Shown here piece after piece: positions 1 through 64,000 of a stretch of 64,000 bases of DNA (position 1 is its first letter; each line of letters opens with the position of its first letter). The position numbers were made by a program, and so were the translations under genes. The stretch covers positions 868,001 through 932,000 of the forward strand of contig JAADJZ010000017.1 of the NCBI GenBank assembly GCA_011032825.1. The letters are read 5' to 3'. This DNA comes from Massariosphaeria phaeospora (taxonomy: Eukaryota > Ascomycota > Dothideomycetes > Pleosporales). The notes under the pieces are model-generated. The model was given only the letters and a program-made list of their open reading frames with translations, searched no databases and was not told the origin of the DNA.

Positions 1-447
1 TGCTTGCCTCTTTCTGCTCGTTGTGCCTGTGTCCGTTAGCAACGGTTGTCACTTCGCGAAGGCGAAACTCTAAACACCAACCCGACACCCTATCCAAAGT
101 CTATTCCCCGAATGGATAGACGACGCTCAGACCTATCCAGCAAAATGACAAGGGTGACAAAAGCAACCGAACGCACGTCAGTCAACGGTCCGACTACGGG
201 CGCGAGCTTCAGTTGACGACATCGTACTTTTAAGTTTTGACTCGGGTGCCTCCACCAGCGCTTATGGCAACACGATGCTCCTCGATTAGCTAATTCGAGT
301 ATTAACCCAATCTTTGGCCGGTATACGACAGTATGCAACACTGTCTGTTGTACTACTCGCAGAGGTTGTATCGCACAAGTACCCCCATTAACAGAATCTA
401 GCATCCAGCAATAATCATCGCATCTACATCTCCCACATACACTCGAC
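1..447. other. Intergenic, no gene seen
   Basis: I see no convincing coding exon, RNA gene or repeat here. The short open frames do not resemble any known family. The right edge is the 3' flank of the dioxygenase gene on the minus strand. Confidence 0.6.
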
Positions 448-1525
448 CTAAGCAACAGACTTGACCTCCGCCGACACCGCCGTCTTGACCACCCCATCGC
501 CCCCCTCCTTCAACCTCTGCAACCTCTCCTCCTCCTTCCTCTTCATCTCCATCTGCACCCTCATCCTCTCCGGCACAATCCTCTGCCGCTCCGCCTGAAT
601 CTTCCACCCGGCCAACCTCTCCTTACCCAACGCCCGCAACGTCTTCTTCTCCACCGCACTGTAATCCCCATCCGGCCTGTCGAAACAAAACGGCTCCTTG
701 ATGCTAACGGGCGGGTTCGTAATCACGCGCACCTGCCTTAGCTGGTTGTTGCTCGCCGAGTGCAGCATCAGCGGATGTAGCAAATAGACATCGCCGACCA
801 CGCCCGTCGCCTCGACAAACGCCTCGTCGGGCATCGACGCCGCGAGCGCGTTGAACCACTTCAGGCCCTGCTCCTGCGTGAACAGCGGGTTCTCGCGCCG
901 CGCCGTCATGCGCGGACTCACGCCCTCGGGATGCGCCTGCAGGTGCTTGGCCACGACGTCGATGGCCGGCGGACAGATCATGGTGCCGCCGCCGCCGGCC
1001 GCGATGTCGGTCCACAGCGGGATGATCAGCAGGCCCTGCTCCGGGCTGTCGAGGTAGTGCACGAAGAAGTCGCCGTCGACGTGCCAGCCGTCCAGCGCCT
1101 GCGGCTTGACGACCTTGTGGTGGCCCGCCGGCGTGCCGAGGTTGACGATGAAGCCGTCGCTCCAGTTGGATGCTGCCGGGTCGACGCGCGCGGAGCCGCC
1201 GAGCAGCGAGCAGATGCCGCCCCAGGCTTTGGGCGCGATGTCGGCGACCTGGTGGGTGGTGAACTGGGGCATGTTGGTGCGTTCGGTGTGCCTGAAGGGG
1301 TGGGTTAGACTGGTACAAGGAGGCCGGACGGTTCGATGGGGGGGATGGAGATACTCACCATGTGGACATGTCGTTCGGATCCATACCCAGCCGCGTCCAC
1401 AGCGTAGCCTGGAAGTCCGCAGCCGTCTCCCGCGAGAAGCACCCCGACAGCTTGAGCCAGCCATGCTCGACGAAGGAGTCGATTTGCTCCTGCGAGAGCT
1501 TGTACTGTGCCTCCACGTCTGCCAT
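448..1525 (-). CDS. Phytanoyl-CoA dioxygenase (PhyH) family protein
   Basis: Predicted Fe(II)/2-oxoglutarate-dependent oxygenase of the PhyH family, which hydroxylates small lipids or other organic substrates; the substrate cannot be read from sequence. Two exons, 1525-1359 and 1291-448, are joined across a 67-nt intron (GTGAGT...CTTCAG) and give 336 aa. Visible metal-ligand features are the H-x-D pair at about residues 126-128 (GWHVDGD) and a distal histidine in LLHPLMLHS (about 228-232), followed by an arginine-containing stretch that could bind 2-oxoglutarate. The N-terminal helix (QIDSFVEHGWLKL) is typical of PhyH proteins. The C-terminus is a charged, Lys/Glu-rich tail of about 50 residues. 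The start is chosen because it opens directly on the conserved N-terminal helix. The family is clear; the substrate is unknown. Confidence 0.85.
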
Positions 1526-2777
1526 CGTAGATGATTCTTGCTTTCGTCGTATATCAGACAGCCTAGCGGTATGCCCAGCTACAAACAACTTCAGAATCGG
1601 TAAGCTGGAGACTGAATTCGGTATATCACGGAGAAGAATTCCCAAACCCACCCCCGGACAGCATTTTATTTACAAGTCCCCCCATAAGACTAACTTACCT
1701 ACTGCTGTCGCCACCACTTGCCTTGCTTCAGCCAACCTTTTAGCCACTTTACCCGGTCACACGAGCTAAAACGCCCACCTGCACGTGGGGAGTAGTGGTA
1801 GTGGCAACGCGGGGTTAGGACTTTGGGGAAATGATAGCAACCCCGCGGTGGACATTGACGACGAGGGGTGCGGAAAAGCCGATCGGATGGGTGCGCTAGC
1901 GGGTTACTCCATCCGGGGTTCCGGGCAGACGTCGAAGAGGGCATTGGAGATGTCTTTGCGCTTTTACGCTGAACTCCGCACCTAGATCGGAATCTTCAGA
2001 TTGCTACAAAGGTAACTCGAAACTGCACTCGTGGCCTGGTCGCCCACCACAAGCCTCCGCTCGTATCCGCCAACTACAGTAACTACTCCACAGCGCGGCT
2101 GCTCCTCCACCTCCACCTCCACCGTCGTCGTGACCCTTCCCCCGTATCCGCTAGTATCCCAAATGGCCGCTCCTCCAGCGCCGCAGCCTTCACATCGACG
2201 TCGACGTCGCCGCCGCTCCTGGATGCAGAATCCAGCTCAACTTACCTCTGCACTCCCAACAGCACTCCCTTATCAATCACTAGAAAAGTGTTTACAATAG
2301 TAGGTAATACTTCTCACTCACGACTAAAATTCGCGCAAACCAAACCATTCAACTAGGACAGCCAAAACTGTGACTTGGTATTTGGTATGGTATTAAAGAC
2401 CGTGTTGATTCGGTTTAGCGACGGATTGCTGGTTAAGCAGCATTCCTCATTTTGCATGCAATATATGCAGAGCTTGATACTACACAGCTCAGGCCCACCA
2501 ACGCCGTTCAGACTTGAATCCCGGACCCCCCAGATGTTGAATTATAACACAGAGTATATGCAATGCATGCACCGCCAGCCCTTTCTGTTGAAAAGCGCAC
2601 TTGGTTGCGTAGTCGCCATTTTCTCCCTTCCCCTTTCCCGCAATCAGTTGAGAATTTGAGATATCATATTGATCCAAACGCCAGCTCACTCGGCGCCAGA
2701 AAAAGGAAACGCTCTCAAAGTGTTGAAACGCACGAAGCAAGAAAGCACGACCGAGGAAAAGATGATTAAGAGACAGC
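1526..2777. other. Intergenic, no gene seen
   Basis: This 1.25-kb stretch lies between the 5' end of the PhyH gene and the 3' end of the SHMT gene. It contains short spurious frames and a CT-rich patch near 2100-2220 (CTCCAC-type repeats). I find no supportable gene. Confidence 0.5.
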
Positions 2778-4350
2778 TTAGACGGGCAGCGGGAACGTGC
2801 TGGCCCACGCCGCAATCTCCTTCTTGAGGCTCTTGATCTCGTCGACATCGCCCGACGCGGCCTTGGCCTTGAAGTCCTTGAGCTTGTTAGCCTCCTTGGG
2901 CAGCTCGGCCTGCAGCTTCTTGCACAGCTTGATGCACGTGTCGATGTAGTTTGCGATTTTCTTGAAGTCGTCCTCGCCGAGGCCGCGCGACGTCATGGCG
3001 GGCGCGCCAATGCGGATGCCCATGGGCGTGAGCGCCGACTTGTCCCCCGGGGTGGTGTTCTTGTTGCAGGCGATGTTGACCTGCTCGAGCACGGCTTCGA
3101 CGCGGGCACCGTCGAGGGCCAGCGGCTTGAGGTCGATCAGCACCATGTGGTTGTCGGTGCCGTCGGTCACGAGCTTGTAACCGAGCTCGTGGAAGACGAC
3201 TTCGAGAGTCTTGGCGTTCTTGATGACTTGCTGCTGGTACAGCTTGAAGTCTTCGGTTTGGGCTTGCTTGAGCGCGACGGCGAGCGCGGTGATGGTGTGG
3301 TTGTGAGGCCCGCCTTGATGGCCGGGGAATACGGAGAAGTTGATGGGGCCTTCGAGGTCGTACATGGTCTCCAGGCCGGTCTTCGCGTCGGTCTTGCGGA
3401 CGCCTTTGCGGAAGAAGATCATGGCGCCTCGGGGGCCACGGAGAGACTTGTGAGTGGTGGTGGTGACGAGATCGCAGTACGGGAACGGCGACTTGTTGAC
3501 GCCGGCGGCAATCAGACCGGAAATGTGGGCCATGTCCATCATGAGGTAGCAGCCAACTTTGTCGGCAATCTCACGCATGCGGGCGTAGTCGATCTCGCGG
3601 CAGTACGCCGAGGTACCGGCGACGAGGACCTTGGGGCGGTACATGAGTGCGTTCTGCTCGAGTTGGTCGTAGTCGATCAGGCCGGTCTCGAGGCTGACGC
3701 GGTAGGGGAACGTCTCGAAGTAGGTTGATACTGCTGAGATTCTGCATCTGATTAGTCTCTGATAGCTGCAGAGGGATTGCTTCAATCTTACTTCCTCTGC
3801 GGGGTCTGATATCCGTGGCTCAAATGCCCGCCGTGCGGAAGATCCAAACCCATCAGCCTCTCGTGGGGCCTCATAATGGCCTGGTATGTCTGCAAGTTGG
3901 CCGGGCTACCGCTCAGACATTGCACATTGACACCCCACTTCTCCGGGTTCAGCCCAAACGTCTCGAGAGCGCGCTTCTGGCACAGCAGCTCGACCGCGTC
4001 GATGTGCTCGTTTCCGCCGTAGTACCGGGCGCCGGGGTAGCCCTCGGAGTACTTGTTCGACATGGGCGAGCCGAGGGCATCGAAGACGGCGCGGGACGTG
4101 ACATTTTCCGAGGCAATCAGCAATATGGATTCGCGCTGGCGCTTGATCTCTCGCTCCTGTTCTGTGTTAGCACGAGGCGTTCAAGAAAGAGAGGCAGGAT
4201 TATATACCATGATTTGAGCCACCTCCGAATCCGTATCCACCAGGGACTTCTCCATGAGCTGTCTTGAGTCAATATCATTTTGGCTTCGTTTCTTGTGAGG
4301 GGCGGGGTGCTTACGTCCTGGTGGGACTTGGGCAGGGCGTAGGTAGACAT
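2778..4350 (-). CDS. Serine hydroxymethyltransferase, cytosolic type
   Basis: PLP enzyme that interconverts serine plus tetrahydrofolate and glycine plus 5,10-methylene-THF, feeding one-carbon metabolism. Four exons (4350-4315, 4258-4208, 4156-3792, 3741-2778) sum to 471 aa, the usual size of the fungal cytosolic enzyme. The PLP-lysine signature [14 protein letters not shown] is present (Lys about 249). So are the N-terminal [16 protein letters not shown] block, the [18 protein letters not shown] substrate region and [14 protein letters not shown]. There is no mitochondrial presequence: the protein begins [11 protein letters not shown]. The first two exons are only 36 and 51 nt, so a naive single-ORF call would truncate the gene. 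Fungi usually carry a second, mitochondrial isozyme elsewhere. Confidence 0.96.
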
Positions 4351-5035
4351 GATTGTAGCGGTTGACAGTGTAGTCTGCGGACGAATAGAGAATTGTGAGG
4401 TAGACCAGGACACTGGAAACCGAGGACTGCAGCTTTTGCTATGCGGAGGAGGGGGCTGGAAGATTTGTCGCCATCCAACACCAACTTTTTTGCGAGGGGC
4501 ACGGGCGCTAGGCTCCTTGCGGGTAGCTTAGTATTATTCTCGCCGGTCATCGGACATCCGACTCACACTCCAAGCCTTTACACTGTAAAGTCACCGTCAA
4601 CGACGGCACCACTCTGACATGCCTAATTTGTTTCCGATGCGCACCTAGGTGGTTTTGCCCTCTTACTATCTAGCCGCCCTATTTAGACATCACTTCGTTT
4701 ACTAGATACAGTAGGGTTTGTACCCGTAGAGGTGGGCTACCTACTAAATGCCAAAAACTCATAGGCTGTCAATAGGATCTGCTGATGTGTATTAAATTCT
4801 GCCCGGGGTGACGGCTGTGAGAGTTGAGGAGTCGATGTTGTTTTGCCTCGTCTCACTGATCTGTCCATTCCTCCGCGCCTCCAACCCACGTCCGAACCCC
4901 AAGAAATAGGAATTGGAAAGATTACGCAGGTTTAAGTAAACTTCACTTTATACAAATCAACATCTATCAAAGCTAAGTACAAACAGCACTCAGCTATAAC
5001 TCCAACAGCGAGCTCACACGACCTCGCCCTCCCCC
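4351..5035. other. Intergenic between SHMT and MDR reductase
   Basis: SHMT upstream region and 3' flank of the reductase gene. I see no gene or structured RNA. Confidence 0.5.
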
Positions 5036-6094
5036 CTACTCCGAAACCCGAAAATGCGTCTGCACAACCGCCTCCCCATCCCGATACCGATCCAGCACCT
5101 TATTCACCCTATCCGCATCCAACCCGACCCCCTCCGCCACCTCATACCGCAGCGGCGCAATCCTCCCCTCTCTCACATACGCGCCCAGATTCGCCCACAG
5201 GCCCTTCCCCAGCGCCACGTCATGCGGCATCCCATACACCTCCGTAACCACGTACTCGCCCTCCTTTTTCAACACCTTGGCCGTCGCAGGCGGCGCCGTA
5301 GGAATCAGCCGCGCGACCTTGCCCCTGCGCGTTGACGACAGCGCGTTGATGCCAACGTACAGCGTGTCCGCGCCGTTCACTGCGTCGAAGACGTACACGA
5401 GGTCGGAGCCCACTGCACTCGCGATGCGGGCCTGCACGGCGACGTCGCTGCCGTGGCGGTCGACGACGTGCGTGGCGCCCCAGGCCTTCAGCTCGGCTTC
5501 TTTGCCGCCGAGCACGACGATGTGAGCGATGCCGGCCAGCTTCGCCAGCTGCACGGCCAGTCTGCCGCAGTTGCTGCCGCCGCCGACGACCAGCAGCGTC
5601 GTGTGTGCGTAGTCGAACGTCTTCGCCGCGGCGGTCCACGGCGCTGGAATGCCCAAGCCGAATTTCTCGTCGAACAGGCCGATTGCACTCGCGCTGACGT
5701 TGACAGGCAGAGTGACGACGTCGTGCTCCGTGAGATGCTCTGGGACTTTCTCGGCAAACGCTTCGTCTGTGGTGGCGTACTCGACGAGGCCGTTCTGGAA
5801 ATGGCCTGGCTCCAGCCAGTTCCCGTAGGTGAAGACGCGGTCGCCGACGCTGAACTTTGTGACGGCGGAGCCCGTGGCGGTGACTACGCCGGCGAAGTCG
5901 TTGGCCAGCGGCGTGGGTAGGTCGTCTTTGAAGAAGAAGCCCCAGTCGCGGACTTTCTGGTCGTGGGGATTGAGCGCGGCGACGGTGACGCGGAGGAGGA
6001 GTTGCTTGGGGCCCGGCGTGGGGATGGGCCAGGTGGTGGTTTTGGTGACGGGCTTGTTGAACTCGGCGACGAGGAGGGCGGTTTGCGTGGACAT
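5036..6094 (-). CDS. Zinc-independent MDR (quinone oxidoreductase/enoyl reductase-like) protein
   Basis: Single-exon medium-chain dehydrogenase/reductase of 352 aa starting MSTQTALLVAEFNKP. It has the GroES-like N-terminal half (ALNPHDQKVRDWG, DFAGVVTATGSAVTKFSVGD) and a Rossmann NAD(P)H-binding segment, LLVVGGGSNCGRLAVQLAK. The catalytic zinc cysteine and GHE motif of true alcohol dehydrogenases are absent, which places it with the quinone-oxidoreductase/trans-enoyl-reductase branch common in fungi. The physiological substrate cannot be inferred. An upstream in-frame ATG at 6199 would add a low-complexity His/Thr stretch made by a TG microsatellite, so I start at 6094. There are no secondary-metabolism neighbours. 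Confidence 0.88.
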   Translation of the reverse strand: MSTQTALLVAEFNKPVTKTTTWPIPTPGPKQLLLRVTVAALNPHDQKVRDWGFFFKDDLPTPLANDFAGVVTATGSAVTKFSVGDRVFTYGNWLEPGHFQNGLVEYATTDEAFAEKVPEHLTEHDVVTLPVNVSASAIGLFDEKFGLGIPAPWTAAAKTFDYAHTTLLVVGGGSNCGRLAVQLAKLAGIAHIVVLGGKEAELKAWGATHVVDRHGSDVAVQARIASAVGSDLVYVFDAVNGADTLYVGINALSSTRRGKVARLIPTAPPATAKVLKKEGEYVVTEVYGMPHDVALGKGLWANLGAYVREGRIAPLRYEVAEGVGLDADRVNKVLDRYRDGEAVVQTHFRVSE

Positions 6095-7322
6095 GTTTGG
6101 GTCTGGGGGGAAAGTGAGGTTGTTGTGTGTGTGTGTGTGGATGAGAAGAGCAGTGAAGTCACCACCGCTTTTATATCCTCTCGTACTACTCGTATACATA
6201 GCAGGGGCTCCACCAAATCCATCAGAGATATCACACTATCCCAGACACAGCCCAGTTCAGTTCAGTTCAGTTCAGTTCAGTTCAGATCAACCCCCCGTTC
6301 AGCCCACCAACACGCCTACTGATACAACCATCCCCTCAAAAGTTAAACTCGCCCCCTAAAACGTCGCTTTCCAACCAACGAGTCAATTACACGCCCTATC
6401 CACACCTCTGCGCTTCCTTCACATCCCTCCGTCAATCATATCGAACATGAGGACGCCTCAAGTCTGTATGGAGATGGATGTAAATGCCAATCCATACCCC
6501 CCGCCTGGACAAAATCACGGACGAGCCGAGCCGAGTTGAGCGGAGCTGAGTTCGGTGCGCGAGGCTCGTTCGGCACGAGTATCACAGCGAGGCGCGAGAG
6601 AGCGAGAGCGCGAGGGCAAGACCAAGTAGTTATAGAAGATGGATGTTGTATGCATGCATTCGGCGCGAACATCAGCGCGAGGCGCGAAGCACGTGGTTCG
6701 GTTCGGGTCAGCGCAGACGCCGACCAACCATAACTTACCATCAGCATCTTCGGAGACTTTTCCATCAACAACCACGACGACATACACTCATTGCGAACAG
6801 ACAGACGAGACAGACAGACAGGCAAAACAAAATTCAATTCGAGTTAGTTTTCGAGTTGCTACTTTTATTTGCACAGAATGCTTTCACGATTTCACAATAC
6901 AGAGCAAGTATCGTCAGATCAGATTAACTTCGTGGTTCATTTTGCTACATAGTTACACTTCAGTCTTCGTTTTGGACTGATTCCTTCGCATCCCCATCCC
7001 TATCCCTTTCCCTCTGTCTGTCTTTCATCAATAATGCATGCATGCCTCCGTTGTCGTCTTCGATACAAAAAGATTTCCCACCAGGTCATTAACGCCGAAT
7101 ATGCATGCAAGCCCGCGGAACCAACAGTGTGTCGCAAAAAAAATGGGTATGGTGCTCAGCTCGGCTCGCCCAATAATCGGGTCGAAAGCAAGAAGGTTGG
7201 GGGTTGGAAAAAAAAAGCCAAGAACGCTGGGCGCTAGAATATCGACAATGCTGTTCTCTTTTTGTTGACGCGCTGGTTTCGTTACATACTCTTCATAACA
7301 GCTTCTCTTCGCTCGGGCCGTG
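6095..7322. repeat. Intergenic with simple repeats
   Basis: Contains a short (TG)n run at about 6122-6140, a perfect TTCAG pentanucleotide array at about 6253-6285 and a (CAGA)-type patch near 6798-6825. The remaining frames look non-coding. Confidence 0.6.
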
Positions 7323-8236
7323 TTAATCGTTGTCTGTCAGGCGGTCGAGAACAATGATGCTGAGGATCATGACGAGCAGCCCAATAGTTACTATTATGAG
7401 GAGCACGAATCCGAACCAGCCGAGCACCATGGCGCTGGTTCCGACGCCGGACTTGACGCTTCCGTTGCCCATGTCTTGGGCGATTGTCGCTGCGGCTACC
7501 GAGGCTGTGTGTTGCCATAGCACGGAGACGAGCACGAAGATGGACGAGATGAAGATGAGGGCGAGCGCGACCTGCGAGACTGGTCTTGACGGGAAAGGCT
7601 TGACGTCGACGTCCGAACCGGTCCGCTCGTCTCGCTCCTCGTGCCAGCCTGGGAATGTCGCGAGCAGGACGAAGGTGAGGAACGCCAGGATGATGGCCAC
7701 GATCAGCAGGTATGGGAAGACAACGGCATCCTTGAACGTGGAAGCCACCCAGACGAGATTCAGCGGGTCCTGGTCTTGCGATACGCCTTGGACGAGCGCG
7801 GTCGCGTTGTTGGAGCAGATGTAGTCGCCGCCGTCCTTGTTGATGCAGATGCCGAAGTAGCCGACGCGCACAGCGAGCTGCGCATTGCCGACGATGTTCG
7901 CGATGGCGGCGGTCACAGCGGGATCGACTTGCTCGGTCGAGTATGTGGGAGTGTACTTTTCGTACCAGAGGGAGATGAGGAAGATGCCGGGGATGAGGGG
8001 GGAGGTGGACGAGCAGCCTGCTAGTAGTAACGCTGTAGGGAGTTAGTCATGGTTTCCGTCCGAACGCTGCATTGCGACTTACATAGTAGTATTATAGCAA
8101 TAGCTATTAGTATCATCAACACATGGTGGTAGCCCAGAAATGGTATTAACCCTGGTGGCAGTCAGCTTCCATTCCTTCGCGAGACAGTGTTTTAGCACTC
8201 ACGTTGCATGCTAACGGCGAATCTTAAGCCGGCCAT
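7323..8236 (-). CDS. Fig1-domain integral membrane protein
   Basis: Predicted member of the Fig1 family, plasma-membrane proteins linked in yeasts and filamentous fungi to low-affinity Ca2+ influx and membrane fusion during mating. Three exons (8236-8203, 8151-8083, 8032-7323) give 270 aa. The protein starts with a hydrophobic segment (HHVLMILIAIAIILLSLLLA), followed by the small conserved block GCSSTSPLIPGIFLISLWYE and the Fig1 signature GYFGICINKDGGDYIC. Three further hydrophobic helices lie toward the C-terminus (FPYLLIVAIILAFLTFVLLA, VALALIFISSIFVLVSVL and the WFGFVLLIIV region). The layout of four TM helices with a large first extracellular loop fits the family. Both introns have GT-AG borders and preserve frame. 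Confident on family; the physiological role is inferred from homologues. Confidence 0.85.
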
Positions 8237-10116
8237 CGTGCCTGTGTGTCTCCGTCACTGGAATGTCGGTCGCTTCTCCTGCGGCTCCCGAAGGGCCGGG
8301 AGGCAGATGTGAGACGGAATGCAGGCAAGAGGCTGCGAGCGGAATGCGCGTGGTGAAAGAATGTAGGAGCGAGCGTGCGACTGGCTTTGTCCTAGAGAAT
8401 GCGGAGCGGTTGGCGGTGTCGAGAAATGCGGTACGGCGGGTGCTTCCGGTGGGTTCTCAACTGCGACCAACAACTGTCAGATAGTGTCCCCGTGTAGTGT
8501 GGAGGGAGATGGAATGGAGAGAGGAGGAGTGTAGCTTAGCATGTGTCTTCCTGCAGCCCAAATCACTTTTGCTGTTGCGGAAAATGGTGAGGTTGGAGGT
8601 TGGCCGATGTGGCTGGGGAGGCTGGAAATGTGCAAACAACAACGCGGCTGCCCGGGGCAACCAGGGGACCGGTGCGTCATCCCGCCCAGCCTCCGCGAAT
8701 GCACCACTCACAGCGCACATGGCGTGCATCGGGAAATTCGTGGATGCGTCGGCTGCTGCAGGGCCGGAGCGTGTCTGGCCTTGGGGATGCGCGCTCCAGC
8801 CTCTTCGTTTTTGCATGCGACGTGGCGCCAACAGTTGCGTGCTTGACTCCTCGGTCGCTGCTTGGCTCCTCGGTCGCTGTACGTGGGCCGCTATGTCGCG
8901 CAACTCTCTGTTGGCCGGCTCAGCGCGATCATCTACTCTGACAGCGATAACGATTGTTGAGTCCACTCGCCGATCTGGGCTAAATCAATTCGCAGTCCAA
9001 AAGCAACGGCATGACAGGTTTGACATCCTTCACGACGCATGTTGACGAACACGCTCACGCTGCACCGTATTTTACTCGCAAGGTTGCTGGAAGACCCCAT
9101 TCCGCCCTGCAGCTGATCTTCCACACTGACCTCTGCATTGCCTCTTTCGCTTGCCTCTTATCTCGACCAGGTAGCGACTGTTGGGTGTCGAATGCTTTGA
9201 CAGCATCCAGCCTCTCTTTGACAGGCCAGGACATCGGAACCGGAGGCGGGAACAGAGACGTAAACGTCGTGGCCAGCGATGAGAGCCAGAAGCAGCGCGC
9301 ATCGCTCGTTCGGTGTCCTAGGCCGAGTCTAGACTTCCTATCGATGTTCGTGTAGATGTCTTTCAAACGAGGGCATCGTACGCTTATTGAGCCAGCTCTA
9401 TTCTCAGCAAACTCCCCACGTCACATACTGGATAGCGCTAGAAAGATAGCAGCCTGCGTCTCAACGCATCTGCGCAGCAGCTCAACAGACCCAGCCCAGC
9501 AAATCCGAAGCGCCGTCGTTAGGACATTCGCACTAGCAAGTTGCAGCTCTCAAACACCCAGCTCCAGATTCCGATGACGCAGACGTGGTGATCGGGTAAA
9601 TAGCTCAGCGACTCTTGATAGCAAGGCACGTCGACCCAGTTAGCAGTCGGCCTGCAGGAAAGCCCGCGGCAGTTGGGCCGCACCGGAATGGGCTGCAAGC
9701 TCGCTTCCGCCGCCCTCCGTTCACATGGCAAAGAGCTTTGAAGGTGGAGGGGCCCTATGATGTCATTCTGTGGCGGCGCACCGCCTCTTTCACCCCTCCA
9801 AAACGAGGGGCACCGACAAAGAGCCAATCGCAAGAGCTCAAAGGGATACCGTAGCTCTGGACGATGACGTCGCGCTGCGACTGCCTGCAGTCACCCGATG
9901 ACCGTTGCGGCACCGCTTCCATGTTTGCGGACGACGAATGCGGACTGTGCCAGACGCAGCTCCCTTCATAGTGAATGACGTACTATGCCCCCAAGCGATA
10001 TATAACCACCTCTACCTCTCGCTCTAGGACCTTCATCCAGCCAACCTTCACGAGCATTCCATCAACCACATCAACCACAAACAAGCCCACCACCCTCTCA
10101 GCAACCTCCAATCAAC
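8237..10116. other. Long intergenic region
   Basis: About 1.9 kb between the Fig1-like gene and the small stress protein. Long open frames exist on both strands, but none resembles a protein and none has a consistent splice structure. The right end is the promoter described separately. Confidence 0.5.
9748..10005 (+). promoter_or_regulatory. STRE-like elements and TATA box upstream of HSP9/12 gene
   Basis: Three stress-response-element pentamers are visible: AGGGG at 9748-9752, CCCCT at 9793-9797 and AGGGG at 9806-9810. A TATATAA box lies at 9999-10005, about 110 bp before the ATG. In yeasts, Msn2/4-type factors bind AGGGG in promoters of HSP12-type genes. Use of these sites here is inferred, since the pentamer is short and also occurs by chance. 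Confidence 0.45.
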
Positions 10117-10441
10117 ATGTCTGACCTCGGCCGCAAAGACTTCTCCACCAAGGTTGGTGAGAAGATGCAGCCCAACTCCACCAAGTCCACCGCGGACAAG
10201 CTCAAGGAGACCTTCACCGACGCCTCCGACAAGACCGCCCGGTACGTCTCCCGTTCTCTTCTACTCTTTACACCAGACTGACAACCACCGCAGCGGCGTC
10301 CAGCCCGACCACTCCAAGTCCGACACGCAGTCCATTTCCGACAAGTTCGGCCGCAGCAAGGACACCCACGCGCACGGCAGCTCCGAAGCCTCCATCCTCG
10401 ACAAGACCAAGGGCGCCCTCGGTCTCGGCGATAAGCACTAG
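10117..10441 (+). CDS. HSP9/HSP12-family small stress protein
   Basis: Two exons (10117-10241, 10294-10441) separated by a 52-nt GTACGT...CAG intron encode 90 aa. The protein begins MSDLGRKDFSTKVGEKMQPN and is rich in Lys, Ser, Asp and Gly with no Cys. It has the repeated amphipathic pattern of the HSP9/HSP12 family: intrinsically disordered, membrane-associating stress proteins strongly induced at stationary phase and by osmotic or heat stress. The C-terminal SILDKTKGALGLGDKH matches the usual family ending. A strong TATA box and STRE-like pentamers upstream support inducible expression. Confidence 0.9.
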
Positions 10442-11017
10442 GTGCTTCGAGTCGATACTACCCGCAACTCTACGCGCACATTGGTGAAGGGTTGGGGATG
10501 CAGCAATGACAGATGTGGGACTGGTGATTCACCTATCCGTATGATACCAAGGCTTTATCGCCACTCTTGGAGACTACTCTAATTCAACTGTTAAACATAT
10601 TCATCTTTGCTGTCGTGATGTGTTGTGTCTTGACTCAGTTCACATGCAGTGTCTTTGAATGAAGGGTAACCAACGTAATTCCTTGAAAATTGCAAGATAA
10701 TTTATCGCATAGAGTAAACACTTCACGATCTGGTCCGATTAAGTAACAGAGCTCATCCAACACCCGACTACACCTCTTCCAAGGTTCCTGTCCAGGGCTG
10801 TATGGAGAGGGGTCCAGCTGGTCATAGCTTCCATCTGATATATATCGCCGATGCTAACCGAGCGTCCTTGTCAAGCTTCACGGCAACGGCAACGGGCACA
10901 CGAGCAACCGCACACCATCTATCAGCTCTATGATCCTCCGCGCATCTACAGAGTAATTCTCACATCAATTGCCTCTCACCTACCTACCCATCCGAACCGC
11001 AACCCCCCGCTCCCGCT
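10442..11017. other. Intergenic, no gene seen
   Basis: 3' flank of the HSP9/12-type gene and upstream region of the hydratase gene. No further feature is evident. Confidence 0.5.
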
Positions 11018-12036
11018 ATGCCTCCCCTCCCCCGCCCACACCCCCTCCTCCTCACCCGCCACATCCCCACCCGCCACCACTCCCCCTCATACTCCACCGC
11101 ACCCACCCCCACCATAACCTCAACCAGCGTCCCCGCCCCCCACTGCGGCAGCATCCGCATCCTCTCGCTCAACCGGCCCGCCGCGCGCAACGCCATCTCG
11201 CGACAGCTGCTCGCCGAACTCACGCAGCACATCACCAGCATCCACGACGAAGGCGCGAACGGCGCGACGCGCGCGCTGATACTGGCGAGTGAGGTGGACG
11301 CGAGTTTCTGCGCGGGGGCGGATCTGAAGGAGCGGGTGGGGTTTACGGGGGAAGAGTGAGTATGCTTCACACACCGCCTATGTCGGATTCTTTGCACCAA
11401 GAAAGGAACGGCTATGTTTGGTTTCATCTAAACTGATCTGAGCTGACACCGCGTTTCGCACCCAGGACATCCACCTTCCTAACCTCCCTCCGCCGCACCC
11501 TAACATCCATCACCTCCCTCCCCATCCCCACCATCGCCGCCCTCTCCGCGCCCGCCTTCGGCGGCGGCCTCGAACTAGCCCTCACCACACACCTCCGCGT
11601 CTTCGGCTCAACCACCACGGTCGCGCTCCCCGAGACGCGCCTCGCCATCATCCCCGGCGCAGGCGGCACATACCGGCTCCCCGCGCTCATTGGGCTCTCG
11701 CGCGCGCGCGACCTGATTCTCACGGGACGAAGGGTCGGCGCGCCGGAGGCGTATTTCCTGGGGCTGTGCGATCGGCTGGTCGAGGTTACGGAGGAGGAGG
11801 CACAAGGGGAGGGCGTGGCGCGGAGGAAGGTGTTGGGGGAGGCGGTGAGGTTGGCGAGGCAGATATGTGAGGGGGGGCCGGTGGCGATTGGGGCGGCGTT
11901 GATGGCGGTCGAGGGGTGTGCGGGGGGGGAGAGGGCGGAGAATAAGGCGTATGAGATGGTGGTTAGGACGAGGGATCGCGATGAAGCGTTGGTGGCGTTT
12001 AGGGAGAAGAGGATGCCGGTATTTAAGGGGGAGTAG
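11018..12036 (+). CDS. Enoyl-CoA hydratase/isomerase family (methylglutaconyl-CoA hydratase-like)
   Basis: Crotonase-fold protein of 302 aa from exons 11018-11355 and 11466-12036, with a 110-nt intron (GTGAGT...CCCAG). Conserved segments are LNRPAARNAIS near the N-terminus, the oxyanion-hole motif FCAGADLKER, AAFGGGLELAL-type glycines (APAFGGGLELAL) and the catalytic block PETRLAIIPGAGGTYRLP. The N-terminus is Arg/Ser/Thr-rich without acidic residues (LLLTRHIPTRHHS), as in a mitochondrial targeting peptide. The pattern is closest to the AUH/methylglutaconyl-CoA hydratase group of leucine catabolism, but short-chain enoyl-CoA hydratase cannot be excluded. The coding sequence is unusually GC-rich at third positions. 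Confidence 0.9.
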
Positions 12037-12157
12037 GAGAGGAGAGGATGGTTGGTGGGTTGTGGGAAGGCAATGAAATGCATTCAATGGTATACCCTGG
12101 ATTACTGTATGGTGACATGAAAATCTGCCATGCCCATCGCCCGTATAAGCTGCCCCC

Positions 12158-12727
12158 TCACATCTTCGCCTTGATCTCCTCCAGCAGCTTCTGCAGCTCG
12201 CCTTTATCCGCCTCTTTCGTCGGCCAGGTAATACCCAGCCCCTCGCTCTCGTTCGGTTTCGGAATCAGATGGAAGTGCACCTAAGTGTCTGTCGTTAGCC
12301 TTTTCCCTTATATACCCCATGTGTATGTACTAACATGATCAACCACCTGGTGCGCCACCCGCCCGTTATTCTGCAGAATGTTGTAGTCCTGCACGCCCTG
12401 CGCGATTGCGATCTTCTTTGTCACGGAGAGCACTTCGGCGAGCTGGTCGTCGGGGATGTCGTGCAGTTTTGCGCCGTGGTGTTTGGGGATGATGAGCTGG
12501 CGGTTCAAATATGTTAACGGATGTTGGGAAGAGAAAATCGTTCGACGCACAGAATGGCCTTTGCTCAATGGTCCGATGTCCAGGAACGCGAGCGTGAGCT
12601 CTGACTCGAAGAGTTTGAGCGCGGGGATTTCGCCTAAGAGTGGGGAGAGGTTAGTGCGTGGGGTAGGATGGGTTGGGATGGGAGGTGGTTTACCCCGTAT
12701 TATCTTGCAGAAGAGACAAGCAGCCAT
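12158..12727 (-). CDS. HIT-family protein (HINT1-like)
   Basis: Histidine-triad nucleotide-binding protein, a purine phosphoramidase-type hydrolase. Four exons (12727-12694, 12633-12551, 12496-12335, 12280-12158) sum to 133 aa, normal for HINT. It begins MAACLFCKIIRGEIPALK, has the substrate-binding segment LTLAFLDIGPLSKGHS and ends with the catalytic H-x-H-x-H triad in DHVHFHLIPKP (His 93, 95, 97). The triad is split by the last intron and is recovered only on splicing. It lies tail-to-tail with the hydratase gene, with about 120 bp between stop codons. Confidence 0.95.
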
Positions 12728-13253
12728 CGTGGATGGTGATGAGTTCAGAGCAGGAGAACGCTGACGAGGCGGGGTGAAGGGCAAAGCCCGACTTGGCGGC
12801 GGCGGTGGCGGCGGCGGGGTGCGCGGGCGCGCCCAACAGTCTGCGGCAAGGGGACGCGGAGGCGGGACTGGGTCCTCTGGCCCAGACGGGAGTTGCAGGA
12901 CGGCGGGGATGCGCGCTCCCGCGAAGGTTAGATGTGCGCTATATACGTATTAGCAAAAACAGTAGCATGAGCTTTGAAAGAGCTGATAGGGCTTTGAGAA
13001 AATAAATAAACAAAAACTTACGACATTGTATGAGGATGTGGTGTGATAGGTTGCAAGGTTCGGAGGCTGGAGGTAGAGCGCAGGGTGGGGTGTCGTGGTT
13101 GCAGGGCAGGTTTTGCCGAGGGCGGGGTAAAGGTGAGGGTACAATCACCTCTCACTCACTTGTACGGACTATAGTTTATCTTTGTGTAGCAGAGTATCAA
13201 GACCCTAGATTTCACGGAGGAATAATACTTGCGCGAGGGTACATTCCAAGCAA
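12728..13253. other. Intergenic between HIT and MBL genes
   Basis: About 0.5 kb holding the HIT promoter and the 3' flank of the MBL-fold gene. Nothing else is recognised. Confidence 0.5.
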
Positions 13254-14259
13254 TCAGAGTGTGGACTTGGTATTGCTACTACTATTGCTACTGCTACTCG
13301 ACGACAAAGACCAGGTATCGCTACCCTCGTCGTGCACGACTTTGCTCTCCTGCGCGAGTTTGGCCAGGATCTGGCGGATGCCTCGTTCAGCCGGCGCCCA
13401 CAGCGACTGCGGATAGTCTTTGTAGATGAGACGCACGATGGCAAGGGGTGTCCAGCGTTCGCGCGCAGTGCCCCCGTTTCCATCGTCACCCTCCAGTTGC
13501 TGCCCGAGTACTTCGAGAACCTGGATTTCGCGCTGCCTGCGGTGCTTTATGTACTCTGTAATTCTCCCTAGTCCATCCTCAATGACCGGGCCGTGTCCTG
13601 GGTATGCACGCCCTTTGAATTGCACCGCCATGCCCTCTAGACTCTGCATGTATGCGCCCAAGTCCTCGAACACGGCCGTGCCTTGCCCGAGCACGTTGTC
13701 TGCGGTGAACATGGCATCTTCCTCTTCAAGCACAAAGGCCATGTGGTCGGTTGTGTGGCCGGGGCAGAAGAAGGCGCGCAGTGTGGCGCCGGCGGTGGAG
13801 AAGGTTTGGTCGGGGCCGATGGGGAGCTGCGTGGGGACTGAGGGGCTGTTCTTGTAGACCTTGGTGTCAGGGTTGAGCGAGAGGAGGTCAGGAACGCCGC
13901 CAATGTGATCCGGGTGCCAGTGTGTGAGGAGCGCGGTCGTGATGGTGGCCTGCTCGGTGGCTAGGACGGATTTGAGCGAGGCGAGCCATCCAGGCGCGCC
14001 TTCGCCGGTATCGATGAGGAGGCGCTGGGGCCCGTGACCGACGATGTAGGTGTTGGTGCCTTCGATGTGTCAGCCTGAGGTTGTGGGGAGGATGGATAGA
14101 TGCGCACCTTGAAGCGTGAACTGGAAGCTTGGTTAGAGCTCGGGGTTGCGATCAAGCGCTAAATGAATGCCATACCTTGCCTGGGTTTCCCCCCAGAACA
14201 CGGATTACCCGACTACTGAGTCTCTCGACCGTAGGAAGGGGCAATAAAGCTTCTGTCAT
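13254..14259 (-). CDS. LACTB2-like metallo-beta-lactamase-fold hydrolase
   Basis: Three exons (14259-14176, 14120-14108, 14059-13254) give 300 aa. The middle exon is a 13-nt micro-exon. The spliced N-terminus reads VERLSSRVIRVLGGNPGK followed by FTLQGTNTYIVG, the LACTB2 signature. The zinc motif THWHPDHIGG lies at about residues 78-87, and CPGHTTDHM and GRAYPGHGP supply the later ligands. LACTB2 proteins are MBL-fold endoribonucleases or hydrolases; related fungal proteins act as thioesterases beside polyketide synthases, but no PKS is nearby. The C-terminus ends in a serine-rich tail. The gene shares a roughly 180-bp divergent promoter with the EFM5-type gene. Confidence 0.88.
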
Positions 14260-14439
14260 TGTGGAGTAGGGTGTATGGGAGGGGAGGGGAGCACGACACC
14301 GCCGGATTATGTACATGTTCACTGGCAGGCCGGCTGTTCCGAGGTTCGGATTTAGACGTCGCTTATCGATAGGTAGCGCCGAGTATAACTTTTCTGGACC
14401 CTCAACGAACACCAAACTCGATGAAATCAGTTCGAAAAG

Positions 14440-15452
14440 ATGGACGATGACGAGCCACCGTAAGACTTTCTTCTCTTCTTATGTATCGCATCTGAAACCA
14501 TATCAGCCAGCTCTCCGCCGACGCTCTATCCGCCCTGCAAGCCTTTTACGGCGAGCGCGACACACGGGCAAAGCATTTCGAAGACCTCAAAGCCCAAGCC
14601 GAAGACGAGTTTGATGGTGGCAAGCTGAGCATGGATGCTTTTACAGAGGACTGGAACGCCAGCCAATTCTGGGTAAACATCAACATATGGAAAGAGATGG
14701 GGAAAGTAGCCTGATTTTGTATACATTGTAGTATGACGACGAGACTGCGACTATTCTGGCTAGACAGCTTTTGGAGGGTGCGACAGATGAGACGAGAATT
14801 GCGGTGGTGTCGGCGCCGAGTGCTTTTGTGAAGGTCAAGGGGTTGCTGGTGAGTGGAGAGTTCGTCATCAGTGCCGTTCGGAGACTGTCTCCAGGGCTTA
14901 GGCCAGCAGTCTAATACACGGATCTTATAGTACGTGAATCTACGTAGCTAACAACCAACAGTCATCAGGGGAGTATGCGTGCAAGCCTCAGATAACCCTG
15001 CTCGAGTTCGACGAACGTTTCGCCGTCTTCAAGGAATTCGTCCACTACGATTTCCAGCATCCAATAAGGTTGCCTATTGAGCTAAAAGGCTCCTTTGACC
15101 GCGTCATATGCGACCCCCCCTTTCTCAGCCAAGACTGCCAGACCAAAGGTGAGTACATATCACAACACAACACAACTCCCCGCATGAAACTATCAAGCAC
15201 TGACAAACCACAGCCGCCCTAACCGTCCGCTGGCTCGCAAAGTCCTGGACCCCCCCAGACCCGTCAAACAAAGCCACATCTTTCCAATTCATATCCTGCA
15301 CAGGAGAGCGCATGCAAGAGCTAATCGAGAAGCTGTATGCGAAAGTCGGAGCGCGAACGACTACGTTTGAGCCGAAGCATGCCAAAGGTTTAAGCAATGA
15401 GTTCCGGTGCTATGCGAACTTTGAGTGTGGTGCTTGGGCCTGGGCGAAGTGA
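14440..15452 (+). CDS. EFM5/EEF1AKMT1-type protein-lysine methyltransferase
   Basis: SAM-dependent methyltransferase of the EFM5 (N6AMT2-like) family, which methylates a lysine of translation elongation factor eEF1A. Five exons (14440-14459, 14507-14672, 14732-14848, 14962-15148, 15214-15452) total 242 aa, matching the family. Hallmarks are LSALQAFYGERD, the FTEDWNASQFWYDDETATIL block, FDERFAVF and the catalytic D-P-P-F motif in DRVICDPPFLS (about residues 152-155). The C-terminus contains CYANFECGAWAW, also typical. Exon 1 is only 20 nt. The acceptor of exon 4 (TCATCAGGG) has a nearby alternative AG, so the SSG residues there could be off by two. Confidence 0.9.
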
Positions 15453-15725
15453 TGGAGACATTTAGACCACACCCATCATTGCTCACGCTGAAAAATAAAT
15501 GAGTCTCTCTTACTATGCTCGCGCGAACTTTCATCTTTGTAGGCTCTTTGCGGAGGTACGCGGGTGGCGGCCTGTGCGCGCACATGGGGATCTCAGATTT
15601 GGTGGGGTAGGGCGATGGGCTTGGCGTGTGGCTGATGCCTTGCAGTGGCGCAAGCCACAGCAGCGCCCGCGGATTGGCTGCGCGGGTGATTACTCAGGCA
15701 GCCCTGCGCGCCCGGAAAAGTGGGG

Positions 15726-15843
15726 TGTGCCGAATATACGCCGAACTTCCCCGACCTGACCAAAAATAGACCTAATGCGACAGGTTTGCGCCAAAATTAA
15801 TTATTCGCTCACCCAACGTCCAAATAATATCAAAATGAGTGCA
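15726..15843 (+). repeat. TG...CA-bounded repeat, copy 1
   Basis: 118-bp copy of a repeat that recurs 29 bp further on. It begins TGTGCCGAATAT and ends AATGAGTGCA. Both copies are preceded by a GAAAAG-GGGG flank. I do not recognise the family. The TG...CA ends and position next to a tRNA gene recall LTR fragments, but only sequence comparison elsewhere in the genome would show that. Confidence 0.75.
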
Positions 15844-15872
15844 GCGTGTGATTGCCAAGAAGCGAAAAGGGG

Positions 15873-16002
15873 TGTGCCGAATATATGCCGAATATATGCC
15901 GGAATTCCCCGACCGGACCAAAACTAGACCTGATGCGACCAGGTTTGCGCCAAAATTGATTATTCAATCACCCAACGTCCAAATAATATCAAAATAAGTG
16001 CA
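15873..16002 (+). repeat. TG...CA-bounded repeat, copy 2
   Basis: 130-bp second copy, clearly homologous to the 15726-15843 copy with scattered substitutions. The 12-bp length difference is explained by an internal duplication of GCCGAATATA plus two single-base gaps. It ends within 10 bp of the 3' end of the tRNA-Ser gene. Confidence 0.75.
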
Positions 16003-16006
16003 AAAA
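16002..16006 (-). terminator. Pol III T-run terminator of tRNA-Ser
   Basis: On the minus strand a TTTTT run follows the tRNA discriminator base by 5 nt, the expected RNA polymerase III termination signal. It argues that the tRNA gene is, or recently was, transcribable. Confidence 0.7.
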
Positions 16007-16011
16007 GAAGA

Positions 16012-16172
16012 CGTCACCTGCAGGATTCGAACTGGCGTTGAGTCAGTAATGGAGCTCTACATTAGCTAGGAAGATTTGAAAACTCACCCTGCGCGCCCGA
16101 AGGCATTAGATAACTCAAACCAAGCTCACTTGGGTTTCAAGTCTAACTCGTTAACCACTCCGACAAAGTGAC
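16012..16172 (-). tRNA. tRNA-Ser(UGA) with canonical intron plus a T-arm insertion
   Basis: Minus-strand tRNA. Acceptor stem GTCACTT pairs with AGGTGAC (one G-U), discriminator G. The D-arm has stem TCG/CGA and an AGTGGTTAA loop containing the A box. Anticodon stem TTAGA/TCTAA carries loop CTTGAAA with anticodon TGA at 16139-16137. The long variable arm GCC-TTCG-GGC is serine-type. A canonical 24-nt intron (16135-16112) lies between positions 37 and 38 and can fold on itself. The T-arm is interrupted by 56 nt (16087-16032) that start GTGAGT, contain ACTGAC and end CAG. Removing exactly this segment restores stem GCAGG/CCTGC around loop TTCGAAT. The three exons then make an 81-nt molecule. Alternatively the gene is a pseudogene killed by the insertion. 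Confidence 0.88.
16032..16087 (-). other. Spliceosomal-like 56-nt intron inside tRNA T-arm
   Basis: The insertion has a consensus fungal 5' splice site (GTGAGT), a perfect ACTGAC branch-point motif about 10 nt before the 3' end, and a CAG acceptor. Its length equals that of protein-gene introns in this window. The upstream exon ends GCAGG and the downstream exon begins TTCGAATCC. The B box changes only from GGTTCGAATCC to AGTTCGAATCC, so Pol III promoter function may survive. Splicing by the spliceosome is inferred, not shown. Confidence 0.7.
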
Positions 16173-17803
16173 TTTGATGAAGATTTGGCAATTTGAAAGA
16201 ATATAACGCATAAAGAATTGATGGAGATACTTTGTGCGCGGTTTGGGGGGGAATATGCGGGGCAGAGCGGGATTACACGTCACTCCAAGCGAGAATCGGA
16301 CACTACACTAGCGGATCCAACATCTCCTGCGGCAGATATGTAATTGGTTGGCTGGTTGTTCTGCAGCGGCTGGGGATCCGTCCGGGCATCTCCTGGCCAA
16401 GTGACTAAGCCGGCTGACTAGCGCGGCTAGTCAGGCTTGGCGGTCCCTGATGTTCGGACGAAGCGCAAGAACATCAATACCTACACACAACACAATAGCT
16501 TTTTCATCTGGTCTTACTGCGCGCTGGTATCTCTACATCAATACGGAGTAGGCCTATGTTTGCATTGGCTTTTGTGCGGCCAGCCGCCCTGTTTCTCCCG
16601 CACCAACCGCACTTACATTTCGCACTCCTCCCAACTCGATGGCATGCAGCATCGCGACGACTGCATAGGCAGGAAAATTCACAAAAAACATCCACAGATT
16701 TGGCTCGATCGCCTGTGAACGCGATATCCGGATCAGAAACTCGCTGCTCGTGCAAAATCGCTCGTGTCTCCTCTAGGACGACGCGCGCACTCGTCTCTCG
16801 AATGCATATCGACATCGCCGTGCTCTCGCGGATCCTCTCGTGGATCCACTCGCAGCTTATCCCTTAGGTACTGTAGCAGCTATGGGGCTGCTATGGGTTG
16901 GCACACGAGAAAGACGAAAGAGGTTGTATCCTACACGTCGAGTGTCGCTGAAGCAGGTAATCTCGTCATAGGGTATTGTCACTTAGATGAAAAATTGTTT
17001 AGTGCGATGCCTTTATCCAGTTTTCAGATCAAGTCAACCGAACCAAGTATCTCGGGAAATTCCTCAATTTCACGGACGCGAAGCAACTCCGGTGACCCTC
17101 ATTCAACATTCATAGTTAACTTATAGTCACTCTCTATGACGAAGCTGCTATAGTACCGGAGTATTGTTGGTTCTACCAGCTTCAATCTCATGTAAAATCA
17201 GTTTGTCGCTTGCTATCAAGCATGTAGCAAGCTCTCTGCCCTATATAGGCAGAAAACATCTCATCCGTAGAACTAGTATCAATCTACTAATCTCATAGTT
17301 CAACAAGTATAACCGACGACGCTGCGAGCGTCTGCTTGGCGCTGTCACAGACAAACTGCAAGAGGGTAGTAAATTGGGAAAGGCCATGAACGGCAATGCT
17401 ACTACCTAGCACTCTCTGGTACTCAACCCTGCGGCACGACTCCATCCTATATTCAGTGAGGGTTTCGATTTAGCTATCGTGAGGGTGGTCCGCCCTCGTC
17501 GTTCCTTCTGAAACCGAACACACTTAAACATCCGCCTCCAGCGTTCCTTCCCATTATGTAATGCGCCGAGTAGCGGAGAAAATTTCTGCGTTAGAGGCGA
17601 AACCCTCTTCATCTTATCCACCGCAAGGTGAAGTGAGTTTTTTCTTTCTTTTTAGAGCCAAATATCCTGCTTAGGGCGAGTGCTACTGTTTGTAAGGCTA
17701 ATATGTATGTAGGTTTCTGCTCGAACAAGTCTTCGCGGGAAACCGCCACCCCGTCGCCTCGCTCCCGTTCCTCGGGGAGGAGGGAATTCCTCCTCCGCCT
17801 CCC
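16173..17803. other. Gene-poor region
   Basis: About 1.6 kb without a recognisable gene. Short frames around 16437-17126 have no family features. Confidence 0.5.
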
Positions 17804-18073
17804 ATGGGTCCGGATCGCTGGATTCCCCGCCCGGGCACTCCGCCGCCGCCGCCAGACCGCCTCCTGCCCCTCACCCCGTCGTCGGACGAGGGAGGTTCGC
17901 CTCCTCCGAAGAAGAGGAAGAAGACGACGACGACGACGACCAAGAAGAAGACGAAGACGACGCCGAAGCCGAAGCCGAAGAGGGTAAAGAAGACGACGAA
18001 GAAGGCGCCGAAGAGCAACGACGACAAGGAGAACGAGGAGCCAGAGGGCGGCGGCGACGACGACGACGACTAA
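17804..18073 (+). CDS. Possible Lys-rich, acidic-tailed low-complexity protein (uncertain)
   Basis: An open frame of 89 aa from ATG (open further upstream to about 17702). It has a proline-rich start (GPDRWIPRPGTPPPPP), a basic stretch (PPKKRKKTTTTTTKKK, then KPKPKRVKK) and an acidic end (DDKENEEPEGGGDDDDD). This composition suits a small disordered nuclear protein, or the last exon of a longer gene, but simple repeats such as GACGAC and AAGAAG make such frames easily. The minus strand is also open here. I do not recognise a family. Confidence 0.3.
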   Translation: MGPDRWIPRPGTPPPPPDRLLPLTPSSDEGGSPPPKKRKKTTTTTTKKKTKTTPKPKPKRVKKTTKKAPKSNDDKENEEPEGGGDDDDD

Positions 18074-19060
18074 GGGCGACGGCAGCGGTGAAGAGGAAAG
18101 ATGAGAAAGAAGGTGATGACAGCGGCGACGCCGACATGAAGAGCCAGAGCTAGAGCAACGTAGTGCAGACAGTAGGCTTCGTAAGTCTATGGTCGAAGCG
18201 AGCTTCTGACGTCTGTCTATCGCTGGGCTTTCAACCAGAAAGAGCTTAGACAACAGCTACACTCTCTGAAGCGTAACACTACCCCGCTAGCACAGCGAAT
18301 TTCTGAATAAGGCAACCTTTCAGCAATCTTCTTGACAGTATAGAACCTTTCAGTAGTAAGTAAATCTAATACCTCCGTCTTTACAAAGCCCTACTGTATC
18401 TAGTATACTGGCTAATGTCTAATAGAACTTACGGAGGTGACCATGGGGTCAGTACGAGTAGCCTTCCCTGAGGATAAGGTGGGTGGGAAATCTTTCGAGG
18501 AGCCTAATCCAATGTGTACATCTACTCGAGCGACGCAGATTTGCTAACTACATGAGCTACTTAGCGATCGCTTTCGCTAGCAGAAGCTGTGATGTTGACA
18601 GTCACATGTCGAGCGTGGCGAAGCAAGACCGAGGGAGGAGGAAAATTGATGCAGAGGAGAATATATGATGTCGAAATCGTATATTAACCGCAAGAGCAGT
18701 AAAAGCGGCACAGGCAAAAAGCGCGCAGCAGCGGTGGCATATGTCACAAGTAAAGGACGTGCGTCTGCCACGAAATGTTCGTATTCACCCTAAACTCGTG
18801 GAAAAGCAGTGCCTACGAGGCAGCAATAACCTGTTTAGTTGCCTCCACGGTTTCCCATTCACTTTATTCACGCAAAGGCAACCGTACATAGTACAAGTCT
18901 CGTTCTGTTGAGGCAGCAGTTTCGGTGGGAGGCGTCGATTCGATTGGTCCTCAAACGTCCAGCTCGTTTGCTCGGTCACGCACCCTCTAACCGCTGCACT
19001 TTGTTGCTCCCTCCAACCTCAGCTTTTCAGGTGGCAGCACGAGTGCCGCCTTCGTCAACA
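18074..19060. other. Intergenic, upstream of GIY-YIG-like gene
   Basis: No gene recognised. The frame of the downstream gene remains open upstream to an ATG at 18839, but those 74 residues are basic and unlike the rest, and I treat them as leader. Confidence 0.45.
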
Positions 19061-20757
19061 ATGGTCATGCTAGACTCAACCGAGGCCTCTGCCGCCATTT
19101 CTGGCGCAGTACCTCTCTTTCAAGATGTCCGCGATGGACGTATTGGTTCCTCTGATCAGCCACCGCGTCCAACATTCGGACTCCGTGTCATCAAGGCATA
19201 CCAATCACGCATTCACCATAGACAATTCCTGCCTGGTATGCAAGGTCTGGTTCTTGGTGCTCGAGACGACCATCGCTATGTGCGTGTGGCAGACCTGTTC
19301 AATGATAATGGCCAGCCTCTTGAGGACTATATCCGCCGCGACCATATCGAGATCGGTACCAAGCCTTACGGAACCTGGCAACTGCAATTACGACCTATTC
19401 CACGGGCGATTACGAAACTTACCCCGAATGAGCTCAAACTCCTCGACAACCCTCGCTACAGGCACCTGGCACTTGCGATCAGCACCTTTCTCCAGACGTT
19501 GATCGAGGCTCAGCCGGATTTTGTCCCACCTGCCATTTTCGCAGCCCTCGGCGGTGAGCGTGGTACCAATATCCCGTGGATCACTAGTACGATTGTTCAG
19601 GGTGTCGAGAGGGCAGGCCTCATCCGGACGATGAACAACCCGCATTTCACCATCAAGGATCTATACGATAACGCGACTTTCGATTGTTATTTGCAACAAG
19701 GCCGAGACCATGGTGGCTTCTATTTCCGCCGCTTCACACTACCCAACCCTGGTCAACTGAAGAAGCACAGCCGTCTATACGTCGGTCAAGCTAAGAACTT
19801 CGAGAATCGCGCTCTCAGATATACTCTGCCATATTCAGGGTTCCACGGTGAAATAATACAGCAGTCGGACTCGATTGACATGCGCGCGTTGTGCCTGCTA
19901 GACAAGGTGGTTTACTCCGAGCTCAGGTACATCGTGGAGCAGGTTTTCACTTCGTTACTCGAAACCTACCAGTCATCACTCAGAGAACGTGGAATTGATG
20001 TGGACGACGGCCAAGGTAGCTTCCACGTGCGAAACTGTCTAGAGCTTGAGCAGATCGCCAAAGAAGCTGCCAAGATGAGCGGATGGACCGGCGCCGTGCG
20101 AAGGAGGAGTTTCTGGGACGGCCAATTTGCTTCCTGCGACGGTGTCAATTACAAGTCCCCCGTAACCGAATCGCAACAGTACGGGTCGGTTCAGTGGCTT
20201 CGAACAGATGGATTCCAGCCGGACCCGGACGCACCAAGCAATGCTGTTCCGATATCGAACTTCCTTTGCGCGAGACCAAGACGGGCGACACTTGTGGATT
20301 ACGTGGATCAACAAAGGAATGACTGTAAAGTTCTCGTCATTTTCGCACTGGGAACCGGAAACAAGGGTTCTGGCACCCATTTCCGTATGGTGAAAGCCTT
20401 CACGGACGCATCCGGTTTCGACGGCATCAGCTGGCCTGTCGAAGGCACCTTCTACAGTGTTACATTCGAAGTACGTAGAGATTGGAAGCCCCACCCTTAC
20501 TCTTGGGCCCGGCTACCACTTCTCGGTCCATTCGAGGACTGGGACCGTGCCAACAGCTGGGCTCTATTGATAGAATGGACGGACAGTACTGGACAACATC
20601 GCTCGAGATATCACCAATGCGAAAGAACTTGGAATTTGTTAGACTACAAGTCAAGCGGTAGCATGCAAGGGTACGCACGAGGTATTGAGGTAAGTGATTC
20701 CAGTACACACTTTCGCAAGTAATCTTGCTAATCTTCGTCTTTCAGATGATCCATTGA
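19061..20757 (+). CDS. Hypothetical protein with GIY-YIG-like nuclease segment
   Basis: Exon 19061-20689 plus a 4-codon final exon 20746-20757 (56-nt intron, GTAAGT...TTTCAG) give 546 aa. I do not recognise the full-length family. Residues about 219-301 show a GIY-YIG-like pattern: GFY at 219-221, YVG at 240-242 inside RLYVGQAKNFENR, Arg 250, His 262 and a glutamate-bearing helix (YIVEQVFTSLLE). That order matches GIY-YIG endonucleases. The N-terminal third (including RVIKAYQSRIHHRQFLPGMQ) and the C-terminal part (WARLPLLGPFEDWDRANSWA) have no assigned domain. I start at 19061 because CAACAATGG is a good context; an in-frame ATG at 18839 exists. It sits in a gene-poor block directly before a zinc-cluster-like ORF, and nuclease activity is not shown. 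Confidence 0.7.
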
Positions 20758-20817
20758 TTGTTCAAAGAGAACATTCCAACCCAACAGCAACATCGCTGGC
20801 TTCAGAACCCTCCGGCA

Positions 20818-21456
20818 ATGGGATCGGCATCGAAAATAGTTAAACACAACCATATGACCCAGATGATCACAATCGAAGCTTCCGAATCCGAAACCACCAT
20901 TGCGCCTATTTCCAGCAGACGGAAACATCCAGACGTGATCAAGAGCGAGATGGAAGGAAAGGGCCCGAATGGGGATCCGCGACTTACCTTTGTTGGTCTC
21001 AGCATGAAGGAAGCGCGTGGCCTCCTACCCAAAGGCCAAAAGGTCGCCCAAGATAGGAAGAAATGCGACACATGCCTCTTCCGAGGACTTTCCCAGAACT
21101 GCGTGTGGAATGAGGATAAGGGGGTCTGCGAATACTGCTCTCGAGCCTTTGGGCGTCCGTTCTGCTCCTTCACATTCGACATCCCGGCTCACGCTGGGCC
21201 CGAGGTGAGTTCAGCTGGAAACGAATTTCCCGCTCTCCAAGCCAGTGGCGACGACCGCAGCATCTTCCGACGCAAGGCACTTTTGCATCTTCCAGCTGCG
21301 CCTAACCCTGATGTCACGTCTTCAGCTCCTGCCATGTGGGAGGTGGAAACTGGAGATGACGGAAGAGCAAGCCACGATGGCGGAAGAGGACGAGAATGGT
21401 TGGGCGGGGCACTAAGTCAACGGTTTAGGCATCACACAGTATGCTATATACAATAG
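20818..21456 (+). CDS. Six-cysteine, zinc-cluster-like protein
   Basis: An open frame of 212 aa begins 60 bp after the GIY-YIG-like gene. Residues 83-116 contain six cysteines with even spacing, C-x2-C-x8-C-x8-C-x2-C-x8-C, in KKCDTCLFRG...NCVW...CEYCSRAFGRPFCSFTF. This resembles a fungal Zn(II)2Cys6 cluster but with x8 instead of the usual x6 between the second and third Cys. It could bind DNA or act as a protein module. After the cluster the frame becomes composition-poor. A GTGAGT donor follows CSFTFDIPAHAGPE, so the true C-terminus may be spliced differently. A link to the preceding gene, or a fused transcript, is possible. Confidence 0.5.
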   Translation: MGSASKIVKHNHMTQMITIEASESETTIAPISSRRKHPDVIKSEMEGKGPNGDPRLTFVGLSMKEARGLLPKGQKVAQDRKKCDTCLFRGLSQNCVWNEDKGVCEYCSRAFGRPFCSFTFDIPAHAGPEVSSAGNEFPALQASGDDRSIFRRKALLHLPAAPNPDVTSSAPAMWEVETGDDGRASHDGGRGREWLGGALSQRFRHHTVCYIQ

Positions 21457-21459
21457 AAC

Positions 21460-21774
21460 TTTACGAATATCAAAATGAACACTTTACCTACTGCTGAAAT
21501 TTACTATACTGTCAAGAGGATCAATTGAACTGTGTTGCAGTCTCTGATGAATTTTGCAAGAGGGGTGATTCGTACCCACAGTTCGAGGCTGGGCTTTTAG
21601 GAACTACCCCTCATCTCAAACCCCCTCGTACCCACTTAAATACATTACACTATAAACAACGCTTGTTACAGTAACACGGCGCGATCAATCCATCGTTGAC
21701 AGGAGTCAATATTACCGCACTTGCTGGCGAAAGCGGTTGCTGCTCAGCGATCGTGCCAGTTACTTGATCCCGGC
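21460..21774. repeat. Intergenic with copy of degenerate repeat
   Basis: At about 21655-21712 there is a diverged copy (GCGCGATC...CGTTGACAGGAG) of the repeat that recurs three times after the next ORF. Nothing else is recognised. Confidence 0.45.
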
Positions 21775-22128
21775 ATGGCAGACGTCAACCTCGGTCTATG
21801 GATCCACGAGCATCATATTTTCCTGGAGAACTTCACCAAGGACTCCTCTACGCAGCCGTTCGTCTACGAGGACAAGGCCTGGCCCGGTCCAAACGTTGGC
21901 CTCGACGACATTACGGTTTGGATCCTGGCGTCCGGTTCGGACTCTCCGGCTCGGGCGTACGCCGAGGAATGGGACAATGCAATGCTCGCTTATGTGAGGT
22001 CCTGGGAGGACCTTGGAGACGAGAGTTGGACGATGTTTGTCCACGCGTTGAGGCAGTTGCACCCTGCAACGCTGGAGTTAAAGCATGGCATGGCAACACG
22101 ACAATCCTGGCTATCTGGCCTGATATAG
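21775..22128 (+). CDS. Hypothetical ORF, possible gene fragment
   Basis: 117-aa open frame starting MADVNLGLWIHEHHIFLENF with normal-looking amino acid use (aromatic and acidic residues, few low-complexity runs) and ending LSGLI. No domain is recognised and there is no obvious intron. It is flanked on both sides by copies of the same degenerate repeat. It may be the remnant of a longer gene or of a mobile element's cargo. Confidence 0.35.
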   Translation: MADVNLGLWIHEHHIFLENFTKDSSTQPFVYEDKAWPGPNVGLDDITVWILASGSDSPARAYAEEWDNAMLAYVRSWEDLGDESWTMFVHALRQLHPATLELKHGMATRQSWLSGLI

Positions 22129-22256
22129 CGGTAAGAACAGTTTTTGGCGAGTACGATTCGTACTAGAATCTTTGGCTACGGCGGAGACGTGTGTTTACTC
22201 TGGACTTTTTCTTTGAACTACAGGAATGGCTTAGTATTATCAAGCAAACATTTCTA

Positions 22257-22351
22257 GATTTTGGCATTTGCGGTCTGCCTTATCTTGCGACTCTGGGTTT
22301 ATTCTTCTTGGCATTTGCGGTCTGCCTTGCTCTTGCGACTCTCCTATCTGG
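22257..22351 (+). repeat. 47-bp tandem duplication
   Basis: TTGGCATTTGCGGTCTGCCT occurs twice about 47 bp apart (near 22261 and 22308), with similar sequence between and after. It encodes a short hydrophobic frame but no recognisable protein. Confidence 0.6.
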
Positions 22352-22612
22352 AGTTGGATTTATGCTTTCCAATAGCATACATACATATTAGTATGCATAC
22401 ATAGTTCAGACAGACATGGCTGACATCGAGTGTGTATATGACATCTTTTTCGATTTGAAACCTATGCTTGCAATGAATGCGTTCTGAGTTGAGTGTTCGA
22501 CATGTGGACCAATGCAAAGACATGTACAAACTCTCATCCCTATCTCGGCAAACAAGAGCATGAGGATTGCTAACATGCTATCCTCTTCTCCTCTCTCTTA
22601 AGATCCTTAATA

Positions 22613-23123
22613 CTATACCCGCGATTCCAACACTTATATCTAAGAATTCTACACTGCCTCGTAAAACTGTATGTATCTACTAGAAAGCACTATACTAAGA
22701 GCAGCGTTTGTTGTAGTAGAGGGCGCGATTACGGTAACGTTGACAGGAGGGAGCCTATCCTAACGACATACTTTGTATCAATCTGGAACCCTAGACCCGT
22801 ATCCGCAATTCCAGCGCCCATATCGAAGAATCTACACTGCCTCGCAAAACTCTATGTATATGCTAGAAAACAATATACCAAAAGCAGCGCTCGCTACACT
22901 CAAGAACGCGACTACTGCAACGCCAACAGGAGGGAGCCTGTCCCAACGACATGTCTTGTATCGATCCGCAAACCCTGGACCCATATCCGCGATTCCAGAC
23001 ATAGTGCTCCTACTTCCAACACTCTCTTAATACCACCCTATATTACATCACACCCTTCACACCCCCCTCGTCCCAGCAAGACAGCGCAATCACGGCACCA
23101 TTGTCAACAAGAGCGAGAGCCTA
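22613..23123 (+). repeat. Degenerate tandem repeat, about 185-bp period
   Basis: Two well-aligned units (about 22613-22788 and 22789-22974) and a shorter third (to about 23123) share CGCGATTCCA..., CTACACTGCCTCG-AAAACT and ACAGGAGGGAGCCT blocks. Divergence between copies is substantial and much of it is transition changes. A fourth copy lies upstream at about 21655. Confidence 0.65.
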
Positions 23124-23212
23124 CCTACCACGAAGACCGTTGCACATTCAGCAAAATACGTCATCATCACAATCACTCAGTCAGTCAGCACTTCACACTT
23201 TCATCAATCATA

Positions 23213-23213
<1 letters not shown>

Positions 23214-23243
<30 letters not shown>
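23214..23243 (+). repeat. (AC)n microsatellite
   Basis: Uninterrupted AC dinucleotide run of about 28-30 bp. Confidence 0.95.
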
Positions 23244-23246
<3 letters not shown>

Positions 23247-24479
23247 CCTGAGGACCGACTTTTCCGCATTGAACAGCTACCTACAACCAGCGGCTTCTAT
23301 GGGAAGAGAATAGATGAGCCCACCAACCAACCAGTCCCAAAGGACCAGCCAGCCCAGTTCAGTTCAGCCCGCGCTTGATGCCCGCCCTTAATGCCCGACC
23401 CCCCGCCATCGTCGACAATCAAAAGAGGCGCGCCTCGTAGCTCAGCTCAGCCCCACATCCGCCCGCCATACCGCCCGTAAGCAGCCGCCCAACCAAGTCC
23501 TCAAAAAGTTTCTTTTTCTCATATTCTTTCTTCTGCAGAGCCCACTAGTATTTTCCGTGCGTGGTCTCCTTCCACTGGACATCATGTCCGCTCCAATCAC
23601 CCCGTCCAACACATTCGTTCCCTGGCGATAGCTTTTCTTGGATGGCGGCGAAAGTGCCTGGCTGCAGATGCCGTGGCGGGAAGAACAACGTGAACGGGGT
23701 GAAAGTCGGAATCCAGACTGATCCGGTCCTTGTGTCTACAGCAGTAGAGCAAGGCGATCAACAGTAACAGTGAGCCGTGTAGTAGCGCCCGAGGGGTGCG
23801 GCATCCGGGATGGGGGAGAGGAGCCGCGAGAAAAGTCAGTGCAGATGCTGGTACGCTTTGCAGAATACCGATAGAAACACCCAATACAAATGCTGGCAGA
23901 CTTTGCAGAACACCAGCAAGTGCATGATGGAAGACGTAAGGGAGATGGCCGATGTGACCAGTCGCAAAGAAGTTGGGTAAATAGTTCAGACCGCATAGAC
24001 CAGGTGGCGATAACCTGGCGCGGTACTCGAAGACGTGTCGTGAGAATGGCGAATCCTCTACCGTGGAAGATCGACTTTTAGCAATTACTCCGCCGGTGCC
24101 AATGCTAGACTGGGAGACAGAGGAAGTGACGGAGAACTGGAAAGAGAGCCGCCTGTAGAGAAAGAAAAACCGGATAAAGAGAGCTGCGCAAACCGAGATC
24201 AACGACCATGGTATATAGTACATATCGGGCGGTCCGAAATCAAGACTCCGGATGCGCCGATGGTTCGTCATGCCCGAGGAAAGGAAATAGGTATCCCGTA
24301 ACGAGCCGTCGACAAACCGCTGACGTAATCATAACAAAGAAACAACTCCAGAAAATATGTGCAGTTGCGAACAACGCCAAATGCAACCACGTGGCTCCTG
24401 GGCATAGAGAAATCGTGACTAAATATTGAGAGAATGTCGACGAAACCTGCTCAGACAGACGCTCGAATCAACCTGCTGG
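23244..24479. other. Intergenic, 3' of DHH1
   Basis: About 1.2 kb. Contains a TTCAG pentamer patch at about 23354-23368. A 224-residue open frame on the minus strand is present but not convincing as a gene (see rejected items). Part of the stretch is probably the 3' UTR of DHH1. Confidence 0.4.
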
Positions 24480-26141
24480 CTAAGCGGGGCCAGAGGCCTG
24501 CGGTCGGGCATTGCGGGGAGGGTTGTGTCCGTTCTGGCGGTTCTGCTGATTCTGAGGCGGTCCGCGACGCTGGCCTTGGTAGCCGCCACCGCCTCGCTGG
24601 TTGCGGTTGTAGTTCTGGCGGTTCTGATTCTGATTTTGGCGCGCACCGTCCTGATCTTGCGACGGGCCTGGGTTGTGCTCCAGGCTGGAGATGGGCCGGG
24701 GAATCGTATCAGGGGACTCATACACGTACAGGCCCTTCTCGATAATCTGAGGAATGGGCTGGATCTCGGTACCCAACTCCTGCTCAATGCGATAGAGATT
24801 GAAGCGATCATCCCAATTGATGAGGTTGATGGCCAAACCCAAGTGGCCGAAGCGACCAGAACGGCCAATACGATGAAGATAGGTCTCAGCATTCTTGGGA
24901 AAGTCGAAGTTGATGACAACGTTGACGGCCTGAATATCAATACCACGCGTAAGCAGATCTGAACACACAAGATTTCGGCAGACGCCATTCCGGAAATCGT
25001 GGAAAACGCGGTTACGGGCATGCTGGAGCATGCGCGCGTGAGAGTAGAAGCAGCTGTAGCCAAGTTCAGTAATCTTCTTGGCAAGAAGCTCGACACGGTT
25101 CGTAGAGTTGCAGAAGATGATGGACTGGTTGATCTGCAGCTTGTTGAAGAGAGTGTTTAGGCAATGCACCTTCTGCTTCTCTTCGACAAAAGCATAGTAC
25201 TGCGTGATACCACGGAGGGTTAGTTCGTCCATCAGATTGATTTCGTAAGGAGAGTTCATGTGCTTGTCCTGAGCATGGTCAGCGAAGTCGCCGTCTACTC
25301 AATAAGATGCATACCTTGAAGCTCTTGACAACGATAGGAAACGTAGCGCTGAAGAGCATGACCTGCCTGTCCTTCGGGTGGAAGGCTAGCAACTGTTCTA
25401 CAACCGGGGTAAACTCCGGCGATAGCAGCTTATCCGCCTCATCCATGACAAACGTCTGGCAGGTGGAGAGGTCTGCAACACCCTTTCCTGCTAGATCCAG
25501 GATTCTGCCGGGGGTACCAACAATAATATGGACAGGCTCGGATAATCGTATAATGTCGTCCTTCAAGCCCGTGCCACCGGTCGAGACCATAACGTTGATA
25601 CCCAGGTGTTTGCCCAGCGTCTTGCACACCTGTGACGTCTGCAGGGCCAGCTCTCTAGTAGGGACGAGGATCAGGGCTTGTGTCGCCGAGTTTTTGGGGT
25701 TTATGCGTTCAAGCGTGGGTATGACGAACGCAGCGGTTTTTCCAGTGCCGTTCTTCGCGCGGGCTAGGATGTCGCGGCCGGTGAGGGCAACGGGTATCGT
25801 CTCTTCTTGGATGGGGGAGGGTTTCTCGAATCCGGCCTCGAAAATGCCCATCATCAGCTCGCGCTTGATGTAGAACTCCTCGAACTCGAGCCCTTTGGTC
25901 GCTGTGACATCCTACAACGGGCGTGTTAGTAACTGCACAAACTGGACGGGCAAGTTGCGTCGCGTACCTCGGTTTGGACCCGGACGTCTTTTGAAGGAGC
26001 TTTCAATCCGTCTTTCCAATTGGGCGCTGCCGAGGGCGGTGTGTCACTGTTGGGATGCTGTTAGCAGAAAACCAAGATAGCGGAGGGGCCGACTCACTTC
26101 AGCTGCGTCGCCGCTAGTTGATTGGTTATTTCTGCAGTCAT
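24480..26141 (-). CDS. DHH1: DEAD-box RNA helicase Dhh1 (DDX6 family)
   Basis: Cytoplasmic ATP-dependent RNA helicase that promotes mRNA decapping and translational repression in P-bodies. Four exons (26141-26098, 26046-25968, 25911-25315, 25268-24480) give 502 aa. Motifs in order: [20 protein letters not shown] (Q-motif region), AKNGTGKT (motif I), PTRELALQ (Ia), [16 protein letters not shown] (DEAD), FSAT (III), [16 protein letters not shown] helicase C region ([13 protein letters not shown]), RGIDIQAVN and [13 protein letters not shown] (VI). The DDX6-type insert [15 protein letters not shown] and [18 protein letters not shown] are diagnostic. The C-terminal tail is rich in Gln, Asn, Gly, Arg and Pro, as in other fungal Dhh1 proteins. 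Confidence 0.97.
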
Positions 26142-27146
26142 TGTAGATGTGGCCACCACGGTGGGAAGTGCAAATAAAGGGTGTAGACACAATGTCTAGC
26201 TTGTGCAGAGGCGGGGCTGACGTTTGCGACAGCAGTTTGACAGGCAGGAGTGCGACGGACAGCAAAAGGTGAGTGAGAGCGGGTCCGGTCGAAGCAAAAT
26301 TGGGATTGTGCCTCGGAGCGCAAAGCTGGAGGAGAGAGAGTCTAGTAGGGGCTCTGCGGGAGGGTGGAGAGGCGGTTGAGGCACGCTGTGGGGTGATTGC
26401 GTCGGAATAGGCGGACGTCGCACAGTGTCTGAGAAAGAGCTGGGCAGGGCCGTGGTGGTGTGGCTCCGGCAACTTTGCAGCGGCGGATCGAGAGTTGAGC
26501 GTGTGGTCTGCGCGCGGGGATAGAGAGTCAGTAAGAGAGTCCTGCGCGCGTACGGAAAGGTGCTGGTGGAGGCGGATTTTGCGCGAGTGTGTGTGGTGTT
26601 GTGGATAGCGGGCCAGGCTCTTTATGAGGCCGGAGGCTCAAACGGCAAGTTCCGTGCGCGCCCGCCGCTGATTGGCTGCCGCAACGTCGGCTTTAGTTCA
26701 CAGCAAACTGACGCCTCGATAGCACGCTACTCGACCCTCCTGGCTGGCATCCGGCAACTCCGCGACCCATCGTTTCTTCTATCTGCCGTGCATCTCCCAC
26801 AGTCTGGAGCCTCACCTGTCGTCAGCCTCGCGCCGTGCTCAGGGCAACTGAGGTCAAAGCCCTTGCATGCTGTAGGTAACAAACTGTTCTATATCTATCA
26901 ACCCACGCGCCTAACCATCAGATAGGACATTCAAGTATCTGTCGTTTGAGTCTTCTTTGTAACAAGATCGGGGCCCCTCCTTCAAGCGCTTCCCAGAATT
27001 GTTTACGCTTCCTCACGTGGCACGGACCCGCATGAGCAACCTTACACTAAGGAGATCCCAAAAAAAAAATATCCGTTGCCGTCCAGCATCGAGACTGCGA
27101 GACAGGTTCGATATCCTACCACAGGCTCCGTCTCTAACCCATTCTC
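26142..27146. promoter_or_regulatory. Divergent intergenic region, DHH1 / rhomboid
   Basis: About 1 kb between two divergently transcribed genes, presumably carrying both promoters and 5' leaders. Open frames here lack protein character. Confidence 0.5.
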
Positions 27147-27989
27147 ATGTCCACCGTCTTCCGCCTCACCAGGACGCTCCGTCCCGCCAGCTCCTTCCAC
27201 CGTCTCGCAACCCGCCCAACCATGTCCGGCAACCTCACTTCCCGCGATCTGGACACTTTAGAGGAAGCCCTCAGGATCCTGCGCCAGGGAGCGAGCTCCA
27301 ATGGCGGCCAATTCCCGCGCTTCTACCGCACCTCCGGCCACATGGCAAGCGCCAACATGAACATGAAGCTCCTGTGGGGTGTCATCGGCCTCAACTGCGG
27401 CATCTGGGGCTACGCCTTCTACGTCAAGCAGCAAGCCGCGCAAGGCTACCAGAAACCCGCCGTCCAGTTCTGGCAAAACATGACGCTGAACCTGAACGAC
27501 GCGCTGAACGGCCGCCCGTGGCAGGCCATCACGAGCGTTTTCACGCACCAGGACCCCTGGCATCTGATATGCAACATGCTCTCGACCTACTACTTTGGCC
27601 GCATGCTCGCCATGACACCCGGCATCGGCCCGGGCCACCTGCTCACGTTGATCATCGGCTCCGGCCTCTCGGGCTCCGCCGGCTATCTGTACTTCCGCTC
27701 GCAGAAGGCCAAAAAGGCCATCGGCGGCCGCGACTGGAACCGCAGCCTGGGCTTTTCCGGCGCCGTCATGGGCATTGGCGCCGTGGCGGCGTGCATGTAT
27801 CCCACGAGACAAATGATGATCTACGGCATCCTCCCCGTGCCCATGTGGGCGCTAATCAGCGGGTATTTCGTCTACGACGGCATCTACCTCAATAGTGCCG
27901 AAACCCGGGTTGCGCATTCGGGGCATATGGGCGGCTTGGCGTTTGGCCTCGTCTACTATTTTGCGAGGTTGCGGGGCGTGCGGTTGTGA
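27147..27989 (+). CDS. Rhomboid-family intramembrane serine protease
   Basis: Single-exon, 280 aa. The Arg/Ser-rich N-terminus (FRLTRTLRPASSFHRLATRP) looks like a mitochondrial presequence, suggesting an inner-membrane Pcp1/PARL-type enzyme. Rhomboid features: the H-x3-WHL-x2-NM motif in THQDPWHLICNM (about 133-144), the catalytic serine in LGFSGAVMG (Ser 204) and the catalytic histidine in AHSGHMGGLAFG (His 260). Six or seven hydrophobic helices are visible. Pcp1-type enzymes process Mgm1/OPA1 and other inner-membrane proteins; that role is inferred. Confidence 0.9.
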   Translation: MSTVFRLTRTLRPASSFHRLATRPTMSGNLTSRDLDTLEEALRILRQGASSNGGQFPRFYRTSGHMASANMNMKLLWGVIGLNCGIWGYAFYVKQQAAQGYQKPAVQFWQNMTLNLNDALNGRPWQAITSVFTHQDPWHLICNMLSTYYFGRMLAMTPGIGPGHLLTLIIGSGLSGSAGYLYFRSQKAKKAIGGRDWNRSLGFSGAVMGIGAVAACMYPTRQMMIYGILPVPMWALISGYFVYDGIYLNSAETRVAHSGHMGGLAFGLVYYFARLRGVRL

Positions 27990-28385
27990 AGGCCACGTAG
28001 CGTCATGTCGGTGGAGAAGATGTTTCGCGAGCCCATAGACGAGCTTCATTTGATTTCAGCGGAAGCTGAATGGGTGGCTGTTTTGTGATCATGTTAGTAG
28101 GAGAAGATAGAGCGTCTTTACCTCGCAGGGCTGTAGGAACGCGTAGGGAAAATATTCTACGATATTTCAGTGCTAAATAGCTCTAACCCAATTCTCTCTA
28201 ATTCGAAGTAGTAGGTAGTATATTTAGTTTAACTTCCTTGTTAATCTAATTAATTGCTAAATTTAAGAAATCTAGATCCTTTGTCGCCAAATTCAAGCGC
28301 TTGCTTGATAAGAAGAATCTTATAGATATGTTTGGCTTATGCTTGTACCTAGGAGATCGACTTTGAGGGCACATGTGAAATTACC
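27990..28385. other. AT-rich intergenic stretch
   Basis: About 28140-28330 is markedly more AT-rich than the surroundings, with TTAATTAATTG-like sequence. No gene recognised. Confidence 0.5.
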
Positions 28386-28685
28386 ATGGGGGAAGCCAAC
28401 ATCAACCTCAAGCCGAAAGATGTACGTTAACTTTCTACTAAAGTAGCGTCGCTAACTAACTTGTCTCCGACACAGTATCCAGAAGGTTTGAACGGGACTG
28501 ACACTGCTTGGTTCTTCTCCCCGCCACTCAGGAAGCGAGGATTTATTTATTTGATCAGTTTGAGTCGTTCAGTCATTGCTGACTATGTTGACTACCCATT
28601 AATTACAAACGCATGCAGATACACCTGCGATAACCGCGCCGACCCCCATGGCCATGGCGCACATGTTATCACGCAGTCTGGTTAG
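28386..28685 (+). CDS. Possible small two-exon gene fragment
   Basis: ATG at 28386 in ACCATGGGG context opens MGEANINLKPKD. A clean intron (GTACGT...CTAACTAAC...CACAG, 28422-28475) joins it in frame to YPEGLNGTDTAWFF and on to a stop at 28685. The predicted product is 81 aa. Intron signals are good, but the product is short and unrecognised, and its second half looks less protein-like. It may be the 5' remnant of a longer lost gene in a decayed block. Confidence 0.35.
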
Positions 28686-29125
28686 GCTCTTGATTGGTAA
28701 CAGCTGTGCATCTCTGCTATAAGGATGGAATGGCTAGGATAGCTTCTTAGCAATGTTTGTCACCTCTTTCAATCACGACAGTTTATCCGTGTGAACAAGA
28801 ATAGCCATCGTGTTGGTATATGTAGTTATAATCCAACTTTAGGCATTCATTTTGGTTCAGAAGGGAAACAAATCTTGCAGGAACATGATTGGTCATTGCG
28901 GTGATCTAGTAACATCTTGCTCGTAATTTTGGGACCTTGACTAGAGTTACCCCGTGGCATGGAATGAGCCAATTGCTAATCAGTTGTGTCTCCTTCCCAG
29001 TGCTTGTGGGGGGCGTTGCACTAAGCCTATTCTGTGTTAGGTTCGTGTTATGCTTACCCGGCCGGCAGAGGCTTGCCCACCCTCCACTTGCATCCCTCCT
29101 TCTCCCTTGCGATTCACGCTATTCC

Positions 29126-30206
29126 ATGCCACCGATCCTGATGCAGACGCTTCACCCAGAAAATATACCTGCCGCCGTTTCTGCGTTCCGGCCTGCCGGC
29201 GAAGTCCCTGTGCTAAATCCACGGTATCTAGATGGCGGTCAATGTCGCATCTTCAGGGTAGACTTTCGGACGGAGGAAGCTGGTCTGTACGCATTCCAAT
29301 CCACGTACAGAACAATTCCCAGGACGCCATTATTAGCATTCTCCAAGGCGAATACGATGTGCTTCAAGAGATCGGTAGAACAAACTTTCCGTGGGCTCCA
29401 AAATGCCATGGAGCCAGCCTTACATTCAAAAACTTGGTTGGATTCCCGTTTATAGTTCTGTCATGGATTGAAGGCTTGCTCCTTTTCTGGACTACCACCT
29501 ACCCATCAAAGCCTGTTCGGGATAAGGTACTTTGTCAAATCGCTAAGATACACATGACTCTCATTGAGTGCACTACGGAAAACAGTATGTTTGGGTACCG
29601 TCGTCTGAGTGAAGATCCTTACTAATGACTAATGATCGATCATAGGAGGCATCGCCACCCAGTACTTCTCAAGGTTAACAGACAACAAATTACGTCGAGT
29701 TCGCAATGGCCAAATTCCCGGTATATCCGAACTGGACTGTTTCGACCAAAAAACTATCTCTCTCAGGTGCTCAACCCTGAGCTAGAGGACCTGCCATTCG
29801 CTATAGATCATGGGGATCTAGCACCACAAACATAATAGTTGACTCGGAATACAACGTCACCGGGTAAGCAGGCATCAAGGCTAGACACACTGGCATTGCT
29901 AATCATGGAAGTATTATTGATTGGGGATTTGCTTCCAAGGTTCCCATCCAGCTAGCTGGTCGCTTGCCTCGCTTCCTTCAGTTATCAGAGCTTGTCCTGC
30001 CCCCGAGTCTAACTCTCCAAGAAGATCGAAAGGCTTATATTGCTTCGCTCACGTCTTACCCATCTCAAGCAGCATCGTGGATGTTACTTATCCAATTATC
30101 TGAAGATGTTGATTTTCGCCATTGCGTTCTAGAGTCGATGATTAGCAAGGGTATGCACCTTTCGCTAGCACGTCTGAGATGGAATCTTCCCTATCGTCAG
30201 CCGTAG
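29126..30206 (+). pseudogene. Aminoglycoside phosphotransferase (APH)-like kinase gene, interrupted
   Basis: Segments in three frames together read as a fungal APH/choline-kinase-fold protein: LNPRYLDGGQCRIFRVDF, then WSVRIPIHVQNN, EYDVLQEIG and FPFIVLSWIEG; then the catalytic loop AIDHGDLAPQ; then IIVDSEYNVTG and IIDWGFASKVPIQLAGRLPR. Two proper introns fit (29585-29645, GTATGT...TAG; 29864-29911, GTAAGC...AAG). Beyond these, three single-base deficits break the frame near 29277, in an A-run near 29740, and near 29829 just after the catalytic loop. The last puts stops directly after HGDLAPQ. Either the gene is decaying or the assembly has lost bases, two of them at A-runs. No neighbour suggests a role. 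Confidence 0.8.
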
Positions 30207-32518
30207 GATAGTTTCAAAAATAGTCGGAAAAAAGGCTTACGATGTGGAGAGCTTAGTCATGAAGGAAGAAGCAAATAAGGAAGGTCGGAGGCGCTTCAGC
30301 CGACGTGGAAGAGATTTTGGGGGCTTGGTAAGCAGTGCGGCATCTGGAACGACCACGAGGCTAGAGTTCATGTCGTTGCGCGTTACCATCCATACCACCG
30401 GGGCATGGAAGAACTTCCCCTATCATTTTATGGTTTTTTTGGGTTTTAGCTACACAAACATGAGATCAAAGCCCCTCGTATCTCAGAACACAAATCACGT
30501 AACTTCCCCTATAGTAATAATCATTTCACCATCCTCCTGATCCTGAATCAGGGTGAAGTGGTCCAGGTCGACATGAAAGCTGATGATAGGGTCAGAAGGG
30601 GTCAAATCGTCTGGAAGCTGGTGGGCCATGAGAATTCGGCATCGGAGATCAAGTGCTTTGATTGTGTTCTCGGAGCATGTTCACATAGACACAAGCATAC
30701 TTTCTGTATATCGCGAAGTATCGGCCGCTCGTCACGCTCCTTCGTCATCTCCTCTGTTACCTTAACGTCTCCCCTCACTGTCAGTTCTAAGAAGAGCAAA
30801 GCTTTACACACATGTGGAAGAGAATGAACACAGGCCTCGAAAGTAAAGCCTATGGACCCAGGGCACTAGCAGTACCAAAAGATACTCATATTAGTCCGCG
30901 GGTTGGGGTAGCTGCTTGCATATTTGCCAGAAGGCATAAGAGACGATAGAAAGTATCGGGCCCACAAGAAATAGCCAAGCCATGGTAGAACGTATCAATT
31001 CCACCAGAGTCAAATAAAACCCTTCCTTTCGAGCCTGTCTCGCAATGAGCTAAAGCTAATGTGCATAGCAACAGAGCTTCCATGGCGACTTCGCTTCAAT
31101 GACAACTACGCTTCGATGGCAACGGATATGGATGATACTCTAACATGTGCAAGGCACTGGCCGTGCTGCGTCCTCTCCACTTGTACGCTTCTCCATTTCT
31201 TCACGCCTGCTGTCTTAGTCGTCCCTTGTCAGCCACATGGGTCGCCAATGGAAGGCTGGCCGAGATCGCGGCGCTGTAAAGAAGCAAACTAAACATTACG
31301 AAAGAGGCTGTCGGTACATCGCACAACGTTGGAAAAGACGACTACGCCGAATTTCTAATAGAGGACCTCGTGCGCCTTGGGCATTATGCGTTACCTGCCC
31401 AACTACAACAAAAGACCAGCAATGAGCTCCCTGACAGGATAAACCAGCAGCATGGGACGAGACGGACTTTTTCCATGAGGGGCAGGGGTACTCCAAAGCC
31501 GTTGAAGACTCCAGCTATTTTCCAGTAGTCGTGTACGGTATGCACTAGGTGCAGCTCTAATTTCTTGTAGAGGGTGCGGTGCGTATCGTAGCAAATTCTC
31601 CCCCAGCCGACAAACGAAACATATGGAACTCTTTGTGTCGAGCAAGTGTGTCCTGGTTGAAAATATACCATGGAGCCGACAACGTCGGCGATATCCATGG
31701 AACCAACGATGTCGGCGATATCCATAGCATCAACGATGTCGATGAAGCCAGAGCCGATAACATCCATAAAACCAGCAATGCTGGCTATACCCACGGAACT
31801 ACAAACTCTATTTATTACAGTGCCTCCAGTCCGCAGCATCGCACTGGACGATAACCGCCATTTGAATGATTTCGGCCATTGCATGTACCAAACGAATTGT
31901 CTATAATCGGTATATCCTGATGCCGTAGTAGCCCACCCACTATTCGAACGACGGCCTTACCTTCGCCAGCCTCGCACCTAACTGTTGGTGCTCTCATTCC
32001 ACCCACCTACAACGCCGCCCAAAAATCTTCGCACAGAATCTTCGCACAGAGAGCTACATTGGCTGAGCTGAGCTGAGCTGAATGTGCTAGGGTGCGTGCG
32101 GGCACTAATAAGCTGAACTGAACTGCTGAATACTTTACCTATCGGCTGATGGCGAAAAGAAAAGAAAAGCGTGGTGGGTTGGACGAAGCTGCAGCTGTCG
32201 ACGGGAAAGAGGAACAGAGGAAGTTTGAGCTTTGCGAAAACTTGCTGCGGAGAGCCTCGTTTGTTTTATCTTTGGTTGTGGGGACTGATGGGCTCGGATG
32301 TAATGTGCTCTGATGCGATCTGTAAGAACACTGAATATACAGAATACACCAAGAATGCATATATTAATGGGCTGTTGGCAACCAAACCAAGCTGATTCGA
32401 GTTGGCGTGCCCTTTAGCAAACACCCATACTCTCACACTGGCATCCGTCCGTCCGTACCACCAACTCGTACGCCTACGCATAGCAACACACCGCCAACAC
32501 CCCTCCGTCCCCCAACCT
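30207..32518. other. Gene-poor region with decayed fragments
   Basis: 2.3 kb without an intact gene. On the minus strand around 30540-30810, two frames (SKHLISDAEFSWPTSFQTI and ISFHVDLDHFTLIQDQ) look protein-like but are out of frame with each other, suggesting a dead gene. CTGAG/CTGAA pentamer arrays occur at about 32061-32082 and 32111-32130. Confidence 0.4.
31670..31750 (+). repeat. 27-bp tandem repeat, three imperfect copies
   Basis: ATGGAGCCGACAACGTCGGC-type unit, then ATGGAACCAACGATGTCGGC, then a third diverged copy. Both strands stay open through it, which explains the long spurious frames here. Confidence 0.7.
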
Positions 32519-34996
32519 CTAAAACAGCGTCTTCCTCGCCTTCCGCACCGGCGTGACTGCCGCACTCTTTTCCTTATCTTTTTCCTTCTCCTTCTCCTTA
32601 TCCTTCACAGAGGAGGCCGTAGACGCAGGATAGCGGACTTCGTCGATGGCAAATACCGTCTTGCGCGCTTTACGTGCTGGCGTGACGGCTGCTGCTGCTG
32701 CTGCTGCTGTGGACTTGTCTTTTTCTTTTGATTGTTCGTTGTTGCTGCTGTCTTTTGTGGTGGCTGTGGGGAACACGGCGGGGATGGCATCATCAGGGTG
32801 GCCGAGCGGGTGGATGGCGAAGACGGTTTTGCGCGGCTTGCGTGCGGGCGTCGTTGCTGCTGCGGGCTTGTCTTTCTCTTTCGCGGTTGCTGCGTCCTTC
32901 ACGCCCTCCACACTCGTACCCAGCTCCTCCACATCCTTACCCCTACCCATCTCCTTCCCCTTCCCCTTCCCCCCATCCCCACCCGAAACCCCCGACACCG
33001 ACCCCGACACCGACGCCCGCGCCTTCTTCGCCGACGACTTCGCCTTGGGCACATAGTACTTTTTGCGCGGCGAGTAGTCGGCATCGCCGTCGTCGCCGTC
33101 GTCTTCGCCGTCGCCAGCGGTGCTGTGGTCGGATTTGCGGGAGCGGGGTTTCGTGGTCGAAGTGGGTCTTGAAGTTGGGTTTGGGAGGGGTGGTGAGAGG
33201 GGGAGGGGCGAGGCTGCAGCGGGGGGTTTCTCGTGGTCGTTGTTGTTGTTGTTGTCGTCGGATGGGATGCTAATGGGGTTTTCGGCGCCGGCTCCGGTAG
33301 CTTCTGTGTTTGAATGTGCGTCTGCGTCTGCGTCTGCGTCTGCGTGCGCGTCCGTATTTGCGTTTGCCTCTGCGTTAGCACTAGCGCCAGCATCGGCGTC
33401 GTCCTGGACATACTCGTCGGAGAGCTTGTTGTACTTCCTAGGGCGGCCTCTCGCGCGCTTGAGTTCGCCTGGCTGCGGTTTTACCCGGGGAGACGCAAAG
33501 TCATGGTCGTCTTCCTCGTCGTCCCGCTTCCACACCTTAGCCTTGCCCTTAGCCTTCTGCTTTGGCTCGTCGTCAACCTCTTGCTCCGGCTGCATGCCAC
33601 TCGATTCATCAATGTCGTCGTCGATATCGAGCATGTCTTCATCCTCGTCTGGGTACGAGACTTGGGCGAGCTTAGTGGTCGGCGGTTTGAGCAGCGGCTT
33701 GCCATTGTCGTTGGGGACCTGCTCTGTCGACTCTGCCTCCTCGAACAGCTTCGCATGATGGAAGTAGGGGCGCTGTTGGGCGGGCGTTCTGACACGCAGG
33801 CCTCGCCGAGGCGCCGATGACGTACTTGCACCGTCCGGCGAAGCGGGAACTGAAGAAGCGGCAACGGCAGAAGCGGGAGTCGTCGCAACCTCGGAAACAG
33901 CCTCGGAAACAGGCGCAGCTTCTTCCTCGTCTTCCATGTCTTCTGGGTCAACTGTTTCCTTTGACTTGAATAAATCGGATTAGCAATGGGCGGAAAAACT
34001 GGGGATGCGGTTGAGCTTACCAATACCTTCTTTTTCTTCACAAGGTGGTTAGGCCTCGAATAAAGAGGTTCGTCCATGTCTTCCGGATCAACTGTTTCTT
34101 TTGACTTGGATAAAACAATTAGCAGTCGGCAGAAAAATGGGCATGTACTTGAGCTTACCAATGGCATCTTCTTTTGAATTTGCGGCGAGACCGTGGTGCG
34201 CGGGCTCAGCACGACAAGAGTTTGAACAGCAGGCGCTGGTTCTTCATGCTCATCCTCAGGTATAGAGTCTTCCATGTCTTCCGGGGCTATGATCTCAGCG
34301 GACTGTGCAGAGTCAGTGGTGCGCAAACCAAATCTCAACAACACACTTACTAGATACTGTTTCTTCCTCTGCTTGCGCCCTGGTTTAACCGCAGCAGCAG
34401 CAGAGCTTGTTGGTCGATCTACATCCTCGCTGTCGTCTGATGCTACTGTCTCTTCGGACTGCGAGAGTTAGCACTGCACCTCTTGAAGTGGGACATGGCA
34501 ATTACCAGAAATTTCTTTTTTGACCGCCGTCGCTTTCTAGCGGAAGGAGCGGGCTCTGGTGTTTTCGCGTTTGCCGACGGTGTCGCTGAGATTCTGCCTA
34601 GCGGCTTTGCATCGCCGTTTGCCCTCACTGTCTTTTTCGGCTCGCGAACCGGGTGGGCCTTGGGAACGGGCGGAACAGGCTTGACAGGCTCCAGTTCCGG
34701 CTCATCATCCTGCCATCATCAGTTCGTGTTTCAGAAATCGCAAGAATTGCAGAGCAACTTACGCTGGAGGTGTCTTCTTCCCAGACGTCTAGCGTAGTGT
34801 AATACAAATAAGGTCCGAGAACGTGCTCTGACGAAGCCCAATCGTCGTACGTAAGGTGTGGAGTGGCGTGGCCTTTTTTGTACAGCGCATACTCGGCAGT
34901 GCCGTACGTCTGGAGCCATGAAGAAAGGGAATTCAAAGGCATAGTAGAGCCGTTGGAGCCATTCTCGCCCGGCCGCGGTTGGGCACTCGGCGCCAT
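32519..34996 (-). CDS. AT-hook chromatin-associated protein with duplicated exons
   Basis: Six exons (34996-34763, 34709-34506, 34458-34351, 34302-34159, 34104-34021, 33964-32519), all in phase 0, give 739 aa. I do not recognise the family as a whole. The N-terminal 78 residues look globular (LSSWLQTYGTAEYALYKKGH, YDDWASSEHVLGPYLYYTT). Exons 3-6 each begin with a related S-K-E-T-V-D-P-E-D-M motif, and exons 2-5 each end K-K-x-x-L, with homologous introns between. Exon 6 holds an AT-hook core (RARGRPRKYN), long acidic and Ala/Asp repeats, and three C-terminal copies of ARKxRKT(V/L)F, the last at the stop codon. The AT hook and Lys-rich composition suggest a nuclear DNA-binding protein; function is otherwise unknown. 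Confidence 0.8.
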
Positions 34997-36396
34997 TGAA
35001 GTTGTGCAGAAGAATCTGGCTGGATGGCGAAAGAGAAGTAACCAGAAAGACGGACACCCAACTGCACGATAATTAAAGTGACGAGAAAAAGTAAGCAAGA
35101 AAAGTGCACGCAGAGGAAATATGTACGGATGACCGGTGCCGGAGTGGCGCGGCGGGGTGCGCACGTCGAGATGGCGGTGGTGTGAAAGTTCTGGGGTGGA
35201 GAGTGGCAGAGCGAAGGTTGTCCAAGTCCGTTAGAACTGATGCACGTCTCGTGGCACGTTAGTTTACGGCACAAATCTCGGTGGTTCAGCCGATCGCGAA
35301 GAGCATCCACTTACAGGACCGTACGAGTGTTTTAGTACGATGACTGTGGCACTGTGACTAGCGAAATTGATTTTGTGGTGTAAGTGGAATGGAGGTTGGG
35401 TGCAGAGACTGGCCGGGCGCGCTAGACATGATAATTTCAGCTCGGCTATCTATTCGAGTCTGGGTGTAATAGGTCGCGGCTTCACGGCCACCAAATACCT
35501 CATCAGATAAACAGGCCTGGGCACCAATGACTTTCTATGTGCATACTACCTTCTGTCGGACGTCGCCTTCCCTGTGGCCAGATAGAACAGACAGTCCAAT
35601 AATTCTTTCCATCGCGGCCGACAGCATATGGCACTTGCTAGCATGCACTACACACTTTGTCCAAGCATCTAGGTACAAACTTTACTTGCCAACAATTGCA
35701 ACATGGATTTGCAAGGGCGAAGTTGCCCTTCTCACCGTACTTCTCACCTCGTTTTAGCAGTGTTGCCAAGTGCAGTAGGAGTGTTCAGGTCAGCAAAGGT
35801 TCAGTGCAGGGCGGTGACCATATCGCTGACCTCAGACACATGCCACGAGTTCACTGTAACTAGATTTTTGATCGTTCTTCCGACGTTCATATTGAGAGTG
35901 CTATTTCAGTACCTCAGTCTTCATGACCAAGAGCAGGCGTCCAGCTCTGAATGCTTGATATATACAAAGAAGCACAAAGCTGATCTATCGCGACCGCCAC
36001 CAGGCGATCGAAGCCGCATAACTGCACCAATGCCGCATGGGTATACAACCGCGAACCCGACCATGGCCGCCCGCAAAACAATAAGTCGCACTTCATGCGA
36101 GAAATCAAATAACGCCAGACAGCTTTGATAGTCTTGCAAAGGCAAGACATCCTATAGATCCAGCCTCTTCATCATCAAACGAGGATTTGTAATAAAAGAA
36201 TGGAATCGGCCATCAAGCAGAAGTAAATGAAAAAGTGATTGACATGCTGCAGGTGGCGCGCCTCGCAATGGCCTCGAAAAAGTATGCCGATCGGTGAATC
36301 CAAGTGCACTTGTCCGGTGCTTCATGCTAAATCCAGAGAAACTATGTTGGAAGGTATAGGACGAGGATATGGGTGATATGACAGAATATTTGGGGG
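34997..36396. other. Intergenic
   Basis: 1.4 kb between the start of the AT-hook gene and the 3' end of SPT7. Nothing supportable. Confidence 0.5.
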
Positions 36397-39300
36397 TTAG
36401 GCAGCAGGTATGCTTTCCGGACTGATCATGCCGACCGCGCTACCGTCGTCTTTTTCAGGCTCGGGTACGCTCTGGTTTTCTTTCTGTGGCATTTCGAGTT
36501 TCAGCTTGCCAACCGGCTTACCCAGGCCTTTGGCTAATCCGCCGTTGGTTCCAGATCCGTGATCGTGGCCCGCATGATCATCTTTGTCCTCGTCTAGCTT
36601 GCGTTTCTTTCTTGCCATCTGTTGCTGTTCCCTCAACGGACGCTTGCGAGGACTGGTAATCTTGCCAGTGGGAGGCAGGCGTGGTTTAGGGAAACGTTGC
36701 TTAGGCGGGAGATCTTCGTCCTCGACCAGAGTATCATTGTTGTTCTCTTGCAATTTGGAGAGAAACCAATCATGGACCAGAGCAATTTGGCCGCTATAAT
36801 TTTGCACAGTAACAGGCTCGAATTTGGTCGGCTCTTCCATAAGAACGCCAGTGGTGGCCACGATGCTAAGTCATTGTCAGTACTGCTCCGAAAAAAGTCT
36901 AGAGTTGCATACTTGGTGTTCTCTCTAGCATAAGCACTGTGCATCCTGTTCTGCAACAAGTGTAATGGAACGCTAAAGGTTAAACCGAACTCCCTGTCGA
37001 GACCAAGCTCTTTGAATCCAAAGAAGTCCTCGCCAATGTCTTCAGCGAAGTCGCCGCCGACGAACTGCTCGCTGCCATCGTTGAACGCACCAACACCATC
37101 AGCACCAGCATTGTTGTCCAGAGCTGGGCGAAGAAGTTCGGCATAATAGGAGCGCATCCGATCATGCATGCCGGAGAGTTTGCTACCGAGCCGGTCCACG
37201 TCCTCTGTCACATAAGTCTCGAGCGTCTCGAGATCAACACCATTGACGTTCAACGCGTGAAGTAGGGACTCTTCTTGACTGAAACGGGGAACCCAGTTGG
37301 TCATTGCTCCATCCTGAACCGCAAGGGGCGTGTCTGTCTTCACTTTGGGTGTCTCCCGATATACCCCAAAACTTGCGACCAGCTTCTCGAAAAATTCGCC
37401 GGCAACGTCTGTAATAGCATCAAGGGCGGATGGTTGGAATTCTTCGAAGCCGGCGTGGTAAAATATCTTCGCAACGCTTCGTTGCATTGCTGCACGGCAG
37501 ACGTACGGGGCCATGACAGGGCCCTCTTCAGAAACGACTATGGGTTCGATATCTGCTTCAATGAAAGGTTGAGGATCGTACTTTTGAAACTGGTTCTGGT
37601 ACATCTGCACCTCATCAGCTCATTGTTACTTTGTCAATTGCATAGGATGTGACTTACCTGTGATTGGAGTTGCATTTGCTTGACAATACCAATTTTTGCA
37701 CAGATCTTCCTCGTTTCTTGCATTTGTTTCATGTTCCCCTCCATTTTCTTGGTTAGAGCGCTCTGCGGTGCTGTAAACTGGCCTTTAGGCACGACCCGCA
37801 TATACGCCTCGGTTTGTTGAATGACATGGCCCTCAGCATCTTCAAGCCAGGCCAGGCGCTCGTCTAGATCGGGAATTGCACAAACGGGATCATAATAGTC
37901 CGGAATTTGCCGTTCTTCTTCACCCTCCATACCTTCCGCAAGTGTGACACCAGCTGTGGCTTGAACTCCATCCTTGCCATCAGGTGCAGTGGTAGAATTC
38001 TTCGCCGAGTCTTCCGCGCTGGCTTCCTTGCGGTGCCGCAGCCAACGTCGCATTCCAGCCCTGGACCGTAAGATAGCCGGCTCGTCGACCTGAAGTTGAT
38101 CATCCCGAAACAGCCGATTGCGTTCCGCAGCAATGATTGCCCGGTCCTTCTTGGTCACTTGCTTCCAAGTCTTGTACTCGAGGTCATCCAAATCAGCATC
38201 CTCGCCTTCTAGAGTGAAACCGCTCACTGAGGCACCAGTTCCATCAGCCTCTGATAGATCTGCTTGGCTGCCGTGTGTCCGCATGATACCGTTCGGGCCT
38301 AGCGGGGTGAGTGTTCCTGGCGGAGGCGTTGAGAAGCCATTGATGCTGCCTTCCATCTCCGAGTCGGCGCGAAGAAATTCACTCTTCAAATTGAATACCG
38401 CGTTATTCAAGGACGGCATACCCAGCTTACTCTCGGGGCCTGGGGTGCCCTCTAGACCGGCTGGGAGAGCTTTCCTTGCATTGCTAGTACCCTTTCCCCC
38501 TTTGCTGGGGGCTTTGCGACCTCGTGAAGCCATAATCGGTTCTTCTAGATGATGTTAGAGGACTTTTCCCCAGAATAATACTAAGAAAACGTACCATCTT
38601 CACTGTCCTCAGCACCATCCGCATCCGCATCTCCGTTTCGCATCCTGCGCTCCTCAGCCTCGACCTCTGCGCGGTCGCGGACAGTAATTTCGGGTATCAA
38701 AGGAACGAGCTTCTCCGTCTCTTTCTTCATGACAAGGGCCTTCTTGCGCAAAGGGTGGAGCGGGTCGGCGTTGTACTTCAGGCAGTTGGACCATATGAGC
38801 ATCAAATCATCTACAAATTCCTTCTTTGACTTGTAGGCTAGTTGCTTGAGCTTCTTCATCATCGTGCCAATGTCCATCGGGTGTTTGATGATGATGGTGT
38901 AGTCGGGCGCTTCTCGTTTATTTACGCGTTGTAAGAATGGGTTGGCATGCTCGCAGGCTTTGAGCTCCATAAGAACCTTCTCCATACTCTCGTACAACTC
39001 TTCCTGACCGACGCGGTCTTCGCTTGCCCATTTACTGCGGTTCTTTCTGACTTCGCTGATAAGGTTGCGCAACTGCGCATCGCTAGCATGTACTTTATCT
39101 CGCTGGGCATCGATGCGCGCAATGAGATGCTTCAGAGTCAGGCTTGACGCTCCTAGGTTGGTGGTGCTCAACGTGCCCTGTTGGGGAGCGACAGGTCCCC
39201 CGGCGACGGGAGCATTGGCAGGTGCGCCAGACATCTCTGTCTCGACTTGGCGGTCAAGTTCGTCTAGTTTCTGCTGCTCCAACATCGCATCTCGATCGCT

Positions 39301-39966
39301 CTCCAGCGTGTAGAATAGCGTGTCGAAACTGCGCTTCGCTGCTTCCTCAGCCGCCTTCTTGTCCTGTTGTAGCTTCTTGCGCACATCGTCTGACGACTTG
39401 GGATGTTCCGTCGATGGGGTGCTTGTCCGGCCAACGCCTAGTTTGCTGGAGAGGGAGGTTATGCGGAGGCTTGGCGTATCAAGGGCGGCCGCGGCGATGC
39501 CGTGCGGCGCGCTCTTCGAGAGCAGAGGGGAGGCGTGGGCATCGTCTTCTTCGTCGGCGTCATCGTCGTCGCCATAGTCGTCTTCGACAATGGTGCGGGC
39601 AGCCTTCTTGGGCGTCACGGCCGGGCGCGCGTCATGCGCCATCGGGGCGACCTCGGACGAGGGCTCCATCCCATGATCCGGCGCATCGTCAATGTGAAGT
39701 TTGTCGCGGCCGCCGAGCAGGGCATCGAGACGCGCTTCCGTGCGGAGGTAGCGTTCGCGGAAGAGCGCTGCCCGGGGGTCCTCCTCAGCCATGGTGTCGG
39801 CCCCGTCGGCCAGCGTGTGATTGAGCGATCCGTTCGACATGGCCTCATCGCTCAGGGCCGCATTCGGGGTGCGCAGGCGGATGGTGTTCGGCGGCTGGGC
39901 GGACAGGCGTGCATAGTGCTGGCGCTCTTTGGACGATGGGCGATGCAGTGATGGAGCGAGCGACAT
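36397..39966 (-). CDS. SPT7: SAGA complex subunit Spt7 (bromodomain and histone fold)
   Basis: Scaffold subunit of the SAGA transcription co-activator. Four exons (39966-38595, 38544-37658, 37604-36913, 36865-36397) give 1139 aa. The bromodomain lies at about residues 335-425 ([27 protein letters not shown] with the acetyl-lysine-binding Asn). A histone-fold segment lies near residues 785-835 ([35 protein letters not shown]), the region that pairs with Taf10. The C-terminal [17 protein letters not shown] and basic/acidic tail are also Spt7-like. Open frames for the bromodomain half and the histone-fold half are separated by a 51-nt intron; the splice joins them in frame ([15 protein letters not shown]), so this is one gene. 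Confidence 0.93.
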
Positions 39967-40958
39967 GTCGGTCGCGGTGGGGATCTTGGCAGACGCTCAC
40001 AGCGCTGCGCAGCCGTTCGGGCGGCCTCCAACCTCGTGCAGGTTTCGCGGGAGGGTAAGACCAAGCATGGAAGAAGCCCGGCGGCGTGCGAGTCCAACGA
40101 TGGGGGTTTCGAGATGGAAAAGGCCGGGTTGCGGGGTGTCTTGATGGCCGAAGGTGTGGTTAGGTGTGTTGCGGAGGCGTCGACGTGCCCAGGTGCACCT
40201 CAAAGTAGGAGTAGTGAGAGCGGCTAGCCCGATCCGGCCAAGCTCCTCGGCCCATCCACTCAAGCCCGGCGCACCCTTGACTGAAGTAGCAAGCAGTTCC
40301 ACATAAAAGGGTTATTCAGCGTGTTCTGACGTGTTCTACAATATGTTTTGTACAATAGAGCCCGCAGTCTGTTGTGACTATAGTAGTAATACAACTTACT
40401 AGGCCTAGAACAAAAAGTGTACGGACTATGATTGTCAGTCACAAAGCATATGTCACGGCATTCGGTCTATACTATGCACTCCTTCCTCGCCTACATAGGA
40501 AGTGTGTTTATTTCCCCGACGCAAGTCTTGTCATATCACTAGTCCTCGACGAGTTTCTTCTTCGTCTTGTCTTAGACGATCTACAATAAGTAGCACTAGT
40601 ACTGACACAGCATTTAACAATGATTACGACGAGCAGAAAACCTGCGACAGCTCTCTTTTTAAATGCACACTGTTTTCAGCCTTGAATTATCTCAACATGA
40701 GAATTTTGACGTCGCGGAGTAGTACCTCTGATGTTCAAACTTCAGGTGTAGGCGTACCCAGCCCAAATCGGTTAGTCCGCTCTGACAAGCTTCCACGAGA
40801 CGAGGCGGCTGCTCCAACACCAACGCAACGCGGCCACCTCACGCCAACAGCTTGCAACCACAACAGGCCGCGCCATCCTCTTCTTCTACACTCTCAGCGA
40901 ACCTCTCTCTCTCAGTTATGCCCCCAGTCCGGTGATTGCCCGCCACAAAAGACCCACG
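39967..40958. promoter_or_regulatory. Divergent intergenic region, SPT7 / VanZ-like
   Basis: About 1 kb that presumably contains both promoters and 5' leaders. No gene or RNA recognised. Confidence 0.5.
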
Positions 40959-41832
40959 ATGCGAATACGGAAACCCTTCGCCGGTAAGTCCAGCCACCAT
41001 GCCGTCATACCTGCCTTGCGGCCAACCCAGCTCGCATGTCACTGCTGCCAGAGACCTACTGCCCACGCAGATATGTTCTACATGCCACCTCTTTCGCTGC
41101 TTCTGGGATATGTCGCGCAGGGTTATTGAGCAGAAGCTTTCCGAATTCCCTCCCTCTCCCTCCCCACTAATAGCACCCACCAGGCGCCTTCCTCGCGCTC
41201 TGCGCCATATCCGGCCTCGCCGGCTTCACGCCCCCTGCATACAACAAAATCCCACAATACAAAGAATCCGACAAAGCACTACACTTCCTCGCCTTCTTCC
41301 TGCTCACGACGACCTTCTACTGGATCATCGAGGCGAACCGGCGGCGGGTCCTACAGATCACCTTCCTGGTGTGCACGTTTGGGCTGGGCGTAGCGAGCGA
41401 GGTGATCCAGAGCTTGTTGCCGGTATGTGGAGTGCTTGCGCGCATAAAGCTACGGATTGCTAATGTGTGTGCGGGCAGATCGATCGCGCGTTCGACTATC
41501 AGGACATAGTTGCGAATCTTCTGGGATCCGGCTTAGGCCTTGGGCTGTGCAATTGGTATCACAAACGCATGCTTGAGCGGAAGAGGGCGGCGCGCGGGTA
41601 TGGGGCTGTCGCGGGCGATGAGCCGGACGACATGGATGTCGAGCTGGGAGAGGGGATTGGAGGGCAAGAATCCGGCGTCGTGAGGCCGACAGTGGACGAG
41701 GAGTTGGCGAATTGGGATGAGAATGCCGAAGACTGGGATAGTACTGAGCCAGTTGAGGTCGTCGCGAATGGCCAGGCTGGTGACGCAGCTGGAGACTTGG
41801 GTGTTTCGGAAGGGAAGAAAAGATACGACTAA
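40959..41832 (+). CDS. VanZ-like domain membrane protein
   Basis: Three exons (40959-40983, 41184-41422, 41479-41832) give 205 aa. The first exon is 25 nt. Four hydrophobic helices are visible: GAFLALCAISGLAGF, ALHFLAFFLLTTTFYWII, VLQITFLVCTFGLGVASEVI and DIVANLLGSGLGLGLCNWY. The motif D-K-A-L-H-F-L-A-F and the SEVIQSLLP...RAFDYQDIVANLLG ending match VanZ-like proteins. In bacteria VanZ modulates glycopeptide sensitivity; the role in fungi is unknown. The last 80 residues are acidic and probably cytosolic. The intron before exon 2 is long for this window (200 nt). Confidence 0.82.
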
Positions 41833-42233
41833 GCAATGGCGTCCGGATGTATGATGACGGGGATCATGGCTATAGGTGCAGCGCCTTCTCTGGATATTAA
41901 CGATACTTTGGGTAACATATTCAACACGGTATACATTTTCACTGTCGCGCTACATTTAAGCCACAGCACCTAAGTTAATTCGGGAAGGGTCATTAGGAAC
42001 GGTCAGAGCTCTGGTTTGGTGCAGATCGGACTGGCGTATTCGTTTTACAAGCTCATTATCCACTGGTTCACTCCATCCTACGTGGAAGCTGTGCGACCAT
42101 GAATCGTTAATTCGGCCTGCCTGACTTCCTTGGCTTCATCATTTTCCCAGTGTGAAATTCCTGAAGGACCCAAGAGACCCATGCCAAGCGCCATGACCTC
42201 GTCACCACTGTTTCAAACCCATCGTGTGTTGCT
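41833..42233. other. Intergenic, convergent 3' ends
   Basis: Tail-to-tail region between the VanZ-like gene and RPS26. Nothing else seen. Confidence 0.5.
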
Positions 42234-42812
42234 CTACGCGGCGGCGGCGGCGGTGCCGGCGACCCTGGCGGCCTGCTGTGCGTTGACCTTCTTTCCGTCC
42301 TTGTTGTACCTGACCCTGGGCGGCGGGGCACGGTTACGGCGACCTACTCGTGAGCGGACACTGTTCACGCTCGTTAGTTCTGGAGACAGATGTATCCGCG
42401 CGCCGATGAATGACGTACCGGACAATCTTGCCGTGGATGGCGCAGGAAACGCAGTACTGGAGCTTCAAGTACATCTTCGGGACAGTGTACTCGGGGAAGA
42501 CCGAGGCGTCGGAGATATCACCTGCCCAGCGCGTTAGTAGCCGTCTTCATCATTTGTCTTCTGGGCCCGGGGCAAAGTTCGTGTGGCGTGGCGGAGAAAC
42601 GTACGGATGGCGGCCGACTCGACCATGTTCCTGATGGTGAATCTCTTGATTGCCTTGTCCTTGGGTGTGCATCGAGAGCAGTTGGAGCAGCGGATCGGCT
42701 TGACGTGGCCGCGGCCCTTCTTGTTGCGGCCGCTGCAGCGCTGTTAGTTTTCCTGACGTTCGGAGGCGTGCTTCGGGTGTGTTGCATACTTGGACGCTCG
42801 CTTCTTGACCAT
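42234..42812 (-). CDS. RPS26: 40S ribosomal protein S26 (eS26)
   Basis: Four short exons (42812-42790, 42732-42605, 42521-42419, 42360-42234) give 126 aa. The protein reads [20 protein letters not shown], then the zinc-binding cysteine block [19 protein letters not shown] and the second pair in [20 protein letters not shown], then [18 protein letters not shown]. This is the universally conserved eS26 sequence. It lies at the mRNA exit channel of the small subunit. The gene is easily missed because each exon is short and long spurious frames cover it on the other strand. The C-terminus is Ala-rich. Confidence 0.97.
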
Positions 42813-43363
42813 GATGGGCTGATTCTGGATTCGGCGTTAATTAAAGGCGGGTCGTTGTTGGGGAGGGGGTTTGCGTACCGAAGATGGGGGATCTAGGAGT
42901 CAGGACTGGGGGTTGTCGTTGACGTTCGTTGCTGGGAGGCGTCGAGTGTAAAATTGATGGTCTGATGTGGGCGTAGCGAGCCGAGCCTCCGATCCCGAGA
43001 TTGGCCCGCATCTTATCTTATCGCTTGGCGTGTTTAGGATCGACAGTCTGGTTTGCTCAAGGCAATGATGGAATTCTAAAACTGACTTTATAATAAGAGT
43101 GCTTTCATCTTTTGGCAATCGAAAGTCAATTGGTGCAAACATACAATTAGTCTCATAACCTGGGTCTAGATCATCAAACCAGTCCTTGTGACCACACTGA
43201 AGCGGGCTTTCCCGACGCCGAGCCTGAGCCCGCATTGTTTTCTGGCCGCCGTAGCAACCAGAGTCTACACCGCACTTCTACAATAATTCGCTAATACTGG
43301 CCACCACCCACGAACACCTGTTTTCTGCATTGCCAGTGACAGTTGGGTCTCCATACCACAACC
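42813..43363. promoter_or_regulatory. Divergent promoter region, RPS26 / CBS-PB1
   Basis: 550 bp between two divergent starts. A long minus-strand frame here is probably chance. Confidence 0.5.
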
Positions 43364-45529
43364 ATGTCCGCCACTGGTACCATCAGAGGCACGCCCAAGA
43401 ACCGCAACCCGGTCCACAACCCGGCCCAGTACCCCAATAGTCCGTCTGCCATTCCGCGGCCAGCGCTCGAGCAGCACAACACCGCACAAAGCGATGCGGG
43501 CGGTTCGTCTCTTAGTGTCAGTCGGCAGAAGATGTCGAAACGGGACGAGGTAAGTTCTCTCCATATGAAGTCGCCCTCCAGCTAGGCTCATTCTGACGTC
43601 CGCAGGCTATCCGACGGAAGATCGAAACGGACCTGAGCAAAAAGAAGAACCAAGGAGGACGTTTGCGACCGACGAGAAAAGCACCGCCTGGCACTGTTCT
43701 GTCCTTGAAGCCCAGCCCGGCGCTCCAGATCAAGCCCAGCACAACCGTGGCCGAAGCCGCTCAGCTGATGGCTGCAAAGCGAGAGGACTGCGTGCTAGTT
43801 ACCGACGACGACGACCGTATTGCTGGCATTTTTACTGCGAAAGATCTTGCCTTCCGCGTCGTTGGTGCCGGTATCAAAGCTCGGGATGTTACTATAGAAG
43901 AGATCATGACGAAGAATCCGCTCTGTGCGAAGACTGATACAAGTGCTACGGACGCTTTGGACCTGATGGTCAGGAAGGGGTTCCGCCATCTACCGGTTAT
44001 GGATGAGAACCACGATATTTCTGGCATTCTGGATATTACCAAGTGCTTCTACGATGCCATGGAGAAGCTGGAGCGCGCCTATGCCTCGTCGCGCAAGCTC
44101 TACGATGCCCTAGAAGGTGTGCAGGCAGAGATGGGATCGAGTCAGCCGCAGCAGATTATCCAATATGTGGAGGCTATTCGACAGAAAATGTCCGGTCCAA
44201 CTCTCGAGTCTGTCTTGACGGGACTACCGCCGGTTACGGTGTCTGTCCGCACATCTGTGAAGGAAGCCGCTGCTATGATGAAGGAGAACCATACCACGGC
44301 GGTGTTGGTACAGGATCAAGGATCGATCACGGGTATCTTCACCAGCAAAGACGTTGTCCTGCGTGTCATCGCAGCTGGACTTGACCCGACCACGTGCAGT
44401 GTCGTTCGAGTTATGACACCGCATCCTGATTTCGCGCCCATGGATATGAGCATCCAGGCCGCTCTTCGCAAGATGCATGGTAAGTAGGTGTACATGTCTC
44501 GAGAACTCGCACTGACACAAGTACAGATGGTCACTACCTGAATCTGCCCGTCATGAGCGAGGCTGGCGAAATTGTGGGCATGGTGGATGTCCTCAAGCTC
44601 ACATATGCCACACTTGATCAAGTAAGACAGTCACAGCATGCTCCTCTTCTAGCCCTGACCTGGATTCTTAGATCAACCACATCAGCACTGGGGACAGTGA
44701 AGGCCCAGCGTGGAACAAATTCTGGCTAGCTCTGGACAATGAGTCCGAATCTATGGTTTCCGGCGATGGTGGCAGTCGGGTCCCTGATCATCGCTCAATG
44801 ATGTCGCATGACGTTCACCCGTTAATGGGACATGACGGTCGCCCTGGGCACATGGAACGCGGCGACAGTGTCTTACCGAATGAATCCGCTTCGCACAACG
44901 GAGATTCACCCCCGCAATCCGCACTGGCCGGCGCTCCCCCCACACCACTAGAAGACTTGCCGTTCGCATTCAAGTTCAAGGCTCCCAGCGGACGCGTCCA
45001 TAGGCTCCAAGTGGTAGCGTCTGGCGGTATCGAAGAACTGGTTGCAAGTGTTGCCGCCAAACTCGGATCAGAAGTCGACGCCATTGGCGGCAGACCGACT
45101 TTCGAAGACGGCAAGATGACGGCATCTGGGTTTGCCCTGAGCTACCTCGACAACGAGGGCGACACCGTGTCTATAACAGCGGACCACGACTTGGTCGAGG
45201 CGATCAGCCTGTCCCGACTGGCCCACAGGGAGAAGGTCGACCTGTTCGTGCACGATCCGAGCGAGGCACCGCTCTCGTCGACGTTGCAGCCCCAGCCCGC
45301 GCTGGCGAAGCCTCCGACTCCGCCCGAGTCTGTGCTTCGGGAGCGCAAGCAGTTCTTCGACGACGACGAGGAAGAGAGCCGTTCAAGGTCCCGAGGCTCG
45401 GCAGCAGCCGCAAAACAGGAAGAACTCATTGCTGGGGTGCCAAACGACCTGTTACTGCCTGGCGCGCTCGTTGGGCTCGCCGTGGTCATCGTAGCGGTGT
45501 TTGCCATTGGCCGAGCGTCGAGCAGATAG
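43364..45529 (+). CDS. CBS- and PB1-domain tail-anchored protein (Mug70-like)
   Basis: Four exons (43364-43549, 43606-44479, 44527-44621, 44672-45529) give 670 aa. After a basic, disordered N-terminus come two pairs of CBS motifs: VAEAAQLMAAKREDCVLVTD...GIFTAKDLAFRVV and TDALDLMVRKGFRHLPVMDE in the first; VKEAAAMMKENHTTAVLVQD...GIFTSKDVVLRVI and NLPVMSEAGEIVGMVDVL in the second. A PB1 domain follows at about residues 483-578 (FKFKAPSGRVHRL, YLDNEGDTVSITADHDLVEA). The last 25 residues form one hydrophobic helix (ALVGLAVVIVAVFAIG), so the protein is probably tail-anchored. The same CBS-CBS-PB1 order is known from fission yeast Mug70. CBS pairs usually sense adenine nucleotides; the role here is unknown. 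Confidence 0.9.
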
Positions 45530-46140
45530 AGCCGCCGAGACGGTGACGGTGTTGTAGTCATCGGCACCAAAGCACTAGATTGTGGTGTTATTTCTCGCTT
45601 TTTATATCCTTGGATGCACGACTTCAGCGAGGGGTTTGGCCTGGCAAAGACTGCGCGGTGCCCTGGATGTTAGCATTAGTTCGGTAGTCCCCGATCATGG
45701 CTTCTCTGATATTGCTTTAATTCTAATGTTGGGAGTATGATGTGTCGTTTGTTCGTAACCGTGGAGACAGTGAGTGTGGCACCCCCCCTGTCGGCCCACG
45801 CCGACGCCCACCACCGTGCTCGCTTTATTTTTCGGCTGCGCGCCGCCTCGCGAAACTCATCTGCCCACCCCCACCATTCCACACCACAACAAGCCGCCGC
45901 CCACGTTCGCAGAAGCCAGCAACGCGCGGAGCTGCAGCTCACACTCTCTCTCTGCAGAGCGACAACTTGTTTGCCATATCTTGTCCCAGCGGTCGCGCCG
46001 TCGGGTCGGGTTACACGCAGACAGCCCCGCCATTCGCCTGGCCGCGCAGATTCCCTTACCTGCTCGCACTTCGGTGACAAAACACCCACGGCGATTCGGG
46101 GCCATCCCCCCAGACACGCCAACACACACACACCGCCGCC
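45530..46140. promoter_or_regulatory. Upstream region of importin gene
   Basis: About 600 bp upstream of the KAP121 ATG, with C/A-rich leader sequence close to the start (CACACACCGCC). No other gene. Confidence 0.5.
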
Positions 46141-49100
46141 ATGTCGCTCCTGCCCGCCGAAATCCACACCGCCTTGGACGCGCTGCTGAAGGGCCTGCAG
46201 TCGCCGGACAATGTCGAGCGCACCGCCGCCGAGGACCAACTCAACCGCGAGTGGGTCGGCGAGCGGCCGGACGTGTTCCTGATGGGCCTGTCGGAGCAGA
46301 TCGAGCTGGCGCAGGAAACCTCGGTGAGTGAGACTCGCTGCCTGTGCAATCACGCGTAGACTGACCAGGCGGCCAGACTCGGACCTTTGCTGCCGTCCTC
46401 TTCAGGCGGCAGGCCTCCAAGCCGCGGAAGACGAGCCGGGACACGACGGGCGAGCTGTTCCTGACCCTCCCGGAAGAGCAGCGCGACGTCATCCGCGCGA
46501 AGCTGCTGCACTGCCTGGGCACCGAGACCGATCCGTCAGTGCGAAGCAAGATCGCAGACACGGTTGCCGATCTGGGGCGCATGCACACAGACGAAGGTGA
46601 CTACTCGAACCCCGATTCGTAAACACAAACATGCTGATATGCGATGTCTACAGGCGTGCTATGGCCAGAACTTCTCCAGTCCTTGTTCCAAGCCAGTCAG
46701 TCGAATGACTCGGCGCAGCGGATGATCGCCTTCAGGATCTTCTCCACGACGCCTGGCCTGATAGAAAAACAACACGAGGAGGTCGTTATTGGCGCCTTCA
46801 AGGGCGGATTCGGCGACAGTGAAACTTCGGTGGGCCGTCTGCTGGACCACGCAGCGCCGAATCTTGTGCTGACACTGTCTAGGTCCGCATCGCTGCAGTA
46901 GAGGCCTTCGCGGCCTTTTTTCGGTCCATCAACAAGAAGGCCCAGCCCAAATACTACGCCCTCATTCCGGAAATCCTCAACATCCTCCCGCCCATAAAAG
47001 AGTCCCAAGATGCAGAGCTACTCACCAAAGCCCTCATCTCGCTGATTGACCTAGCCGAAGTGGCCCCTAAGATGTTCAAACCTCTGTTCAACAGCCTGGT
47101 GCAGTTCAGCGTATCCGTCATCCAGGACAAGGAGCTCGGTGACACGGCTCGCCAGAACGCACTCGAACTAATGGCCACGTTTGCAGATTGCGCGGCGCAG
47201 ATGTGCAAGAAAGACGCGACATATACCAACGACATGGTCACACAGTGCCTCTCTCTAATGACGGATGTCGGAATCGAGGACGATGACGCTGAGGAATGGA
47301 ACGAGAACGAAGATGTGCGTCACTGAACGTTGTAATGGGTTTGACCCTGCTGACACCCTGTAGCTCGATGCCGACGAGAGTGACTCGAACCATGTTGCTG
47401 GAGAGCAGTGTATGGACCGCCTGGCCAACAAACTCGGTGGCCAGTCGATATTGCCTCCCACCTTCAACTGGCTGCCAAGGATGATGACCTCTTCCGCGTG
47501 GCGAGACAGGCATGCTGCACTCATGGCCATTTCAGCCATCTCAGAGGGCTGTCGCGAGCTAATGGTTGGCGAGCTAGACAAAGTGCTCGACCTGGTCATC
47601 CCCGCCCTCCGAGACCCCCACCCTCGAGTTCGGTGGGCCGGATGCAATGCTATAGGTCAAATGAGCACCGACTTTGCTGGCACCATGCAGGAGAAATATC
47701 ACCAAGTGGTCGTCCCTAACATCATTCCGGTATTGGAGTCGTCGGAGCCCCGCGTACAGGCGCATGCCGCAGCAGCGCTTGTCAACTTCTGCGAAGAGGC
47801 CGAGAAACACATCCTCGAACCCTACCTGGACTCTTTACTAAACCACCTCCTCATGCTTCTGCAGAGCCCCAAGCGGTTTGTGCAGGAACAAGCTCTCTCC
47901 ACGATTGCTACCGTGGCCGATTCCGCTGAGGCTGCCTTCTCGACATACTACGGTACCCTGATGCCGCTCCTGTTCAATGTCCTCAACGAAGAACAGTCCA
48001 AGGAGTACCGCCTCTTAAGAGCAAAAGCAATGGAATGCGCCACCCTCATCGCGCTTGCAGTAGGCAAGGAGCGCATGGGTCCGGATGCGCTATCGTTGGT
48101 GCAACTACTTGGCCGCATCCAGAACACCGTATCCGAACCCGATGATCCGCAGGCTTCGTACTTGCTCCACTGCTGGGGCCGAATGTGCCGTGTTCTTGGG
48201 TCGGAGTTCATACCGTTCCTTGCTGGTGTCATTCCGCCCTTGACTGAGCTTGCTGGAGCCAAGGCCGATATCCAATTACTCGACGATGACGACCAGGTCG
48301 CACAGATGCAGGAGGAAGAAGGGTGGGAGCTTGTACCTCTCAAGGGAAAAGTGATTGGTATCAAGACCAGCACATTGGACGACAAGCACATGGCGATCGA
48401 GTTGATTGTCATTTACGCCCAGGTTCTAGAGGGAGCTTTCGAGCCTTACGTTAACGACATCATGGACAAGATTGCGCTCCCAGGTCTAGCCTTCTTCTTC
48501 CACGATCCAGTACGAGTGGCTTCAGCTAAATGCGTACCTCAGCTACTCAACGCCTACAAAAAGGCACACGGACCTGGTTCCATCCAGCTTGGCCAACTTT
48601 GGGGACGGACCGTTGAGCGCGTACTTGAGGTGCTTAGCACAGAACCCGCCATTGATACCCTCGCCGAGATGTACCAGTGTTTCTACGAGTGTGTGGAAAT
48701 CATCGGTAAGAATTGTCTGACCGCGGCACACATGGCCACCTTCATTACTTCTGCCGAAAGCGTCCTGAAAGACTATCAAGAGCGTGTTAAAGAGCGCCTG
48801 GAGGAGCAGGATGAAACCGAGGACGGCGAAGAATTGGCCGAAGAAACTCTCTTTGCCATTGAAGACGACCAGAACCTCCTCTCGGATATGAACAAGGCCT
48901 TTCACACCATCTTCAAGAACGAGGGCCCCGGCTTTCTCCCGCATTGGGAGCTGCTCATGCAGTACTACAAGATGGCGGCCGTGAACCGCGATCCCACGCA
49001 GCGACAATGGGCCATCTGCATCTTCGACGACGTGCTCGAGTTCAGCGGCGCCCAGTCGCAGACCTACCAGGAGCACATCATGCAGCCCCTCATCGACGGC

Positions 49101-49773
49101 ATGCAAGACGACGTGCCTGCCAACCGCCAAGCCGCAGCATACGGTGTCGGTGTGGCCGCGCAGAAGGGCGGCGACGCTTGGTCGGACTTTACCGCTGCCT
49201 GCCTGCCGACGCTGTTCCAGGTCGCGCAGCGGGCCTCCGCCCGCGACGACGACGACGTGTTCGCTACGGAGAACGCTTGCGCCAGCATCGCGAAGGTGCT
49301 GCAGTTCAACCCGACGAAAGTGCAGAACTGGCAGGATGTGGCGGCTGCTTGGATAGATACGCTGCCGGTTACTAATGACGAGGAAGCTGCGCCGTTTGCG
49401 TACTCGTTCTTGGCTCAGCTGATTGAACAGTAAGTCCCATCCATTCGTATATCCATTACTCCCCTCTCGCTCGCTCCCTCCCTCCCTCCACTACTACAAC
49501 CATATCCCCGTTCAGTCCAGTTCTGTTCGATTTCACTCGGCTTGGTCCTAACACACCCTCCGCAGACAAAACCCCGCCGTCTTCGCCCAAGTCCCCAAAG
49601 TCTTCACTCTCGTCGCCCAGGCCCTCGAGGCCGAGACGCTGTCGGGCAACACGGCGTCGCGCGTCGTCACGGCTACGAAGGCGCTCTGCCAGGCTACGAA
49701 TACGAATCTCGCGCAGCTGGCTGCGGGGCTGACGCCCGAGCAGCAGCGCAATGCGCAGGCGTATTTTAGCTAG
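46141..49773 (+). CDS. Importin beta-3 / karyopherin Kap121 (Pse1)
   Basis: Nuclear import receptor that carries ribosomal proteins and other cargo through the nuclear pore. Six exons (46141-46323, 46377-46596, 46654-46829, 46883-47314, 47364-49429, 49566-49773) give 1094 aa, the expected size. HEAT repeats run throughout. The N-terminus has SLLPAEIHTALDALLKGLQS and TFAAVLFRRQASKP. The acidic insert DADESDSNHVAGEQCMDRLA and HPRVRWAGCNAIGQMSTDFA are family signatures, and DDDDQVAQMQEEEGWELVPL gives the conserved mid-region. The final exon ends LTPEQQRNAQAYFS. No breaks are seen. Intron 5 (136 nt) is longer than average. Confidence 0.96.
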
Positions 49774-51227
49774 GCGGGCTGCTGCTTGGTGTGGGTTAGG
49801 TAAAGCAAAGTGAAGCAAAGGAAAGCAAAGCAAGGCAAAGTAAAGTAAGGCAGACGTGTGAGAGTGAGATCTTCATGGCGTTGCGGGGAGGAGTCCACTT
49901 GTCAGTGTCAGTGTCTGTCTGGGCGAGTGGGATTTGGTTTTTTGGATTTGATTTTGATTTGATGTGATTTTGTTTGGGTCTGGAGATGGTGGATGGGTAG
50001 ATGCCTATGCCACCTGGATGAATGGAATGAAATGAATGGATGGTGTGCATGACGGACAGACAGACAGACAGGCAGACAGACAGACAGGCAGACAGACAGA
50101 CAGAGCATGGTATAGTATGATATGGGCAAAGGCATAGGCATGGACATGGGCGTGAGATCTCGGATGTTTGTTATAGATTAGTCTTTGCAAAAACTTTTTT
50201 TTTTCCCGATGTGATCTTTTCGTGCTTTCTTGGGCAGATGAAAAGAAGAAATAATAAGACACTTTTCCTCAACTACGTACGTACATAGCCACTACTGTCT
50301 ACTCTACCCTACTTAAACAACCCCCCTCCCTGACCAAGAAATTTTGCATCATCCATCTATCTATCTCTGTAACACCCCCGTGTCGTGCATTACTTCGTGT
50401 CCGATATAAGATACCTTAGCTTTAGCCAATGCTTACTCTTAACAGTCACGTTAGTATAAGAACATTTCTGGCAACAGCTAAGTTAAGCTAAGCTAAGCTA
50501 AGATAGACTACCTTTTATGCTTTACAAAAGTCTAGCTGTACTGTGCTGTGTCTAGTATACTGAACTGAACTGAACTAGGTGATGTTAAATGGAAATGTAG
50601 GGGGAAGGTGTAGGGAAGGGGTAGGGAAGGTGGAGGGTAGGAGGGTGGTTGAGGTGAGGTGAGGTAAGGTGCGCGTGTTGGCGGAGTAGAGCGGACACGG
50701 ATTGAAATAATGCAGAGGAGGAGGGGGGAGGTGGGGGAGGTGTACCTAATATTATCTATCTATATATGTATTTATTTATCTCTGAGATATGGAGGTTAGG
50801 TTGGTTTAGTTTAGTTTTGTGTTGAGAAAGGGAAAGGGAAAGGGAAAGAGAAAGGAGAGGGATTTCCTATTATCTATCTATCTATCTAGGTAAGCGTAGT
50901 AGGTAGGTAGGTTAGTTGGTAGGTGGTAGTGCTTCTTTTTATTGCTTTCGTTTTTTGTAGACATGGACTGGAATGAACTGAGCTGAGCTGAACTGAGCTG
51001 AGCAGAGCAGGGCCGCTCTCTCGCTCGCGAAGAAGAATATTTCTCTATGTATGTATGCTATCCGCCTCGTCCTTCAAAAACGCCCGAACACCCGCCAATT
51101 CGCCACACACACATATACCCGACCCACTGAAGACCCAGACTGAAGACCCAGAACCGCACCGTTATAATGCCCACGCAAAGAAGAAAAGACAAGTAAACAA
51201 CATCCAGCACGACCCGCCCTGCCTCCC
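49774..51227. repeat. Intergenic rich in simple repeats
   Basis: 1.45 kb with many microsatellite-like patches: AAAGC/AAAGT runs near 49800-49850, (CAGA)n at about 50057-50103, AGCTA near 50478-50502, CTGAA at about 50560-50577, GGGAAA near 50828-50855, (CTAT)n near 50870-50888 and CTGAG/CTGAA at about 50975-51010. No gene recognised. Confidence 0.75.
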
Positions 51228-52816
51228 TCACGCGCCCTCACTGCCAAACTCCTTCGTCCACTCCGAGTTGCGCGTCAAGTCCTCATGGCTAACCGTCGGC
51301 CGCGAGCCCTTGATAGCCTTAACGAAGTCGCGCACGCGCAGCGGCGGCTCGGCCAGCTTGTCGCCGTCGAGGTCGGTCCACGACATTTCTTTGGCTTGGG
51401 GGTCGCCAGGCGAGCAGGGGGTCCATTTGGCGATGCCGTCTTGGGTTATCTGCGGGGGGTGGGGTTAGGATTAGGTTGGGTTGAGAGCTGGGGGAAGGGG
51501 GTGGAAAAGGTGGGGGGAGAGGGGTTTGTGAGATGGGATAGAATATGGTAGGACTTACAGGCTTATAGTGCGTTGCCGTCTGGATCAAGCGTACGGGCTG
51601 CATGAGCGCATCCTGCACCGCAATCGTGATATCCGACCCCGAGTACCCCTCGCTCAGCTCCGCCAGCTGCAGGAAGTCCGCCTGGTTGAGTTCGCACGGC
51701 GTGCTGCCGACCGCGAGCTCGAACATCTTGCGGCGCGCGGGCAGGTCCGGCAGGCTGATGTGCACGCGGCGCTGGAAACGGCGGCGGATGGCCGCGTCGA
51801 GTTGCCAGGGGATGTTGGTGGCGCCGAGGATGAGCACGCCGCGCGAGTCCTTGCCTACGCCGTCCATCTGCACGAGCAGCTCGGTTTTGATGCGGCGCGA
51901 GGCTTCGGATTCGCCTTCGCCGCGCGGGCCGCACAGCGCGTCGATTTCGTCGATGAAGATGATCGAGGGCTTGTTTTCGCGGGCCATGCCGAAGAGTTGT
52001 TTGACCAGCCTGGGTTGACGTTAGTTCTGAGGCTTGAAAGGAGTTTGTGGGTCGGGGTGTCCTACCGTTCGCTCTCTCCCATCCACTTGCTCACTAGGTC
52101 TGAACTCGACACGCTGAAGAATGTGCTGTTTGCTTCTGTTGCCACGGCTTTCGCGAGATAACTCTTACCCGTACCCGGGGGCCCGTACAGTAATATGCCC
52201 TTCCACGGTTGCCGCTTGCCAGTGAACAGATGCGGGAACTTGATGGGTAATATGACGGCCTCTTTCAGCGCTTCCTTCGCTTGTTCTAAACCTGCGACGT
52301 CCTCCCATCGGATGTTGGGCTTTTCGGTAAGAATCGCACCGGCGAGCGCGCCACGTAGTTTTTTAGATTCCGCATCTTGTTCCTCTTCTCCTCCGTTTTC
52401 CCTGTGCCATTCTTGTCAGTATTCGCCACCGTAGAGATTATCCGCAGAGACTACGTACTTTCCTGTGTTCTCGTTCCCAGCCGATTTGCCATTTGATCCT
52501 ATTGCTGCTGGCTTCTTCCGACTCGCGGGATCGTTTTGGTTGAGGTGGGTTTTGAGCTTCTCGGCGCGGTCCATGTACTCTGCGACTTTGCCGCGGATCA
52601 TCTCCTTCGACTTTTGGTTCTTCTCCCCTGGTGCCGTCAGTATGCTGGACTCGTGGGTGCGTGGGAGTGTCATGGCGTACATTTTAGAGCGAGCATGAAA
52701 AGCTCGAGCGAACTGTAATACATTTGGTATGCCTTCTCATATTCGCCCGCTGTGTCCGTCTCGATCGCCTTTTTGACCGACTCGATGGCGCGGCCCAAGA
52801 AGTCCGCCTGACTCAT
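51228..52816 (-). CDS. VPS4: AAA ATPase Vps4 (ESCRT-III disassembly)
   Basis: Five exons (52816-52681, 52627-52459, 52401-52066, 52009-51559, 51449-51228) give 437 aa. The N-terminal MIT domain ([39 protein letters not shown]) binds ESCRT-III tails. The AAA core has Walker A GPPGTGKS, Walker [11 protein letters not shown], a pore-loop region ([14 protein letters not shown]) and arginine fingers in AIRRRFQRR. The C-terminus has the Vps4 helix ([20 protein letters not shown]) and the usual [10 protein letters not shown] ending. It works at endosomes in multivesicular-body sorting. Start and exon joins are supported by full-length agreement with the family. Confidence 0.97.
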
Positions 52817-53241
52817 CTTCCGAGACTAACTCTAGCCGTAGCTACTGTAAAATGGGCACAGCGAGATATAGGTGCGTCTGTGGGAAGCGTGGATTGGGAG
52901 TGGAGAAACAGTCGGCGGTAGAGCGGTCGGCGCGGGGCACGATTCGACACGACGGGGTGTTAACTAAGATTTTAGAATTCGCGGGAGGGTCGACGAGGAC
53001 AATCGGGTTGTGCAGCCTTGTAATATACGCAGGAAGTCTTTAGATCAGTGAAATCAAGTTGTGGTGTGCAAGAAGATGTTGTTTCCTTTGGCAGAGGCAG
53101 CGTTGCTGGGTTGCCGCCCGCCAATGCCAACGCACGTGATACCCCGCACCCGCGCTAGACCGAAATAAGCCGCAAACATCCCGCCTCCGACCTCACGACT
53201 TCGCGATATTTTCTGGAGCCTTACTCAGCATCACGCAAGCC
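52817..53241. promoter_or_regulatory. Divergent promoter region, VPS4 / prefoldin 6
   Basis: 425 bp between divergent starts; presumably both promoters. No additional feature. Confidence 0.5.
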
Positions 53242-53832
53242 ATGGGCGACGCGCAGAAGAAGCTGCAGGAGCTTTCCGAAGACTACCAGAATCTGCAAGG
53301 AGGTGAGAGGGTCGTTGTCAATTGGTTTGACAGCTTTGCTAATGCATTAGTAGAGCTCTCGACCGCCGTGGAAGCTCGCCAGAAGCTCGAGTCGCAGCAG
53401 CAGGAGAATACGACTGTCAAGAAGGTCAGAGGATTGTGGAAAGGGAGGAGTATGTGGAGCTAAGATGTGTGGCTGTAGGAATTCGACCTCCTCGCCGACG
53501 ATGCGAACATCTACAAGCAGATCGGGCCGGTGCTCTTGAAGCAGGACAAGACCGAGGCCGTTATGGGAGTGAACGGGCGATTAGAGTTTATCGACAAGGA
53601 GATGTGAGCTTTGAGTCTACAAGATTGGGGCAGAATTGGGACTGACTACGTCTAGCAATCGGTTCGAGAAGCAGATCAAGGACATCCAGGACAAGAGCGA
53701 GAAGCTAAAGATGGATGTACGTGGCATATATGAATTTGGGCCACAGGGTTTCACTGCTAATAATTTCGTTAGATCATGCAGATACAAAGTTCGGCACAGC
53801 AGTCACAGCAAGCAGTCGCGGCGGCATCATAA
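53242..53832 (+). CDS. Prefoldin subunit 6 (beta-type)
   Basis: Subunit of the hexameric prefoldin chaperone that delivers actin and tubulin to CCT. Five exons (53242-53302, 53351-53424, 53479-53603, 53656-53716, 53773-53832) give 126 aa. The coiled-coil layout is clear: AQKKLQELSEDYQNLQ, VEARQKLESQQQEN, the beta-hairpin segment EFDLLADDANIYKQIGPVLL...KTEAVMGVNGRLEFI, then NRFEKQIKDIQDKSEKLK. The second intron uses an unusual GTCAGA donor; no better in-frame donor is visible. Gln- and Ala-rich C-terminus. Confidence 0.94.
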
Positions 53833-54087
53833 AACATAAAACCAAGAAGCATATGGAATCATGTCCAATTCTAGTAAACACCCACATGAAGACACTCGTG
53901 TGAGTGAATTTAGATCATTCAAGCGCTGTACCAAGTCTTTTAGCCTCTAGGAAAGGCTTCATCCCAGCATTCAGGCTCTAACAACCCCCAATCGGAGTTG
54001 TCGATCCATATCGCGTTGTTCCAGATTGTCCATCTACCATGTAGATACCCTCCGGAGTATGGCATCATTGAGCGCCGGATTATATGA

Positions 54088-54859
54088 CTAGACTTCGTCC
54101 TTCTCGTGGTAGTTTTGGCTCCGCTTTTCCCACGGATCTTCGCTCATCGTGGGACGTAATGTCATCATAGCCTTCAGTGCATCCTTGAGCAAGTCGGCGG
54201 GACAGGTTTCGATGTGATCGAACCACACCTTGTGACCACGGTACGCCCAGAAATCGGCTAAGAGACGTCTAGCCGGTGATCCTGACGGAGTGCCATCATA
54301 TACGATCTTTTCTGCTGCACCCAACGGATACTTGTTGTACTTCTTCGTGGCAGCGCTCAGACCGTCGATGACCATGTTCTTGTACTTGGTATCCATAATC
54401 TTTTCTCCAAAGACGTAAGCCTTGCAGAGCGACGTCAAAACCGTGTTTCCATCGAGTTCGTTGTCCCAAGTTGGCAGTTTTCCAACGTATACCCAGTGTG
54501 CGTATAGCTTCACGACCTCGAGTTCGTCATCTCCAAGATCAATTGGCTCAGCTTCGGTGCGCAACTCGGTCCACTCGGACTTCGTCGCACTCTGGAAGAA
54601 CTTGGAGGATGCACATAGGATGCTCTTGTGGACGCTGACGATTGTCTTCTCCTCGCGGACAGACAGCTTGATGATAGGATCGGATGCGCTGCGACGTGTT
54701 AGACTTCTCAATGTGGTCAGAGGATGGTACATACTCAAAGAGGCCGACATCCTGCAGAGGAGACACTTTCGTGTCCGCGGTCGTGTCCGCGGCCGCTGAG
54801 GTGGGCTGCTTTTCATCCGTGCCGGAGTCCTTGATCATGGTGGTTGAGTTGTCCGTCAT
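54088..54859 (-). CDS. BTB/POZ domain protein 1
   Basis: Two exons (54859-54735, 54688-54088) give 241 aa. A disordered N-terminus is followed by the BTB core: PIIKLSVREEKTIVSVHKSI, LCASSKFFQSATKSEWTE and VVKLYAHWVYVGKLP. The C-terminal half includes KIVYDGTPSGSPARRLLADF, a signature shared with the other two BTB genes in this window. Proteins of this fungal-expanded group lack the BACK and Kelch regions of animal cullin adaptors; their partners are unknown. Minus strand, tail-to-tail with prefoldin 6. Confidence 0.85.
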
Positions 54860-55940
54860 GGTTGAAGTTGCAGGAGGCGACGCCGGAGAGTGCGAGGTGC
54901 AGGTGTGAGGTGCAGATGTGTACAGGTGGGTTTGTATATGCGAGAGAGTAGCGAGCCTAGCCCATGTTGGAAAGACCGGAGCCGGTACCGAGTGAGTGAA
55001 AGGTTTGTCGGTCGCTAACGGGGCAACGGACACGCGAGCCAACACACTCCACTCCAGGTGCAAAGTCGATAGGTGTAACCCAGCTCAGGTCGGTCAAACG
55101 ACTGGAAAGACATCAATACATACAGCAGAACAGCCGGTCTGCTGCGAAATCCAAACCGCAAACCATCCATCGACCGCTCGCACCTTCCCTTCCCCCCACT
55201 CACCCTCCCCCGCACCAAACGTCACCATTGCAATTCCTCCACCTCCTCCACTCCCTCTACGTTCCCCGCATCTTTCACTCTCACTTTAGTTTTACTTTCT
55301 TTCATTTCTCTCAGTTTCGCCCACACTGGCTCGCGTGGACACGCAGTGAAAGCAAACAACTAGATCGAGGCCGCTATGGGCTTGACTGGGATTGATTCGT
55401 GTGGAGCTTTTAGGGCAGGCGCTGGGGCGGGTATGCGGGACTCGGGTGGGTTTGTAGAGGGGGGGGAGTTACTGGTGGGGAGATTTTGTTGGGTTGCTGA
55501 CGCCGAGGTGCGACGAGGTGAGTTGTGGGAAGGAAAGGAAAGGGAAGGAAAGGGTCTTACATGAAGACAATTGCTCTGCATGCGAGTAGTTGTTCATGAC
55601 GTTTTCATATATCACGAGTTCTTCATATGTCACAGCTCACAGTACGTCATTTTTGCGATCTCACACATAATCACGGGATTTACTCAATGAAATTCATTTC
55701 ATTCATGAATCAAGACTGTTCGTTCTTCATGCTCGCAGCATGGTATAAGACCATCCATTCCGTAATGTGAATTCTCCCTCTGGTGTTTCCTCGCTTTTGG
55801 TTCCGTTTCCTTCTTCATTCAAATGCTTCGGGGAGTTCCGGATGGCGGGATGGAATGTCGAGGGTGTCGATGTTGAAAAGGTGTTGTTGCATCTGAGGCT
55901 GGGCTGATGTGTCCGGCCGAAGAGATGCCCCAATCGACGA
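54860..55940. other. Intergenic between BTB genes
   Basis: 1.1 kb; CT-rich stretch near 55190-55320. No gene. Confidence 0.5.
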
Positions 55941-56567
55941 CTAGACCGTTTCCCGATAAGATCCGCTGCATTTCTTCCACGGAGCCTTCGCCGTAGCGGG
56001 TCGGAGCTTAACCATAGCCGTCATTACATCCACGAGGAAATCTTTGGGGCAGCCTTTGAATTGGGATGTCCAACAGGTAAGAGCAGTAGCCTGATCCGCA
56101 TATATATCTACTAGAAGGCGGCGTAGTGGTGAAGCCTCTGTCGTCCCTTCGTAGATGATGGATACAGCCAGTTGGCAAAGATATGACCCCTTACATTCTG
56201 CTATGACTGTATCCAGGACGGCGTTCTTGAAATTGGAGTCCATCAACTCCTCGCCCAAAACGTAGACCCTTGCGAGAAACTGGAGGGTTCCGCCGGGTGC
56301 TGTGGGTACAGGTATTGGGAGCGTGCGGATATAGAGCCAGTGAATGTAAGCCTGAAAGAGTTCCGGATTGTACTCGAATGTAATTGTATGGGGCTCGTCG
56401 CGCAACTCGGCCCACTCCTTCTTCGCAGCAGTCTGAAAGAATTGGGAGCTAGAGCAGAGAACCGACTTGTGAGCCGAAACCGTCACGGGCGATTCACCCT
56501 GTTTAACTACGACCTGTACCACCGGGCCAGTAATGCTGCACGAGGTCAGTAGGTTGGATGAATCCAT
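55941..56567 (-). CDS. BTB/POZ domain protein 2
   Basis: Single-exon, 208 aa, starting MDSSNLLTSCSITGPVVQVV. BTB core: VTVSAHKSVLCSSSQFFQTA, AAKKEWAELRDEPHTITF and LFQAYIHWLYIRTLPI. The C-terminal signature IIYEGTTEASPLRRLLVDIY aligns with BTB protein 1 and protein 3, so the three are paralogues. It lacks the disordered N-terminal extension of protein 1. An upstream exon is possible but not needed. Confidence 0.85.
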   Translation of the reverse strand: MDSSNLLTSCSITGPVVQVVVKQGESPVTVSAHKSVLCSSSQFFQTAAKKEWAELRDEPHTITFEYNPELFQAYIHWLYIRTLPIPVPTAPGGTLQFLARVYVLGEELMDSNFKNAVLDTVIAECKGSYLCQLAVSIIYEGTTEASPLRRLLVDIYADQATALTCWTSQFKGCPKDFLVDVMTAMVKLRPATAKAPWKKCSGSYRETV

Positions 56568-58638
56568 TGTAGTGGATCCAAATTACTCGATGGCTTCCAG
56601 TTTGGGAATGCAAACACTCTTGGGAGTCGCCATGTGCGAGGCGTAGGTCAGAAGTTTCCGATGAGGTTGGCTGAGAGGAATTATGGGGAGACAAGGGCCG
56701 TCGCCGAAAAGCTTTTGGAGCCGGACGGCGTCAGGGAATTTGAAGTCGATCCAGAGTTTCGAGAAGTTGGTTGAGAGGTTTTAGAGAAAGACAAGAGTTG
56801 TCGCGAGAAAAGGCCTTACACTAGCGCCGACGCCAAGCGCGCGGTAAAGATAAAGGCGGCAGGAAGGGGGAACCTATAAGGTCGAGGTGAGATTAGTAAC
56901 CGCTGACTAATTCTGATTCACGTCCAGTTGAGAGCACGCGAGCACGGCGAAAAAGCAGTGCTCAGGATCTGGCCAGAGCATTCACTGCTCTGGTGGATGA
57001 AGGCCCCGCGGGTACTTACTGCAAAGCCTCTGAATCCCGGTGGTTCTGGATGCACGTGTTGACAGCATCGCAAATTGATCAAGAAGAGCCGCTTTCTTCG
57101 ATTCTTGGAGGATGGTCTCGGCTAACTTAACTGACGTGCCCAAAGCAACCGTGGAGTCTTGCAATGTTTGCCGAAGGTCAGCAGGGAGGTGTAGCCAGGG
57201 CTCGAATCAAACTCCTGCTTTCACCCTAATTTGTCCCTCTTTCGCCTGACCTTCTAGTTATCCAACTGTAGTAGATACTTCTGAACTTGCAATGTATGCT
57301 GAGCGCTACCAGGGAGATGCACGCGGATTCCGAACCGAACTGTGGCTATTATCCTGATTTGCCCTACATTCGCCTGACCTTCTTATTGTGCTATCGTAGT
57401 TCCCTGCGAACGGGTGGCAGGTATGGCGATGCGTTGAGCCGGGGCACTTACGCGATGCAACCGTAGGTATTAATGTTGTTGTGATAAGATACAAGGTGAA
57501 GATTAGGTTGAGTTACTGAGGGTAATATGCTTGGGACTGTTCGTGTCGAGGGGAAAGATGAAGAAAGAGAGAAACATTGGAAGGTTTAGTTGAGAGCCAA
57601 GTTATATAACGCTGCTACCTTGTGTAGTTGTATCGTCTACTCTTAACTAGTTTATAACAGCTAGGGAAATTGGCGAAGAAGAGAGTTGAGATGGAATCGC
57701 GGGGAAAATACGTCGGTCTGCGTGTGAAAAGGAAGTTGTACTGTTATTATCGTTACCGCCTTACCGATGGATATTTCTAGGCTAGAAAATTGGACTCTTT
57801 ATCGTGTACTCCGTATATGGAGATGTTACTTCTAGACGCGATATACATACTCTCTTGGCAACAGTTGGGTACTAGCGGCCATGCCGATGTGGAGATTACT
57901 AGTGTCCAGACCGTGGAACGCCGGAGTGTGTGGCGACAACGGCGGGTAGCGATGACGAGCGGTGTCGCACCTGAGCGCAGCAGACGGCCGCAATAGGGGT
58001 TCGCACGCTCTCGAGTCTGCGGCGTCGCGGTGTTGGTGTGTTTCTTGATTTCGCGGCGGAGGCGAGTGTATTGGAGGCGCGCAGACGTCGCGATAAAGGA
58101 GGTGGAGGAGCGCAGATCAGATGAAAGGATTTGCTTGGAAGCGGGTAAGCGAGACGATCGGGGCAAGGGTGGTGGGTGGCCGCTGCCCGGGCGATGGGGA
58201 ATCTGGACTGCGGCACTCGTCAAACACTAACACTTGCCCCGACCCACCACCAGGGCTGCTGTTGGTGCTGACTGTTCTGTTCCAGACAACGTTCCTCTTG
58301 CTCTTTTCACGTCGTCGGTAGCCAGCGGAGCGGAGCGACAGTGACAAGCGCGGTGTGTGGCGCCGGAAAAGTGCTTAGCCCGTCTCGGTCAGCGCATCGC
58401 ATTTCAGCGCATGAGCCACTCCACTGACCTCATCGCGCCTCATTGCGCCGCCATCCTGCCAATTGGCTACTTCCAAGGTCTAACCAGCCCCTAGGTGGTA
58501 GGACGGCCACTATCCACTACTAAACACCGACGGCGGCCAGACTGCCACACCTGCCAGCGAAGAATAAAACACTGCGACGCGACCGGCCCCGGCCTTTCCC
58601 TCCACCTGCGTCGTTGCGTCGTTGCTCCCCCCGCCGCC
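56568..58638. other. Gene-poor region with duplicated segment
   Basis: 2 kb. Two diverged direct copies of about 115 bp lie at about 57159-57275 and 57287-57402 (sharing TTGCAATGT, CAGGGAG and TTCGCCTGACCTTCT). The adjoining minus-strand frame at about 57020-57230 is protein-like (LRQTLQDSTVALGTSVKLAE, then KKAALLDQFAMLSTRAS) and is followed by a GTAAGT donor. It looks like a surviving exon of a decayed gene; I do not recognise it. Confidence 0.4.
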
Positions 58639-60817
58639 ATGGACAAGTTCAAGACAAAGACAGCCTCTGCACGCGGTAGAGTCGCCGAGAAGACGTCGCG
58701 AGGTACAGGCAGCGCTTCGTTGGCCGTGCCACACTCAACCCTCCCGCCCGAGGATAACGCTAGCACCACGGCCGTCAATGAGGGCTTCTTGGGTCCACAG
58801 CCTGGCACCGCTGCCCGCGACTTCGCTGTGCGCGACGGCCGCATTGTACACGAGCCCGTCTTCGAGCCGCCGACCTCCCTCGCGTCGTCTGTCGATGCGG
58901 GCAAGCCAGTGCCAGGCCCGCCCCGAAATGGCAATCCGTCCAGCTCGGGCTCCAGGTATGCTACATGTCCACATCTAAAGCAGAAGGCGCGCTCGCTGAC
59001 CCACGCCCCAGTGCTAGCACCCCAGGCCGAGCGAGGAGCAATTCGGCGCCAAACAGACCAGCCGCCTCCCAACGCCCCCGTCCGCAGATGGGCTCGCGGC
59101 AGCCGAGTATAGGCATCCGTAGGTCGGACGCTGCACCCTCGCCGTGTCCCCCGGCCCAGCTCCAGCGCAGCACTTCGCGCTTGCCAGCCCTGGAAGAGGA
59201 GTGCCATCTCGCACCTGTCTCATCGAACTCGACAGACTCCTCGACACCCAAGGCCCCCGCCGGTCGGCTAAGGAAGATAAGGAGTGCAGTGCAGACAAGA
59301 CTGGGCTTTGGGGCCCCGCCCAAAGAAGTGGAAGCCCACGAGATGCCCACCGTCGCACCAGTGGTGCCGTCTAGGGACTACGGCATGCACATGGTAGATG
59401 TTCTGGACACTCTCGGTAAGTTTACCATGGCTAGTCTTTCGGCCTCATCTCTGACATGTACCTACAGATCCCGAGGTGCAGACCTTGGCAACCCTCACGA
59501 ACATCCAAAACTCCCTCTTCGTTCCCAACCTAGGTCGATTCGTTAACCGCCGACCGACCTACAATCTGCAACGTGCTCCAAGTGACATGCGGGGTCTGGA
59601 GAATCTCAACAGTTTAGTAGCACCAGCACAATCAACCCAAACAGACAATGCCAACCCGAGACTGCAGCGGTCGCAGACGGGAGGCACTGTGGCAACTCTG
59701 GCTACCATTGATTCAAGGCTGAGTGACTCGCGTTTTGCCGTCCTGCCCTCTGGAACCTCGTTGGAAGGATGGAGCAAGGAAGACAAGGCTGAGATGAACG
59801 ACCACGTCAGACACATGCTGCACTCCAAGAGGTCAAAGTTCAAGCGGTCCATGAAAGGATTCATGCAGTACACCAAACGACGTAAGTACTCAAGCTCAAA
59901 AGGTCTTGTTACATTGCTGACCCCACACAGCATTGGGCTTTCTAGTCACGCTTTACGCTACGTTAATCACAATCTTCGGTCTGGCGTGGGTTCTGTTCTT
60001 GATCGGTTGGATCAACGTCGGCGGAAAGCAGATCTACGTCGTCCACATCATTGACAGCGTCCTCGTCGCCCTCTTTGCCGTCGTTGGTGACGGACTCGCC
60101 CCTTTCCGTGCTATCGACACATACCACATGATTTACATCGCTCATTATCACCATTACACATGGCAGCGCCGGAAGAAAGAAATGCTACCAGAGCTTACGG
60201 ATCACAACGACCTCCCCTCCGGCAACGCACCGGTAAGAGTTCCGAGGGCCGCGGACCCTGAAGACCCTGAGAAGCAATGGGAGTTTACCGTCCTCACTCC
60301 CAAGCAACAAGCCAAGCTTGAACACCACCAGGGCAAGTTCTCGAGCTCACACTCCTTCTACAAACCCCACGAGACCGAGACCCACCACGCCTTCCCGTTA
60401 CGATTCCTAGTGGCCATTGTCGTACTTCTCGATTGCCACTCCCTGTTGCAGATCTCCCTCGGGGCTTGTACCTGGGGCATCTACTACAAGACCCGGAATC
60501 CAGCGATCACCACGGTTATCCTGTGCTGTTCAATCACAATAAACGCAGTCGCGGGTTTATTGATCACAATCGGCGACCGCAGGACAAGAAAGAAGGATGT
60601 GATTGAGCGCATGAACAGACAGGAGCTTACCGAGGAAGCTATACAGAAGGTCGAGAAACGCAAAGGGCGCGAGAGCGAGAGCGAGCTGGAAGACAACGAG
60701 GAGGCAGTGGGCAAGAGCCGACGCAGCCTCAATCTGATCCGCAAGAATTCTCCAAGTGGCAGCGCAAAGCACAAGGACTCGGGTAGACGCGAGAAAGAGC
60801 AGAGCGCGTACCCTTGA
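58639..60817 (+). CDS. DUF2985-type integral membrane protein
   Basis: Four exons (58639-58955, 59012-59415, 59468-59881, 59931-60817) give 673 aa. The first 370 residues are Ser/Pro-rich and probably cytosolic. Then comes the DUF2985-like membrane block: GFLVTLYATLITIFGLAWVL, FLIGWINVGG, DSVLVALFAVVGDGLAPFRA, IDTYHMIYIAHYHHYTWQ, followed by two more helices (FLVAIVVLLDCHSLLQI and TVILCCSITINAVAGLLI). The C-terminus is charged. DUF2985 proteins are fungal multi-pass membrane proteins of unknown function. It is flanked by BTB genes 2 and 3 without an evident functional link. Confidence 0.85.
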
Positions 60818-61424
60818 TGAGTGGAGGAGATACCCTGCCGTAATAGTTCTATTTTCTTTTGTTGTTGAGGGCATATTAGCGATGAGTGTGGCATTTAGCG
60901 ACGTTTATGTAGTTTAGTTTATTCTAATGCCATGTTTGGATATTTACTACCGTGTGGACTTTGCTGGACGAGAGGGATCACGATTAGCTTGCGCGGGCTC
61001 AGGTAATTGATGTGTGATGTCATGGTTGGGCTAACTCTAAACAGTCTAGCTTATCGCAGGTTTCTTCGGGGCTAGCCGAGCTTACCTTCACGACGACTTA
61101 TCGTACACACGTCACATCACGTCCACGCTTTTGCTACTTCTAAAGGCAATCTATTGACGTTCCGTTTTCTTGGGGAAAGTACTACTCTGGATACTTTTCT
61201 CTCGCTGGAGCTTGGCCGGGGCTTCTTGTTGACGGGGCTTGGACGTGAATTGAACTGGGCGTGCATTTGGTGAACGTTTGCGAAGAAAAAGCTAGTTTGA
61301 GGATTGATAAGGGTTGGAAGTCGACCTGGCAAGGAAAGAAGAGGCGCAAGAATCTATTGACGTATTATCTGGCTGAAAGGGAGGACTGAAGAGTTGGCAG
61401 ACCGCGACGTTTACTTAAAGCAAA
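60818..61424. other. Intergenic, upstream of BTB 3
   Basis: About 600 bp with no further gene. Confidence 0.5.
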
Positions 61425-62345
61425 ATGGGCGATTCCACCTTCTTTTTCAACGACGTGGGCCGCCTCGGTGCCAAACGCAAGCGATTCAGCCTGGAAGAAG
61501 GCAGCCTCAACCCCCATAAAGAGCCCGCGTCCGTCATCCCCGATGCCCGCATCCCCGCTAGCAAGGGCCTGCGCCTCAACTGCGACACCCTCGACGTCGT
61601 CGTGGGCACGGGCGTCCACAGCGAGACATTCAAGGTGCACGAGCTCGCCCTGTGTGATCGCTCGGGGTACTTCCGCAATGCCATGAAGCCGGAGTGGGCG
61701 TCGCAGAGGGCCAACCCGCGCGTGGTGGAGTTGCCGGATGATGATCCGGAGGCGTTTTCTATTTACCAGACGTGGTTGTACTCCAGGCAACTCGCCATCC
61801 TGCCCGACGCCTGCGACACCAGGGACGCCGGGCGCGGGAAGCGGCAAGTAGGCGGCGGAGAGACCGAGAGCGTGGGTGTGGGTGCGGGTGCGGGGCCCTC
61901 CCACCCCGGCGGCGACTCCATGTCCGACTCCTTCATCGCCGCCGACTCCGCCTCGGGCTTCCACGCCCTAGCCTACGCCTACGTGCTCGGCGAGCGGCTC
62001 CTCGACACATCCTTCCAGAACGCCATCGCCGACGCGTACGTGCTGTATGCGCGCGGCGCCGGCTCCGGCGACGCCGCCACGCTGAAGCGCTACTACCCGA
62101 GCAACGAGGACATCCGCATCATCTACGAAGGCACCAGCGAGGGCAACCCTATGCGCCAGCTACTCGTCGATATCTGGAGCTGCCGCGGAAAGGCTGAGTG
62201 GTTGAGCGAGGGCGAGGCGGAGCTGCCGAGGGACTTTTTGTTGATGGTTACGCGGGCGTTGTTGAAGGGTAGGCCGAGTGTGGAGGGGTTGACGAGGCCG
62301 TGGAAGAATAGGCATGTGCAGTATCATGGTGGTGGGGGGAAGTAG
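61425..62345 (+). CDS. BTB/POZ domain protein 3
   Basis: Single-exon, 306 aa. It starts MGDSTFFFNDVGRLGAKRKR, with a short basic patch. BTB core: LDVVVGTGVHSETFKVHELA, LCDRSGYFRNAMKPEW and FSIYQTWLYSRQLAI. It then has a Gly/Ser-rich insert of about 45 residues absent from proteins 1 and 2, then YAYVLGERLLDTSFQNAIAD and the shared signature IIYEGTSEGNPMRQLLVDIW. It lies on the opposite strand to the other two, about 4.9 kb from protein 2. Confidence 0.87.
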   Translation: MGDSTFFFNDVGRLGAKRKRFSLEEGSLNPHKEPASVIPDARIPASKGLRLNCDTLDVVVGTGVHSETFKVHELALCDRSGYFRNAMKPEWASQRANPRVVELPDDDPEAFSIYQTWLYSRQLAILPDACDTRDAGRGKRQVGGGETESVGVGAGAGPSHPGGDSMSDSFIAADSASGFHALAYAYVLGERLLDTSFQNAIADAYVLYARGAGSGDAATLKRYYPSNEDIRIIYEGTSEGNPMRQLLVDIWSCRGKAEWLSEGEAELPRDFLLMVTRALLKGRPSVEGLTRPWKNRHVQYHGGGGK

Positions 62346-64000
62346 ATGGAGATGGAGGGGGGAGGAGTGGGGTGGGGGATGGGGATTAGGGGTATCGTGT
62401 CATGGGAGTCTGTATCGCTGAGGTGAGATCTGTGCTGTGCGTTAACGGCATGGCATACTGACCGCTCTGTCTAGGCCGCTCTAGCTTTTTCTTCGAAATG
62501 TTTCTGTCTCGTCAATTTTCCTGGCTCGTTTATTTTTATTTTTGGATATACAATGATATCATGTCAATTTTTAGTATCGATGGGACGAGACGGGTCGAGT
62601 TGAGTCGAGTCGGTGGACTAAGCCCTGTTGTTTCGCGCTTGCTGTGCTAACTCCACAGACAACGCTCGTGTGATCTTGGAAAATACGAATCTGTGGTAAC
62701 GTCATCGCCGGAGCCTCCCAATTGCTGCCTCCCTTCCCACTCTCCCTAACCACATTTCCACGTTAGAAGCCACGTCGTGCCAACTGCGAACTACTTTCAC
62801 CAGACTTAGCTCGAGCCCGCGACTGCGGTGGCGAGCTGGACCGCGTTGAAGTAGTATTTGGTAGTAGGTAGGGGAGAGGGAAAGAGAAAGAGGCGGTGTC
62901 TTACGAAGATAGATGAGGCGAAGGTGGTTAGTTGGGCATACTGGTTATACGTGGTGCGGTGGGAGATAGGATCTGAAGTGAAGTCCAGCAGAGGCAACAA
63001 TAGAGGAGAGAAAGAGAGAAAGAAAGAAAGAAAAAGAGGCTGTGTATTACGGGATTAGAAGAGGCGAAGGTCAACAGTTAGGTAACCTGGTTATACGTGG
63101 TGCGGTGGGAGACGTACTAGTTCTAGCTGTGCCCTAGAACTGCGCCAGGGGTTGGGGGTTGGGATCTGCGATAACGACAAGCAGAGGTAACAGTAGGAGA
63201 GAGAAAGAGGAAGAGGAAGTTATATGTGGTGCGGCGGGAGCCGTACCCAACGCAGCTGTGCCCTATCACTGCGCCACCATCGCCATCACCATAACGATAA
63301 CTGCCTCTCCACACCGCCGGGAATAGTGCCGGCCGAAGCCAGAGTTTTTGCTCATTCGAATTCTGGTACCGTTTCGTCCGAGAAGAATTGCCGAGGCTGG
63401 TTTTGGTGCAGTGGTTTGCTGGGCTTGTTCATTGCTGAGGGAGCTAGGATATGCGGACTACCTAAGCACAAACAGAGAAACGTCTAGCAGAGGGAATGGT
63501 AAGGGGAGGGCGGGAGAGAGAAGAAGGTTGTCTAGTTGTGTGACTAAAGACTTTCCTTGTCTAGTCTTGTTCCCTGGGGTGGGATGACTAGCAGAGGGAA
63601 TAGCAGGGGAGATTGAAAGAGGAAGAGGAAGTAGAAGAAGAAGTTATACGTGGTGCGGTGGGAGACGTCCGGACGCAGCTGTGCCCTCTTACCGCGCTAG
63701 AGACGACCACAACAGCTATCCCTGTAGTGAATCCCAATTCACCGGGTTCATTTTTCATACCTGATAACGTCACAATCACATGCAATCACAACTGCTATAA
63801 AAAGTAAGGAATCCATTTCTTTGCTGCTGCAGATACTACGCAACCACGATTCGTAGGTGCGTGCGTTCGACGGTTGAGTCAGTGAGTACAGCCCAATAAG
63901 GTGCGCTAACAGTGCGGCATAGATGTTTCCAATAGCTTGCAGTCCGCTGATCCACGCAAACCCAGATTTAGCAATCTACGTATCTCAAGTCTCAGGACTT
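62346..64000. repeat. Degenerate GA-rich repeat region
   Basis: Copies of a roughly 147-bp unit containing TTATACGTGGTGCGGTGGGA occur near 62945, 63091, 63219 and 63644. The first two are in tandem (about 62880-63114). Units are separated by GAGAAAGAG-type purine tracts. A separate CTAGCAGAGGGAATGG motif recurs near 63485 and 63590. No gene is supportable. Confidence 0.65.

Follow-up and report, generated by a model that had tools for sequence, protein, structure and literature searches.

Does a tRNA gene that carries, besides its ordinary intron, a second insert with the marks of an mRNA intron still make a tRNA, and if so, what removes the insert? In nuclei, the splicing of tRNA and that of mRNA are regarded as separate systems. 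The question is raised by a tRNA-Ser(UGA) gene in a stretch of 64,000 nucleotides (the window) from one contig of Massariosphaeria phaeospora. The reading favoured here, and considered very likely on the evidence of the sequence, is that this is a working RNA polymerase III (Pol III) gene with two kinds of intron, of which the extra one would be removed by the spliceosome, and that the genome holds at least eleven such genes. It is based on the anatomy of these genes, the restoration of the tRNA by exact excision, the match to mRNA introns, helices that are intact and covary, and conserved exons.

The features of the gene are collected in Table 1. The original prediction had described a 24-nt intron at 37/38, a 56-nt insert in the T-arm bearing GTGAGT, ACTGAC and CAG, recovery of the T-arm on exact removal of the GT-AG segment, intact acceptor, D-, anticodon and variable arms, a nearly intact B box and a T5 terminator, and all of these were found again, the exons forming 23 of 23 helix pairs. 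The gene is read from the minus strand, a point that the prediction left unsaid; its acceptor stem has 7 bp and its variable arm is short. Removal of both introns gives a predicted product of 81 nt, in which exact excision of the insert joins exon 2 to exon 3 as GCAGG followed by TTCGAATCC; in the gene it is the terminal CCAG of the insert that directly precedes TTCGAATCCTGC. The 37/38 intron has the central helix (4/4) and the outer helix (3/3) of the geometry for the tRNA splicing endonuclease. The features of a functional tRNA gene, namely the cloverleaf, the A and B boxes, the upstream signals and a T-run terminator, are all present.

Table 1. Features of the tRNA-Ser(UGA) locus and of a neighbouring mRNA intron, in window positions
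Feature	Position	Strand	Remarks
tRNA-Ser(UGA) gene, 161 nt, two introns	16012..16172	-	Rfam RF00005, 28.7 bits, full model 1-71
Exon 1, nt 1-37: acceptor 5' strand, D-arm with A box, anticodon arm to nt 37; anticodon TGA	16136..16172	-	
Ordinary tRNA intron at 37/38, 24 nt	16112..16135	-	ARAGORN i(38,24)
Exon 2: nt 38, anticodon 3' strand, variable arm, T-stem 5' strand GCAGG	16088..16111	-	
Putative mRNA-type intron, 56 nt, T-arm position 53/54, GTGAGT...CCAG	16032..16087	-	Exact removal gives T-arm GCAGG-TTCGAAT-CCTGC
5' splice site GTGAGT	16082..16087	-	Hexamer common to window mRNA introns, e.g. 15149-15213
Branch motif CTGAC (within TACTGAC)	16042..16046	-	Branch A at 16043, 11 nt before last intron base
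3' splice site CAG	16032..16034	-	Reads AGTTCGAATCC with exon 3; B box 10/11 letters
Exon 3: T-loop, T-stem 3' strand, acceptor 3' strand, discriminator G	16012..16031	-	
TATA-like upstream element TTATATT	16200..16206	-	TATAT/ATATA/TATAA upstream of most tRNA genes checked
Start-like motif CCAAATCTTCATCAAA, abutting the gene	16173..16188	-	Similar words by eye upstream of many tRNA genes
Pol III terminator T5	16002..16006	-	From sequence
mRNA intron of neighbouring gene, 65 nt, GTGAGT...AGCACTGACAAACCACAG (also as CACTGACAAACCACAG)	15149..15213	+	Joins open frames of 70 and 78 codons

ARAGORN reported no tRNA in the unaltered 64-kb window. Deletion of the 56 nt made it report Ser(tga), with an intron of 24 nt placed at 37/38. 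The Rfam score of the uncut gene falls 0.3 bits short of the gathering score of 29. Just downstream of the gene lie two copies of a sequence of about 97 bases, 92% alike (15747-15843 and 15905-16002); no other copies were reported from the genome by a DNA search in which very common words were skipped. The possibility that the insert itself is a repeated or mobile element gained no support from a DNA search of the same kind with 15900-16300, which matched only itself and one local repeat. A search with 16080-16180, which comprises the leader, exon 1, the 37/38 intron, exon 2 and the start of the insert, matched only itself.

The genome of M. phaeospora (Pleosporales, a dothideomycete; 42.1 Mb in 51 contigs) was surveyed for tRNA genes with Rfam and with B-box and A-box patterns. 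Candidates were fetched rather than every match: for the five A-box patterns 43/56, 2/11, 10/23, 12/32 and none of 11 matches were left unfetched, and ten places from the B-box search were set aside because on inspection they did not look like tRNA ends. The survey yielded 68 tRNA genes (47 from Rfam, the window gene included, 13 from the B-box search, and 6 and 2 from later rounds of fetching), a tally that omits seven tRNA-like remnants (L035, two in L055, L059, L064, L079 and L095). Named by ARAGORN, or by hand where ARAGORN misnamed them, the 68 genes cover every expected anticodon family except elongator Met, for which none was found by the Rfam, B-box or A-box searches of the genome, the box matches having been fetched in part. 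L059 was considered as a candidate for this gene and rejected, because it gave no tRNA fold by hand and model R1 had no match to it at E 1; eight weak A-box matches likewise proved on reading not to be tRNAs. Elongator tRNA-Met may be interrupted more heavily than the other tRNA genes.

Some other loci were seen along the way. L055 (G000:C11:305099-305356) holds two diverged tRNA-like units, with a distance of 186 bases from start to start; ARAGORN gives them the anticodons TTA and TCA, and they score 43.3 and 36.5 bits. L068 (G000:C34:2135450-2135730) resembles a Pol III locus, with a TATA element, the B-box-like GGTTCGAACCC and a T run; it matched no Rfam family at the gathering score and ARAGORN found no tRNA in it, and it is possibly an unannotated Pol III RNA. 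A repeat that contains YATCTCAATTGGCAGAGCGC, a word like the A box, together with units of the ATAAGAGGTGTA type was encountered at six places (L082-L087).

Eleven of the 68 tRNA genes were found to carry an insert of 47-56 nt outside 37/38. In cloverleaf numbering assigned by hand, the insert lies at 53/54 in the window gene and in Leu-CAA (L091), at 52/53 in Glu-CUC (L071), at 58/59 in Ala-AGC (L075) and Gly-CCC (L093), at 45/46 in Ile-AAU (L029) and Pro-UGG (L076), and at 24/25 in Arg-UCU (L072) and three Gly-GCC genes (L056, L061 and L062). The loci are spread over nine contigs (C1, C6, C7, C9, C10, C11, C20, C48 and C51). Nine of the genes have a separate intron at 37/38. The two without one, L029 and L075, have paralogues (L021 and L051) that do have a 37/38 intron, as if one kind of intron had replaced the other.

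Exact excision of the insert gave the expected isotype and anticodon in all eleven cases (ARAGORN), whereas for the uncut genes the same program found nothing in five and a wrong anticodon in six. As the boundaries of each insert are set by the tRNA fold, to within one to four equivalent registers, any splice signals at those boundaries are independent evidence. Ten of the inserts, that of the window gene among them, have GT..AG ends, and CTRAY is present in every one of the eleven, its branch A lying 10-12 nt ahead of the final base. The fungal branch consensus is RCTRAY, 6-36 nt from the acceptor (PMC5832005); this longer form is present in 10/11, L029 having T before its CTAAC. The exception to GT..AG is L093 (G000:C11:124970-125250), the Gly-CCC gene, whose T-loop insert starts GAACGT and ends in AG and which is either a decayed or a non-canonical case. 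The 5' site fits GTRNGT in seven inserts, including that of the window gene; the remaining four are L093 and the three Gly-GCC genes.

Could such a signature arise by chance, or from faulty assembly? For a single case the odds of a chance match are about 1 in 10,000 per register: among 1,000,000 segments drawn at random from the fetched genomic DNA and matched in length to the inserts, 104 had GT..AG ends with CTRAY 8-16 nt before the end, and in 14 of those 104 GTRNGT was present as well. With ten of eleven inserts showing these features, a chance match was ruled out. The binomial probability is about 1.7e-33, allowing four registers and assuming independence of the genes, an assumption that does not hold for the three Gly-GCC genes; counted over 8 amino-acid families it is 9e-28. 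Nor was any support found for an artefact, against which stands the recurrence of one signature at eleven loci on nine contigs, and the probability left to either explanation is negligible. The ordinary introns of the genome seldom have such ends: GT..AG was seen in 1 of 41 ARAGORN rows of 37/38 introns, that intron being 17 nt long, although the rows include misparses (L076 and some Leu genes) and the true number of introns is smaller.

The inserts were compared with mRNA introns from the window itself. Candidates joining open frames numbered 22 (5 with a control motif), and after removal of three doubtful ones (5601, 5605 and 26587) 19 were kept, one of them lying in the neighbouring gene of Table 1, which is presumably methyltransferase-like, the name coming from a translated motif. 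As GTRNGT and CTRAY were required in choosing this set, the informative features are length and branch distance: the branch A lies 9-15 nt from the end in 16/19 and the length is 46-57 nt in 13/19. Two of the introns (46324-46376 and 47315-47363) agree with the organism's annotated importin. A score built from the 19 introns ranged from 10.4 to 15.7 among them, and seven of the inserts fell within this range. Those below it were the Gly-GCC inserts, at 7.0, 1.7 and 7.0 (5' sites GTCCGT, GTCCGA and GTTCGT respectively), and that of L093, at 9.3.

An alternative agent for the removal of the extra introns is the tRNA splicing endonuclease, acting on bulge-helix-bulge (BHB) motifs, two bulges of 3 nt around a helix of 4 bp with flanking helices, as in Cyanidioschyzon merolae, in which a tRNA intron is described at the identical place, 53/54 (PMC9602550). 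The fold of the inserts allows this to some extent. A central helix of 3/4 can be reached in 9/11 inserts at the best allowed register, and 15% (2,970/20,000) of random positions reach at least 3; the insert of L075 has a geometry of 3/4, 3/3 and 2/3. Among sixteen genuine 37/38 introns used as controls, the central helix was 4/4 in five. A strict BHB was formed by none of the 11 inserts at any equivalent register, yet just 1/16 of the genuine 37/38 introns formed one, so this test discriminates weakly. The outer helix was 3/3 in 15/16 controls and, at the GT-AG register, in 1/11 inserts. For the eukaryotic enzyme as it is known, the cut is described as being made at 37/38 (PMC3978253). Above all, cutting by the endonuclease would leave the GT..AG ends, the CTRAY at 10-12 nt and the YAG jointly unexplained, and because these splice and branch signals go unaccounted for this explanation is disfavoured and seems very improbable. 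The spliceosome is the preferred agent.

The original prediction had left room for a dead gene struck by an intron, and the window gene might indeed be a pseudogene, an intron or introner having been copied into a spare Ser-UGA gene whose product is never made. It had named, as what would speak against an active gene, another intact Ser-UGA gene supplying the tRNA together with a lack of spliced product in RNA data, and the former half of this was found: a second Ser-UGA gene (L011, contig C18) is intronless and has a different body, which means that the window gene may be dispensable. The insert, furthermore, breaks the T-arm and leaves the uncut gene below the Rfam cut-off, and L093, with GA for GT, has a possible look of decay. 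Against this, all 23 pairs of the window gene are intact, and its TATA-like element, start-like motif, terminator and splice signals are all in place. The pairs also covary. In an exon alignment of the window gene with four Ser genes (L011, L015, L022 and L043; L016 and L023 were omitted as repeats), both sides had changed in 15/23 pairs, compared with a mean of 7.1 in shuffled alignments, and the covariation score was 0.80 against 0.26 when shuffled, sliding controls all giving 0.13 or less. A decaying gene would have broken pairs, and on that ground decay is disfavoured, although five sequences are few. Together with the state of the Gly-GCC genes, all three of which have the intron and identical exons, this makes a pseudogene an unlikely explanation, and a working window gene remains the preferred one.

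The Gly-GCC genes also bear on what happened after the introns were gained. All three Gly-GCC genes found carry the insert, and the exact Gly-GCC A-box word occurs three times, only in these genes. Their exons are identical at 70/70 bases and their introns differ. Between L056 and L061 the introns show 11 substitutions in 48 aligned positions as well as gaps, and the contrast between exon and intron is significant (Fisher p 2.4e-5). Both of these introns keep GTCCG, ACTAACAA and TTCTAG; between the signals no significant likeness of the L061 intron to that of L056 was found. A common ancestor of the Gly-GCC introns is suggested by the place of insertion, the unusual 5' site and the 3' tail, which they share. 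If so, selection kept acting on these genes while they carried the intron. Paralogues of which one has the insert and the other does not also exist: the exons are identical in Glu-CUC (L071 and L060) and in Ile-AAU (L029 and L021), and the 37/38 introns of the Glu-CUC pair differ at 3/21 positions (Fisher 0.01).

The Gly-GCC tRNA reads the GGC and GGU codons, and to our knowledge it has no substitute. As the pattern matches were fetched in part, the survey may have overlooked a Gly-GCC gene without the intron; if it did not, removal of the Gly-GCC intron would be required for life.

Signals for transcription by Pol III were examined in the same set of genes. One of the words TATAT, ATATA and TATAA is present within 70 nt upstream of 62 of 67 tRNA genes (all of the 68 except L039), compared with a mean of 27 and a maximum of 40 in shuffled sequence. 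CATMA or CATWA occurs upstream of 40 of the 67, a raw count with no control set. In each of the eleven insert-bearing genes, 9-11 of 11 letters are matched by the best B box that the uncut sequence offers. In the five T-arm cases it spans an intron boundary and the intron ends thus supply some of its letters. Pol III termination usually needs T5 or longer. Within the introns the longest T run stays below that length, reaching 4 in two genes (the window gene and L093) and 2 or 3 in the other nine.

The following route to the tRNA can be proposed. Pol III would transcribe the window gene, using the upstream TATA element together with the A and B boxes that lie inside it. The 24-nt intron at 37/38 would be removed by the tRNA splicing endonuclease and ligase, and the 56-nt intron at 53/54 by the spliceosome, closing the T-arm; recognition of the latter would involve U1 at GTGAGT, U2 at TACTGAC and the CAG acceptor. 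Transcription itself, the spliceosome as the agent, the order of the steps and the use of the product are what we infer from this anatomy. The original claim, that an mRNA-type intron in a tRNA gene calls for two splicing machineries, is supported at the level of sequence, and ten more genes have the same anatomy. The spliceosomal step would be needed by each of the three genes found for Gly-GCC, which is an essential tRNA. The making of these tRNAs, then, probably depends on the mRNA-splicing machinery.

Several known systems resemble this one in part. A 2017 study names U3 and U6 as the sole small structured RNAs in which interruption by an intron was known to be frequent (PMC5832005). The introns of fungal U6 snRNA, a Pol III product, and of U3 snoRNA are like the present ones in being of mRNA type, with GT-AG ends and RCTRAY, in a small structured RNA. 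The present hosts differ in being tRNA genes, several in one genome, interrupted at five sites of the cloverleaf and in nine of eleven cases beside a 37/38 intron. In M. phaeospora the one U6 locus looked at (L063) is uninterrupted, the whole 105-position model being matched in 97 nt. tRNA introns outside 37/38, in the D- and T-arms, one of them at 53/54 as in the window gene, and several to a gene are described for C. merolae and the Guillardia theta nucleomorph (PMC9602550, PMC3978253). Those introns are described there as BHB/endonuclease introns, although many of the nucleomorph ones have no defined BHB, whereas mRNA splice and branch signals are present here.

Spliceosomal introns in the nuclear rRNA of ascomycetes are a further case of mRNA-type introns in a structural RNA (PMC11889510, citing Cubero 2000 and Bhattacharya 2000), and reverse splicing is mentioned there as a possible route of their spread. 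rRNA is made by Pol I, whereas the tRNA hosts belong to Pol III. The introner-like elements of Dothideomycetes are from the same class of fungi and represent a recent multiplication of spliceosomal introns (PMC4457414); the word 'tRNA' does not occur in the text of that paper. Such elements have many near-identical copies in one genome, and copies of this kind were not seen among the eleven introns: 3 of the 55 pairs were above z 3, and one of the three pairs is that of L056 with its paralogue L062. In the open PMC literature, covered by titles and the openings of abstracts and mostly lacking subscription papers and bioRxiv, spliceosomal introns in tRNA genes were not found to be reported. tRNAscan-SE 2.0 seeks non-canonical introns with archaeal BHB models, and the stem 'spliceosom' is absent from the text of the paper that describes it (PMC8450103). 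Seven of the eleven insert-bearing genes miss the Rfam gathering score, which could explain why such genes have gone unnoticed.

Standard searches miss most genes of this kind, so that in related fungi the trait may be common and have been overlooked. If the introns are spliced as proposed, fungal tRNA annotation would be incomplete for a definable reason, and the eleven cases would be instances of the spliceosome acting on uncapped Pol III tRNA precursors. They would also document, as a record left by nature, how introns are gained by RNAs whose structure is known and highly constrained, and they prompt one to ask whether a spliceosomal intron can reside in any structured Pol III gene. It seems likely that spliceosomal introns have invaded the nuclear tRNA genes of this filamentous ascomycete repeatedly at a few preferred sites (24/25, 45/46, 52-54 and 58/59), that the ends of the T-arm introns re-form most of the B box, and that the spliceosome is needed on Pol III transcripts for essential tRNAs such as Gly-GCC, so that the capacity for translation is tied to mRNA splicing. 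If splicing takes place, an essential tRNA of this fungus would have been made dependent on the spliceosome.
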